Positions 1-48,899 of a DNA stretch of 48,899 bases are shown one piece after another. Position 1 is the first letter of the stretch; the number at the start of each line of letters is the position of its first letter. The notes under the pieces are model-generated. The model saw only the letters and a list, made by a program, of their open reading frames with translations. It searched no databases and was not told where the DNA came from. The stretch is from assembly GCA_021768625.1 (NCBI GenBank), contig JAETUM010000018.1, positions 1 to 48,899 on the forward strand, in the 5' to 3' direction. Made by a program: the position numbers and the translations under genes. Origin of the DNA: Candidatus Stoquefichus sp. GTDB taxonomy: Bacteria; Bacillota_I; Bacilli_A; Erysipelotrichales; Coprobacillaceae.

Positions 1-27
1 ATTCATTCTTAATTCAACCTTTCTCAT
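1..27 (-). CDS. 5' end of a minus-strand gene, possibly an IS transposase (partial)
   Basis: Only nine codons are inside the window; they read MRKVELRMN, starting from an ATG whose complement lies at 25-27. A good Shine-Dalgarno (GGGAGG on the minus strand, about 33-39) precedes it, which supports a real start. The opening residues resemble, from memory, the N-terminus of IS1202/ISNCY-group transposases common in Erysipelotrichia. This is a recollection and not a search result. With so little sequence the identity is weak. Confidence 0.35.
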
Positions 28-142
28 AATGACCTCCCATACTAGGTCATTATATATTATATATTTGGGACAAAGTCAATTTGGTTACAATAAGACAATA
101 TCACTTTTGTTTCACAGGAAAGAAAAGTATCTTTTTGAAGTA

Positions 143-171
143 TTGGATATCATGATGTTTTATGTTATAAT
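143..171 (+). promoter_or_regulatory. Sigma-A-type promoter for the uppS operon
   Basis: A TTGGAT -35 box (143-148) is followed after exactly 17 bases by a perfect TATAAT -10 box (166-171). Transcription would start near 178. The uppS ribosome site GAAGGTGAG (183-191) and the ATG at 195 follow directly, giving a very short leader. Confidence 0.7.
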
Positions 172-194
172 AACAAAGATATGAAGGTGAGATT

Positions 195-944
195 ATGTTT
201 TTTAGTAAGAAAAAAAGAAAAATTGATGATCTTGATATGAATAATATTCCTAAACATATTGCTTTTATTATGGATGGTAATGGTAGATGGGCTAAAAAGA
301 GAAAAATGCCTAGAACATATGGACATCATGAAGGAACAAAAACAATTCGTACGCTTGCTTTAGAAGCAAATCGTTTAGGTGTAAAAGCTATGACTGTTTA
401 TGCTTTTTCAACTGAAAATTTTAAACGAGAAGCTAGTGAGGTTGAATATATTTTTAGATTACCTAAAGAATTTTTTAATTTGTATTTAAAGGAATTAATG
501 GAAAATAATGTTCAAATACGTTATATTGGTCACTTGGAAAAGTCGCCCAAAGAAACACAAGAGATTATTAATGAAGCTGTTAAGAAAACAAGTATTAATA
601 ATGGACTTATTTTAACTTTTGCTTTTATATATGGTGGTCGTGATGAAATTGTAGAAACAACAAAAATAATTTGTCAAAAATATAAGAATAATGAAATTTC
701 TTTAGATGATATCACAGAAGATTATTTTGAAAGGCATTTAATGACAGAGGATTTACCACCTGTTGATTTAATGGTGAGAAGTAGTGGAGAATATCGTTTG
801 TCTAATTTTTTACCTTGGCAGTTGGCTTATGCTGAATTTGTTTTTGATGATACATTGTGGCCAGATTTTGATGAAAATGAATTACATAGAGTGATTGCTA
901 TTTATCAAGGAAGAGAAAGAAGATTCGGAGGTGTTAAGAAATGA
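195..944 (+). CDS. uppS: Isoprenyl transferase (undecaprenyl diphosphate synthase)
   Basis: This cis-prenyltransferase condenses eight isopentenyl diphosphates onto farnesyl diphosphate to make the C55 lipid carrier for peptidoglycan and other envelope polymers. The diagnostic block IAFIMDGNGRWAKKR is at residues 22-36, with Asp27 as the catalytic Mg-binding residue. It is followed by FSTENFKRE near 71-79 and by the conserved C-terminal VRSSGEYRLSNFLPWQ and WPDF blocks. The length of 249 residues is normal for the family. It opens an operon with cdsA, overlapping it by four bases, so the two are probably translationally coupled. Confidence 0.97.
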   Translation: MFFSKKKRKIDDLDMNNIPKHIAFIMDGNGRWAKKRKMPRTYGHHEGTKTIRTLALEANRLGVKAMTVYAFSTENFKREASEVEYIFRLPKEFFNLYLKELMENNVQIRYIGHLEKSPKETQEIINEAVKKTSINNGLILTFAFIYGGRDEIVETTKIICQKYKNNEISLDDITEDYFERHLMTEDLPPVDLMVRSSGEYRLSNFLPWQLAYAEFVFDDTLWPDFDENELHRVIAIYQGRERRFGGVKK

Positions 945-1726
945 AACAAAGAATTATAACTGCTATTGTTTTAATTGCTGTTATTTTACCTTGTGTGATT
1001 ATTGGAAATTTACCTTTTAAAATTCTTTTGACCTTGGTAGCAGGAGCAGCTGTTTTTGAAATGCTTTCTATTTGTGAAAGACCAAAAGCAAATATATATT
1101 TATATGGGATTGTAGGTTTTTTTGTACTTTACTCTTTGCTTTTTGTTAAAGAATTATTAATTCCTGTTGAAATCATAGTTATTTATATGATAGTTTTATT
1201 AACTTGTAGTATGATAGATAAAGGCATTAATTTTATGCGCTTATGTTATTATTTTACAGCAGGTGTTTTAATTGCTATGGGATTGCATTTGCTTTACCAA
1301 TTGCGTTTATCTTATGGTTTTGAATATTTACTTATATTAGCTTTAGCAACTTTTGGTACTGATACAGGAGCTTATTTTACAGGAATGAAATTTGGGAAAC
1401 ATAAGTTAAATCCACGTTTATCTCCTAAAAAGACAATCGAAGGATCAATTGGAGGTATTTTATTAGGAACAGTTCTTTCTGTAGCTTATGGTGCATATAT
1501 TCAAATAAACATTCCGTTTTATATATTGATTCTCACTTGTTTTATTTTGACAATAACAAGTCAAATAGGAGATTTGAGTTTTAGTAGTATGAAACGAACT
1601 TTTGAAGTGAAAGATTTTTCTCAGTTATTACCTGGGCATGGAGGTATTTTGGATAGATTTGATTCTATTTTATTCAATGCTATGGTATTTGGGATTTTGC
1701 TTCATTTTATAGCATTGGTGGTGTAG
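941..1726 (+). CDS. cdsA: Phosphatidate cytidylyltransferase (CDP-diglyceride synthase)
   Basis: The enzyme makes CDP-diacylglycerol from phosphatidate and CTP at the membrane, the branch point for phospholipid synthesis. The 261-residue protein is almost entirely hydrophobic helices. It ends with the family signature, here SSMKRTFEVKDFS followed by LLPGHGGILDRFDSI, which contains the K-D and H-G-G-x-x-D-R-x-D residues that bind metal and substrate. The ATG overlaps the end of uppS, and dxr begins three bases after the stop. The order uppS-cdsA-dxr-rseP is typical of Firmicutes. Confidence 0.95.
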   Translation: MKQRIITAIVLIAVILPCVIIGNLPFKILLTLVAGAAVFEMLSICERPKANIYLYGIVGFFVLYSLLFVKELLIPVEIIVIYMIVLLTCSMIDKGINFMRLCYYFTAGVLIAMGLHLLYQLRLSYGFEYLLILALATFGTDTGAYFTGMKFGKHKLNPRLSPKKTIEGSIGGILLGTVLSVAYGAYIQINIPFYILILTCFILTITSQIGDLSFSSMKRTFEVKDFSQLLPGHGGILDRFDSILFNAMVFGILLHFIALVV

Positions 1727-1729
1727 ATT

Positions 1730-2881
1730 ATGAAAAAAATATGTGTATTGGGTGTAACTGGTTCTATTGGAACCCAAACAGTTGATGTTGTTAAAAATCA
1801 TGGTGATGAATTTGAAATAGTTGCTATGAGTGCTGGGCATAATATTCAAGTGTTAGAAGATATTATGACTCAAATAACAGTTCAACATATTTGTGTACAA
1901 GATAAACATGATAAATTGTATTTAGAGGGAAAATATCCTCATATTCATTTTTATGATGGAGTTGATGGATTAATACAAATAGCAACTTTAAAAGACGTTG
2001 ATATTGTTTTGAATGCTATTGTTGGCTTTGCTGGATTATTGCCAACGATGAAAGCTATTCAAGCGCATAAAGATATTGCTTTAGCAAATAAGGAAACATT
2101 AGTTGTTGCTGGGCATTTGATTATTCCATTGATAAAAGAATATCATGTTAATCTATTACCAGTAGATAGTGAACATTCTGCTATTTTTCAATCTTTAAAT
2201 GGAGAACATCATCAAGATATTTCTAAAATTATTTTGACAGCTAGTGGTGGAAGTTTTCGTGATAAAACAAGGGCTGAATTAGAAAACGTAACTATTGAAC
2301 AGGCTTTAAAACATCCAAATTGGAGTATGGGAGCAAAAATCACTATTGATAGTGCAACATTGTTTAATAAAGGTTTAGAAGTTATGGAAGCAAAATGGCT
2401 TTTTGGTGTTGATTATGATAATATTGAGGTTCTTATTCATCCTGAAAGTATTATTCACTCAATGGTTGAGTATCAAGATACATCAGTTATTGCTCAATTA
2501 GGAACACCAGATATGCGTTTGCCAATTCAATATGCATTTACCTATCCAAGACGTTTTCCTTTAATTGGTGGTAAAAAGTTATCTTTGTCAGAAATTGGAA
2601 CTTTACATTTCTATAAACCTGATTTTGAGAGATTTAAAGCTTTAGAATTAGCCTATAAAGCTGGTCGTCTTGGGGGATCAATGCCTTGTGTATTAAATGG
2701 TGCTAATGAACAAGCTAATTCATTATTTTTAAATCAAAAAATTAAATTTTTGGATATTGAGAGATTGGTTGAGGAAGCAATGAATGCCCATGAGTGGATA
2801 GACAATCCATCTTTAGAACAATTAATAGAAATTGATGAGTGGGCTCGTCAATACGTTTTAAATAGAGTAGGAGAAGATTAA
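1730..2881 (+). CDS. dxr: 1-deoxy-D-xylulose 5-phosphate reductoisomerase
   Basis: This NADPH-dependent enzyme converts DXP to 2-C-methyl-D-erythritol 4-phosphate, the committed step of the MEP route to isoprenoids. The N-terminal nucleotide motif GVTGSIGTQ is at residues 8-16. The loops LTASGGSFRDKT, HPNWSMGAKITIDSAT with NKGLEVMEA, and HPESIIHSMVEY carry the metal- and substrate-binding residues. The length of 383 residues is standard. It supplies precursors for uppS two genes upstream, and the following rseP ATG starts one base after the stop. Confidence 0.97.
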   Translation: MKKICVLGVTGSIGTQTVDVVKNHGDEFEIVAMSAGHNIQVLEDIMTQITVQHICVQDKHDKLYLEGKYPHIHFYDGVDGLIQIATLKDVDIVLNAIVGFAGLLPTMKAIQAHKDIALANKETLVVAGHLIIPLIKEYHVNLLPVDSEHSAIFQSLNGEHHQDISKIILTASGGSFRDKTRAELENVTIEQALKHPNWSMGAKITIDSATLFNKGLEVMEAKWLFGVDYDNIEVLIHPESIIHSMVEYQDTSVIAQLGTPDMRLPIQYAFTYPRRFPLIGGKKLSLSEIGTLHFYKPDFERFKALELAYKAGRLGGSMPCVLNGANEQANSLFLNQKIKFLDIERLVEEAMNAHEWIDNPSLEQLIEIDEWARQYVLNRVGED

Positions 2882-3967
2882 ATGCAAAATATTATTAATA
2901 TTATAGTCTTTTTATTGATTTTAGGTTCAATAATTATTATTCATGAATTAGGTCATTTTTTAGCTGCAAAATACTTTGGAGTATATTGTAGTCAATTTTC
3001 AATTGGATTTGGTCCTAAAATATGGTCAAAACAAGGAAAAGAAACAGAATATGAAATAAGAGCATTACCATTTGGTGGATTTGTAGCTATGGCTGGTGAA
3101 GAAGATCAAATGGATAATGAAGAATTAAAGGATGTTCCTGTTGAAAGAACTTTAAAAGGTATTAAGATGTATCAAAAGGTTATTATATTTTTAGCAGGTG
3201 TATTTATGAATTTTGTTTTGGCGATTGTTATTATTTTTGGTGTTAATTTAACATCTGGTCAATTACCTGTAAATGTTGCTCAAATTGGTTCTATTGATGA
3301 AAATTCAGCTGCTGCTAAATATCATTTGGAAGTAGGAGATATTATAGAAAAAATAGAAGTTCAAGAAACAGGTAAATCATATATGATTTCTAATTTTGAA
3401 GACATTAATTTTAATCAAGATTTATTAAATACAAAAAATCAAACAATTACAATGAATATAACTGTAAAAAGAGATAATCAAGAAAAAACAATTCCTGTTA
3501 AAGTTGATTATAATAATGATGAAGGAAGATATATCATTGGTATTACACAAGCAACAAGAAGTATGACACTTGTTGAATCATTTCAATATACATTTGTTTC
3601 ATTTGCGCAAATGAGTGGAGCTATTTTTGTTGCTTTAGGGCAATTGATTACAAAGTTTAGTCAAACAATTGGACAAATGTCTGGACCAGCAGGAATATAT
3701 CAAATTACTGCACAAGTTACGGAAACAGGGCAGATTTCGTATATTTTAAGTTTGTTGGCTATGTTATCTGTTAATATTGGAATATTTAATCTTATGCCTA
3801 TTCCTGGCTTAGATGGTTGTCAAGTTTTATTTGCTATTGTTGAAAAGGTTATTGGTAGGGAACTGCCTCAAAAATTAAAACTTATTTTACAAATGATTGG
3901 TTTAGGACTTGTTATATTATTAATGATTATTGTAACATATCAAGATATATTAAGAATTATGGGATAA
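2882..3967 (+). CDS. rseP: Site-2-type intramembrane zinc metalloprotease
   Basis: This membrane protease (RseP/RasP family) cleaves transmembrane anti-sigma factors, signal peptides and similar substrates. HELGH at residues 21-25 supplies the zinc-binding histidines and catalytic glutamate. The third ligand motif is the C-terminal NLMPIPGLDGCQVLF. Between them is a PDZ-like region beginning around SIDENSAAAKYHLEVGDII. Hydrophobic helices flank both motifs. At 361 residues it is slightly short, consistent with a single PDZ domain as in Gram-positive RasP. It ends the first part of the operon before a small hairpin. Confidence 0.93.
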   Translation: MQNIINIIVFLLILGSIIIIHELGHFLAAKYFGVYCSQFSIGFGPKIWSKQGKETEYEIRALPFGGFVAMAGEEDQMDNEELKDVPVERTLKGIKMYQKVIIFLAGVFMNFVLAIVIIFGVNLTSGQLPVNVAQIGSIDENSAAAKYHLEVGDIIEKIEVQETGKSYMISNFEDINFNQDLLNTKNQTITMNITVKRDNQEKTIPVKVDYNNDEGRYIIGITQATRSMTLVESFQYTFVSFAQMSGAIFVALGQLITKFSQTIGQMSGPAGIYQITAQVTETGQISYILSLLAMLSVNIGIFNLMPIPGLDGCQVLFAIVEKVIGRELPQKLKLILQMIGLGLVILLMIIVTYQDILRIMG

Positions 3968-3989
3968 AGGGATATTATAAGTCCCTTTT
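3966..3989 (+). terminator. Weak intrinsic terminator or attenuator between rseP and polC
   Basis: AAAGGGA (3966-3972) pairs with TCCCTTT (3982-3988) across a nine-base loop and is followed by only a short T run. It overlaps the end of rseP. The weak U-tract suggests partial termination or processing within the operon. Confidence 0.45.
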
Positions 3990-4016
3990 CATTGTTTCAA
4001 ATGGGAGGTAAAGAAT

Positions 4017-7000
4017 ATGAATGAAATGCAAAAATTGTTGAAATTACTTCATTTAGAGAATGAAGTAGAAGAATTAAAGAAGGCAACACTTGATAAAGTT
4101 GTTGTTCATTCTGATAATTCTTTTGTATTTTTTATCAGTTCTTCAAAAATAGTACCTCTACAAGAAATAAGAATACTTTTTTCTGCTAAGAATGAATATC
4201 CTTATGCATGTGATTTTATATTTGATTGGATGTCATCATATACAGCTAATGATGTTTTAGAATATGCCTTGTTTATTTTTGGAGGTTTAAAGAATAGATT
4301 TCCTCAAATTCAATTTATAGAAAAAGAACATTTATTGTTTGAAGATAATACTTTAAAAATAGAAGTTTTAAATGAGATACAATTGGATCAAATGCATCAT
4401 CTTTATAAGATTTTTGATAAATATTTTAACAAATTTGGTATTCAAATTGGTTTCGAAGCATATATTGATCAAAATAATCAAGAATATCTATCTATACAAG
4501 AGGAAATGGAATCTTTAAATGAAGTTCAGATTGATGAAAATATTATTTCTGAACCAGAAAAAAAACAAGAATCGAAACCAAAATTTAAAAGTTATAAAAA
4601 AGAATATTTTGCTCTGAAAATAGATGAAATAGATGAAAATGTCAAAGATGTAATGATTCAAGGCTATGTTTTTAATGAGGAATCTAAGAAGGTAAAAACG
4701 GGTAAAACAATTCAGACATTATCAGTAACTGATTATACAAATAGTATTGTTGTCAAAAGATTTGAAAATAAAGGTGGTAATAGTCTTGAAGAACTCCAAA
4801 AGGTAAAAAAAGGTGGAATGTGGGTTCGTGTAAAAGGAAATGTTGAATATGATACATATGCAAGAGATACTGTCATTAATGCAAGAGAAGTAGAAATAAT
4901 TCCTTCACCTAAAATAAGACAAGATAACGCTGAAAATAAACGTGTTGAATTACACGTTCACTCAAAAATGTCACCAATGGACGGAATTGGTAGTATAAGT
5001 GGTTATATTTCTAGAGCAGCATATTGGGGACATAAGGCTATTGCTGTGACCGACCATGGTAATGTTCAGTCTTTCCCAGAAGCACAGATGGCAAGTATCA
5101 AAAACAAGATAAAAATGATATATGGTGTAGAAATGTATATGATTGATCCTCAATTTACAGTTGTATACAATGAGAAAGATATTTCTTTAAGAGATTTAAC
5201 GTTTGTTTCATTCGACTTAGAGACAACTGGTTTATCTGTAATGGATGATGATATTACAGAGTTTGGAGCTGTTAGATATAAAAATGGACAAGAAGTTGCT
5301 AGATTACAAAGTTTGATTAAGCCTAATAAACGTATATCTGAAAAAATAACACGTTTAACTCATATTTCTAATGATGATGTGAAAGATGCGCCAACAATTC
5401 AAGAATTTTTACCACGTATTTTAGACTTTTTTAAAGATGATGTTATTGTCGCTCATAATGCAACGTTTGATGTGGGATTTCTTAATGAAATTCTTAAACG
5501 TAATGGTTACCAACCTTTAAATAATCCAGCTGTTGATTCATTAGCTTTAGCATGGAAATTATTGCCAGAATTAAAAGGTTTTCGTTTAGGAAATGTTGCA
5601 AGATATTATCGTATTGCTTATGATGGTGATGCTGCACATAGAGCTGATTATGATGCGGATGTTTTAGCTAGTGTTTTTAATATGATGCTTCATGATATGA
5701 TGCAAAAAAAGATGTATAATTTACTTGATATGAATCAGATGGAATGTCAAGATGCTTATAAAATCGTTAGACCTAAACATATGTGTGTTCTTGCTAAAAA
5801 TAAAGAAGGATTAAAAAATATGTTTAAGTTAGTTTCGGAAGCAAATACAACATATTTTGAAAAAACATCACGTATTCCGAGGGATCGTTTAGAATATTAT
5901 CATGAAGGATTATTATTTGGTAGTGGATGTTATAATTCGGAAATCTTTGATTTAGCAATGACAAGAGGTATTGATGAATTAAAACAAGCTATGGAATTTT
6001 ATGATTATATTGAGATTTTACCTTTAGATATTTGCAGATATTTTGTAGAAAGAGGTAGAGTAGACACAGAAGATGATTTAAAACGAATATTAAGAAGAAT
6101 TGTTGATACTGCGAAAGAGATGGGAAAGACAATTGTTGCAACTGGAGATGTTCATTATTTAGATCAAAAAGATAAAATATTTAGAGATGTATTTACGTGT
6201 AATCCAAAGATAGGGTTAGGTGGAGCGTTGCATCCTTTGACAGATCGTAATAATCCTCAAGCATGGACACCAGATGAATATTTAAGAACTACAGAAGAAA
6301 TGTTAAATAGTTTTTCATATTTAACCGATGATGAAAAATATGAATATGTCATTGAAAATACAAATAAAATTGCAGATATGATAGATGGAAGTTTTCATGT
6401 TGTTCATGATAAATTATTTACTCCTCATATTGATAATGCAGATGAAAATTTGAGAAAATTATGTTTTGACAATGCGCATAAACAATATGGAGAAGTTTTA
6501 CCGGAAATTGTTGAAAAACGTTTAACAAAAGAGTTAGATAATATCATTAAACATGGATTTGGTGTGATTTATTATATTGCTCATAAGTTAGTAAAGAAAT
6601 CAAACGAGGCAGGCTATCTTGTTGGTAGTCGTGGATCTGTAGGATCTTCGTTTGTAGCCACTATGGCAAATATTTCTGAAGTTAATCCTTTACCTCCACA
6701 TTATTATTGTCCTCATTGTCAGTATAGTGAATTTTTAGAAGATGGTGAGATTGCAAATGGTTATGATTTACCAGATAAGGTTTGTCCAAAATGTGGAAAA
6801 CCATTAAAAGGTGATGGACATAATATTCCATTTGAAACTTTCTTAGGATTCAATGCTGATAAAGTTCCAGATATTGATTTAAACTTTTCAGGAGATTATC
6901 AACCAACGGCACATGCTTATACAAAAGAAATTTTTGGAGAAAGTCATGTGTATCGTGCAGGAACAATTTCAACAGTTGCTGAAAAAACAGCTTATGGATA

Positions 7001-8330
7001 TGCAAAAGGATATGCAGAATTAATGGGAAAAGAAAATACAATTCGTTCCGCTGAATTGGAACGAATTGCGAAAGGATGTACAGGTGTTAAAAGAACAACT
7101 GGACAACATCCAGGTGGTATAATTGTTATTCCTGAAAGTATGGATGTTTTTGATTTTACACCATATCAATATCCTGCTGATGATTTAACTGCTGATTGGA
7201 AAACAACACATTTTGATTTCCACGCTATTCATGATAATGTTTTAAAGTTTGATATATTAGGACATGTTGATCCTACTGTTATTAGAATGTTGCAAGATTT
7301 GACAGGCGTTAATCCTAAAGATATTCCAACTAATGATAAAAAAGTTATGAGTTTATTTAATTCAACAGAAGCTATGAATATAGATTTAAGCTACTTAAAT
7401 TGTAAGACTGGAGCATTAGGGTTACCAGAGTTTGGTACGAAGTTTGTTAGAGGTATGTTAGAGCAAACTCATCCAAAATCTTTTAGTGACTTGGTTATTA
7501 TTTCTGGATTGTCACATGGGACAGATGTATATTTAGGTAATGCAGAAACGTTGATTTCTTCAGGAACATGTACTTTAAAAGATGTCATTGGATGCCGTGA
7601 TGATATTATGGTTTACTTAATTGAAAAAGGGCTTCCAAATAAAGATGCTTTTGATATTATGGAGTGTGTACGTAAAGGGAAATCGCCAGTTGTCTTCCCA
7701 GAAAAGAAATATGAAGAACTTATGCGTCAACATGATGTGCCAACTTGGTATATTGAATCATGTAAGAAAATTAAATATATGTTCCCTAAGGCACATGCAG
7801 CTGCATATGTGTTGAGTGCCATTCGTGTAGCATGGTGGAAACTTTATTATCCTAGAGAATATTATGCTGTTTATTTTTCAACAAGATGTGATGCATATGA
7901 CATTGAAACACTTATTGCTGGAAAGGAAGCTATTTGGAATAGATATCAACAAATACAAAATGATAAACAAAATGGAGTAAAGATTTCTAATAAAGAAGAA
8001 GCTTTAATTTCTGTTTTTGAAATTGCTATGGAAATGTATGATAGAGGTTATCATTTTAATAATATTTCTTTAGAAAAGTCAGATGCAAGAAACTTTATTG
8101 TTGATCAAGATGATGAATATGGAATATTGCCACCATTTACATCTATAGATGGATTGGGTGGTTCAGTAGGAGATAGTGTTATAGAAGCACGTCAACAAAA
8201 TCTATTTTTATCAAAAGAAGATGTTATTAAACGTACAAAGTTAAATAATACTCAAATAGATGTACTAACAAGATTAGGTGTTTTTTCAAATATGTCTGAA
8301 GAAAATCAATTATCATTATTTGATTTGTAA
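4017..8330 (+). CDS. polC: DNA polymerase III alpha subunit, PolC type
   Basis: This is the main replicative polymerase of low-GC Gram-positives, carrying its own 3'-5' proofreading domain. An N-terminal domain and OB fold come first. The PHP domain starts at HVHSKMSPMDG (about residue 313) and is interrupted by a DEDD exonuclease beginning at FDLETTG (about 399). A zinc-binding pair CPHC/CPKC lies near 898-930. The polymerase core contains PDIDLNFSG (about 951), and helix-hairpin-helix DNA-binding sequence follows near the C-terminus. The length of 1,437 residues is typical. The start is preceded by GGGAGG. Position after rseP matches the usual Firmicute operon, although proS, often found between them, is absent. 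Confidence 0.98.
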   Translation: MNEMQKLLKLLHLENEVEELKKATLDKVVVHSDNSFVFFISSSKIVPLQEIRILFSAKNEYPYACDFIFDWMSSYTANDVLEYALFIFGGLKNRFPQIQFIEKEHLLFEDNTLKIEVLNEIQLDQMHHLYKIFDKYFNKFGIQIGFEAYIDQNNQEYLSIQEEMESLNEVQIDENIISEPEKKQESKPKFKSYKKEYFALKIDEIDENVKDVMIQGYVFNEESKKVKTGKTIQTLSVTDYTNSIVVKRFENKGGNSLEELQKVKKGGMWVRVKGNVEYDTYARDTVINAREVEIIPSPKIRQDNAENKRVELHVHSKMSPMDGIGSISGYISRAAYWGHKAIAVTDHGNVQSFPEAQMASIKNKIKMIYGVEMYMIDPQFTVVYNEKDISLRDLTFVSFDLETTGLSVMDDDITEFGAVRYKNGQEVARLQSLIKPNKRISEKITRLTHISNDDVKDAPTIQEFLPRILDFFKDDVIVAHNATFDVGFLNEILKRNGYQPLNNPAVDSLALAWKLLPELKGFRLGNVARYYRIAYDGDAAHRADYDADVLASVFNMMLHDMMQKKMYNLLDMNQMECQDAYKIVRPKHMCVLAKNKEGLKNMFKLVSEANTTYFEKTSRIPRDRLEYYHEGLLFGSGCYNSEIFDLAMTRGIDELKQAMEFYDYIEILPLDICRYFVERGRVDTEDDLKRILRRIVDTAKEMGKTIVATGDVHYLDQKDKIFRDVFTCNPKIGLGGALHPLTDRNNPQAWTPDEYLRTTEEMLNSFSYLTDDEKYEYVIENTNKIADMIDGSFHVVHDKLFTPHIDNADENLRKLCFDNAHKQYGEVLPEIVEKRLTKELDNIIKHGFGVIYYIAHKLVKKSNEAGYLVGSRGSVGSSFVATMANISEVNPLPPHYYCPHCQYSEFLEDGEIANGYDLPDKVCPKCGKPLKGDGHNIPFETFLGFNADKVPDIDLNFSGDYQPTAHAYTKEIFGESHVYRAGTISTVAEKTAYGYAKGYAELMGKENTIRSAELERIAKGCTGVKRTTGQHPGGIIVIPESMDVFDFTPYQYPADDLTADWKTTHFDFHAIHDNVLKFDILGHVDPTVIRMLQDLTGVNPKDIPTNDKKVMSLFNSTEAMNIDLSYLNCKTGALGLPEFGTKFVRGMLEQTHPKSFSDLVIISGLSHGTDVYLGNAETLISSGTCTLKDVIGCRDDIMVYLIEKGLPNKDAFDIMECVRKGKSPVVFPEKKYEELMRQHDVPTWYIESCKKIKYMFPKAHAAAYVLSAIRVAWWKLYYPREYYAVYFSTRCDAYDIETLIAGKEAIWNRYQQIQNDKQNGVKISNKEEALISVFEIAMEMYDRGYHFNNISLEKSDARNFIVDQDDEYGILPPFTSIDGLGGSVGDSVIEARQQNLFLSKEDVIKRTKLNNTQIDVLTRLGVFSNMSEENQLSLFDL

Positions 8331-8390
8331 ATGAGTATTAAATATGAATGATATAGAGTATCAGTAGAATAAATTTTAAAATATGATATT

Positions 8391-8434
8391 ATATGACAGA
8401 TTGTCTGTGTAAGATTATCTGTCATATTTGTTTT
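8391..8434 (+). terminator. Intrinsic terminator after polC
   Basis: ATATGACAGAT (8391-8401) pairs perfectly with ATCTGTCATAT (8417-8427) and is followed by TTGTTTTTG. The 15-base loop is long, but the position between polC and the xpt remnant fits termination of the polC operon. The region 8331-8481 otherwise shows no gene, and I do not see the conserved purine-riboswitch core that often precedes xpt. Confidence 0.6.
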
Positions 8435-8481
8435 TGATTTATATTCTTCATAAGAAAGAATGATTTTGTGAGGAGATAAGG

Positions 8482-9061
8482 ATGAATTTTTTAGAAGAAA
8501 AATACAAAAAGAGAGTATTGTAAAAAAAGGAAATATTTTAAAGGTTGATAGTTTTTTTTATCATCAAACGGATATTTCTCTTTTTAAACAAATGGGAAAA
8601 GAATGGAAAAACGTTTTTCTGATACAATATCAATAAAATATTGACTATAGAAGCTTATGAGATAGGGATTGCTTATATTGTAGCAGAATACTTTGATATA
8701 GCAGTTGTTTTTGCTAAAAAATCAAAAATTATTAATATTGAAGGAGAAATGTACATAGCCGAAGTTGAACCTTTTACTCATAGGTGTAAAAATCAGGTTA
8801 TTGTTTTAAAAAAATTTTTAAGGTCCAGATGATCATGTTTTAATTATTGATGAATTTTTAGCCAATGGTTGTGCATTACAAAGACTCATTTCAATTGTAT
8901 CTCAAGCAAGTGCTTCTGTAGAGGGAATTTGTATTGCTATAGAAAAAGGTTTCCAATCAGGAGGACGTGTTATAAGAAATCTTGGATATCACTTAGAATC
9001 TCTTGCAATTGTGGAAGGTATGGATGCAAAAACTGGAAAAATTACTTTTAGAAATCAGTAA
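8482..9061 (+). pseudogene. xpt: Decayed xanthine phosphoribosyltransferase gene
   Basis: Concatenating three reading frames gives a near full-length Xpt-like protein of about 190 residues. A first frame reads MNFLEEKYKKRVL then stops. A second gives GNILKVDSFFYHQTDISLF, a third gives ILTIEAYEIGIAYIVAEYF and VVFAKKSKI, and a last one gives the PRPP-binding region [20 protein letters not shown]. At least three frame changes, near 8513, 8610 and 8820, break the gene. The otherwise conserved E-S-S-G-I-A-P segment has become EAYEIGIA. The intact enzyme would salvage xanthine to XMP. The start has a good AGGAG site and the gene sits directly before the permease, the usual xpt-pbuX pairing. Confidence 0.85.
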
Positions 9062-9080
9062 ATGAGAGAGAGTAAAAAAT

Positions 9081-10403
9081 ATGAAAGAATCAACAAGTAT
9101 TGATAATATTTATCATTTAGATGGAAAAGTTCCAGTTGGAAAAGCTATTCCATTTGGATTACAACATATATTAGCCATGTTTGTAGCAAACATTGCACCT
9201 ATTATTATTGTAGCAGGGGCTAGTGGTCTTGGTGCAAAACAAAATGCTATGTTAATACAAAGTGCTATGATCATGGCAGGAATTGGAACTTTAATACAAC
9301 TTTTTCCTTTATGGAAGATTGGTTCAGGGTTACCAATTGTTATGGGAATTAGTTTTACATTTGTATCTGTTTTTTGTTATTTAGGACCTACATATGGTTA
9401 TAATGCTATTGTTGGAGCTGTTTTAGTTGGTGGTATTATTGAAGGTGTATTAGGATTATTTGCAAAATATTGGATAAAGATTATTACACCAATTGTATCA
9501 GCAAGTGTTGTTACATCGATTGGATTTTCTCTTTTATCAGTAGGTGCTGCTTCATTTGGTGGTGGAAGTGGTAGTGCTAATTTTGGTTCTGTTACAAATT
9601 GGATTATAGGAACGATTACTTTGTTATGCTGTCTTATCTTTAATATATTTGCAAAAAAACATTGGAAACAGTTATCTGTTTTATTTGGTCTTGTCGTAGG
9701 ATATATTGTAGCATTTTTTATGGGAGTTGTTGATTTTTCAGGATTAAAAGATGCTTCTTTTATTGCTTTGCCTTCATTCATGCCTTTTAAACCAGAATTT
9801 AATATAAATGCTATTATAGCAGTTGTCCTTATTTTCCTGGTTTCTGCGACTGAAACAATAGGTGATACTTCAGCATTGGCTACTTCTGGTCTTAATCGTA
9901 ATGCGACTACAAAAGAAATTTCAGGATCTTTAGCATGTGATGGTTTTATTAGTACATTATCTTCTTTTCTAGGGTGTTTGCCCATTACATCATTTAGTCA
10001 AAATGTTGGACTTGTAGCTATGACAAAAGTTGTTAATCGTTTTACAATTGCTATTGGAGCAATTATTATGATTCTTGCTGGAGTTTTCCCAGTTTTTGGA
10101 TTGTTGTTAGCGACTTTGCCAGATGCAGTATTAGGTGGATGTACAATTATGATGTTTGGTACAATTGTTATTAGTGGATTGCAAATGATAAGTAAATGCG
10201 GATTTTCTCAAAGAAATATTACTATAGCAGCATTATCATTAAGTACAGGAATTGGTTTTACTCAAGTGCCAGAAATATTTGCAATTTTTCCACAATTAGT
10301 TCAAAATATCTTTGCAGAGAATTGTGTTGCAGTAGTATTTGTTGTGGCGATTATTCTTAATTTAGTGTTACCTCAAAATATGGAATCTGCACCAAATGAA
10401 TGA
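9081..10403 (+). CDS. pbuX: Xanthine/uracil permease, NCS2 (NAT) family
   Basis: This proton-coupled nucleobase transporter has 440 residues and about twelve to fourteen hydrophobic helices. Family landmarks include the early FGLQHILAMF block, the TM8 motif ATETIGDTSALA, and SFLGCLPITSFSQNVGLVAMTKV with the conserved Q-N-x-G. The neighbouring xpt remnant argues for xanthine as substrate, though uracil cannot be excluded from sequence alone. The reading frame is intact with no sign of decay, in contrast to xpt 20 bases upstream. It probably shares that gene's transcript. Confidence 0.9.
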   Translation: MKESTSIDNIYHLDGKVPVGKAIPFGLQHILAMFVANIAPIIIVAGASGLGAKQNAMLIQSAMIMAGIGTLIQLFPLWKIGSGLPIVMGISFTFVSVFCYLGPTYGYNAIVGAVLVGGIIEGVLGLFAKYWIKIITPIVSASVVTSIGFSLLSVGAASFGGGSGSANFGSVTNWIIGTITLLCCLIFNIFAKKHWKQLSVLFGLVVGYIVAFFMGVVDFSGLKDASFIALPSFMPFKPEFNINAIIAVVLIFLVSATETIGDTSALATSGLNRNATTKEISGSLACDGFISTLSSFLGCLPITSFSQNVGLVAMTKVVNRFTIAIGAIIMILAGVFPVFGLLLATLPDAVLGGCTIMMFGTIVISGLQMISKCGFSQRNITIAALSLSTGIGFTQVPEIFAIFPQLVQNIFAENCVAVVFVVAIILNLVLPQNMESAPNE

Positions 10404-10435
10404 GATGATTAAGAAAAATAAATAATTATATTTAT

Positions 10436-10516
10436 ACCTTGTAAAATAGATAAGTGAAAGACGTTAACTACAAATATCTAGTATTACTATTTCTATTTGA
10501 CAAGGTCTTTTATTTT
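10436..10516 (+). terminator. Long-range inverted repeat, probable terminator of pbuX
   Basis: The arms at 10436-10450 (ACCTTGTAAAATAGA) and 10492-10506 (TCTATTTGACAAGGT) pair with one mismatch. A CTTTTATTTTA run follows. The 41-base interior can form a short TAGAT/ATCTA helix (10447-10451 with 10475-10479) as an alternative. The 215 bases between pbuX and the surface protein gene hold this element and a promoter, and no gene is visible. Confidence 0.5.
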
Positions 10517-10563
10517 AATGATTATATTTCATCTTTTGTTAAAAGATAAAATATCGCAAAAAA

Positions 10564-10592
10564 TTGACGGTAAATTGTTGAAAGTGTATAAT
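10564..10592 (+). promoter_or_regulatory. Strong sigma-A promoter of the surface protein gene
   Basis: TTGACG (10564-10569), a 17-base spacer and TATAAT (10587-10592) are near consensus. Transcription would start near 10599, just before AGAGGG (about 10604-10609) and the ATG at 10619. The gene therefore forms its own transcription unit. Confidence 0.8.
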
Positions 10593-10618
10593 GATATATA
10601 TGAAAGAGGGCGAATAAT

Positions 10619-13600
10619 ATGAAAAAGTTCAATTATAAAAATTTTTTATTTATATCGTTATCTTTTCTTCTTGTTTTTTCAATAATATTTGGAAGTGGTT
10701 TTGTTTCAGCTAATGAAGATATTCTTGAAAATTCTATAGTAGATTCTGAGCAAGCAGAATTAGAAGATACGGAAAATGAAGAAAAGAAAGATGAAAAAGT
10801 ACAAACAAAAGATAGTTTATCATTCTCTAAACAACAGAAGGTAAATAATTTGAGTGATGGAAAATCATCAAGCAATTCTACTAATGGTATAGAACCATTA
10901 GCAGATGAACCAGATGTAGATTGGAGTACAACAGAAACTACGGCTGGAGATTTTGTAATTATAGGAGGACAACCAAATGTAGACTATTCATTTGCGAGTA
11001 ATATACTTACGATTTTAACAAATCGTACATTAACGTTAAAAACAACAAAAACAACTGCACAAAGAATAGTTGTGCCAGTTAATGTAGAGGCAAATCTTAT
11101 TTTTGATGGAGTAAATATTACAACTTCAAGCAATAGTCCTTTTACATTGACTCCTGCAGTTGGAGGAGGAGCAAAAGCTCACATTATTCTAGCTGATGGA
11201 AGTAGTAATACTTTAAAAGGAGTTGCGAATTATCCAGCATTACGTTGTGGAAGAACAACAACATTAGTCATTGATGATGGAGTCGTTAATAAAGATAGTA
11301 ATGGTAATGCAATTGTTCCTGAATTGGGAAGAGTTCCTTATGATGTCACTTTAATGAATGGAACTCAATTAAAAAAAGGAGATCGTTTAACATTATTAGA
11401 TAGTAAAAACCCTGGGACATTAACAACTACAGGTAGTACATTTGCAGCTGCAATTGGTGGTGGAGCTGGTGAAGATGCAGGTAATATCACAATTAATGGT
11501 GGAATCATTAGTGCTACAGGTATTACAGGAAATAGTTTAAATAATGGTGGTGCAGGTATTGGTGGTGGAAGTAAAGGTTCTGGAGGAGATATTACTATCA
11601 ATGGAGGAACTATTACAGCACATGGTTCATATCATGCCGCAGGGGTTGGTGGTGGATACCATACAAGTTCTACACCTAGTTGTGCAGCATTGTCACCAGC
11701 TGTTGTTCCATCAGGGACATATGGAGCTAAAAGTGGAAATATTACAATTAATGGTGGATTAACTTATTCTTATGGTGGGTCACATGGTAATGCTTTTGGA
11801 GATGGATGTACTGGTTATAATACAAATGATAATTTTAAAGTAATTATGACAGGTGGTACAGTTTTACCTTCATCACCGGGAGGTTCTTATAGAGATTTAG
11901 GTGGTTCTCGAGCTAATGTATATATCTTAGGTGGATCACTTAAAGCAACCACATTTTCTAGTATGGGTGGTGCCATAGCGTATGGAGATATGGAACAGAA
12001 GACTCAAGTTTTTATGACTCAAATTAATTTGAGTGGTTATAATTTACCAACAATGCTAGTTGACGATATGAAAATTGCAGTTAATGGAGTGACTTCTGAT
12101 TACGGACTACCATCATATACAGATGAAACTGGATCATTATATTTCTGGTTACCAAGCAGTACAGATGGTACATCAACAGAAGTACGTGTTGATGTAGATG
12201 TATTGAATCAAGAAGGAAAAGTGGAACCTATGGATTCTTTCTTCGTTACTGATGCAACACAAGGATCGTTATTAAAACAGTATATCAATTTTGAAATAGA
12301 TACAAAAGACTTACAAGATAATGAACGCCTTATTAAAAAATATGATGGAAAAGAATTCTCATCAGAGGATCAATTAAATTTCTTAAGGGCTATTTTAGGA
12401 GAAAACGCAGGGATACCTGTCACACATCCAAGCAATGGGAAATTAACTGATGCTTCAAAAATGACTATTCAATCACAATTGTTAGATGAGAATCTAGAAC
12501 CAGTTGAAGATGCAGAAATTGTATCAGGAACAAGTGCAGGAGTTGGAAAATATCAGTTAATCATTACATCAAGTGAATATGCTAATATAGCAGGATTCAA
12601 AGAAAGTTTCTGGGGACATAGATGTTATTATAAATATGCAGAAATCATTCCAGCAGATAGTAAGGTAACAATAACAGCAACTAGAGAGGGAGACAGCACA
12701 AATGCAGATCAGATGGTCACAATGGTAGCGGATGTTGCTCCAGGAAATGGAGAAGCAACAACATGTGCAGCACCATCAGGGAAGGTACAATTCTATATTA
12801 ATGGAAAGAAATATGGAGAACCAGTAGTGTTAGTACCAAATGAAGATGCAAGTGGAGATGGATATATACATAGTACAGCACAAATCCAATGGACACCAAC
12901 AGATAATGGAGGAATCTATAGTGTAGATGATATCCAAGAAGTCACAGTAGAATATTTAGCTGGCGATGATACAAATTATACAACGAGTGAAGCAACACCA
13001 GTCAAATTTAAGGTGACACCAGTAGATCAAGGTGATGAAGAAAAAGGGAAGACACCAATCGAAGTAACAGTTGATGACAAACAAACTGTTGATGGTGAAA
13101 GAATAGAGAAGGTTTATGGAGATGAAGATCTTAAAATCGAACTTACAAAGGGAGATACAGATATTAAACCAATCTATAAATCTTCAGATGAAAGTATAGC
13201 AACAGTAGATGAAGAAGGAAATATACATATTGTAGGGGTAGGAGAAGTTGTTATTACAGCAACAAGACCAGGAAATGGAGCATTTAATGAATCATCACAA
13301 ACAGTAATACTGGAAGTTGCAAAGAAAAAGATAGAAGTAGAGAGTCTAGATATACTTGATAAGATGTATGATGGAAACACAGAAGCAAAGATAGATTTAG
13401 ATAAATTAATTCTATCAGGAGTGAAGAAAGAAGATATTGAGAAGTTAAAAGAATCATTAGAAATTATATCAAAATTCCCAAGTGAGAAAGTAGGAAAATA
13501 TCCAAATGCAAGTGCAGAGATTAAGCTAAGTAAAGAATTCTATGAAAAGTACTACTTTGAAACAAAGACAGGAAAGAGCGATAAAGTTATAGTAGAAGAT

Positions 13601-14590
13601 GAAGCAAGCATTAAAATCAGAAAGATAGATGAAAGCGATCAAAATGGAAACAAGGTAACAGTAGAAGCCATTCCAAGACAAAAATACACTGGAAAAGAAA
13701 TCGAACCAGAGTTAGTAGTTAAAGATGGAGAAAAGGTACTCAAAGAAGGAGTAGACTATACAGTAGAGTATAGAGATAACATTGAAGCGGGAACTGCTAT
13801 AGCAATAGTCAAGGGAAAAGGAAATTATACATCAACAATAGAGACTGAGTTTATTATCTATAAAATTAATATTGATACAGACGGTGATGGAAAGCCAGAT
13901 ATCAATATCGATACAGATAATGATGGAGAACCAGATATTAATATTGATACAGATAATGATGGAAAACCAGATATCAATATAGATACAGATAAAGATGGAA
14001 AACCAGACATTAATATTGATACAAATGGTGATGGAAAGCCAGACATTAATATTGATACAAATAAAGATGGAAAACCAGATTTAAATATTGATACAAATAA
14101 AGATGGAAAACCAGACATCAATATAGATACAGATAATGATGGAAAACCAGATATCAATATAGATACAGATAACGATGGAAAACCAGACATTAATATTGAT
14201 ACAAATGGTGATGGAAAGCCAGACATTAATATTGATACAAATAAAAATGGAAAACCAGATATTAATATTGATACAGATAAAGATGGAAAACCAGATTTAA
14301 ATATTGATACAAATAAAGATGGAAAACCAGATTTAAATATCGATACAAATGGTGATGGAAAGCCAGATTTAAATATTGATACAAATAAAGATGGAAAGCC
14401 AGATATTAATATTGATACAAATGGTGATGGAAAACCAGATATTAATATTGATATTAATGGAGATTATATAGCTGATAAAAATTTAGTTAAAACATCAGAT
14501 GATACATCATTGATAGTGCCAATAATGATAGGAATTGTATCATTGGTAGGTATAGTATGTTTATTAATTATAAAAAAGAAAAAGGATTAG
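10619..14590 (+). CDS. Large secreted, membrane-anchored surface protein with beta-helix, Ig-like and calcium-loop repeats
   Basis: The 1,323-residue protein starts with a signal peptide (about residues 1-32, ending near GFVSA). A low-complexity Glu/Ser linker follows, then a Gly-rich region with recurring ITINGG and AGIGGG segments (about 150-450) that suggests a right-handed beta-helix. Ig-like domains follow: a BIG2-like segment (KSSDESIATVDEEGNIHIVG), a YDG-like segment (LDILDKMYDGNTEA) and a KYTGKEIEPELVV segment. Residues 1083-1286 are 17 tandem 12-residue repeats. The end has one membrane helix and a KKKKD tail. I see no LPxTG; NLVKTSDDTS just before the helix may be a degenerate sorting motif. 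Role is probably adhesion or glycan binding, which is inference. Confidence 0.85.
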   Translation: MKKFNYKNFLFISLSFLLVFSIIFGSGFVSANEDILENSIVDSEQAELEDTENEEKKDEKVQTKDSLSFSKQQKVNNLSDGKSSSNSTNGIEPLADEPDVDWSTTETTAGDFVIIGGQPNVDYSFASNILTILTNRTLTLKTTKTTAQRIVVPVNVEANLIFDGVNITTSSNSPFTLTPAVGGGAKAHIILADGSSNTLKGVANYPALRCGRTTTLVIDDGVVNKDSNGNAIVPELGRVPYDVTLMNGTQLKKGDRLTLLDSKNPGTLTTTGSTFAAAIGGGAGEDAGNITINGGIISATGITGNSLNNGGAGIGGGSKGSGGDITINGGTITAHGSYHAAGVGGGYHTSSTPSCAALSPAVVPSGTYGAKSGNITINGGLTYSYGGSHGNAFGDGCTGYNTNDNFKVIMTGGTVLPSSPGGSYRDLGGSRANVYILGGSLKATTFSSMGGAIAYGDMEQKTQVFMTQINLSGYNLPTMLVDDMKIAVNGVTSDYGLPSYTDETGSLYFWLPSSTDGTSTEVRVDVDVLNQEGKVEPMDSFFVTDATQGSLLKQYINFEIDTKDLQDNERLIKKYDGKEFSSEDQLNFLRAILGENAGIPVTHPSNGKLTDASKMTIQSQLLDENLEPVEDAEIVSGTSAGVGKYQLIITSSEYANIAGFKESFWGHRCYYKYAEIIPADSKVTITATREGDSTNADQMVTMVADVAPGNGEATTCAAPSGKVQFYINGKKYGEPVVLVPNEDASGDGYIHSTAQIQWTPTDNGGIYSVDDIQEVTVEYLAGDDTNYTTSEATPVKFKVTPVDQGDEEKGKTPIEVTVDDKQTVDGERIEKVYGDEDLKIELTKGDTDIKPIYKSSDESIATVDEEGNIHIVGVGEVVITATRPGNGAFNESSQTVILEVAKKKIEVESLDILDKMYDGNTEAKIDLDKLILSGVKKEDIEKLKESLEIISKFPSEKVGKYPNASAEIKLSKEFYEKYYFETKTGKSDKVIVEDEASIKIRKIDESDQNGNKVTVEAIPRQKYTGKEIEPELVVKDGEKVLKEGVDYTVEYRDNIEAGTAIAIVKGKGNYTSTIETEFIIYKINIDTDGDGKPDINIDTDNDGEPDINIDTDNDGKPDINIDTDKDGKPDINIDTNGDGKPDINIDTNKDGKPDLNIDTNKDGKPDINIDTDNDGKPDINIDTDNDGKPDINIDTNGDGKPDINIDTNKNGKPDINIDTDKDGKPDLNIDTNKDGKPDLNIDTNGDGKPDLNIDTNKDGKPDINIDTNGDGKPDINIDINGDYIADKNLVKTSDDTSLIVPIMIGIVSLVGIVCLLIIKKKKD
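13865..14476 (+). repeat. 17 tandem 36-bp repeats encoding calcium-loop-like 12-mers
   Basis: Each 36-bp unit encodes a variant of INIDTDNDGKPD. Seventeen units run head to tail without interruption, the last degenerate (INIDINGDYIAD). The D-x-D/N-x-D-G-x-x-D spacing matches calcium-binding loops of thrombospondin type 3 and EF-hand-like repeats. Several unit types recur (TDNDG, TNGDG, TNKDG, TDKDG), with larger blocks duplicated, suggesting growth by unequal exchange. Copy number is likely variable between strains. Confidence 0.95.
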
Positions 14591-14627
14591 TTATAGTGAG
14601 TTTTTGCAAATTATTCTAATAAATACA

Positions 14628-14656
14628 TTGTTTTTCTTATAAAAGTATGTTATATT
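14628..14656 (+). promoter_or_regulatory. Promoter of the rimP-nusA-infB operon
   Basis: TTGTTT (14628-14633), a 17-base spacer and TATATT (14651-14656) form a plausible sigma-A promoter. Transcription would start near 14663, so the leader contains the GNRA hairpin at 14681-14700 before rimP. Confidence 0.6.
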
Positions 14657-14680
14657 ATCATATGTAATAAGTGATTTACA

Positions 14681-14710
14681 CGAGAGGGGCAACCCTCTCG
14701 TTTATATTTG
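14681..14710 (+). terminator. Leader hairpin with GCAA tetraloop upstream of rimP
   Basis: CGAGAGGG (14681-14688) pairs perfectly with CCCTCTCG (14693-14700) around a GCAA loop, a GNRA tetraloop. A weak U-rich tract, TTTATATTTG, follows. It lies between the promoter and the rimP ribosome site. The strong stem with a poor U-tract is the type of terminator that depends on NusA in Bacillus, so it may attenuate the operon that encodes NusA. Confidence 0.6.
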
Positions 14711-14725
14711 TTAATGGAGGAGCAT

Positions 14726-15187
14726 ATGTTAGAAAAAATCACAAATTTAATCCAACCCATTTTAGAAACTCATGATGTTTATTTAGATGATATTGAATAT
14801 GTTCAAGAGAAAAAAGAATGGTATTTAAGAATATTTATTGAAATGAATCATGGGCATTTAGATATGGATACATGTGTTGCAGTAAGTGAAGCAATTAGTC
14901 AAAGATTAGATGAAGCTGATATTATTACACATGAATATTATTTAGAAGTTTCTTCACCAGGTGCAGAAAAACCATTAAAAACATTAGAAAAGGTGCAAGA
15001 ATCTGTTGGAGAATACGTTTATATACGTTTTAAAAATCCAACTCAAGGTATGGATGAAGTTCAAGGTACTATACTTAGTGTAGAGGGAGAAATGATTGAG
15101 CTTCAATATATGGTTAAAAATATCAAGAAGAGATGTACAATACAATATCAAGATATTGCATTGATTAGATTAGCTGTTCAGTTTTAA
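14726..15187 (+). CDS. rimP: Ribosome maturation factor RimP
   Basis: RimP assists maturation of the 30S subunit. The 153-residue protein has the expected two domains: an N-terminal alpha/beta domain with YLRIFIEMNHGHLDMDTC and the SQRLDE segment, the conserved YYLEVSSPGAEKPL block, and a C-terminal Sm-like beta domain. I chose the ATG at 14726, nine bases behind the start of GGAGG (14716-14720). The open frame continues upstream to a TTG at 14708, but that would place the ribosome site inside the gene. It heads the nusA operon, as in most bacteria. Confidence 0.93.
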   Translation: MLEKITNLIQPILETHDVYLDDIEYVQEKKEWYLRIFIEMNHGHLDMDTCVAVSEAISQRLDEADIITHEYYLEVSSPGAEKPLKTLEKVQESVGEYVYIRFKNPTQGMDEVQGTILSVEGEMIELQYMVKNIKKRCTIQYQDIALIRLAVQF

Positions 15188-15203
15188 GGAGGATAATGAA
15201 AAA

Positions 15204-16631
15204 ATGGCTAGTAAGAAATTTATTCAAGCTTTAGAATTATTAGAAGCTGAAAAGGGAATTCAAAAGGAAATTGTTTTGGATGCTTTGAAGGAGGCATTAG
15301 AGAAATCATATAAGAAAAATTATGCTGGTTCTGAATCTATTATTCGTGTGGAAATTAATGAAAAAACTGGTAAAATTCGATTATATGAAATTAAACATGT
15401 TGTTGATGATGTTAATGATGAAGATTATGAATTATCATTAGAAGAAGCACAAATGATTAATCCTAAATATCAAGTTGGAGATGAAGTTGTTACTGAAGTT
15501 GATCCAGAAGTATTTGGGCGTTTAGCTGCAATTCAAACAAAACAATTATTGAAACAGAAAATTAGAGAAGCTGAAAAAGAAACGCTTTATAATGAATATG
15601 TAGACAAAAAAGATGATATTATTACTGGAATTGTTGATAGAGTAGAAGAACGTTTTGCTATTATTAATATTGGGAGAACAGGTGCGTTGTTACCACTTAA
15701 TCAACAAATTCCTGGTGAAAAAATTTATGAGGGGCAACATCTTAAGGTTTATGTAAGTGATGTTGAAAGAAATACAAAAGGAACACATATTGGTGTTTCA
15801 AGAACAGAACCAGGATTAGTAAAAAGATTATTTGAAATGGAAGTTCCAGAAATTTTTGATGGAATTGTAGAAGTGAAATCTGTTTCTCGTGAAGCAGGTG
15901 ATAGAAGTAAAATTGCGGTTTATGCTTCTCAAGAAAACATTGATCCTATTGGAGCATGTGTAGGTCCTAAAGGAAGCCGTGTAAGAAATGTTGTTAATGA
16001 GTTAAATGGGGAAATGATTGACATTATTGAATGGAATGAAAATCCCGCTATATTTATTTCTCACGCTTTATCTCCATCAGAAGTTGTTTGTGTAGATGTT
16101 AATGAAGCTGAACATACAGCTCTTGTTATTGTACCTGACAATCAATTATCATTAGCTATTGGTAAAAGAGGACAAAATGCTCGTCTTGCTGTTAGATTAA
16201 CTGGTTGGAAAATTGATATTAAATCAGTAAGTGAAGCTAATGAAGAAGGTATTATTTATGGTCAAGATACTGACTTTGAAAAAGAATTTGAAGAAGAAAT
16301 GATCAAACAAGAAAATGATGAAAGTATTGTAGAAGAAGTTGTTGATGATTATGAAGAGTTGGATAATGATAATATTGATAATGAAATGATTGAAGATGAT
16401 GAAGAAGAACTTGAAGAATCAGAAATAGTTGAATCTGTTGTTGAAGAACCAGTTGATTTTGATGGAGTAGAAGATAGTGAAGAGGAATTAGAAGCTGATG
16501 ATTCAGATGAATATGATGATTATGATCAATATGATGAAGATGATTATGAATATGAAGAATATGATTATGATCCTAAGTATGATGAAGATATTGATTATGA
16601 TGAATATGATAAATATTATGATGAAAAATAG
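15204..16631 (+). CDS. nusA: Transcription termination/antitermination factor NusA with a long acidic tail
   Basis: NusA binds RNA polymerase and nascent RNA and controls pausing and termination. The N-terminal polymerase-binding domain is followed by an S1 domain (about residues 130-200, with [20 protein letters not shown]) and two KH domains. The KH motifs are [12 protein letters not shown] and [13 protein letters not shown]. From about residue 350 the protein continues as a tail of over 100 residues made almost only of Asp, Glu and Tyr. Bacillus NusA, at about 370 residues, lacks this. The 475-residue total is therefore unusually long for a Firmicute. Confidence 0.96.
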
Positions 16632-16642
16632 AGGTGGTTTTA

Positions 16643-16897
16643 ATGAGAAAAATACCTTTAAGAAAGTGTGTGGCAACACAAGAACAATTGCCTAAAAAAG
16701 AATTAATTAGAGTTGTAAGAAATAAAGAGGGAGATGTCTTTGTAGATCCAACTGGAAAAATGAATGGTCGCGGAGCATATTTAAAGAGAAGTTTAGAAGC
16801 TATTGAAATAGCTCAAAAAAAGGGCGTTTTAAAGAAATCATTAAATGTTGATATTCCCGATTCTATTTTTGAGGAGTTAAAAACTTATGTTCAATAA
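16643..16897 (+). CDS. ylxR: YlxR (RnpM) family RNA-binding protein
   Basis: This 84-residue protein belongs to the YlxR family, small RNA-binding proteins reported in Bacillus to modulate RNase P. It carries the defining segments RKIPLRKCVATQEQLPKKEL and GRGAYLKR. The ATG at 16643 is used because GAGGTGG (16631-16637) is correctly spaced for it; a GTG at 16634 lies inside that site. It overlaps ylxQ by 11 bases. The order nusA-ylxR-ylxQ-infB is standard. Confidence 0.92.
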   Translation: MRKIPLRKCVATQEQLPKKELIRVVRNKEGDVFVDPTGKMNGRGAYLKRSLEAIEIAQKKGVLKKSLNVDIPDSIFEELKTYVQ

Positions 16898-17189
16898 AGA
16901 TATTTATTCTTTATTGGGGTTATGTGCAAGGGCTAGAAAACTGAGTACAGGAAGTATACTTATTAATGATATTCGTATAAAAAATGTTTATTTTGTTATT
17001 ATTGCTGAGAACGCAAGTGATAATGCGAAGAAAAAAATAAGTGATAAATGTCAATATTATCATATTGATTATGTAATTGGTGGAGATGTTGATAGTCTTT
17101 CACATGCTGTTGGAAAGGATAATCGTGTTGCATTAGGAATTACAGACAAAGGTTTTGCAAATAAAATCAAATCAAAGTTAGGAGGTTGA
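16887..17189 (+). CDS. ylxQ: L7Ae/L30e-type RNA-binding protein YlxQ
   Basis: A 100-residue kink-turn-binding-type protein of the L7Ae/L30e/S12e/Gadd45 family, found with nusA and infB throughout Firmicutes. The segments [14 protein letters not shown] and [15 protein letters not shown] are characteristic. Its exact role is unknown even in Bacillus. It overlaps ylxR and its stop overlaps the possible upstream starts of infB. Confidence 0.9.
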
Positions 17190-17194
17190 TGTTT

Positions 17195-19048
17195 ATGGCA
17201 AAGAAAAATAGTATTCAAAAAAAGAAAGGAAATCATAAGAAGAAATTGATTTCTAATATACCAAATAAACAAAAAAAAGAAGAGAAAAAAATTGGTGATG
17301 GCATTGTAGAATATGAAGATGGTATTACTGTTGATGAATTATCTCAAAAGATTGGTCAAACACCAGCAAATATTATTAAAGTTTTATTTATGTTAGGAAC
17401 AATGGTAACTATTAATTCATCATTAGATGATGAACAAGTTGAATTAATTTGTCTTGAATATGGATATGAAGCTAAGAAAAAGGTCATTGTTAATGAAATT
17501 AATTTTGAAAATATTGAGATCGTTGATGATGAAGAAGATTTAGAGAATAGAGCACCAGTTGTAACAATTATGGGACATGTTGACCATGGGAAAACAACGT
17601 TATTAGATTATATTAGAAAGTCTAAAGTTGTTGATGGAGAATTTGGTGGAATTACTCAACATATTGGTGCTTATCAAGTTAAAGTTAATGGAAAAAAGGT
17701 TACATTCTTAGATACACCAGGGCATGAAGCATTTACTGCTATGCGAGCTAGAGGTGCACAAATTACTGATATTGTTATTATTGTTGTTGCTGCAGATGAT
17801 GGTGTTATGCCACAAACTAAGGAAGCTGTTGACCATGCTTTAGCAGCAGGTGTACCAATTGTAGTTGCTGTTAATAAAATTGATAAAGATGGTGCTGATC
17901 CTGAACGTATTAAAGGCGAAATGAGTGAAATTGGTCTGATGCCAGAAGAATGGGGTGGAGACACTGTATATTGTAATATTTCTGCAAAAAAAGGAATTGG
18001 TATTGAAGAATTACTAGAAACATTAACTGTTGTGGCTGAATTGGCTGATTTAAAAGCAAATCCGAAACGATATGCATATGGTAGTGTTGTTGAGGGTAGA
18101 CTAGATAAAGGACGTGGACCAGTAGCTACATTATTAGTACAAAATGGAACATTAAGAATTGGTGATCCAATTGTTGTTGGTACAGCTTTTGGTCGTGTTC
18201 GTCAAATGCTTGATGATAATGGTAGAGATTTAAAAGAAGCTGCTCCTTCAACACCAGTTGAAATTACTGGATTAAATGAAGTACCAGTTGCTGGAGATAA
18301 GTTTATGGCTTTTGAAACAGAAAAAATGGCACGTCATGTTGGTGAAGAAAGACAAAAGGTTAAACAAGAACAAAATAGAGGAACAACTTCAGCAATGAGT
18401 TTAGATGATTTATTTGCACAAATTAAAGAAGGAGAAGTTGCTGATTTAAATATTATTGTTAAAGCTGATGTTAATGGTACATCAGAAGCAGTTAAAGGTG
18501 CATTAGAGAAAATAGATATAGATGGAGCAAGGGTTAATGTTATTCGTTCAACAGTAGGAGCTATTAGTGAATCTGACATTTTATTAGCTAGTGCTTCACG
18601 TGCTATTATTTATGGATTTAATGTACGTCCTGATGCTAATGTTAGACGTAAAGCAGAAGAGGAAGGTGTAGAAATTAGACTACACAATATCATTTATAAA
18701 ATGGTAGAAGAAATTGAAGCTGCTATGAAAGGAATGCTTGCACCTGAATTAGAGGAAGTTATTACAGGACAAGCAGAAATCAGACAAGTTATTAAGGTTT
18801 CTAAAGTAGGAAATATTGCAGGATCTTATGTTACAGATGGATATATTCGTAGAGATTGTGGTATTCGTTTAATTAGAGATGGCGTTGTTATTTATGAAGG
18901 AAAGTTAGCTTCATTAAAACGTTTTAAAGATGATGCAAAAGAAGTTGCATCTGGATATGAATGTGGTATGACAATTGAAAATTACAATGATATTAAAGAA
19001 GGAGATATTATTGAAGGTTATATCATGGAAGAAGTAGAAAGAAAATAG
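17195..19048 (+). CDS. infB: Translation initiation factor IF-2
   Basis: IF-2 is the GTPase that positions fMet-tRNA on the ribosome. A short Lys-rich N-terminus and an IF2_N domain ([20 protein letters not shown]) precede the G domain. That domain has G1 GHVDHGKTT (about residue 127), DTPGH and NKID, followed by the beta-barrel, IF-2 and C-terminal domains. The ATG at 17195 fits AGGAGG (17180-17185) better than the nearer TTG and ATG at 17186-17191. At 617 residues it is shorter than the Bacillus protein because the N-terminal extension is reduced. Confidence 0.97.
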
Positions 19049-19060
19049 GGGTTGATTTTT

Positions 19061-19405
19061 GTGGTAATGAAAAAAGAAAAAATGAACAATATTATTCAAC
19101 GAGAACTTTCTGAAATTTTACAAACAGAAGTCAAAGATCCACAAATTGGTTTTTGTACAATAACGGATGTTAGTGTTACAAATGATTTATCTATTGCTAA
19201 AGTTTATGTTTCTTTTCTCAATAAAAACATAAAAAAGAGTATGAATGCATTAGAGAGATCAAAAGGATATATACGTTCTCTTTTGGCAAAGAGATTAACT
19301 ATACGTAAGTGTCCTGAATTACAGTTTGTATTAGATACTTCATTAGAATATGGTAATAAAATTGAAAGTATTATTCATGATTTGAATAAAGATGAAAACT
19401 TGTAG
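19061..19405 (+). CDS. rbfA: Ribosome-binding factor A
   Basis: RbfA binds the 30S subunit and assists late 16S rRNA maturation. The frame contains the family pattern IIQRELSEILQTEVKDPQIG, VTNDLSIAKVYVS and LEYGNKIESIIHDL. The most likely start is the GTG at 19061, nine bases behind AGGGG (19047-19051), giving 114 residues; the ATG at 19067 is an alternative. It closes the operon: truB and ribF, which often follow, are absent, and a terminator overlaps the stop codon. Confidence 0.9.
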   Translation: MVMKKEKMNNIIQRELSEILQTEVKDPQIGFCTITDVSVTNDLSIAKVYVSFLNKNIKKSMNALERSKGYIRSLLAKRLTIRKCPELQFVLDTSLEYGNKIESIIHDLNKDENL

Positions 19406-19424
19406 TGTACACAAGTTTTTTTCT
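19396..19424 (+). terminator. Intrinsic terminator of the nusA-infB operon
   Basis: AAACTTGT (19396-19403) pairs with ACAAGTTT (19411-19418) over a seven-base loop and is followed by TTTTTC. The stem begins inside the last codons of rbfA. Confidence 0.85.
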
Positions 19425-19505
19425 TTTATATAAGATAAAAGTAAAAACTTTATTTTGTTTGAAGATGAGTTAATAAGTGGTATAATAAAAAAGGAGGTTA
19501 TGAAA

Positions 19506-20636
19506 ATGAAAAAATGTATTATAAACGGGAAAATTATTCTACATAATGAAATTGTAGAAAAAAATGTATTTATTAATGGAGATAAAATCACTGAAATAAG
19601 TGATAAAATGCCAGATAATGAGGAGATTGTTGATGCTCAAGGGCTTTATGTTTCTCCAGGATTTGTAGATGTTCATACTCATGGACGTGGTGGAAGTGAT
19701 ACAATGTATCCTACTTTTGAGGATTTGAATACAATTTCAAAGTCAACATTAAAAACTGGGGTAACATCTTTTTTACCAACAACTATGACTATGCCAGTTG
19801 AAGATATTAAAAAAGCTATTGAAAATATAGCAATCAATAAGGATAAAGTAGAAGGAGGTCAAATTTTAGGGGCACATTTAGAAGGACCTTTCTTTAATAA
19901 AAAATATAAAGGAGCACAACCTGAGGAATGCATGATTTTACCAACTGTAGATAATTATCTATCATTTGTTGGAGAAAATCAGCATGTTATCAGAAAGATA
20001 TCTATTGCTCCTGAATTAGAGCATTCCATTGAACTCATTGAGTATTTGAAGGATAAAAATACAGTTGTATCATTGGGTCATACCAATGCAACATATGAAG
20101 AGGCACAAGCTGCGATTGATGCTGGAGCAACTTCTGGGACACATACTTATAATGCTATGACACCATTAACTCATAGAGCTCCAGGTGTTGTTGGTGCAGT
20201 AATGATTAATGATAGTGTTTATGCTGAACTTATTTTAGATGGTGTACATGTTAATTATGCTGCAGCTAAAGCTTTACTTCGTGCAAAAGGGAAAGAGAAA
20301 GTTATACTTATTACTGATTCATTGGAAGCAGCTGGTCTTGAAAATGGTAAATATCTTTTAGGAAATCAAGATGTTTATGTTAAAGATGGAGAAGCGCGTT
20401 TGATTGATGGAACATTAGCGGGAAGTATTGTTTGTATGAATGTGGCTGTTAGAAATGCTTATCAACATTTAGGATTAAAACTTTATGAAGCTGTTAATTT
20501 AGCAAGTTATAATCCTGCAAAGAGTTTGGGTGAAGAATTTTTAGGTGAAATCAAAGAAGGAAATATTGCTGATATTATTTTCTTTGATGAAGATATAGAG
20601 ATTAAGAAAATAATGATAAAGGGAAATTTAAAATAG
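19506..20636 (+). CDS. nagA: N-acetylglucosamine-6-phosphate deacetylase
   Basis: NagA removes the acetyl group from GlcNAc-6-P, feeding amino sugars into glycolysis or cell wall precursors. The amidohydrolase metal motif HTHG follows PGFVDV at about residues 51-60. Further family blocks are ILGAHLEGPFFN, LGHTNATYEEAQAAIDAGA with GTHTYNAMTPL, HRAPGVVGA and VILITDSLEAAG, where the Asp is catalytic. I chose the ATG at 19506, eight bases behind GGAGG (19493-19497); the earlier ATG at 19500 is too close. The gene is 376 codons and is followed directly by a LacX-like gene. No nagB is in the window. Confidence 0.94.
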   Translation: MKKCIINGKIILHNEIVEKNVFINGDKITEISDKMPDNEEIVDAQGLYVSPGFVDVHTHGRGGSDTMYPTFEDLNTISKSTLKTGVTSFLPTTMTMPVEDIKKAIENIAINKDKVEGGQILGAHLEGPFFNKKYKGAQPEECMILPTVDNYLSFVGENQHVIRKISIAPELEHSIELIEYLKDKNTVVSLGHTNATYEEAQAAIDAGATSGTHTYNAMTPLTHRAPGVVGAVMINDSVYAELILDGVHVNYAAAKALLRAKGKEKVILITDSLEAAGLENGKYLLGNQDVYVKDGEARLIDGTLAGSIVCMNVAVRNAYQHLGLKLYEAVNLASYNPAKSLGEEFLGEIKEGNIADIIFFDEDIEIKKIMIKGNLK

Positions 20637-20645
20637 GTGATGCAT

Positions 20646-21524
20646 ATGGTTTTATTGAAAAATAAATTTTTGGAAGTTGAATTAAATCCAAAAGGAGCAG
20701 AAATTATTAAGATTATAGGACAACAAGATGGAATTAATTATATGTGGAAAAGAGATCCAATTTTATGGGCAAGTAGTGCACCTATTTTGTTTCCAATAGT
20801 AGGGGCATTACAAAATAATGAATGTCGTATTGATGGTCAAACATATTCAATGACACAACATGGCTTTTCTAGACATAATGTTTATGAAACTCATCAAATA
20901 AGTGATAGTTCTGTTGAATTTGAATTAACATCTAATGATGAAATTATAAAACAATATCCTTATTTATTTGATTTAAAAGTGACTTATTCATTAAATGATA
21001 ATCAGTTAGAATGCCAATGTAAAGTTAAAAATATTGATCAAAAAACAATTTATTTTCAAATTGGTGGTCATCCAGCATTTGCATGTCCATTCATGGATAA
21101 TGAATCAAGTAATGACTATTATATTGAATTTGAAAAAAATGAAATCTTAGATCAAAAGATAATTGATGTTGAACATAGAGGAATGTCTCATCACACAACA
21201 TTACTTTTTGATAATGAGAGAAGATTTTTTGTAAGACAAGCATTATTTAACAATGATGCAATTGTTGTAAAAAATATGAAATCTAAATATATTACTTTAA
21301 AATCTTTGAATCATGATAAATCATTGCGTTTTTATATGGAAAATTATAATCATTTAGGATTATGGACTAGCAAACATGTTGGCGGACTTTTAGCTATTGA
21401 ACCATGGGTTGGACATAGTGATTATGTTGATTTTACTGGAGAATTCAAAGATAAAGAAGGTATTGTTGCGTTAGATGTTAATGAAGAATTTGTTTGTAAA
21501 TTTATTGTTGAAATCAACCAATAG
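20646..21524 (+). CDS. Aldose 1-epimerase family protein (LacX-like)
   Basis: This 292-residue protein belongs to the galactose mutarotase-like superfamily and most resembles the LacX branch. It has LKNKFLEVELNPKGAEI at the N-terminus, then WASSAPILFPIVG, QHGFSR and the catalytic-region GGHPAFACP. It would interconvert anomers of an unidentified sugar. The ATG at 20646 is chosen because AGGTGA (20635-20640) is correctly spaced for it. It lies nine bases after nagA, so a link to amino sugar use is likely but unproven. Confidence 0.85.
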   Translation: MVLLKNKFLEVELNPKGAEIIKIIGQQDGINYMWKRDPILWASSAPILFPIVGALQNNECRIDGQTYSMTQHGFSRHNVYETHQISDSSVEFELTSNDEIIKQYPYLFDLKVTYSLNDNQLECQCKVKNIDQKTIYFQIGGHPAFACPFMDNESSNDYYIEFEKNEILDQKIIDVEHRGMSHHTTLLFDNERRFFVRQALFNNDAIVVKNMKSKYITLKSLNHDKSLRFYMENYNHLGLWTSKHVGGLLAIEPWVGHSDYVDFTGEFKDKEGIVALDVNEEFVCKFIVEINQ

Positions 21525-21562
21525 CAACAAATTGCGACTTTCAGTTATGTTAAAATAAATAT

Positions 21563-21736
21563 ATGAAAATTAAGATAATTGAAAAGACACATGAATTAGA
21601 TTTACAGGATGCATTAAATGATTTTATAGAAACAGATCATCCTAATATTCAAAAAATGTATTATTCTGTTGCAATGACTTCTCACAATGGTAATTTAGAA
21701 TACAGTTTTAGTTGTATGATAGTATATTTAGCATGA
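21563..21736 (+). CDS. Small Cse60-like protein
   Basis: A 57-codon frame reading MKIKIIEKTHELDLQDALND and so on, with a beta-alpha-beta look and a segment KMYYSVAMTS. It resembles the Cse60 family, small proteins known from the sigma-E regulon of Bacillus sporulation. The match is from memory. No Shine-Dalgarno precedes the ATG. Instead an extended -10 (TGT then TAAAAT at 21551-21556) is about seven bases upstream, so the message may be leaderless. Confidence 0.65.
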   Translation: MKIKIIEKTHELDLQDALNDFIETDHPNIQKMYYSVAMTSHNGNLEYSFSCMIVYLA

Positions 21737-21773
21737 TGATTTGCCATACTAATATATGGAGGTGAAATCTATT

Positions 21774-21923
21774 ATGGCTAAAGATGTAAGATGTAATGTA
21801 GATTCTTGTAAGTATAATTGTGATGGATGTTGTGAAGCAAGTTGTATTAAGGTAGAGAATTGTCATTGTCATAAGGCAAAAGATGTTGCTGAAACTGCAT
21901 GTGATACATTTGAATTAAAATAA
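21774..21923 (+). CDS. DUF1540 cysteine-rich small protein
   Basis: A 49-residue protein with eight cysteines and two histidines, arranged as C-x5-C-x3-C-x3-CC-x3-C-x6-C-H-C-H and one later Cys. This is the pattern of DUF1540 proteins, which are probably metal-binding and are frequent in spore-forming Firmicutes. GGAGGTGA (about 21759-21766) gives a strong translation start. It is followed by a terminator that overlaps its stop. Confidence 0.85.
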   Translation: MAKDVRCNVDSCKYNCDGCCEASCIKVENCHCHKAKDVAETACDTFELK

Positions 21924-21947
21924 AAGGCTATAATTAGCCTTTTTTCA
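21922..21947 (+). terminator. Intrinsic terminator after the DUF1540 gene
   Basis: AAAAGGCTA (21922-21930) and TAGCCTTTT (21935-21943) form a perfect nine-base stem with a TAAT loop and a run of T. Confidence 0.88.
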
Positions 21948-21983
21948 TTATTTAAAGCATGTTATAATAAAAAAGGTGATGAT

Positions 21984-22460
21984 ATGAAAAAGAAATTTTT
22001 CATATGCTTGATGAGTTTTCTTATTTGTGGATGCTCAACTCATTCTTCAAAAGAGGAAAATCAATTTCAAACATATGATTATATAAAAAATAAGTTAATA
22101 CAACAAGTTCAATATGATCAGACTATAGATTGTCAAGTTTCACTTATATTTAATAAACTTAGTGATAATTATAGATATGATATTGTTATACATCAACCAC
22201 AAAAAGATATGTATCATATTACAGCAATGTGTTATGCTAGTGAAGGTCAAGATAAAATATGTCCTAATATTGGTATATTTGATGAACAAGAATATCATTT
22301 AAAAAAAGATTATGTAGATAAACAAAATGGTTTTTATAAAGGTATACAATTATCTGGAACTGTGAAGAGAAAACAAAGTATTAAATTATATATAAGCTAT
22401 TATATTGATTCATCACAAACAAAGAAAATAGAAAAATATATTGAGGTTTTAGAAAAATGA
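21984..22460 (+). CDS. Predicted lipoprotein of unknown function
   Basis: A 158-residue protein beginning with a lipoprotein signal peptide, MKKKFFICLMSFLICGCSTH, with the lipobox LICGC placing the modified Cys at residue 17. The mature part has no family I recognise. It contains VSLIFNKLSDNYRYDIVIHQ and YISYYIDSS, suggesting a small beta-rich extracellular domain. GGTGATG precedes the ATG. Its stop overlaps the rsuA start, so the two are co-translated. Confidence 0.8.
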   Translation: MKKKFFICLMSFLICGCSTHSSKEENQFQTYDYIKNKLIQQVQYDQTIDCQVSLIFNKLSDNYRYDIVIHQPQKDMYHITAMCYASEGQDKICPNIGIFDEQEYHLKKDYVDKQNGFYKGIQLSGTVKRKQSIKLYISYYIDSSQTKKIEKYIEVLEK

Positions 22461-23179
22461 GATTAGATAAATTATTGGCTCATTGTGGCTTTGGTACAAG
22501 AAAAGAAGTCAAAGATATTATTAAGAAGGGTTATGTCAGTGTTAACAATCAAATTGTTAAAAAAGATAAAACCCAAGTCGATCCAACGAAAGATGAAATA
22601 AAAGTAGATGATGAAAAAGTTGTTTATGAAGAATTTGTTTATTATATGTTAAATAAACCAGCAGGATATGTCAGTGCAACAGAAGATGCATTATATCCAA
22701 CTGTCGTTGAACTTATTGGTGATTATTATCGTGACGATCTTTTTCCAGTAGGAAGATTAGATATTGATACAGAAGGGTTGCTTATTTTAACAAATGATGG
22801 TATTCTTGCACATCAATTGCTTTCACCAAAGAATCATTGTCCTAAAAAATATTATGCAAAAATTAAAGGTATTGTTAATGAAAATGATATCAAGATTTTT
22901 TTTGATGGAGTTATTATTGATAATGATTATAAATGTCAGAGTGCATATCTAAAGATTTTATCTTCTGATATAGAAAATAGTGAAGTGGAGATTATTATTT
23001 ATGAAGGAAAATTTCATCAAATCAAAAAAATGTTTAAAGCTGTTGGAAAAGAAGTTATTTATTTAAAAAGAATTTGCATGAAAAATCTTGCATTAGATGA
23101 TACACTTACTTTGGGTAGTTATAGACGTTTAACTAGTGAAGAATTAGATAGATTAAAAGACAAATCTGTGCTACAATAG
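22457..23179 (+). CDS. rsuA: 16S rRNA pseudouridine synthase, RsuA/RluB family
   Basis: An N-terminal S4 RNA-binding domain (MRLDKLLAHCGFGTRKEVKD) precedes the pseudouridine synthase domain. Its catalytic motif GRLDIDTEGLLILTNDG carries the essential Asp at about residue 102. The length of 240 residues fits the RsuA-like group, which modifies U516 of 16S rRNA; an RluB role cannot be excluded from sequence alone. The ATG overlaps the preceding lipoprotein stop, and trmB follows after 22 bases. Confidence 0.88.
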   Translation: MRLDKLLAHCGFGTRKEVKDIIKKGYVSVNNQIVKKDKTQVDPTKDEIKVDDEKVVYEEFVYYMLNKPAGYVSATEDALYPTVVELIGDYYRDDLFPVGRLDIDTEGLLILTNDGILAHQLLSPKNHCPKKYYAKIKGIVNENDIKIFFDGVIIDNDYKCQSAYLKILSSDIENSEVEIIIYEGKFHQIKKMFKAVGKEVIYLKRICMKNLALDDTLTLGSYRRLTSEELDRLKDKSVLQ

Positions 23180-23201
23180 TAGAAAATATCGGGAGGAAAG
23201 T

Positions 23202-23852
23202 ATGCGTTTAAGAAATAATCCTAAAGCTAATGAAATTTTAGAAAATCACAAAAATATAGTTGTTATAAACACAAAAGGTTATAAAGGAAGTTGGAAAGAT
23301 GTTTTTCAAAATAATAATCCTATTTATATCGAAATTGGTATGGGAAAGGGAGATTTTATTATTGAAAATGCAAAAAGGTATCCAAATATTAATTTTATAG
23401 GAATAGAGAAATTTCCAAGTGTGTTAGTTGGAGCAATAAAAAAGATGGATAATGAAAGTATCGATTTATCTAATCTGAAATTTATGAAAGAAGATGCTAT
23501 ATTTTTAAATGATGTTTTTGAGGATAAAGAAATTGATCGAATTTATTTAAATTTTAGTGATCCTTGGCCAAAGAAAAAACATGCAAAAAGACGATTGACA
23601 TCTAAAACTTTTTTACCAATATATCAAAAAATATTGAAAGATCAAGGTGAGTTAATCTTAAAGACAGATAATCGTACTTTATTTGAGTTTTCTTTAATTT
23701 CATTTCAACAGTTTCATATGGATTTTCATGATGTATGTTTAGACCTTCATCATAGCGAGGGATATGAAGATAATATACAAACTGAATATGAGAGAAAATT
23801 TTCACCATATGGACCTATATATAGAATTGTAACAACTTTTAAAGGAGAGTAA
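23202..23852 (+). CDS. trmB: tRNA (guanine46-N7)-methyltransferase
   Basis: TrmB methylates G46 in the tRNA variable loop using S-adenosylmethionine. The AdoMet-binding motif IEIGMGKGDFI is followed by NFIGIEKFPSV. The family-specific segment NFSDPWPKKKHAKRRLT and the C-terminal TEYERKFSPYGPIYR region are present. The 216-residue length is typical. GGGAGGAAAG gives a strong start. It is tightly followed by a thioredoxin-like gene. Confidence 0.96.
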   Translation: MRLRNNPKANEILENHKNIVVINTKGYKGSWKDVFQNNNPIYIEIGMGKGDFIIENAKRYPNINFIGIEKFPSVLVGAIKKMDNESIDLSNLKFMKEDAIFLNDVFEDKEIDRIYLNFSDPWPKKKHAKRRLTSKTFLPIYQKILKDQGELILKTDNRTLFEFSLISFQQFHMDFHDVCLDLHHSEGYEDNIQTEYERKFSPYGPIYRIVTTFKGE

Positions 23853-23854
23853 AA

Positions 23855-24172
23855 ATGGAAAATTTAATTGAAATTACAAACTTAGAAGAATATCAAAAGG
23901 CTATTCAAGGACATAGTATACTTGTTTTTTCAACAACATGGTGTCCAGATTGTCATTTTTTAAAAACGTTTATTCAACAATTAGTTGAAGATAATCCACA
24001 ATGGGTATTTTATTATATTGATAGAGATAAAATGGTTGATTTATGTATTGAATTAGAGATTATGGGAATTCCTTCATTTATTGCTTATGATAATGGCAAG
24101 GAATTATCACGTTTAGTCAATAAATTGAGAAAAACGCAAGATGAGATTCAAGCATTTATTGATAAAATATAA
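23855..24172 (+). CDS. Thioredoxin family protein
   Basis: A 105-residue thioredoxin fold with the redox motif WCPDC at residues 29-33 instead of the classical WCGPC. The cis-proline loop GIPSFIAYDNGKEL is intact. The Pro-Asp between the cysteines suggests redox properties different from housekeeping thioredoxin, which is inference. It starts two bases after the trmB stop and is probably co-transcribed with rsuA and trmB. Confidence 0.88.
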   Translation: MENLIEITNLEEYQKAIQGHSILVFSTTWCPDCHFLKTFIQQLVEDNPQWVFYYIDRDKMVDLCIELEIMGIPSFIAYDNGKELSRLVNKLRKTQDEIQAFIDKI

Positions 24173-24201
24173 ATAAATTTTTTGAGATAGGAGGAATATA
24201 T

Positions 24202-24792
24202 ATGTTTAAAAAGTTTTTTATAAAAGATGAAGAAGAGGAAGATATGTTTGAAACAGTTGATCCTGTGCTAGAACAACGCCGTAAAGAAAAATTTAGTACA
24301 CCTCTTATTTATAATGATGATGTAGAGGGAGAAGAGAAGAAAGAAGAAGTTAAGAAGAAACCAGTTCAAAAAAGTCAACCTGTTGAGTCAACATACCGCA
24401 TGAGTGAAATTATTTCTCCTATGTCTGGAGTTAAGCAATCATTTGAAACAGAAGTTAAAGTACATAAACCTAAAAAGAAAAAGATAAAAAAAGCAACTGA
24501 TGAATTGATTCCAATTATAAGTCCTTTTTATGGACCATCAGAAAATATTAAAGAAGAGCAAGAAATAGAAAAGGTTGTTGAAAAAGAAGAACCTAGTGTT
24601 GAAAAAAATTTAAGAGATATTGCAGATATTGTTAAAGAGGAACAAGATCAATTGAAAATTATTGAAGAAAGAACTGGAGAGTTTAAATTAGATTTCCATA
24701 ATGATAGTGAAGACTCTTTTATAGATGAAATTGATGATTCTATGAGTTTAGATGAATTAATGAGTTTATATGAAAAGAAGTTTAAAGATTAA
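24202..24792 (+). CDS. Acidic, mostly disordered protein with two IISPxxG motifs
   Basis: I do not recognise this 196-residue protein. It is highly charged, with Lys/Glu-rich stretches and no membrane segment. Two short copies of the same motif stand out: IISPMSG at 70-76 and IISPFYG at 105-111. A probable helical region (NLRDIADIVKEEQDQLKIIEE) and a C-terminal acidic helix ending SLDELMSLYEKKFKD follow. The architecture of short linear motifs in a disordered linker suggests a scaffold or adaptor. It overlaps acpS by one base. Confidence 0.7.
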   Translation: MFKKFFIKDEEEEDMFETVDPVLEQRRKEKFSTPLIYNDDVEGEEKKEEVKKKPVQKSQPVESTYRMSEIISPMSGVKQSFETEVKVHKPKKKKIKKATDELIPIISPFYGPSENIKEEQEIEKVVEKEEPSVEKNLRDIADIVKEEQDQLKIIEERTGEFKLDFHNDSEDSFIDEIDDSMSLDELMSLYEKKFKD

Positions 24793-25121
24793 TGCAGGGT
24801 ATAGGAGTAGACATTATTGATCTTGAACGTTTAGATATTAATAAGATTCATTTTATAAAGAGAATTTTAACTGAAAAAGAATATGAGGTATTTTTAAAAA
24901 TAGATTCACAAAGAAGAAAGTTAGAATTTTTAGGAGGACGTTTTGCTGGAAAAGAAGCTTATATGAAAGCAAAACATGTAGGTTTAGGTAGTATCGATTT
25001 TCATGATATTGAGATACTAAATCATTCAGATGGGAGTCCTTATCTTAATGATAATAATGCCCATATTTCCATATCTCATGAAAATAAATATGCAATTGCA
25101 TTTGTTGTTATTGAAAAGTGA
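24792..25121 (+). CDS. acpS: Holo-[acyl-carrier-protein] synthase
   Basis: AcpS transfers phosphopantetheine from CoA to the acyl carrier protein for fatty acid synthesis. GIGVDIIDLERL at the N-terminus holds the metal-binding Asp, and GGRFAGKEAYMKA holds the second metal ligand Glu and the Lys. The C-terminal HISISHENKYAIAFVV completes the pattern. At 109 residues it is slightly shorter than the usual 115-125. The stop codon lies inside the terminator stem. Confidence 0.95.
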   Translation: MQGIGVDIIDLERLDINKIHFIKRILTEKEYEVFLKIDSQRRKLEFLGGRFAGKEAYMKAKHVGLGSIDFHDIEILNHSDGSPYLNDNNAHISISHENKYAIAFVVIEK

Positions 25122-25140
25122 AAAAATTTTCACTTTTTTT
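25114..25140 (+). terminator. Intrinsic terminator after acpS
   Basis: AAAAGTGAAAA (25114-25124) and TTTTCACTTTT (25127-25137) form a perfect 11-base stem followed by T residues. The acpS stop codon is within the 5' arm. The stem is nearly symmetrical and could act on both strands. Confidence 0.85.
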
Positions 25141-25141
25141 C

Positions 25142-25167
25142 TTAACCAATTTTATAAAATTGGTTAA
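25142..25167. repeat. Perfect 26-bp palindrome
   Basis: TTAACCAATTTTA is followed immediately by its exact reverse complement, with no loop. It lies between the acpS terminator and the ssb promoter. It may be an operator or a cruciform-forming site; no protein is identified. Confidence 0.75.
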
Positions 25168-25173
25168 AAATAT

Positions 25174-25197
25174 TCCAATAATTGTATAATTATTGGA
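25174..25197. repeat. Second palindrome with 10-bp arms
   Basis: TCCAATAATT (25174-25183) and AATTATTGGA (25188-25197) flank a GTAT spacer. It starts seven bases after the first palindrome and shares the CCAAT element with it. Confidence 0.75.
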
Positions 25198-25272
25198 CAA
25201 AATGATATTATTGATGTTTAATTTTAAAAAAAATATATATTTTTAGCCAATTATTTACCATTTTGTTGTTTT

Positions 25273-25301
25273 TTGTCAATATGATTTCCATCCTTTATAC
25301 T
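25273..25301 (+). promoter_or_regulatory. Promoter of the ssb-like gene
   Basis: TTGTCA (25273-25278), a 17-base spacer and TATACT (25296-25301) form a good sigma-A promoter. AAAGGAGG (25310-25317) and the ATG at 25324 follow. The upstream 100 bases hold the two palindromes and otherwise only A/T-rich sequence. Confidence 0.72.
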
Positions 25302-25323
25302 TATTTTGAAAGGAGGAAATATT

Positions 25324-25656
25324 ATGTTTAATGAGGTTATTTTAATAGGAAAATTAGTAGATAAACCTTTTTTAAGAGAAACACAGCAGGGAGTAAAGTT
25401 AGCAACAATTGTTTTGCAAATAGAAAGACCATATAGAAATAATTTAGGTATACGTGAAAATGATTATATAAATTGTGTTTTATGGAAAAGTATGGCAAGT
25501 CAAGTATCTGATTGTTGTGAAATTGGAAGTTTTTTAGGTGTAAAAGGAAGACTACAATCAAGAACCTATGAAAATTCAGAGAATCAAAGTGTAAGTTCAA
25601 TGGAAGTTAAAGTTGAGCATGTAGAGATTCTTGATAAATATTTTTTTAAAAAGTAG
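25324..25656 (+). CDS. ssb: Single-stranded DNA-binding protein (short, tail-less)
   Basis: A 110-residue OB-fold protein with the SSB pattern MFNEVILIGKLVDKP, then a DYINCVLWKSMASQV segment and GSFLGVKGRLQSRTYEN. It ends at ILDKYFFKK without the usual flexible linker and acidic DDDIPF-type tail that recruits partner proteins. It is therefore likely an accessory SSB, perhaps acting in competence or recombination, and not the essential replicative one. Start chosen at 25324 because AAAGGAGG is correctly placed. Confidence 0.85.
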   Translation: MFNEVILIGKLVDKPFLRETQQGVKLATIVLQIERPYRNNLGIRENDYINCVLWKSMASQVSDCCEIGSFLGVKGRLQSRTYENSENQSVSSMEVKVEHVEILDKYFFKK

Positions 25657-25676
25657 TGATTTCACTACTTTTTTAT
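25649..25676 (+). terminator. Intrinsic terminator after ssb
   Basis: AAAAGTAGTG (25649-25658) pairs perfectly with CACTACTTTT (25663-25672) around ATTT, followed by T residues. It overlaps the end of the ssb frame. Confidence 0.88.
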
Positions 25677-25736
25677 TTCTTTTTTTAATTGAATTGTGTA
25701 AAATAAGAGAGATAAAAAGAAGGGAGTTATATAAAT

Positions 25737-27545
25737 ATGAATATAGATCAATCTCATATAAGAAATTTTTCTATTATTGCTCATATTGATCATGGTAAAT
25801 CAACGTTAGCAGATAGAATTTTGCAATTAACAGGAGCTGTCAGTGATCGTGAAATGAAAGAACAACTCCTTGATAGTATGGATTTAGAAAGAGAACGTGG
25901 AATTACAATTAAGTTGAATACTGTTCAATTAAAATATACTGCTAAAAATGGTGAAACTTATTTGTTACATCTTATTGATACACCAGGTCATGTTGATTTT
26001 ACATATGAGGTTTCTCGTTCTTTGGCAGCCTGTGAGGGAGCAGTTCTTGTTGTAGATGCTGCTCAGGGTGTAGAAGCTCAGACTTTAGCTAATGTTTTTT
26101 TAGCATTAGATAACGATTTAGAAATACTTCCAGTTATTAATAAAATAGATTTACCAAGTGCTGATCCTCAAAGAGTTATTCATGAAATTGAAGATATTAT
26201 TGGATTACCTGCAGATGAAGCACCACTTATTTCAGCAAAAACTGGACTAAATATTGAAGATGTCTTAGAAGATATTGTTAAGAATGTTCCTGCACCTCAA
26301 GGAAATATTAACAATCCAACGCAGGCTTTAATTTTTGATTCTTATTATGATAGTTATCGTGGAGTCATTGTATATGTTTGTTTAAAAGAGGGACAGATTC
26401 GTGTTGGTGATGAGATTAAGTTTATGGCAACTGGAGCAATCTATGAAGTTATTGAATTAGGTGTTCGTACGCCTAAAGAAGAAAAGAAAGACAAATTAGT
26501 GACAGGAGAAGTTGGATGGATTGCTGCATCTATTAAGTCTATCCAAGATGTTCATGTAGGTGATACAATTACAACATTATCTCATGAAGCTACACAACAA
26601 TTACCAGGGTATAGAAAGTTGAATCCTATGGTATATTGTGGTTTGTATCCTGTTGACAATGCACGATATAAAGATTTAAGAGAGGCTTTAGAAAAAATGA
26701 AATTAAGTGACTCTTCTTTGATTTTTGAACCTGAAACATCACAAGCTCTTGGCTTTGGTTTTAGATGTGGCTTTTTAGGATTATTACATATGGATGTTAT
26801 TGAAGAACGTTTAGAAAGGGAGTTTGACTTAGAACTCATTGCAACAGCTCCTTCTGTTGTATATCACTGTTATCTTACAGATGGATCAATGGTTGAGATT
26901 GATAATCCTGCATCACTTCCAACACCACAATACATTGATCATATAGAAGAACCATATGTTAGAGCAGCAATTATGACACCTAATGAATATGTAGGTCCAA
27001 TTATGGAATTATGTCAAAGTAAAAGAGGAGAATATGATGATATTGAGTATATCGATGATTTACGTCGCAATGTTATTTATTCTATTCCCTTAAGCGAGAT
27101 TGTGTATGATTTTTTTGATAAATTAAAATCATGTACAAAAGGATATGCTTCGTTTGATTATGAATTGATAGGATACAAAACAAGTCAATTAACAAGAATG
27201 GATATTTTATTAAATGGTGATGTTGTAGATGCACTTTCAACAATTGTTCATAAAAGTTTTGCATATAATAGAGGAAGGATTATTTGTGAAAAACTTAAAG
27301 AAATTATTCCAAAACAAATGTTTGAAGTTCCTATTCAAGCAGCTATTCAAGGAAAAGTTATAGCAAGAACAAATATCAAAGCTATGCGTAAAAATGTTTT
27401 AGCAAAGTGTTATGGTGGAGATATTTCACGTAAGAAAAAACTTTTAGAAAAACAAAAAGAAGGGAAAAAACGTATGAAAGCAGTAGGAAGTGTTGAGATT
27501 CCTCAAGAAGCATTTATGGCTATTCTTTCTGTTGATGATGATTAA
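25737..27545 (+). CDS. lepA: Elongation factor 4 (LepA), ribosome back-translocase GTPase
   Basis: LepA is a translational GTPase related to EF-G. G1 is AHIDHGKST near residues 14-22, with [14 protein letters not shown] and [10 protein letters not shown] for the other G motifs. The LepA-specific C-terminal domain is present, ending with [20 protein letters not shown] and [12 protein letters not shown]. The 602-residue length is standard. GGGAG precedes the ATG. In many bacteria it neighbours hemN or holA; here it stands between two terminators. Confidence 0.97.
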
Positions 27546-27572
27546 GGGAATTTTGTGAAATTCTCTTTTTCT
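27546..27572 (+). terminator. Intrinsic terminator after lepA
   Basis: GGGAATTT (27546-27553) pairs with AAATTCTC (27558-27565), with one G-U pair and a TGTG loop, followed by TTTTTC. Confidence 0.82.
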
Positions 27573-27578
27573 TTTGGG

Positions 27579-27606
27579 TTGATTTACTTTCAATATTGTT
27601 TATAAT
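27579..27606 (+). promoter_or_regulatory. Promoter of the penicillin-binding protein gene
   Basis: TTGATT (27579-27584), a 16-base spacer and a perfect TATAAT (27601-27606). The AAGGAGGTG ribosome site starts at 27617, giving a very short leader. Confidence 0.7.
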
Positions 27607-27633
27607 ATAATAAGTCAAGGAGGTGCAATAAAA

Positions 27634-29697
27634 TTGAAATCATTTTTCAAAAAAAATCAGATTAGATTTGATGGGACAAAAGAAATTGAAACAAAGATTA
27701 AAAATCAAACTGATAATGTCATCTCAAGACGATTTAAAATTTTAATTGTTTCTGTAATAGTATTTGGTCTTATTATTTTATTAAGACTTTTTATGACACA
27801 AATTAAGCAAGAAGAGTATTACAAAACAAAACTTGCTCAATATAATACAGATGTTTTTACTGCAGATACTTTTAGGGGAAATATATATGATCGTAATTTA
27901 AAACGTTTAGCTTATAATAAGAATGTTAATTGTGCAACATATTATGCTGTAAAGGATATAAAAAAAGAAGAGATAGATGTTATGATTAACTTTTTAATTG
28001 ATAATATTAAGATTGATATTTCTAAAGTTAGTCGTAGAGATAAAAAAGATTATTTAATTATGAAGGATTCTGAATTTACTGACTCACTTGTTTCTGAAGA
28101 AGAAAAAAAGAGATATAGTGATAATGAAAACAGTGATGATATTATTTACGAATTAAGGTTGAATCGTATTACAGATGAAATGTTAGCTGAGAAATTATCT
28201 GATTATGATATTAAGTATTACAAACTTTATTATACAATAACAAATTGTACTGTAGGTTCAACAGTTTTAATTGAAGGTTTATCCATTAAAGAGGCAAGCC
28301 TTATTGGAGAAAATTCTTCATTATTACGTGGTATACGAGTAACGAACGATTGGCAAAGAGATTATGATTTTGGAAGTAGTTTTAAGGATGTGTTGGGAAG
28401 GGTAACGACAAAGAAACAGGGTCTACCAGCCAATATGAAAGACAAATTACTAGCTTTAGATTATAATAATGATTCTCGAGTAGGGGTTAGTGGACTTGAA
28501 TTACAATATGAAACTCTTTTAACAGGAGATGCAGCAACATATAAAGTAGAATATGATGTTAATGGAAATCCTGTTGTGTCTATTGTTTCTAATGGTTCAC
28601 AAGGACAAAACTTACGTTTGACTATAGATTGGGAATTACAGGAGGCATTGAGTGAAGCAATTGAACAACAACTCAAATCTCATACAGGTTATGGAAATCG
28701 TTTCAATAATCATATTTTTGTAACTCTTATGGATCCAAATAATGGTGATATTATTGCCATGGCAGGGAAAAGACGTGGTAGTGATGGGAAAATTTATGAT
28801 TACGCTTCTGGAAATTATTTATATGCTATGGAAATGGGATCTACTGTTAAAGGCGGAACAATTTATATGGCATTTAAAAACAATATTATTAAAAAAGGAA
28901 CAGTTTATCATGATGCACCTATTAAAATTGCTGGAACACCAACAAAGAAATCATGGAAAAACCTTGGTAATGTTAATGAAGTACAAGCATTAGCCCAATC
29001 TTCAAATGTTTATATGTTTCAAATAGCTATGAAACTTGGTGGAGGAAAATATGAATATGATAAACCATTAAGTATTGATTTAGGAGCATTTGATGTTCTA
29101 AGAGAAGCATATGGAGAACTTGGTTTAGGTGTTCGTACAGAATTAGATGTACCAAGTGAAGAGTTAGGATACAGAGGAGATAATCCAAGTGGTGGTAACT
29201 TACTTGACTTTGCTATCGGACAATATGATAGTTATACAACTGTTCAATTAGCACAATATGTTTCAACAATTGCTAATGGTGGAAAAAGAATACAACCACA
29301 TCTTTTCTTAGAATCATTTACAGAAGATGAAGAAAATAATTATGTTTCTCTTTATCAACATAAGATAAGGATACTAGACGATGTTTCAAATAACAAAATA
29401 GCATTTGAGCAAATTCAAAAAGGTTTTAGAGAATGTATTTTGACAGGAACAGGAAGATCAGTTAATGGCTCATATCAGCCTGCTGGTAAAACTGGAACTG
29501 CTCAAAAAATAGATTATGCAAGTAATAAGGATTATCCAAATCACTTATTTGTAGGATATGCTCCTTATGATAAACCAGTTATATCTGTAGCTTGTGCTGC
29601 TGAAAGACAGGAAAGTAGTAGTGGTGAATCTTGTAAACCTTTAGCAAAATTAGCATTTCAAAAATACTTTGATAAATATGGTGTAAAAAGTGAATAA
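27634..29697 (+). CDS. Class B penicillin-binding protein (transpeptidase)
   Basis: A bitopic peptidoglycan transpeptidase of the FtsI/PBP2 class. One membrane helix (about 37-57) follows a basic cytoplasmic stretch. The PBP dimerisation domain starts with TFRGNIYDRNLKRLAYNK. All three active-site motifs are intact: S403-T-V-K406, S456-S-N458 and K619-T-G. The start is the TTG at 27634, spaced eight bases from AAGGAGGTG; no in-frame ATG fits. At 687 residues it lacks C-terminal PASTA domains. It probably serves elongation or division, and the sequence does not settle which. Confidence 0.92.
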   Translation: MKSFFKKNQIRFDGTKEIETKIKNQTDNVISRRFKILIVSVIVFGLIILLRLFMTQIKQEEYYKTKLAQYNTDVFTADTFRGNIYDRNLKRLAYNKNVNCATYYAVKDIKKEEIDVMINFLIDNIKIDISKVSRRDKKDYLIMKDSEFTDSLVSEEEKKRYSDNENSDDIIYELRLNRITDEMLAEKLSDYDIKYYKLYYTITNCTVGSTVLIEGLSIKEASLIGENSSLLRGIRVTNDWQRDYDFGSSFKDVLGRVTTKKQGLPANMKDKLLALDYNNDSRVGVSGLELQYETLLTGDAATYKVEYDVNGNPVVSIVSNGSQGQNLRLTIDWELQEALSEAIEQQLKSHTGYGNRFNNHIFVTLMDPNNGDIIAMAGKRRGSDGKIYDYASGNYLYAMEMGSTVKGGTIYMAFKNNIIKKGTVYHDAPIKIAGTPTKKSWKNLGNVNEVQALAQSSNVYMFQIAMKLGGGKYEYDKPLSIDLGAFDVLREAYGELGLGVRTELDVPSEELGYRGDNPSGGNLLDFAIGQYDSYTTVQLAQYVSTIANGGKRIQPHLFLESFTEDEENNYVSLYQHKIRILDDVSNNKIAFEQIQKGFRECILTGTGRSVNGSYQPAGKTGTAQKIDYASNKDYPNHLFVGYAPYDKPVISVACAAERQESSSGESCKPLAKLAFQKYFDKYGVKSE

Positions 29698-29764
29698 AAA
29701 ATGTAGCATTTTTAATAACTTTATGCTATGATAGTATGGCGAAGTTATGATGGAGGTGTAAACA

Positions 29765-29914
29765 ATGAGAGAAAACATCATTTTAAAATGTACTGAATGT
29801 GGTGAAGAAAATTATATTAATACTAAAAATAAAAGAAATCATCCAGAAAGAATGGAAGTTAAAAAATACTGTTCTAGATGTAATAAAAAAACAACTCATA
29901 AAGAAAAAAAATAA
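29765..29914 (+). CDS. rpmG: 50S ribosomal protein L33
   Basis: A 49-residue L33 with both zinc-binding pairs, CTEC near residues 9-12 and CSRC near 36-39, so it is the zinc-containing (C+) form. The middle [20 protein letters not shown] matches the family. TGGAGGTG precedes the ATG. It stands alone and is not beside secE and nusG as in many Firmicutes. Confidence 0.95.
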
Positions 29915-29936
29915 GCCTGCTATGGCTTTTTTCTTT
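29913..29936 (+). terminator. Short intrinsic terminator after rpmG
   Basis: AAGCC (29913-29917) and GGCTT (29924-29928) form a five-base stem with a six-base loop and are followed by TTTTCTTTT. It starts in the rpmG stop codon. The stem is short but GC-paired. Confidence 0.6.
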
Positions 29937-29958
29937 TATACAGTAAGGGGAAATTAAT

Positions 29959-30570
29959 ATGATAAAAAAACTAATTGTTGGAAATATGCAAACAAATTGT
30001 TATGTTTTGTATAATGATAATCATCAATGTATTATTGTAGATCCTGGTGATCAAGGCCAAAAGATTTCTAAATATATTGATGAAAATGAATTAAAGTTAT
30101 TAGCAATTCTTTTAACCCATGGACATTTCGATCATATAGGAGCAGTAGATTATTTATATCAAAAGTATCATTGTCCTATTTATACACATCAAGAAACCTT
30201 GCCACTTTTACATCAATCAAAATTGAACTTATCTTCTTTTGAGATCCCTTTTGTTGTAGATTCACCAATTAAGATAGCAGATACTCAACTTCAAATAGGT
30301 TCATTTCAATTCGTTTGGATGTTATTAGAGGGACATTGTCAAGGAAGTAGTATGATTTATTATCCAGCTGAAGATATTTTATTTAGTGGTGATGTCTTAT
30401 TTAAAGGTTCAATAGGAAGGTATGATTTTCCAACATCTTCTCATTTTGAAACAAAAAAGAGTTTAGAAGTTATAAAAAATTTGAATTTTGAAGCTAAGAT
30501 TTTACCAGGGCATGGGGAAGAATCAACACTTACATATGAAAAAAAATATAATCCTTATTTAAAGTCATAA
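29959..30570 (+). CDS. Metallo-beta-lactamase-fold hydrolase, glyoxalase II-like
   Basis: A 203-residue protein with the zinc motif THGHFDH at residues 53-59, later ligands in EGHCQGSSM and FSGDVLFKGSIGRYDF, and PGHGEEST at the C-terminus. This is the YcbL/YqgX type of short glyoxalase II-like hydrolases common in Firmicutes. The substrate may be a hydroxyacyl-thioester but is not shown by sequence. It lies directly upstream of the comG operon, as yqgX does in some Bacilli. Confidence 0.88.
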   Translation: MIKKLIVGNMQTNCYVLYNDNHQCIIVDPGDQGQKISKYIDENELKLLAILLTHGHFDHIGAVDYLYQKYHCPIYTHQETLPLLHQSKLNLSSFEIPFVVDSPIKIADTQLQIGSFQFVWMLLEGHCQGSSMIYYPAEDILFSGDVLFKGSIGRYDFPTSSHFETKKSLEVIKNLNFEAKILPGHGEESTLTYEKKYNPYLKS

Positions 30571-30588
30571 AAATTATGACTTTTTTTA
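30561..30588 (+). terminator. Intrinsic terminator between the hydrolase and comGA
   Basis: AAAGTCATAA (30561-30570) pairs perfectly with TTATGACTTT (30574-30583), loop AAA, followed by a T run. The hydrolase stop codon is in the 5' arm. Confidence 0.87.
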
Positions 30589-30604
30589 TTTTCTTGAAGA
30601 AAAA

Positions 30605-30612
30605 TACGAATA
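30605..30612 (+). promoter_or_regulatory. TACGAATA box upstream of comGA (possible competence sigma site)
   Basis: The octamer TACGAATA is identical to the CIN-box recognised as a -10 element by the streptococcal competence sigma factor SigX/ComX. It ends 31 bases before the comGA ATG at 30644. Transcription would start about seven bases later and leave a short leader containing GGAGGG. No good sigma-A promoter is evident here. Use of this box outside streptococci is inference. Confidence 0.45.
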
Positions 30613-30643
30613 AAAAGTGAATATATAAAGTAGGAGGGTTGTT

Positions 30644-31630
30644 ATGGATGAATTATTTGAGAAAATTTTTTTTAGAGCAATACAAAAGCATACAACAGAT
30701 ATACATATGATTTTAAAGGAAAAGTTATCAATTCGATTTCGAGTCTTAGGCGAGTTGATTGATTATGATGAACTGGAGCATGACTATGGAAGTAAACTGC
30801 TAAATTACTTAAAGTATAAGGCTTCTATTAATACAAATTATAGATTATTACCTCAAACTGGTCAATTTTCCATTGTTTACAAGAAAAAAGAATATTATTT
30901 AAGAGTTTCTTTTTTACCATCTACTAATTTTGAAAGTATTGTTATACGTATACTTAACAATCATGATCCATTAACTATTGATCAGATTTCTTATTTATCT
31001 GAAATTTCTTCATTTCTTCATAAAGTTCCTTACTTTTCATCAGGACTTATTCTTATAAGTGGAGCAACAGGCTCAGGGAAGTCAACAACCCTCTATACTA
31101 TTCTTGATGAAATTATAAGAACTCAGAGGAAGAATATTATAACAATAGAAGATCCAATAGAAATGAGAAAGGAACATTGTTTACAAATAGAATTAAATGA
31201 TAAATTAGGAATAACCTATGAAAATACTCTTAAACAAATTCTGAGGCATGATCCAGATGTTATTATGATTGGAGAAATAAGAGATAGTCAAACTGCTCAG
31301 ATAGCTTTGACTTGTGCGTTGACTGGACATCTTGTATTAACAACGATACATGCAAGTAATGCTTTTTTAGCATTAAAAAGATTTGAAAATTTAGGTGTTT
31401 CTAAATTAGATATTGAAGATGTAGTCATTGCTTCTTTAGCTCAAAAGATAAAATATGATCATCATAATAATGAAGTTATTATTTTGGCTGAATTGATGAA
31501 AAAAAAGAATATTATTGAATATTCTCAAAATCAAAATATTCAATATAACACATTTATTAATAATGCTAGAAAATTGATTGAGGAGAAAAAATATGATCAA
31601 GAATTATTTGAGGAAATAGGATATGAATAA
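30644..31630 (+). CDS. comGA: Competence pilus assembly ATPase ComGA
   Basis: A GspE/PilB-type secretion ATPase that powers assembly of the DNA-uptake pseudopilus at the inner face of the membrane. Walker A is GATGSGKSTT at about residue 139-148. It is followed by the Asp box IITIEDPIEM, a Walker B-like RHDPDVIMIGEIRD, and the His box TCALTGHLVLTTIHA. The 328-residue length matches ComGA and it lacks the long N-terminal domain of PilB. It overlaps comGB by eight bases. Confidence 0.94.
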   Translation: MDELFEKIFFRAIQKHTTDIHMILKEKLSIRFRVLGELIDYDELEHDYGSKLLNYLKYKASINTNYRLLPQTGQFSIVYKKKEYYLRVSFLPSTNFESIVIRILNNHDPLTIDQISYLSEISSFLHKVPYFSSGLILISGATGSGKSTTLYTILDEIIRTQRKNIITIEDPIEMRKEHCLQIELNDKLGITYENTLKQILRHDPDVIMIGEIRDSQTAQIALTCALTGHLVLTTIHASNAFLALKRFENLGVSKLDIEDVVIASLAQKIKYDHHNNEVIILAELMKKKNIIEYSQNQNIQYNTFINNARKLIEEKKYDQELFEEIGYE

Positions 31631-32621
31631 AAATATATTATTTTTAGAAAATTTTTATACTTTATTGAATGCAGGCTATAGTGTAGAAGAAACGCTAGAG
31701 TTATGTAAAAATATTATAGATATTTCTATTGTTGATCAATTAATAGGTAATTTAAAATCTGGTGATGATATCTACTCCTGTATTTTAAGTGCACCATTTC
31801 CTAAGATTTTCAAAGAGTATTTCTCATTTTATCAAACAAAGAATTGTTTATCTGACGCAATTGAAAAAAGTTTAAAAGTTTATCAAACAAAAGAAAATTT
31901 TCAAAATCAATTAAAATCTAAAATGACTTATCCTTGTGTTTTATTACTTTTTCTATTCTTTTTTTCGATTTTTGTAGTTGCCATACTATTACCAAACGTT
32001 AATCATTTATTTGAATCTTTTGATATTCAAAAAAGCTTATTTACACAATTTCTTTTTTTAATTTTTCATATTTTTCCTGTTTTTATTCTAATCTTGTTTA
32101 TAGTATTTATTTTTTTAATTATACGATTGTTATATGGACTCAAATATAAGAAGTTTAAGATTATTGAACATTATTTAGAATTTCCTATAATATCAACTAT
32201 TTTACAAAAATATTTTTCATTAAAATTTGCTGTATATTACCATGAATTAGCTATGGAAGATATGGATAGTGCAATGATTATTGATGTATTAAATAAACAG
32301 ATGAATGAGAGTGATATTAAAATTGTTTTATATGAAATGAATAATCGAATGTTGGAAGGAGAAGCTATTGAAACATTGTTAGAGGATTTTGAGTATTTAG
32401 ATCATTTGTTTTTAATATTTTTTAAAATGTATATTAAGAATCCTCAACAATATCAATCAATTGAACATTATATACAATTAACTTATCAAGAAATTGATTA
32501 TTGGATTTCACAATTTATAAAATATTTTGTACCTTGCGTTTATGCTTTTGTTGCTTTGTTTGTTATTACAATTTACATTTCAATTATTATTCCAATGATG
32601 AATGTTGTTTCTGAAATTTAA
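31623..32621 (+). CDS. comGB: Competence pilus platform protein ComGB
   Basis: A GspF/PilC-type membrane platform protein of 332 residues. Three hydrophobic segments are visible: VLLLFLFFFSIFVVAILLP, a second around residues 140-165, and a C-terminal one near 305-327 ending SIIIPMMNV. It contains the family's duplicated cytoplasmic domain, although conservation is low as usual for ComGB. It follows comGA with an overlap and is followed by the interrupted comGC. Confidence 0.88.
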   Translation: MNKNILFLENFYTLLNAGYSVEETLELCKNIIDISIVDQLIGNLKSGDDIYSCILSAPFPKIFKEYFSFYQTKNCLSDAIEKSLKVYQTKENFQNQLKSKMTYPCVLLLFLFFFSIFVVAILLPNVNHLFESFDIQKSLFTQFLFLIFHIFPVFILILFIVFIFLIIRLLYGLKYKKFKIIEHYLEFPIISTILQKYFSLKFAVYYHELAMEDMDSAMIIDVLNKQMNESDIKIVLYEMNNRMLEGEAIETLLEDFEYLDHLFLIFFKMYIKNPQQYQSIEHYIQLTYQEIDYWISQFIKYFVPCVYAFVALFVITIYISIIIPMMNVVSEI

Positions 32622-32636
32622 GAGAGGAGAACTTAC

Positions 32637-32678
32637 ATGAATAAAAAAGGTTTTACATTAATAGAGATGATCTTCTGA
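32637..32678 (+). pseudogene. comGC: comGC major pseudopilin, cut after 13 codons by prophage insertion
   Basis: The gene starts with AGAGGAGA and an ATG 15 bases after comGB. It reads MNKKGFTLIEMIF and then stops. GFTLIEM is the type IV prepilin cleavage and methylation motif that begins every ComGC. The rest of the gene, plus comGD to comGG, is absent here and an integrase gene follows in the opposite direction. The simplest reading is integration inside comGC, with the remainder lying beyond the other prophage end. Confidence 0.9.
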
Positions 32679-32690
32679 ATTTTTGTTAAT
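32655..32690. other. Left attachment site (attL) region inside comGC
   Basis: The junction between bacterial comGC and the prophage must lie in or just after the codons for TLIEMIF, which end at 32,675. The core cannot be delimited because attR and an empty site are not available in the window. Confidence 0.6.
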
Positions 32691-32693
32691 TTA

Positions 32694-32722
32694 AAAAAGT
32701 ATTGAATTAATCAATACTTTTT
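32694..32722. terminator. Bidirectional terminator at the prophage left end
   Basis: AAAAAGTATTGA (32694-32705) and TCAATACTTTTT (32711-32722) form a perfect 12-base stem with an ATTAA loop. A and T runs at both feet allow termination in both directions, stopping comG transcripts from the left and integrase transcripts from the right. Confidence 0.85.
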
Positions 32723-32803
32723 ATGTCATGTTATAGATTTTATTAAAATTTGTCATCAAATTGTTAAAAATAGAGCCTAAATATGTACAAAATAATGTCT
32801 AAA

Positions 32804-33991
32804 TTAATTCAATAGTGGCTTTATATGTTCGTTATATTTTTCTAACAATTCACGTTTTTTCTGATCACTCAAATGAGCGTAGACACTATCTGTCACATCT
32901 GATCCAACAGCATGACCAATCAATTTTTGCAGCATTGCTAAATCTGCATTGTTCTCATATCTATTAACTGTAGCAAAGTAATGTCTTAGCTGATGAAAAG
33001 ATAAACTCTTATCATATTTCTTGTTAAACTTCTTCATGTAATCCTGCATAGCTCGAGGATCTAGTCTGTCTTTATCTTCTCTGGTTAGCAGTGAAGAGGG
33101 GAGATAACCAAAAAAATCAACTGTCATACTTTTCCATTCAAGCAATTTATTTTTCATATCTTGATCAAAAGGATAATCCCTCCTTGAGTATTGGTTTTTC
33201 ATTTCAGTATTCATAACTTTAGACATGTAATCATAACTTTGTCTAAATTCAAATTTCATTTCTTCAAAGTTTATATTATTCCAATCTAGGGCGTAAACCT
33301 CTCCAATCCTTGCTCCTGTAACCAGTCCGATGTCAAAAGCGAGCAGGTGTCCTTGTATTTCATACATACTTACTTTATATCGTTTGTCTTTTCCACATTC
33401 GTTGACTTTACTCAACATATAATTTCTAAATAGCTTCAAATCTTCATTTTCAGGCATTTTAGTTTTCCTTAAGGTTTTCTTACGTCCTTTCGGGTAAACG
33501 AGTAGCTCGCAAGGATTTTCGCTTATATATCCGTGCCTACGAGCAGTAATGAATAACTTCCTAAGAAGGGAACAATTATGTTCATAAACGCTACTATATG
33601 TATTTTTGTTCCAGTCATTCACAACTTCTTGCAATTCATTTAATTTAATTGTTTTGATAAATCTATTTCCTAATAGTGGCTTTATATACTTATTGTATCT
33701 ATTATTAGTATCACGTTTAGTTGCATTAGATTGATGATTATAATCTTTCAGCATTAGATTAAAGATATCATCTAAAGATTTTTTATCATTCTCACGAGAG
33801 GGAACAATACCCTTTTCTGAATATTCTTTATATGCAATAAGTCCATCATTAAAAGCTTCTTCATAACTTAGATATCCACTCTTTGATTTCATATGTCTGC
33901 CTTTGGCATCATAATAATAGAAATACCAGGTATATGTTAAATCGTGTTTTTTAGATTTGCGTTCTAATATTTTTACTGGATAATTTGACAT
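32804..33991 (-). CDS. int: Phage tyrosine recombinase (integrase)
   Basis: A 395-residue tyrosine integrase. The N-terminus (about 10-60) is an arm-site-binding AP2-like domain, followed by a core-binding SAM-like domain (about 70-170). The catalytic domain has Arg228 in TGARIGE, His333-x-x-Arg336 in FHQLRH, His360 in LIGH and the nucleophile Tyr371 in SVYAHLS. All active residues are present. It is transcribed towards the att site. Its neighbour across the junction is comGC, which identifies the integration target. Confidence 0.95.
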   Translation of the reverse strand: MSNYPVKILERKSKKHDLTYTWYFYYYDAKGRHMKSKSGYLSYEEAFNDGLIAYKEYSEKGIVPSRENDKKSLDDIFNLMLKDYNHQSNATKRDTNNRYNKYIKPLLGNRFIKTIKLNELQEVVNDWNKNTYSSVYEHNCSLLRKLFITARRHGYISENPCELLVYPKGRKKTLRKTKMPENEDLKLFRNYMLSKVNECGKDKRYKVSMYEIQGHLLAFDIGLVTGARIGEVYALDWNNINFEEMKFEFRQSYDYMSKVMNTEMKNQYSRRDYPFDQDMKNKLLEWKSMTVDFFGYLPSSLLTREDKDRLDPRAMQDYMKKFNKKYDKSLSFHQLRHYFATVNRYENNADLAMLQKLIGHAVGSDVTDSVYAHLSDQKKRELLEKYNEHIKPLLN

Positions 33992-34149
33992 TGCTATTTA
34001 CCTCGTTTTCATTTGATGTATATTTTTTGATAATAAAATTAATACTTTAAAATTTAGAATAAATCTAAAAAATATCTGTTTTAATATTGTTACAATATCA
34101 TTACATACCCATTAGATAATTTTTTGATTTAGTAATTTCATAAAATTTG

Positions 34150-34178
34150 TTGCAAAAATGACATGTTATGTATATAAT
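34150..34178 (+). promoter_or_regulatory. Plus-strand promoter inside the minus-strand lysogeny arm
   Basis: TTGCAA (34150-34155), a 17-base spacer and TATAAT (34173-34178) form a near-consensus promoter. It points away from the integrase towards genes that are all on the other strand, so it appears to drive a short non-coding transcript. The 33992-34149 stretch has no gene and may hold integrase arm sites; a TTTAGA/TCTAAA inverted repeat lies at 34053-34069. Confidence 0.6.
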
Positions 34179-34184
34179 ATTATT

Positions 34185-34297
34185 GAAAAAGATATAATAT
34201 ATAAGGAACCTTATTACTAGTTTCCTTTTTATAGCTCATTTACCTAGGGTAAAAGGAGATTCTGGAGACGTCATCGTATGATGGCGTTTTCTGTTTC
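34185..34297 (+). ncRNA. Candidate prophage small RNA with three hairpins
   Basis: A transcript from the promoter at 34150-34178 would run about 110 bases with no open frame. Three stem-loops are visible. AAGGAA (34203-34208) can pair with TTCCTT (34222-34227), followed by TTT. TTTACC (34239-34244) pairs with GGTAAA (34248-34253). CGTCATC (34269-34275) pairs with GATGGCG (34280-34286), loop GTAT, followed by TTTTCTG. The last looks like its terminator and also covers the end of the convergent minus-strand gene. Expression is not shown; the inference rests on promoter and terminator placement. Confidence 0.45.
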
Positions 34298-34795
34298 TTG
34301 AGCCTTTTTATAGTATTCCAATTGGTCATGAAAAGCATGACTGTATGTTAATGGGTATGCAGATACTAGAACAAAATATTTTACTCTTTCCTCTAAAATG
34401 ACAAGATATTTTTCACTTTTTAGTAAAAGTGAATATCGAAATGTATTTCTATATTGCTTTTTCCATATACAATAATTATCACAATTTCCAAGACAATTAC
34501 ATTCCGTGTTATCTATCATAGCTTTTGGCCATTTTATACGTTCACATCGTCTAAAATCAGGGACTCTTTCTTCTATATCTCTATAATGTCCACATGTTAT
34601 GTGAAAATAACTTTCATATTTTCCATTATAAATAGGATGTTTTCTAGGCAAAACAGGTTTACCCATAAATACAGGATTAGAATTTAAAAAGTGATCAGAG
34701 AATATATTATATAAATAATTTTCATACAAATTCCAATCTCCATTAAAATCTTTAAGTTCAATTATTTCTGGGATCCATGAGCATTTATTTTCCAT
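34271..34795 (-). CDS. Uncharacterised Cys/His-containing protein paired with DUF3800
   Basis: A 174-residue protein I cannot assign. It has a central Cys-rich stretch (C-N-C-x3-C-x3-C) and a following block RYSLLLKSEKYLVILEERVK then YFVLVSAYPL. The N-terminal half contains SYFHITCGHYRDIEERVPDF and RCERIKW. The strand-rich C-terminal half with conserved-looking Arg, Glu and Tyr residues recalls small phage-borne nucleases of the PBECR/RelE-like type, but this is only an impression. It overlaps the upstream DUF3800 gene by 11 bases, so the two are made together. Confidence 0.75.
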   Translation of the reverse strand: MENKCSWIPEIIELKDFNGDWNLYENYLYNIFSDHFLNSNPVFMGKPVLPRKHPIYNGKYESYFHITCGHYRDIEERVPDFRRCERIKWPKAMIDNTECNCLGNCDNYCIWKKQYRNTFRYSLLLKSEKYLVILEERVKYFVLVSAYPLTYSHAFHDQLEYYKKAQETENAIIR

Positions 34796-35498
34796 AATCT
34801 GCCTCCCAAGCTAACAAATTGATTTTTCTTTCTTTAGAAAGAGTAGTACGTGTTAGAGAATAACCACTAAGTTCTTTAATATGATTACAAATAGCTTGTT
34901 TAGCACTTCCAATATTTTCGTCATTTGGAAAAATTCTATTTGCATATGCCATAGCTCCAACAAATATATCTACAAGTTGCATAATTTGAACTTCATGTGA
35001 TCTAATTGGTTGTATTTTTCTTATAACTCTTGCATTAAAGTCATATTGTGAATGTCTAATAACTTCTAAAAGTTTTTGTGATTTTTGATATGAATTTGTA
35101 TCTTTGATATCTATATAAATGTTGTGTGAGTCAAAAGGATGAAGAATAGTTTTTAGCATATTAAAATACATTTTATAGTACCACTCATCATGTGTTTGAT
35201 TATATAATTTATGGTTTAATTTTTGTTTATCTTTAATAATTACACATCTAAAGGATAAATCGTCATCTTGAAAAAAATAATCTATTAAATCAATATACAG
35301 TCTTATATTTGCTGGACTAATTTTTGTCCATTTTACTTCAGAATTTATACTAATATGATTCTTTTCTTTAATACGAATGATATTTTTGTTTATTTCCTTT
35401 ATTTTATCTTTTGCACAATATATTGCACCAATAGTCATAGAATTACTTTTATCATGTTCTAAATGGCAGCTTTCATCACAATATATATTATATTCCAT
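34785..35498 (-). CDS. DUF3800 domain protein, predicted RNase H-like fold
   Basis: A 237-residue protein with the DUF3800 pattern. YCDES at residues 6-10 gives the first acidic pair, NIYIDIKDTNSYQKSQKLL is in the middle, and SHEVQIMQLVDIFVGAMAYANR lies at the C-terminus, where the Q-x3-D is characteristic. DUF3800 proteins are thought to have an RNase H-like nuclease fold and occur on phages and in defence islands; their role is unknown. AAAGGAGGAATT precedes its ATG. Position between the repressor region and the integrase is typical of lysogenic conversion or superinfection-exclusion cargo. Confidence 0.8.
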   Translation of the reverse strand: MEYNIYCDESCHLEHDKSNSMTIGAIYCAKDKIKEINKNIIRIKEKNHISINSEVKWTKISPANIRLYIDLIDYFFQDDDLSFRCVIIKDKQKLNHKLYNQTHDEWYYKMYFNMLKTILHPFDSHNIYIDIKDTNSYQKSQKLLEVIRHSQYDFNARVIRKIQPIRSHEVQIMQLVDIFVGAMAYANRIFPNDENIGSAKQAICNHIKELSGYSLTRTTLSKERKINLLAWEADYGK

Positions 35499-35514
35499 GT
35501 TCCAAATTCCTCCT

Positions 35515-35952
35515 TTAAAAATTATTTAATGAATACCATATCTCTAAAGGTATTCCTTTTTCTTTTACAATAAAATCAAAATTTCCTATGTCCTGTAAAT
35601 CTTCTTTGTTTAGATCAGAGAAGAGTAGGCAACAGGCGAATTTATTTGCTTCACGTTCTAATCTTCCTTTATACATTCCTTTTAGAAAGTAAAAACTTAT
35701 ACTCTCGTCGTGATGAAGAATGTAATGCCCGATTTCATGGGCAATCAAAAAATTCTCATATCTATAATCTAATCCATTTTTGAGAAATATAGAAAAATGA
35801 TTATTGTAGTTTTTAATCAAACAAGATTCTGTTCTTTTGTTTTTGAAGTTTTTATGATTTAAATCAATGTTTAAAATATCAGCTAATTCTCTAACATTAG
35901 ATGTTCCATACTTAGAAATTAAATCTTCAGATGTCTTTAAAATTGTATTCAT
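35515..35952 (-). CDS. ImmA/IrrE family metallopeptidase
   Basis: A 145-residue zinc peptidase with H72-E-I-G-H76 in the segment LIAHEIGHYILHHDES. It also has a downstream REANKFACCLL region whose Glu is the likely third ligand. In ICEBs1 and many Gram-positive phages the ImmA protein cleaves the cognate repressor to trigger induction. It lies 20 bases downstream of the CI-like repressor in the same direction. That repressor lacks a LexA-type self-cleavage domain, which fits ImmA-mediated induction. Confidence 0.9.
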   Translation of the reverse strand: MNTILKTSEDLISKYGTSNVRELADILNIDLNHKNFKNKRTESCLIKNYNNHFSIFLKNGLDYRYENFLIAHEIGHYILHHDESISFYFLKGMYKGRLEREANKFACCLLFSDLNKEDLQDIGNFDFIVKEKGIPLEIWYSLNNF

Positions 35953-35972
35953 AATACAGCACTCCTTATATT

Positions 35973-36410
35973 TTATTTCTTGTGCTTTTTTGCCATGATT
36001 CTCAACATGTCAGCCACATCTTCCGCCATATCCATAATTTCATCATCTTCCATCAGTTCCAAGTCATATCCTCCAAAATTTGCAATCATAGGTTGTTCAA
36101 GAATAAACTTAATAGCATCTTGAGGTGTTTCAAAGTATTCTGGAATATTAGAATTAGAATCATAATTATTTTTTTCAGGTATATATCCACTAATCTGTAA
36201 TAAAGTATCTAATGATATATTCATTGCATTGCTAATTTGTTTTAGCGTTTCAATAGTAGGAGATACAGGTTTACTTGTCCTTGGATCTATACCGTTTTCT
36301 AATTTGTTTAAATAAGTATGACTAATGCCTAAATATTCTGAAAAATCTCTTAAACTCATGTTTTTTTTCTTTCTCTCTTTTCTTAAAAATTCTCCTAGCT
36401 TGTTATCCAT
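35973..36410 (-). CDS. CI-like phage repressor (XRE helix-turn-helix)
   Basis: A 145-residue repressor. The N-terminal HTH runs from LGEFLRKERKKKNMSLRDFS through EYLGISHTYLNKLENGIDPR. The C-terminal part is acidic, with no S24 peptidase motifs. The ATG at 36410 is used because AGGAGG on the minus strand is eight bases upstream; a GTG nine bases earlier is less likely. It diverges from the Cro-like gene across a 150-bp region containing four operator copies. Confidence 0.9.
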   Translation of the reverse strand: MDNKLGEFLRKERKKKNMSLRDFSEYLGISHTYLNKLENGIDPRTSKPVSPTIETLKQISNAMNISLDTLLQISGYIPEKNNYDSNSNIPEYFETPQDAIKFILEQPMIANFGGYDLELMEDDEIMDMAEDVADMLRIMAKKHKK

Positions 36411-36433
36411 GTATAACACCTCCTACATAAAAT

Positions 36434-36449
36434 GTAATACATAGTATAC
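36434..36449. promoter_or_regulatory. Operator copy 1 (repressor side)
   Basis: GTAATACATAGTATAC matches the 16-bp palindromic operator GTAAACCATAGTTTAC at 13 of 16 positions. It lies 24 bases upstream of the CI start, where it would control the repressor's own promoter. Confidence 0.7.
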
Positions 36450-36479
36450 ATTTTATCAACAAAAAAATAGTAAAATTAT

Positions 36480-36495
36480 GTATTTCATAGTTGAC
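36480..36495. promoter_or_regulatory. Operator copy 2, overlapping the cro -35 box
   Basis: GTATTTCATAGTTGAC matches the operator at 12 of 16 positions. Its 3' end forms part of the TTGACA -35 box, so binding would block the early promoter. This is the weakest copy. Confidence 0.5.
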
Positions 36496-36519
36496 ATCAT
36501 TTGTAAACCATAGTATACT
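36491..36519 (+). promoter_or_regulatory. Early (PR-like) promoter of the cro gene
   Basis: TTGACA (36491-36496), a 17-base spacer and TATACT (36514-36519) form an almost perfect sigma-A promoter. It is covered by operator copies 2 and 3. Confidence 0.85.
36503..36518. promoter_or_regulatory. Operator copy 3, overlapping the cro -10 box
   Basis: GTAAACCATAGTATAC matches the operator at 15 of 16 positions and covers the spacer and -10 of the early promoter. Its start is 23 bases after copy 2. Confidence 0.8.
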
Positions 36520-36527
36520 TAAATTGT

Positions 36528-36543
36528 GGAAACAATGGTTTAC
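36528..36543. promoter_or_regulatory. Operator copy 4, in the cro leader
   Basis: On the minus strand this reads GTAAACCATTGTTTCC, 14 of 16 matches. It starts 25 bases after copy 3 and lies between the transcription start and the cro ribosome site. Confidence 0.7.
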
Positions 36544-36559
36544 ACAGAAAGGAGAAAAT

Positions 36560-36757
36560 ATGAAAAATAGAATTAAAGAATTTAGAATAAAACAAAAAAT
36601 GAGTCAAAATGATCTTGCTATAAAAGCTGGATTAACTCGACCATATATTTCTAAATTAGAAAATAATGAAGTAGATGTGATTAAGAGTAATACTATGCTT
36701 GCTATTTCTAATGCATTAAAAAAACCTATAAACTCTATTTTTTTTAATGATGAGTAA
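36560..36757 (+). CDS. Cro-like XRE-family regulator
   Basis: A 65-residue single-domain helix-turn-helix protein. It starts MKNRIKEFRIKQKMSQNDLA and has the recognition region AGLTRPYISKLENNEVD. The ATG at 36560 follows AAAGGAGAAA. It diverges from the CI-like repressor and is the first early gene. Its stop codon lies inside operator copy 5. Confidence 0.9.
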   Translation: MKNRIKEFRIKQKMSQNDLAIKAGLTRPYISKLENNEVDVIKSNTMLAISNALKKPINSIFFNDE

Positions 36758-36769
36758 ACCATAGTTTAC
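36754..36769. promoter_or_regulatory. Operator copy 5, perfect palindrome at the end of cro
   Basis: GTAAACCATAGTTTAC is the perfect inverted repeat (GTAAAC, CATA, GTTTAC) and overlaps the cro stop codon. It is 226 bases from copy 4 and could allow looping or roadblock repression. Past it, up to 36,902, I see only two small hairpins (36779-36804 and CCGT/ACGG at 36833-36844). Confidence 0.8.
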
Positions 36770-36902
36770 TAAAGCACAACTTCATAATATCATATTTATG
36801 AAGTGTATGAATTTGAATTTCTCATTTGAACGCCGTATAAACGGAGTTTAAGTGAAAAATGTAAAAAAAGTTATTTGCAACAAAATGAATAGGAGGAGAA
36901 GT

Positions 36903-37034
36903 ATGGAAAAAGAGATTATGATTAAAATTAATAATGACTCATTGGATGAAACATTAGAAAAAACGAAACGACTTGTTGAACTTTTGAAAGAAGTTGAACA
37001 AATTATCGAATCGCTTTTTCAAAATAATAATTAG
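36903..37034 (+). CDS. Small phage protein, predicted helical
   Basis: A 43-residue protein, MEKEIMIKINNDSLDETLEK and so on, forming one likely amphipathic helix (LEKTKRLVELLKEVEQIIES). AGGAGGAG is well spaced from the ATG at 36903. Short proteins of this style are common in the early region of Firmicute prophages; function unknown. Its stop overlaps that of the convergent gene at 37031. Confidence 0.65.
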   Translation: MEKEIMIKINNDSLDETLEKTKRLVELLKEVEQIIESLFQNNN

Positions 37035-37363
37035 AAACCAAGCTGTCTTGATACATATTGAGAAGTAGCTTCATTTAACATATCTTCCCAGTTGTCAAAT
37101 TTTGTACTTGCTGCAATGTGTTCGTCAAATTCTTTGTCTGGGATTGCTTCAAAGTCTTCATTGGTTTCAACACTAAAGCCGCCAGCACTAAGCAATTCAT
37201 CAATAGAGGAAAAAGAAGTATATTTTTGCATAAATGATTTTGTAAACAATTCTTCAAAAGAAACTTGTTTTGTTTGATTTAGTTTTTCTGCATTTCTTTG
37301 CAATTGTTTTAATTCTTTTTCTAACTTATCAAGACCTTTGACTTTTATTCCTGATTTAGACAT
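37031..37363 (-). CDS. Widespread uncharacterised mobile-element protein
   Basis: A 110-residue protein with an N-terminal coiled helix (LDKLEKELKQLQRNAEKL) and a well-defined C-terminal part: FTKSFMQKYTSFSSIDELL, EDFEAIPDKEFDEHI and NWEDMLNEATSQYVSRQLGF. From memory very similar proteins occur on many Firmicute mobile elements without assigned function. It is the only clear minus-strand gene here besides the one at 37677, so it is expressed separately from the lytic operon and may be active in lysogeny. GAGGTGA precedes its start. Confidence 0.8.
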   Translation of the reverse strand: MSKSGIKVKGLDKLEKELKQLQRNAEKLNQTKQVSFEELFTKSFMQKYTSFSSIDELLSAGGFSVETNEDFEAIPDKEFDEHIAASTKFDNWEDMLNEATSQYVSRQLGF

Positions 37364-37425
37364 ATAATTTCACCTCACTTTCAACTTTTAATTATAATTT
37401 AAGGTTTTTGTTAAAGTGAGGAGAA

Positions 37426-37458
37426 TGTACAAAATGCAGCTTTCTTGTACAAGATGCA
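37426..37458. repeat. Pair of 13-bp direct repeats 20 bp apart
   Basis: TGTACAAAATGCA (37426-37438) and TGTACAAGATGCA (37446-37458) differ at one base. The 20-bp period is about two helical turns, as expected for a protein-binding site. They lie between the divergent 37031 and 37592 genes. Confidence 0.7.
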
Positions 37459-37494
37459 AATTATGATGAAAAAAGATGAAATAAATATAAGTTT

Positions 37495-37568
37495 GTTCTC
37501 TCTAAGCAGGTAGTCTTCTATCTCCAAATATAAATCCAAACAATTAAGGGTACCTGCTTAGAGAGAAC
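37495..37568 (+). promoter_or_regulatory. Long perfect hairpin in the leader of a small membrane peptide
   Basis: GTTCTCTCTAAGCAGGTA (37495-37512) is the exact reverse complement of TACCTGCTTAGAGAGAAC (37551-37568), an 18-bp stem with a 38-base loop. It ends 12 bases before the AAGGAGAG ribosome site of the 38-codon frame at 37592. Such a stable leader structure would strongly influence translation of that peptide or act as a separate RNA. Confidence 0.85.
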
Positions 37569-37591
37569 GAGCAAAAAGAAAGGAGAGCAGA

Positions 37592-37708
37592 ATGAAAACA
37601 AATAAAAAAAAGTCTTTAAGACTTACACCAGAAGTAACAATTGCTTTTATTTTATCTGTATCAGCATTGATACTTTCTATAGTATCCCTGCTTGTATCAA
37701 TAAACTGA
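37592..37708 (+). CDS. 38-residue single-helix membrane peptide, toxin-like
   Basis: The frame reads MKTNKKKSLRLTPEVTIAFI and continues with a hydrophobic stretch to VSLLVSIN. It has a basic cytoplasmic start and one transmembrane helix (about residues 15-37). AAGGAGAG is well placed. The size and layout resemble type I toxins such as Fst and TxpA, or holin-like peptides. It overlaps the 3' end of the convergent gene at 37677-37886 by 32 bases, as type I modules do. Toxicity is inference. Confidence 0.6.
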   Translation: MKTNKKKSLRLTPEVTIAFILSVSALILSIVSLLVSIN

Positions 37709-37886
37709 TGATTGCTACAACAAGTGCAATGGTGGCTATTATGATACTTAAAATAGAAATCACCCTATTAAAGATTGTATCTTTTCTTTGTGATTCAATG
37801 TATCGTTCAAAGTCTCCACGCATTCCTGTTGGATCAGAAATTGCTCTTTGTAAGTCTTCAACTTGTTGTTTTGTTAGTTTTTTCAT
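37677..37886 (-). CDS. Small membrane-anchored protein convergent with the toxin-like peptide
   Basis: A 69-residue protein: a charged N-terminus, KKLTKQQVEDLQRAISDPTG with ERYIESQRKDTIF, then one C-terminal membrane helix (about 43-65). The ATG at 37886 follows AGGAGGTA on the minus strand; the longer frame to 37943 has no ribosome site. The C-terminal coding region overlaps the end of the 37592 gene. I do not recognise a family. Confidence 0.65.
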   Translation of the reverse strand: MKKLTKQQVEDLQRAISDPTGMRGDFERYIESQRKDTIFNRVISILSIIIATIALVVAIISLLIQAGIL

Positions 37887-37937
37887 TATTTTATACCTCC
37901 TAAGGAGATTATAACACAAAGGAAAGGGGTGAAGCGA

Positions 37938-38174
37938 ATGCAAATAAATGAAACTGTGAGAATTGAAAAATCATCTGTTGTTTTACAAAGAGGTATTGAT
38001 TTCAATGATGAGGATTTGGAACTGGGTGAGTTTGCAGGTCAAATCAAAATTAGTGAAGACAGATTGCAAGAGATTGCTAAATCCAATGGTTTTGACAGAT
38101 GTAGCAAATGTAAAAATCTAATGGATTTCAATCAGGAATTTGTGAATGCAAAGTTTATTAAAAATCTTGAATAG
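37938..38174 (+). CDS. Small phage protein with a CxxC pair
   Basis: A 78-residue protein, MQINETVRIEKSSVVLQRGI and on, containing CSKCKNLMDF near residue 56, possibly half a zinc site. The ATG at 37938 is eight bases behind AAAGGGG, and the in-frame GTG at 37929 lies inside that site. Function unknown; it starts the longer plus-strand early operon. Confidence 0.6.
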   Translation: MQINETVRIEKSSVVLQRGIDFNDEDLELGEFAGQIKISEDRLQEIAKSNGFDRCSKCKNLMDFNQEFVNAKFIKNLE

Positions 38175-38191
38175 AAAGGAGAGTGATTGTT

Positions 38192-38524
38192 ATGGCTAGA
38201 CCATCAGCAAATCAGCAACTAGCAGAGGTAATAGAACAAATGAATACAGCAGCTAGAATGCAAGATCCATTATGTTATTTCTCAGCAGAAGAAGTTTCTA
38301 AATGGTTTTTAAATTCGCCGAGTCGAAAGTTAATTGATTATGCTAGAGAGTTTGGACTAATCAAGTATAAAAAGATTGGTCAAGAATATCGTTATAATCG
38401 ACAAATGGTTAATGATTTTCTTAAAATCATTGGAAATCATGAACTTAAAAACAGAGACGATTGTAAAAAGATTGCTGAAGAATTAAAGAAAGCCACTGCG
38501 GACACAGTGACTCAAAACAATTAA
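38192..38524 (+). CDS. Winged-helix DNA-binding protein, excisionase-like
   Basis: A 110-residue protein. Residues about 28-70, FSAEEVSKWFLNSPSRKLID through KYKKIGQEYRYNRQMVNDFL, look like a MerR/excisionase-type winged helix in which the KKIGQEYRY hairpin is the wing. The ATG at 38192 follows AAAGGAGAG. It may be the excisionase or an early regulator. The short distance to the recombination genes suits either. Confidence 0.6.
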   Translation: MARPSANQQLAEVIEQMNTAARMQDPLCYFSAEEVSKWFLNSPSRKLIDYAREFGLIKYKKIGQEYRYNRQMVNDFLKIIGNHELKNRDDCKKIAEELKKATADTVTQNN

Positions 38525-38534
38525 TCTATTAAAT

Positions 38535-38559
38535 TAATCATCTATATTTTAGATGATTA
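38535..38559 (+). promoter_or_regulatory. Hairpin upstream of the 38577 gene
   Basis: TAATCATCTA (38535-38544) pairs perfectly with TAGATGATTA (38550-38559) around TATTT. No T run follows, so it may be a processing or translation control element; the AGGAAAGG site begins at its foot. Confidence 0.6.
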
Positions 38560-38576
38560 GGAAAGGAAAAGCAAGT

Positions 38577-38807
38577 ATGGAAAACGTATTATTTTCAATG
38601 TCTCGTGCTTATTTACAACATAAGAAAATGGAATGTCTAGAAGAGCATGGAAAATATATTCAAAATGATGAGTTTAAAATAGCAATTATAAGTTTAGAAA
38701 AATATGAGAATTATTCAGAAAAATATGATTTTATTGATGACTTGTTTTGGAAGAAATATGACATGAATTATGAAAGGATAAAGAGATTATGCAAAAAAGA
38801 ACATTGA
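38577..38807 (+). CDS. Small phage protein of unknown function
   Basis: A 76-residue charged protein with no family I recognise, MENVLFSMSRAYLQHKKMEC and on, ending RIKRLCKKEH. The ATG at 38577 is about ten bases behind AGGAAAGG; an alternative in-frame ATG at 38553 lies in the hairpin. It overlaps the next small gene by 19 bases. Confidence 0.55.
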   Translation: MENVLFSMSRAYLQHKKMECLEEHGKYIQNDEFKIAIISLEKYENYSEKYDFIDDLFWKKYDMNYERIKRLCKKEH

Positions 38808-38956
38808 TCATACTGTTTGCCATATTCATTCTTTCAATGATTATTGGAGTAACAACATATGATGGTTCAATCAAAGGAACTCAACTCTTATGGTTGCTTA
38901 CTCTTATGTTGGAATATGTGTATTTAGATTATGAGGTGAACAAAGATGAAAATTAG
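38789..38956 (+). CDS. Small membrane protein
   Basis: A 55-residue protein with an N-terminal hydrophobic helix (TLIILFAIFILSMIIGV) and a second weaker one (QLLWLLTLMLEYVYL). It overlaps the genes on both sides, a layout typical of translationally coupled phage genes. Function unknown. Confidence 0.6.
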   Translation: MQKRTLIILFAIFILSMIIGVTTYDGSIKGTQLLWLLTLMLEYVYLDYEVNKDEN

Positions 38957-39083
38957 TAGACCAGATTTGATATGGAAAGATGAATATGAAGGACCATTAA
39001 CAAGGGAAAAGGCATATCCATATGTGGTAGCCACAAGTATAGCAATTTTAATTATTTTATTAAGCATAAAGTTTGTTTATTAA
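38946..39083 (+). CDS. Small C-terminally anchored membrane protein
   Basis: A 45-residue protein, MKISRPDLIWKDEYEGPLTR followed by a C-terminal helix (PYVVATSIAILIILLSIKFV). The ATG overlaps the previous frame by 11 bases and GAGGTGAAC lies upstream. Function unknown. Confidence 0.6.
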   Translation: MKISRPDLIWKDEYEGPLTREKAYPYVVATSIAILIILLSIKFVY

Positions 39084-39101
39084 GGAATAGGAGGATTTAG
39101 A

Positions 39102-41051
39102 ATGAAACTATTAAATATGAAACTTGAGAATTTTCAAGGCATCAAGCACTTAGAGCTAAATTTTAACGGATTGAACAAATCAATTCATGGTGACAACGCG
39201 ACAGGAAAGACAACAATTGCCAATGCACAAGCATGGTTATTAACTGGCAAATCATCGGACAACAGAAAAAACTATACTCCAAAGACAGAAAATGCACATG
39301 GATTGGAACATTCAGTTGAATGTACATATTCAACTGAAAATGGAATTATCATATTGAAGAAAGTTCTTAAAGAAAAATATACAAAGAAACGAGGTTCAAC
39401 AACTGCCGAGTTTAGTGGTCATGTTGTTGAATATTACAAAGATGGAGTACCAGTCAAAGAAAAGGAATTCAATGACTATTTGATTGCTACATTTAGGAAT
39501 TTAGAAAACATTCAATTGCTAAGCAATATTTTCTACTTTGCAGAGGTCATGAAGTGGGATAAGAGAAGACAACTCTTGATTGATATGTGTGGTGACTATT
39601 CAGATGACTACATCATTGCTAGCAATCCTGATTTGATTGATTTGAAGAATATTCTTCGAAAAGATGGAACCGCTGATCAATATCATACCGTCGATGATTT
39701 TATGAAGATGACAAAGGAACGCATGAAGAAGACAAATAGTGAAATGCAGTCTATTCCTGCAAGAATCGATGAAGCAACAAGAGCTATTCCTAATATTAGC
39801 AATCTTAGCAAAGAGGATCTAGAGCAAAAGTTGCATGGTAACAATTCAAGAATAGATTTGCTTATAAAAGAAAAGATAACTCTTGATTCATCAGATGATG
39901 AACAAAAAAAGAAAGATGAATTGATCAGGGATATTCAGACGCAAATCAAGGAAGCACGTATTGATCATCAAAATGAGTTTTCAAATAAGGCAGGTGCTGT
40001 CCAAAATAAAATCAATGAGATTTCTTCTCAAGTCAATGATATTCAGATGAAAATTTCAAATGTGAAAAGACGTATCAGAAATGCTGAAAATGATTTGAAC
40101 TATATGACTAATAGGAGAAATCAACTATTAGATGAATATAAAGAAGTCCAAGCAAAAGAATGGGATACTTTAAAAGAAATATGTCCTACATGTGGCAGAG
40201 TATTACCTGCAGATAGGGTTGACGAGTTGAAAGCAAAATTCAATCTTGATAAATCCAAGAAGCTCGAAGAAATCAATAAGTCAGGTCAAGCAGTTTCTAA
40301 AACTGCTATCCAAGAGCAACAATCGTTGATTGATGAGCTCAATAAGGAAAAAGATGCATTAGGAGCAGATTTCATTCTCAAAAAGCAGAAATTAAGCGAA
40401 TTGGAGCAATCAAAACCTAAAATGGAGCCGTTTGAAGGCACTGAAACTTATAAGGTTCTTCAGGATAAATTAAATAATGCAAACAGCATGTCAGTAAGCC
40501 GTATCAATGCAGAAAGAATTGCAAATATCGATAAAGAAATACATGCATTAGAAGATTCAAATCAAAACATTCAAGAGGACATCAGCAAGTTTTCAACTAC
40601 TGATTATCAGAACAGAAGAATCGATGAATTGAAGGATGCACAAAAAAAGTTGAGTGCCAGCTATGAAAAGATGGAATCAGAAATCTATTTATGCGAACAG
40701 TTCATCAAGGCAAAAGTCAATATGATTACAGAAAATATCAATGAGAAGTTTGAAAACGTGTCTTTTAAATTGTTTGATGTTCAAATCAATGGCGGTTTAA
40801 AGGAATGCTGTGAGGTCATGGTACCAACACCAGGAGGTGCAATGGTTCCTTATTCAACTGCAGCCAACAAGGCAGCTACATTCAATGCAGGACTAGAAAT
40901 AGTAGATGTATTCCAAAAATATTTAGGAATTGAAATACCTATATTCATAGACAATGCAGAAAGTGTCACAGAACTCAAACAAATTGACTCGCAGGTAATC
41001 AGATTAGTAGTAGATAAGAATTATAAAGAATTGACAATGATGGAGGATTAG
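39102..41051 (+). CDS. SbcC/Rad50-like AAA ATPase with zinc hook
   Basis: A 649-residue SMC-type ATPase. The N-terminus MKLLNMKLENFQGIKHLEL precedes Walker A G30-DNATGKT. Long coiled coils flank a zinc-hook motif CPTCG at 361-365. The C-terminal half ends with a Walker B-like IPIFIDNAESV. It lacks the canonical long signature loop of SbcC. Beside RecT it is likely part of the phage recombination and end-processing machinery. Codon use here is less A/T-biased than in flanking genes. Confidence 0.85.
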   Translation: MKLLNMKLENFQGIKHLELNFNGLNKSIHGDNATGKTTIANAQAWLLTGKSSDNRKNYTPKTENAHGLEHSVECTYSTENGIIILKKVLKEKYTKKRGSTTAEFSGHVVEYYKDGVPVKEKEFNDYLIATFRNLENIQLLSNIFYFAEVMKWDKRRQLLIDMCGDYSDDYIIASNPDLIDLKNILRKDGTADQYHTVDDFMKMTKERMKKTNSEMQSIPARIDEATRAIPNISNLSKEDLEQKLHGNNSRIDLLIKEKITLDSSDDEQKKKDELIRDIQTQIKEARIDHQNEFSNKAGAVQNKINEISSQVNDIQMKISNVKRRIRNAENDLNYMTNRRNQLLDEYKEVQAKEWDTLKEICPTCGRVLPADRVDELKAKFNLDKSKKLEEINKSGQAVSKTAIQEQQSLIDELNKEKDALGADFILKKQKLSELEQSKPKMEPFEGTETYKVLQDKLNNANSMSVSRINAERIANIDKEIHALEDSNQNIQEDISKFSTTDYQNRRIDELKDAQKKLSASYEKMESEIYLCEQFIKAKVNMITENINEKFENVSFKLFDVQINGGLKECCEVMVPTPGGAMVPYSTAANKAATFNAGLEIVDVFQKYLGIEIPIFIDNAESVTELKQIDSQVIRLVVDKNYKELTMMED

Positions 41052-41054
41052 AAA

Positions 41055-42038
41055 ATGGATAACAAAAAGAATGAAGCTACACATGCTGTAGCAAAAGCGA
41101 ACAAAGGTTTTAGCGCAATCATGATGGGAGAGGTTGATAAGATAGCACAATATTCAGGAAGTGCATTATCTGTAAAGGACAGAAGCTTTGCGCAGGATAT
41201 TATTTTGTCAACCTATAAAAGAATGATTGAAGAAAACATAAATCCCAATGATGTGAATTTTATAGGATGCAATTTCCCAGGTCAGGTCAAAAGATATGCC
41301 CGTTTGGGATTGTCGCTTAATGAAAATGAAATATGGCTAGATATTAGAAACAATTCAAAAGCAAACAAGAAAGATATAAATATCAAGATTCAATATCAGG
41401 GTGAAGAAAAACTACTTACAAAATTCTGTCAAAAAAATAATGGAGTCATCAACATCATTAAAGATGTCATCATGGAAGGTGAAGAAGTTGTGACTTCTCG
41501 TGATTTCAAGACAGGAAATTATGTGATATCTGATCATAAGATTCCTGATATTCTACATAGAAATATCAATAGTGCAAATAAGGAGAGTGTCATTGGTGCA
41601 TATGCCATCGCCTATCATAAAGATGGAACTCAGACAGCAGTGATTATTGACAAAGATAGGATTGAACGCGCTATGAAAGCGGCGCAAACCAAAATTATAT
41701 GGACGGCAGATTATAAAAAAATGGTCCTAAAGACTGTTGTTCATGAACTTTATAAGGAACTCGCTAAATTCAATGTCATTCCTGATGAACTACTTAATGA
41801 TTATCGAGAAATGGTCTTGAACAAAGATGAAGTTCAAGTAGAAATCAATGCAAATGCAAACAGTGAAGTTTTTGAAGCGGATTTCGATATAAAAGATGAT
41901 CAACCATCACATCAAATCGAACAGGAATCTGCAAGTCCTACAGTCAATATGGAAACTGGAGAAGTTTTAAAAGAAAAAGATTCTGTTAAACGAGATCAAT
42001 ATACATATCAACAGCAATCACTAGAGGAACCATTCTAA
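41055..42038 (+). CDS. recT: RecT-family single-strand annealing protein
   Basis: A 327-residue recombinase that anneals complementary single strands. The RecT core spans about residues 10-245, with YKRMIEENINPNDVNFIGCN, GQVKRYARLGLSL, VIGAYAIAYHKDGTQTAVI and KTVVHELYKEL. The C-terminus after about 260 is acidic and probably disordered, a place where partner proteins such as SSB bind in related systems. It begins three bases after the ATPase stop and its stop overlaps the next start. Confidence 0.9.
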   Translation: MDNKKNEATHAVAKANKGFSAIMMGEVDKIAQYSGSALSVKDRSFAQDIILSTYKRMIEENINPNDVNFIGCNFPGQVKRYARLGLSLNENEIWLDIRNNSKANKKDINIKIQYQGEEKLLTKFCQKNNGVINIIKDVIMEGEEVVTSRDFKTGNYVISDHKIPDILHRNINSANKESVIGAYAIAYHKDGTQTAVIIDKDRIERAMKAAQTKIIWTADYKKMVLKTVVHELYKELAKFNVIPDELLNDYREMVLNKDEVQVEINANANSEVFEADFDIKDDQPSHQIEQESASPTVNMETGEVLKEKDSVKRDQYTYQQQSLEEPF

Positions 42039-42763
42039 TGGAAATCAAGTGTATTGGAAGTGGAAGCAAAGGTAATGCCTATCTTGTCAATGATGGGCAT
42101 TCCACTTTATTAATCGAGTGTGGTGTTCAATTTAAAAAAATCCAACAGGCTTGTGGATTCAAAACTAATAAGATATTGGCTTGTTTGATTACTCATGAAC
42201 ATAAGGACCATTGCTTATGTGTTAAAGAGATCCTTAAAAGAGGAATTCAAGTTGTATGTACAAAAGGTACTGCATTTGCATTAGGAATAGAAAGTCATCC
42301 ATATGTTCTAACAGTCAAATATGGCCATGTTTATAGTTTTGGGAATTTAACAGCAATAGCGTTTGAAACACAGCATGATGCCATTGAACCATGTGGATTT
42401 ATGATTGATGATATGTCAGATTATATATCAACATTAGACAATAAGCGCATACCAAAACAGAGGCTTATTTATCTCACTGATTCATATTACTGCAGATACA
42501 GATTCAAATATGTGACGGATATCATGATTGAATGCAATTATGATGATATATCATTGATCAACAGTGATGATAATTTATCCTTAAGAAAGCGTGTGTTGAA
42601 ATCACACATGAGTTTGGAAAATTGTATTGAATTTCTTAAACTAAATGACTTAAGCAAAGTTGACTGTATTCACTTGATACATCTAAGTGACAGGAACAGT
42701 GATGAAGAGAGAATGAAAAGAAAAGTGGCAGAAGCTACAGGTAAGAGGGTAGTAGTGTTTTGA
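42038..42763 (+). CDS. Metallo-beta-lactamase-fold phosphodiesterase, candidate phage nuclease
   Basis: A 241-residue protein with GSGSKGNAYLV at the N-terminus and the zinc motif THEHKDH at residues 52-58. It also has AFETQHDAIEPCGF, YLTDSYYCR and KSHMSLENCIEFL. This is the YycJ/WalJ branch, which in Bacilli is a DNA-processing exonuclease-like enzyme. Encoded directly after an ATPase and RecT, it may supply the exonuclease step, which is inference. It starts on the RecT stop codon. Confidence 0.85.
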   Translation: MEIKCIGSGSKGNAYLVNDGHSTLLIECGVQFKKIQQACGFKTNKILACLITHEHKDHCLCVKEILKRGIQVVCTKGTAFALGIESHPYVLTVKYGHVYSFGNLTAIAFETQHDAIEPCGFMIDDMSDYISTLDNKRIPKQRLIYLTDSYYCRYRFKYVTDIMIECNYDDISLINSDDNLSLRKRVLKSHMSLENCIEFLKLNDLSKVDCIHLIHLSDRNSDEERMKRKVAEATGKRVVVF

Positions 42764-42787
42764 AAAAGATAGAAAGGAGTTGAGACA

Positions 42788-43630
42788 ATGAATGGATACG
42801 ATAAAGGCTATATAACATTATATCGAAAGTTCAAGAACTGGCGGTATTACAAAAACGACAATATTAAGTCTGTATTTATTCATTGTCTTCTTTCTGCTTC
42901 TTGGAAAGATGAAGTTATCACAGAATATAAAGGTCGTTCTATCAATCCACCTATAACCATTAAAAAAGGAAGTTTTATAACTTCAAGGAGTAGATTGTGC
43001 AAAGAACTTGGAAAAACTGATATGGAAATTCGTTATGCTTTAGACAAATTAAGTACAACCAACAAAAATACCAACAGTTGTACCAAGGAAATTACTCTCA
43101 CTACAACCAAGTTATATACTGTGATAAGTATTGATAGTTACAAGGATTTTCAGCCTTTTTTAAAAATGCTACAACCAAGTGATAATGGTGTTGAACAACC
43201 AAGTAAACAACCAAGTGAACAACCACATATTAATAAAGATATAAATAATAAAGATATAAAAGATAAAAAAGATATAAAAGATAAAAGCACTGACGTGCAT
43301 TTTAGAAATCTTAATTCTTTAACTATTAAGTTATTAAAGAGTGGCTATATCGATGAAAGTGAAGTACCAGAAACATACAATCTTCTGTTTGAGGAATATC
43401 TTGAGGAATATGACTATTCACATTTGAATGTCGTTGTTGGCTACATACTCAAGAGAGCCAATCCAAACAGGATAAAGAACAAGTATTCTTATTTAAAGAA
43501 AGCCATTAATTCAAATCTCAAGAAGCTGGAGCAGCTTAAGCAGAAACAGAATGAAGATGATTATATAGGTGAACCGACACCAGATGCAAAGAAGCGTTTG
43601 TCCGAGCTGTTAGACAAGTTAGATATTTAG
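42788..43630 (+). CDS. Phage replication initiator (replisome organiser, DnaD-like)
   Basis: A 280-residue protein. The N-terminal 110 residues, YITLYRKFKNWRYYKNDNIK through the SRSRLCKELGKTDMEIRYAL winged-helix region, match phage replisome organisers. The middle is a Gln/Pro/Ser then Lys/Asp-rich linker encoded by short DNA repeats, (E/K)QPS units then KDIKDK units. The C-terminal part from about residue 175 (LLKSGYIDESEVPETYNLLF) resembles a helicase-loader-interacting domain. The DNA repeats in the linker are an origin candidate. Confidence 0.82.
   Translation: MNGYDKGYITLYRKFKNWRYYKNDNIKSVFIHCLLSASWKDEVITEYKGRSINPPITIKKGSFITSRSRLCKELGKTDMEIRYALDKLSTTNKNTNSCTKEITLTTTKLYTVISIDSYKDFQPFLKMLQPSDNGVEQPSKQPSEQPHINKDINNKDIKDKKDIKDKSTDVHFRNLNSLTIKLLKSGYIDESEVPETYNLLFEEYLEEYDYSHLNVVVGYILKRANPNRIKNKYSYLKKAINSNLKKLEQLKQKQNEDDYIGEPTPDAKKRLSELLDKLDI
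43103..43293. other. Candidate phage replication origin inside the initiator gene
   Basis: Four exact copies of ACAACCAAGT begin at 43103, 43171, 43195 and 43207, and a partial copy (ACAACCA) begins at 43219. The last three are spaced 12 bases apart. They are followed by an almost pure A/T tract with repeated AAAGATATAAA units to about 43,290. Iterons plus an A/T-rich unwinding region within the initiator gene is the layout of the lambda origin in gene O. Confidence 0.6.
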
Positions 43631-43645
43631 AAAGGAATGATAATT

Positions 43646-43981
43646 TTGAAATATCACAAATATAGAAATGAAAAGGTCAAATATGATGGTCACACATTCG
43701 ACAGCCAGAAAGAATGCCAGAGATACATAGATTTAAAACTTCTGCAGAGGGTAGGAGAAATACGTGATCTAAGACTACAGTATAAGTTCATTTTGCAGGA
43801 CGGGTACGTATTTCAAGGCAAGAAGATTCAAGCAATTACATACATTGCCGATTTTGTTTACTGGGATGTAGGAAAAGGCTGCATGATAGTAGAGGATGTC
43901 AAAGGATTTAAAACAGATATCTACAAATTAAAAAAGAAATTGTTTGAGTACAGATATGGAATCCCAATCCAAGAAATCTAA
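43646..43981 (+). CDS. DUF1064 family phage protein (predicted nuclease fold)
   Basis: A 111-residue protein beginning MKYHKYRNEKVKYDGHTFDS, with QKECQRYIDLKLLQRVGEIR, then YIADFVYWDVGKG, VEDVKGFKTDIYKLKKKLFE. This matches DUF1064, a family from phage replication modules with a restriction-endonuclease-like D...E-x-V-K pattern (here D followed by VEDVKG). The TTG at 43646 is favoured because AAAGG is ten bases upstream; the ATG at 43637 is too close to that site. Confidence 0.85.
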   Translation: MKYHKYRNEKVKYDGHTFDSQKECQRYIDLKLLQRVGEIRDLRLQYKFILQDGYVFQGKKIQAITYIADFVYWDVGKGCMIVEDVKGFKTDIYKLKKKLFEYRYGIPIQEI

Positions 43982-44078
43982 AAATGCTCAAATTTCAATT
44001 TTAAGAGGCTTTTATCAAAATTACGAGTCTTAATCAAAATAACAATAAAAACAGAACCAAGAGGAGGAATAACTTAAA

Positions 44079-44942
44079 ATGAAAGGGTTAAAACAGGCAA
44101 CAAAGATTAGAATTGCCAAATCAAATAAACAGATGTATGCATTCTGTGATCTTGCATTCAAAATCATGAAGGAAGATCCACAGGTAAAATTAATCAATCT
44201 TCAAAAGAAGATTTATCTTGTAGGGATACATCATGCCATGAAGATATTTATGAAGAGGGTTAGTGAGTTCATGGAAGAAGTTCTCTTTGAAGATGCAGGA
44301 TATTATCATTTGAGCAAGAATGCTGATAACAGCTATGAACTCGCATTTGATAAGAATATCATGTTCAATGCAAAGGATTTGACATATGACTTCAAGGAAT
44401 CGCTCATCATTGAAAAGATAGATAACATTATTGAGAATATGGAAGCACCTGATATATGTGAGTTCACGAAAGTTTGTGAATTAAAGGTTGCTACAATTGC
44501 AACAACATTAGGTCTATGGATAAAAGATGATGATGTAAAGCTGCTTAAAGTATTATCGCCAGTTACAGGCTACAGATATGAGAATATGCTCATTCTTGAA
44601 AACAGAGTGGAAAGCAGTCTGGACGAACTTATCTATACATATCTCATCATGAACTTTGATAATAATGTGACTGTACCAAATGTACACAAGGAAGAACAGA
44701 TGTCCTTTGATGATATGGAACAGATCAAAAATAATCCATCAATGATTGAGGACTGTGATTCATATTACATTGAAGAAAAGGATATTGATGAAAATGTACA
44801 AGAAAGCAATGAATGTGATGATATTTATTTTGAAGATGATATTTCACAACCTGGAGTAGATATTGAAGATGAAGTCAGTCAGATGGCTCCAAATGATGTA
44901 CAAAACAAAGTGGAATCATGGATGAATGGACCAACATTTTAA
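44079..44942 (+). CDS. Phage protein of unknown function with acidic tail
   Basis: A 287-residue protein I do not recognise. The N-terminal two thirds look globular and helical (IRIAKSNKQMYAFCDLAFKI, LKVATIATTLGLWIKDDDVK). The last 90 residues are strongly acidic, with repeated DIYFEDDIS/DIEDEVSQ-like stretches, and end in VESWMNGPTF. GAGGAGGA lies upstream. The 97 bases before it hold no gene. It sits between the DUF1064 and DUF3850 genes in the replication region. Confidence 0.7.
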   Translation: MKGLKQATKIRIAKSNKQMYAFCDLAFKIMKEDPQVKLINLQKKIYLVGIHHAMKIFMKRVSEFMEEVLFEDAGYYHLSKNADNSYELAFDKNIMFNAKDLTYDFKESLIIEKIDNIIENMEAPDICEFTKVCELKVATIATTLGLWIKDDDVKLLKVLSPVTGYRYENMLILENRVESSLDELIYTYLIMNFDNNVTVPNVHKEEQMSFDDMEQIKNNPSMIEDCDSYYIEEKDIDENVQESNECDDIYFEDDISQPGVDIEDEVSQMAPNDVQNKVESWMNGPTF

Positions 44943-44960
44943 GAAAGGATGAAAAATAAT

Positions 44961-45227
44961 ATGCGAATACATGAATTAAAAACTGAAACAAAGTATTTTG
45001 AAGAACATTTGAATGGCAATAAAAATTTTGAAGTACGTTTTAATGATCGTTCTTTTAAAAAAGACGATATTCTTGTACTTAGTGAATACAATGATGGCAT
45101 ATATACAGGAAGACAGCTATATGTTCAAGTTACATATATCCTAGATAATCCTAATTATTGTAAAGATGGGTATGTAATTATGAGTACTATACATTTAAAG
45201 ATATTAGATGGAATAGTGAAACAATAA
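44961..45227 (+). CDS. DUF3850 (ASCH/PUA-like) phage protein
   Basis: An 88-residue protein starting MRIHELKTETKYFEEHLNGN, then FEVRFNDRSFKKDDILVLSE and GRQLYVQVTYIL. This is the DUF3850 pattern, an ASCH-like RNA-binding fold common in phages. The ATG at 44961 matches the conserved start of the family and has AAAGGAT ten bases upstream; the ATG at 44949 is too close to that site. The following 77 bases are non-coding and end in the next gene's ribosome site. Confidence 0.85.
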   Translation: MRIHELKTETKYFEEHLNGNKNFEVRFNDRSFKKDDILVLSEYNDGIYTGRQLYVQVTYILDNPNYCKDGYVIMSTIHLKILDGIVKQ

Positions 45228-45304
45228 AAATGTTAAGAAATGTTAAGGTTTTATCGTTAATGGACTGATTAAGACCGATTTGGAGCGAAAAGGAGTGATT
45301 AAAA

Positions 45305-45811
45305 ATAGAACTTAAAGAATTATGCGAAAAGACACTAAAACTATTTGATATTGATGATATTAGAAGTTTAAGAAATCAGTTATATAAAGTAACCATGAAT
45401 CATGATGTAGATAAGTTAAGAAGGTTTAAAGAAATAATAAATGATGATTTATCGGTTGACTGGTTGCAAAAGATTTTTCAATATTATGAGGCTGACAGGA
45501 AAGAAAAAATGCAAGATTATACTCCAATAACTCTTGCAAAATTTGTTGGAAAACTCGCTAAGCACAAAGATATTATCGATATGTGTGCTGGAAGTGGAGC
45601 GCTAACGATTCAAAAGTGGAATCTAGATCATGATTGTAAATTTATACTATATGAATTCGATGAGAATGTAATTCCTTATCTTTTGTTTAATTTGACAATC
45701 AGAAATATTGAAGCTGAAGTTTTTCAAATGGATGTGTTGTCTCAAGACGTATTTAGAGAATATAAACTAATCAAAAGCGAAGAATTTAGCAAAGTTGAGG
45801 TGACTAAATGA
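45305..45811 (+). CDS. N6-methyltransferase, N-terminal subunit with AdoMet motif (ATA at expected start)
   Basis: This frame contains the AdoMet-binding motif DMCAGSGAL and the preceding YYEADRKEKMQDYTPITLAK, as in HsdM-like N6-adenine methyltransferases. AAAGGAGTG (45288-45296) is well spaced from position 45305, where the codon is ATA, followed by ELKELCEKTLKLFDIDDIRS. From memory homologues begin M-E-L-K-E-L, so ATA replaces the expected ATG. The first ATG, at 45395, would remove 30 residues and has no ribosome site. From ATA the protein is 168 residues. It lacks the NPPY motif, which is in the next gene. Confidence 0.7.
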   Translation: MELKELCEKTLKLFDIDDIRSLRNQLYKVTMNHDVDKLRRFKEIINDDLSVDWLQKIFQYYEADRKEKMQDYTPITLAKFVGKLAKHKDIIDMCAGSGALTIQKWNLDHDCKFILYEFDENVIPYLLFNLTIRNIEAEVFQMDVLSQDVFREYKLIKSEEFSKVEVTK

Positions 45812-46818
45812 TTACAACAATCTCAAATCCACCATATAACATGAAATGGGAAGAACCAATATTTGCTCAAACACAAGAACGTTTTTCCCATACAGAAGTT
45901 CCACCAGAAAGTAATGCGAATTTAGCATTTGTATTAACAGCATTAGATGAAAGTGATAGATGTATATTTATATTGCCATGTGGTGTTTTATCTTCCAACA
46001 ACAAAAAAGAAAAGGAAATTATGAAGTATTTGATTGAATCTAATTTTATAGAAGCTGTTATCGTTTGTCCTGATAAAATGTTTGAAGCAACAAATATACC
46101 AACATGTATTATCGTATTTGATAAACATAAAACAACTTCAACAATAGAACTTCTTGATATGAGAAATAAATATGAAATAGAAGTAAGAGAACAAAATGGA
46201 CAATTTGGTGGAAACAGTCATACAAATAGAACTTATAAAAAAGAAGTCAAAGCATTTACTGATCAGATAATGAATGAAGCCATTTTTTGCATTGAAGAAA
46301 GAAAAAATATTGCTGAATATTGCAAATCCGTATCTATTGAAGATGTGAAGAAACACGATTATATATTAATTCCAAGTAGATATATTGATTTTGTTGAACA
46401 AGAAACTTTACATAGAGAATATAAAGATATTGTTAATGATTTGAATAGAGTTATTAGAGAAAAAAATAACTGTAAATTAACGATAAATGAGACATTAGCC
46501 AAAAACTTAGGATTTGATATAGAACTATATAAGCAGGATCATATACAAGATAAAGAATTGAATGATCTTATAAAACAATTATCAGGAGAAAAGATAGAGA
46601 AACACAATTATTTTTCTACAACAAAAAACAAAAATGAAATTAAATTTGAAAACAATAGTAAAGAACAGCTATCAAGTGTATTGATAATGATATTTAATAT
46701 GTGGAAACAACATTTATATTATTTGAACATTGAAGAAAATAGGTATTTAGCAGAGTTACGTGATGCTTTGTTGCCTGATTTAATGAGTGGAAAGATTGAT
46801 ATAGGAGGAAATAAATAG
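45808..46818 (+). CDS. N6-methyltransferase, catalytic NPPY subunit
   Basis: A 336-residue protein that begins MITTISNPPYNMKWEEPIFA, placing the catalytic NPPY motif at residues 7-10. It continues with CIFILPCGVLSSNN and VVCPDKMFEA-like and PTCIIVFDK segments of HsdM-type enzymes. The end, LRDALLPDLMSGKID, resembles the C-terminus of type I specificity/modification subunits. The ATG overlaps the stop of the AdoMet-motif gene by four bases. Together the two make a full methyltransferase in two chains. No restriction subunit is present. Confidence 0.85.
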   Translation: MITTISNPPYNMKWEEPIFAQTQERFSHTEVPPESNANLAFVLTALDESDRCIFILPCGVLSSNNKKEKEIMKYLIESNFIEAVIVCPDKMFEATNIPTCIIVFDKHKTTSTIELLDMRNKYEIEVREQNGQFGGNSHTNRTYKKEVKAFTDQIMNEAIFCIEERKNIAEYCKSVSIEDVKKHDYILIPSRYIDFVEQETLHREYKDIVNDLNRVIREKNNCKLTINETLAKNLGFDIELYKQDHIQDKELNDLIKQLSGEKIEKHNYFSTTKNKNEIKFENNSKEQLSSVLIMIFNMWKQHLYYLNIEENRYLAELRDALLPDLMSGKIDIGGNK

Positions 46819-47102
46819 TGAATAAATATCAAGAAGCGTTAGATAGAATTATGAATGATGATTACGATTTTCCTAATGATTATTATGGTGAAGATAGAGC
46901 CACTGCAATGGAACGAGACGAAGAAACTTTACAAAAATTAATTGAAAGAGCAACACCTAAGAAACCTTTACATGAGGTGATGTTATTTTGTGATGAGTAT
47001 ATTGAAACAAGATTATGTCCTAATTGTAATGAAAATTTGCCATTTAAATGCAATTACTGTATGGATTGTGGACAATCACTAGATTGGGGTGATGAAGAAT
47101 GA
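46818..47102 (+). CDS. Small zinc-ribbon phage protein
   Basis: A 94-residue protein with C-terminal CPNC and CMDCG pairs (about residues 71-88) forming a zinc ribbon. The N-terminal part is acidic (MNKYQEALDRIMNDDYDFPN). It starts with GTG at 46818, ten bases after AGGAGG (46803-46808), overlapping the methyltransferase stop. Function unknown; the type is common in Firmicute phage late-early regions. Confidence 0.75.
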   Translation: MNKYQEALDRIMNDDYDFPNDYYGEDRATAMERDEETLQKLIERATPKKPLHEVMLFCDEYIETRLCPNCNENLPFKCNYCMDCGQSLDWGDEE

Positions 47103-47335
47103 CAGCAGAAAAGATGTTTAATGATTTAGGGTTTAAAAAGAATAAAAGTGTATGTTATAACGAACAACACATTTTGTATGAAAAGCCAGTTATGGGTGGT
47201 ACAGATATTTTAAAAGTAGAATTTAAAGATAAGTGGGTTGTTTATACAAGTGGATTTAGATCATGTTTAAAAACACCTGCATTTATGGTTGCTGCAATAC
47301 ATCAGCAAATGAAAGAATTGGGGTGGATAGAATGA
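47099..47335 (+). CDS. Small phage protein, paralogue A
   Basis: A 78-residue protein, MTAEKMFNDLGFKKNKSVCY to AAIHQQMKELGWIE. It overlaps the previous gene by four bases and the next by four. It shares the opening LGFKK and the closing I-H/Y-Q-x-M-x-E-L pattern with the next gene. Function unknown. Confidence 0.7.
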   Translation: MTAEKMFNDLGFKKNKSVCYNEQHILYEKPVMGGTDILKVEFKDKWVVYTSGFRSCLKTPAFMVAAIHQQMKELGWIE

Positions 47336-47622
47336 AAAAAGATGTAATTGAAGAATTAGGTTTTAAAAAAGAAGAAATAAACAGTAATTATAAAACTTCT
47401 TTAGTATATAAAAGTAAACATAAAGTAGGAACAGGAGAACCATATTTTGATTATAAAATAATATTTGATATACCTAAAGATATAAGGCAAAAAGATGATA
47501 TAACTTGTAGAATATTTGGTATGTGGAATGGAAGTGAAACATTGCCTATCGACTTTGAATTATCTAAAGCAATATATCAAAAAATGTGTGAGTTGAAAGG
47601 AGTGAGTAAATATGTTGACTGA
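47332..47622 (+). CDS. Small phage protein, paralogue B
   Basis: A 96-residue protein, MKKDVIEELGFKKEEINSNY to KAIYQKMCELKGVSKYVD. The ATG at 47332 overlaps the previous stop; a longer frame from 47263 lies inside the upstream gene and is not used. It is related in layout to the gene before it. Function unknown. Confidence 0.68.
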   Translation: MKKDVIEELGFKKEEINSNYKTSLVYKSKHKVGTGEPYFDYKIIFDIPKDIRQKDDITCRIFGMWNGSETLPIDFELSKAIYQKMCELKGVSKYVD

Positions 47623-47959
47623 AGAAGAGTGTTTGAACGAATTAGAAAATTCAAGATATTTAGATGTAGCGGTTGTTAATCAAGATGGTTGGAACGAATG
47701 GAATGGGGCATTTGAATCCACAACAATATTTAAAACTTTTGAACAATTAATTAACAAACACTTTAACAACCCACCTCTCAAGTTTGAAGAGCTTGAAGAA
47801 GACATGTGGGTATGGGATAACAAAAATCATTCTTGGTTAAAAGTAATAGGATTTTATGGATTTAATATTCATGTTCAGTTTGGTATTGGTATTCATAAAA
47901 ATGATTGTTATGTTGAATATGAAGAAAACAGATTTTATAGAAAGCAGGTGGAAGAGTGA
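47612..47959 (+). CDS. Phage protein of unknown function with FEELEEDMWVWD segment
   Basis: A 115-residue protein. Its central segment LKFEELEEDMWVWDNKNHSW recalls a small beta domain seen in several YopX-like phage proteins, but I cannot assign it firmly. GAAAGGAGTG precedes the ATG, which overlaps the previous gene by 11 bases. Confidence 0.65.
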   Translation: MLTEEECLNELENSRYLDVAVVNQDGWNEWNGAFESTTIFKTFEQLINKHFNNPPLKFEELEEDMWVWDNKNHSWLKVIGFYGFNIHVQFGIGIHKNDCYVEYEENRFYRKQVEE

Positions 47960-48126
47960 AAATATTAGTAACTTATAAGAATGGCAAACAAGAAGAATAT
48001 ATAAGAACTGGTTGTTTTGAAAGCGAAGGTTTATTTGATTGTGAAAATATAATATTTTATGTTGAACATAAAAAAATCAAAATACCAAAGAAAATAATTG
48101 AAAGTGTTAAAATTTATGATTTTTAA
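47956..48126 (+). CDS. Small phage protein
   Basis: A 56-residue frame from a GTG at 47956, MKILVTYKNGKQEEYIRTGC to SVKIYDF, with a beta-rich pattern. GCAGGTGGAAG lies upstream and it overlaps the previous gene by four bases. Function unknown. Confidence 0.55.
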   Translation: MKILVTYKNGKQEEYIRTGCFESEGLFDCENIIFYVEHKKIKIPKKIIESVKIYDF

Positions 48127-48170
48127 TATCAAAAAAAGTATGAAAAGTTTTTGAAAGAAAAAATCTCTTG

Positions 48171-48235
48171 AAATCCTTGCTACAAAAGGGTTTTGAGGGA
48201 TTTAGATGTCGCAACATAATATAGGGTTATGTTGC
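48171..48235 (+). promoter_or_regulatory. Two tandem stem-loops in the leader of the 48255 gene
   Basis: AAATCC (48171-48176) can pair with GGATTT (48198-48203) around a partly paired interior. GCAACATAA (48211-48219) pairs perfectly with TTATGTTGC (48227-48235). Neither has a T run; the second ends just before the AAAGGAGAG ribosome site. They may be a leader regulatory element or mark the boundary of a new transcription unit. Confidence 0.55.
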
Positions 48236-48254
48236 AAGTGAAAGGAGAGATAAA

Positions 48255-48482
48255 ATGAAGTTAAAGGAATTAATTAATAAAATCAAAAGTGGTTTGATAA
48301 ATATCTATGATGATGAATACAAATTAGAATGTATTATTACTTTATATCCACAAAATTATAGTTATAGCGATAAAACTCTATCAAATAAATTGTTAGAATC
48401 TGATGTTGTAGAGATTGCACATGAAAAAAATTATAGTTCTATTAATATTTACATAAAGGAAGGAAAAGATAATGAAAATTAA
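48255..48482 (+). CDS. Small phage protein
   Basis: A 75-residue protein, MKLKELINKIKSGLINIYDD and on, with a central stretch LECIITLYPQNYSYSD. AAAGGAGAG is well spaced. Function unknown; it opens a new run of small genes after the hairpins. Confidence 0.65.
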   Translation: MKLKELINKIKSGLINIYDDEYKLECIITLYPQNYSYSDKTLSNKLLESDVVEIAHEKNYSSINIYIKEGKDNEN

Positions 48483-48531
48483 CTATGAAGAATTTAATAA
48501 ATTACAAGAACAACAAAGAATTAGAGAATGA
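48472..48531 (+). CDS. Possible 19-residue coupled peptide
   Basis: A short frame, MKINYEEFNKLQEQQRIRE, overlaps the upstream gene by 11 bases and its stop overlaps the next ATG by four. AAGGAAAAG lies upstream. It may be a coupling peptide or a remnant of a longer phage protein. Confidence 0.35.
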   Translation: MKINYEEFNKLQEQQRIRE

Positions 48532-48785
48532 AAAAAATAATGATTAGTGTATTAACAGTGTTTATGTTAGCTAGTTTGAGTGGATGTGCAAGAACTAAAA
48601 CGAACGAAGATAATATACAAGAAACATCTAGATTTGTCATTATAGAAGATGGTGCTACATGGAATGTTGTTTATGATAAAGAGACTAAAGTCATGTACAC
48701 TGTAAGTTCTGGAGTGTATAATTGTGGAAATTTTACAAAGATGGTAGATAGTGATGGTAAGCCATTAATTTATAAAGGAGAGTAA
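48528..48785 (+). CDS. Phage-encoded lipoprotein, DUF6440-like
   Basis: An 85-residue protein with a lipoprotein signal (MKKIMISVLTVFMLASLSGC, lipobox SLSGC, Cys20). The mature domain has SRFVIIEDGATWNVVYDKET, KVMYTVSSGVYNCGNF and DSDGKPLIYKGE, the pattern of DUF6440. Small lipoproteins on prophages can act in superinfection exclusion, which is inference here. Confidence 0.75.
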   Translation: MKKIMISVLTVFMLASLSGCARTKTNEDNIQETSRFVIIEDGATWNVVYDKETKVMYTVSSGVYNCGNFTKMVDSDGKPLIYKGE

Positions 48786-48800
48786 TAAGGAGGAATAGAT

Positions 48801-48899
48801 ATGGAGACACTAGATGCAGATTTACTAGAAAAATTAGAGGTAGATTTACTAGAAAAATTAAAAGAGTCAGGAAGAGTACATTCTCTTGAATTATTACGT
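48801..48899 (+). CDS. Start of a further phage gene (partial)
   Basis: Thirty-three codons from an ATG with AAGGAGG upstream, running off the window edge. An in-frame duplication is visible: ADLLEKLE and VDLLEKLK, encoded by a repeated GATTTACTAGAAAAATTA. Identity cannot be judged. Confidence 0.55.
   Translation, partial: METLDADLLEKLEVDLLEKLKESGRVHSLELLR

Follow-up and report, generated by a model that had tools for sequence, protein, structure and literature searches.

The comG operon and its comGC stub

The window analysed here is one whole contig of 48,899 nucleotides (C124), belonging to an assembly of 138 contigs and 2.92 Mb, and the start of a comG operon is situated in its right third. 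The operon is preceded by a gene for a metallo-beta-lactamase-fold hydrolase (29959–30570, forward strand; PF00753, 1e-31), which is the usual upstream neighbour of comG in the group of the host and occupies the same place in its relatives. The pilus assembly ATPase gene comGA (30644–31630, forward strand; PF00437, 2e-74) and the pilus membrane protein gene comGB (31623–32621, forward strand; PF00482; 332 amino acids) are both intact. Their best NCBIfam matches are ComGA (NF041000; 275 bits, cut-off 300) and ComGB (NF041012; below cut-off), respectively, and ComGB aligns over its full length with its relatives. The gene order, with the metallo-beta-lactamase gene upstream and, in several relatives, efp downstream, matches the description given for Erysipelotrichales (PMC12786226). 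One relative (G017) has two extra open reading frames between comGB and comGC (L090:3161-4046). Elsewhere on the window, a gene coding for 1323 amino acids (10619–14590) has a C-terminal stretch that resembles MSCRAMM surface adhesins.

The third gene, comGC (32637–32678, forward strand), has a ribosome-binding site at its start and ends after MNKKGFTLIEMIF, its 13 codons being followed directly by TGA (ATG AAT AAA AAA GGT TTT ACA TTA ATA GAG ATG ATC TTC TGA), with the prepilin motif GFTLIEM retained and the remainder lost. When a comGC query from the family was used, only residues 1–19 matched at this stub, running across the stop codon, whereas in other genomes of the family the same query aligned from residues 1–4 through to residue 99 in 38 of 42; of the other four, one comGC is cut by a contig end (G024) and three genomes gave no convincing match. 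The ComGC of one relative passed the NCBIfam cut-off for this family. A search of the readable genome with the N_methyl family returned the stub and a weak match within a 1265-aa frame only, and a comGC protein search returned nothing else convincing; the possibility of an old duplicate beside a second, intact comGC was therefore rejected for the readable sequence. The original prediction that comGC stops right after its prepilin region is thus borne out both by our reading and by the comparison with relatives, except that the pseudopilin gene is better described as interrupted than as removed.

Between the stub and a convergent integrase gene lies a hairpin (32694–32722) with a 12-bp stem and A/T tracts on both sides (fold of -10.8/-11.2 kcal/mol). 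This had been proposed as a bidirectional terminator, for which it is a plausible candidate, although the hairpin is A/T-rich and was not flagged by a consensus terminator scan. The integrase that had been predicted beside the stub is indeed present (32804–33991, reverse strand; 395 amino acids) and is of the tyrosine class (PF00589, 2e-16; phrog_1, 7e-41), with an intact frame in which the residues R..HxxR..H..Y can apparently be read. Searches at high similarity of the GTDB genome contigs, of IMG/VR and of the family gave no relatives of this integrase, and its matches in phage records were all below 60% identity, the top ones among the matches listed being at about 25%. Neither the integrase nor a comparable insertion was found in other genomes of the family. 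Two candidates for recurrent occupation of the comGC site in the family were rejected, as the partial comGC of G024 is cut by the contig end and the decayed comGC fragment of G010 lies beside a transposase, with no prophage. The G010 fragment (L087:4003-4182) adjoins an IS30-like transposase gene and lies about 18 kb from an intact comG operon.

Beyond the integrase, PADLOC matched two overlapping genes (34271–35498, reverse strand) to the candidate anti-phage system PDC-M04, with PDC-M04B at 34271–34795 (3e-57) and PDC-M04A, a DUF3800 protein, at 34785–35498 (1e-86), so that this cassette sits between the integrase and the repressor. Lysogeny genes for an ImmA/IrrE-type protease and a CI-type repressor follow (35515–36419, reverse strand; PF06114 and PF01381; phrog_87 and phrog_8), and then replication and recombination genes (39102–43981, forward strand) that were assigned through PHROGs to SbcC-like, RecT-like and DnaD-like proteins, a metal-dependent hydrolase and a Holliday-junction resolvase. 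The left arm reaches the end of the contig and keeps the order of a temperate phage, with integrase, repressor, replication and recombination genes. Further along, a phage DNA methyltransferase (45395–46818) is present as two open reading frames that overlap at ATGA and match consecutive parts of one PHROG family, indicating a split or frameshifted gene.

Taken together, we consider it probable, at roughly 85%, that a temperate phage integrated site-specifically into the prepilin codons of comGC, interrupting the gene and splitting the operon. The predicted separation of comGA and comGB from the rest of the operon holds at the left junction.

Putative late genes and the right end of the prophage

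The window stops at a 116-base assembly node (48784–48899, forward strand) common to C124 and C46, the latter carrying the integrase and early genes of a second prophage. Two late modules, C36 and C50, begin with one common 116-base node, the shared node being entered by C124 and C46 and left by C36 and C50. At the right end of C50 is the 3' end of a gene for a GGGtGRT protein, an imperfect copy of which lies on the integrase side of C46; read as an att repeat, this 3' end pairs C46 with C50 as the second prophage and, by elimination, leaves C36 to the comGC prophage. C36 codes for terminases, portal, capsid, tail sheath, tape measure, tail fibre and endolysin, and would therefore provide the comGC prophage with the late genes of a phage with a contractile tail. 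With C36, the comGC prophage comprises 16.2 kb, the unread node and at least 23.9 kb, and it looks gene-complete at about 41–43 kb. The right end of C36 had no match in viral contigs. A tRNA-Arg (CCT) lies just 5' of the terminase genes of C36 (L096:129-203). The second prophage (L035 on C46, L178 on C50) leaves the GGGtGRT-protein gene intact, unlike comGC. Two other contigs with shared ends, C126 and C93, were rejected as alternative phage modules since they look foreign and Bacteroidales-like. The two share both ends with each other (L135 on C126, L146 on C93), and by eye they carry Bacteroidales-like lipoproteins, which makes them probably foreign contigs in the assembly.

The remainder of comGC would be expected, together with attR, at the right end of the prophage, which lies beyond C36. 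Three protein searches of the readable contigs found neither this remainder (comGC') nor comGD–GG, but all 17 of the contigs shorter than 3 kb that were fetched (27 kb) read as N and the missing comGC'–GG stretch is only about 1.7 kb, so that its absence is uninformative. The same consideration bears on the strongest alternative, in which the prophage entered comGC and the stretch from comGC' to comGG was then deleted or rearranged, making the interruption permanent. The absence of these genes from every readable contig is consistent with such a loss, as is the setting of nusB: in one related genus this gene comes shortly after comGG, but on C44 it is preceded by the apparent end of a gene for a cell-wall-anchored protein. 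However, a stretch so short could fall among the masked contigs, and both neighbours, C36 and C44, stop at contig breaks. We regard a permanent loss of this kind as unlikely.

Probable integration at the prepilin codons

The junction was aligned, ungapped and anchored on the prepilin motif, with the comGC genes of 26 relatives. The attL region (32649–32693, forward strand) comprises 27 nt that correspond to comGC codons 5–13, where the window agrees with relatives at 18–25 of the 27 bases, and a further 18 nt of imperfect comGC likeness. These 18 bases, TGAATTTTTGTTAATTTA (32676–32693), agree with the comGC of relatives at a mean of 12.0 positions, and at 14 in the best case; of the positions in the phage DNA further downstream, used as background, only 6e-5 attain this mean and 5e-4 this best value. 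Over the 18 bases beyond 32693 the agreement drops sharply to 2–8 positions, the level of the background. The comGC likeness that extends 18 nt past codon 13 before falling to background places the crossover within an imperfect att core over the prepilin codons, one side of which is an inexact copy of comGC from the phage and within which the crossover is not placeable to the base. The insertion had been predicted to lie exactly after the prepilin motif; comGC was indeed hit there, but the comGC-like sequence continues to 32693. An imperfect inverted repeat (32652–32668 and 32679–32695; 13 of 17 positions) extends across the junction around GATCTTCTGA, making GATCTTCTGA a candidate core site with the layout expected for a tyrosine recombinase, although this is only suggestive because 25 of 500 local shuffles equalled it. 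Neither attL or left-arm DNA patterns nor comGC as a prophage flank were found in viral contigs.

The comGC likeness of the 18 nt after codon 13 might also have arisen if comGC in a non-transforming lineage had already been lost through a point mutation at codon 14 (TGT to TGA), with the phage entering later, some 18 nt beyond it, in which case the phage itself would not be the cause of comGC inactivation. This would crowd a nonsense change, together with changes at residues that are invariant in relatives, into six codons, and the intact state of comGA and comGB argues against an earlier decay of comGC. The 18 nt are more simply read as an imperfect attP arm; for the pneumococcal comGC prophage the attL and attR cores are reported to differ by 2 nt in 11 (PMC10383233). 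A prior mutation is therefore improbable in our view.

Under site-specific integration, the reading that we prefer, the tyrosine integrase of the phage would recombine attP with an attB formed by the conserved codons of the prepilin motif, close to the comGC start, and integration would place a stop codon and the hairpin directly after codon 13. With both in that position no ComGC pilin would be produced, and the operon would be split into comGA–comGB and comGC'–comGG. The right end of the prophage would join comGC from about codon 14 onward, at a junction that repeats part of TTTACATTAATAGAGATGATCTTCTG. As nothing of the pilin beyond its leader and first residues is left in the stub, the outcome expected is the same as for pneumococci with a comGC prophage, that is, the lysogen is probably unable to assemble the DNA-uptake pilus and not transformable, and precise excision would restore comGC and transformation. 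The phage would likely gain a target that almost every related host carries and, in addition, protection against removal by incoming phage-free DNA.

Known competence-gene prophages and possible convergence on comGC

Prophages in comGC/comYC are known from S. pneumoniae, S. mutans, S. parauberis, L. lactis and S. agalactiae (PMC4774983, PMC7698700, PMC11357604) and render pneumococci non-transformable (PMC7600539), so the streptococcal precedents invoked in the original prediction are real (PMC7600539, PMC8637289, PMC4774983, PMC10383233). The integrase class reported for them is serine, both for Int2b (PMC7600539) and in a table for S. agalactiae (PMC11357604), and the prophages of S. mutans, S. 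parauberis and L. lactis have integrases that resemble the pneumococcal integrase (PMC4774983). In pneumococci the core is ACCAACATCTCCACCAA, whose reverse, TTGGTGGAGATGTTGGT, codes for LVEMLV (PMC8637289). Pneumococcal prophages of group 2b / PPH100 (Int2b) thus occupy the same 5' comGC site over the conserved prepilin codons, LVEMLV overlapping the LIEMIF found here, but they use a serine integrase where the present phage has a tyrosine integrase, the present host is presumably outside the Streptococcaceae, and the late module attributed to the present phage codes for a contractile tail. Given its tyrosine integrase, for which no close relative was found, the comGC prophage described here falls outside the Int2b group, but appears to work in the same way. 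The prophage SpST71A of Staphylococcus pseudintermedius also disrupts the comG operon (PMC7029219), its target being the middle of comGA and not, as here, the start of comGC. A limited text search of the literature found no comGC prophage with a tyrosine integrase.

The comK prophages of Listeria (A118/phi10403S type) likewise lie in a competence gene, in their case the regulator gene comK and not a pilin gene, and their regulated excision has been shown. A similar active lysogeny, in which the phage is a reversible switch whose excision restores comGC and DNA uptake, would be compatible with an intact integrase frame and an apparently gene-complete phage, yet we doubt it strongly and do not assume such a role here, because in the pneumococcal strain BM6001 about 3% of cells regained comGC through excision of the prophage and no transformants were recovered (PMC10383233).

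The suggestion that different phages have converged on the prepilin codons is strengthened by the use of serine integrases in streptococcal phages and of a tyrosine integrase in the comGC prophage described here. We lean towards the view that serine and tyrosine recombinases evolved independently to the same comGC codons, since the DNA of the prepilin motif is unusually well conserved and the knock-out of transformation would protect the prophage. While prophages in comGC are already known, a case with a tyrosine integrase, apparently outside the streptococcal group, appears to be new. It also hints that DNA uptake by transformation may operate in this group of gut bacteria, from which we found no report of it. 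The comGC prophages are a principal line of evidence for the view that mobile elements shut down transformation in order not to be cured, but the published cases considered here rest on related serine integrases and may therefore trace back to a single evolutionary event inherited by descent. An insertion at these codons by a phage with a tyrosine integrase, in a distant host, would have arisen independently, and selection for the block of transformation could then be told apart from the merely inherited taste of one integrase.
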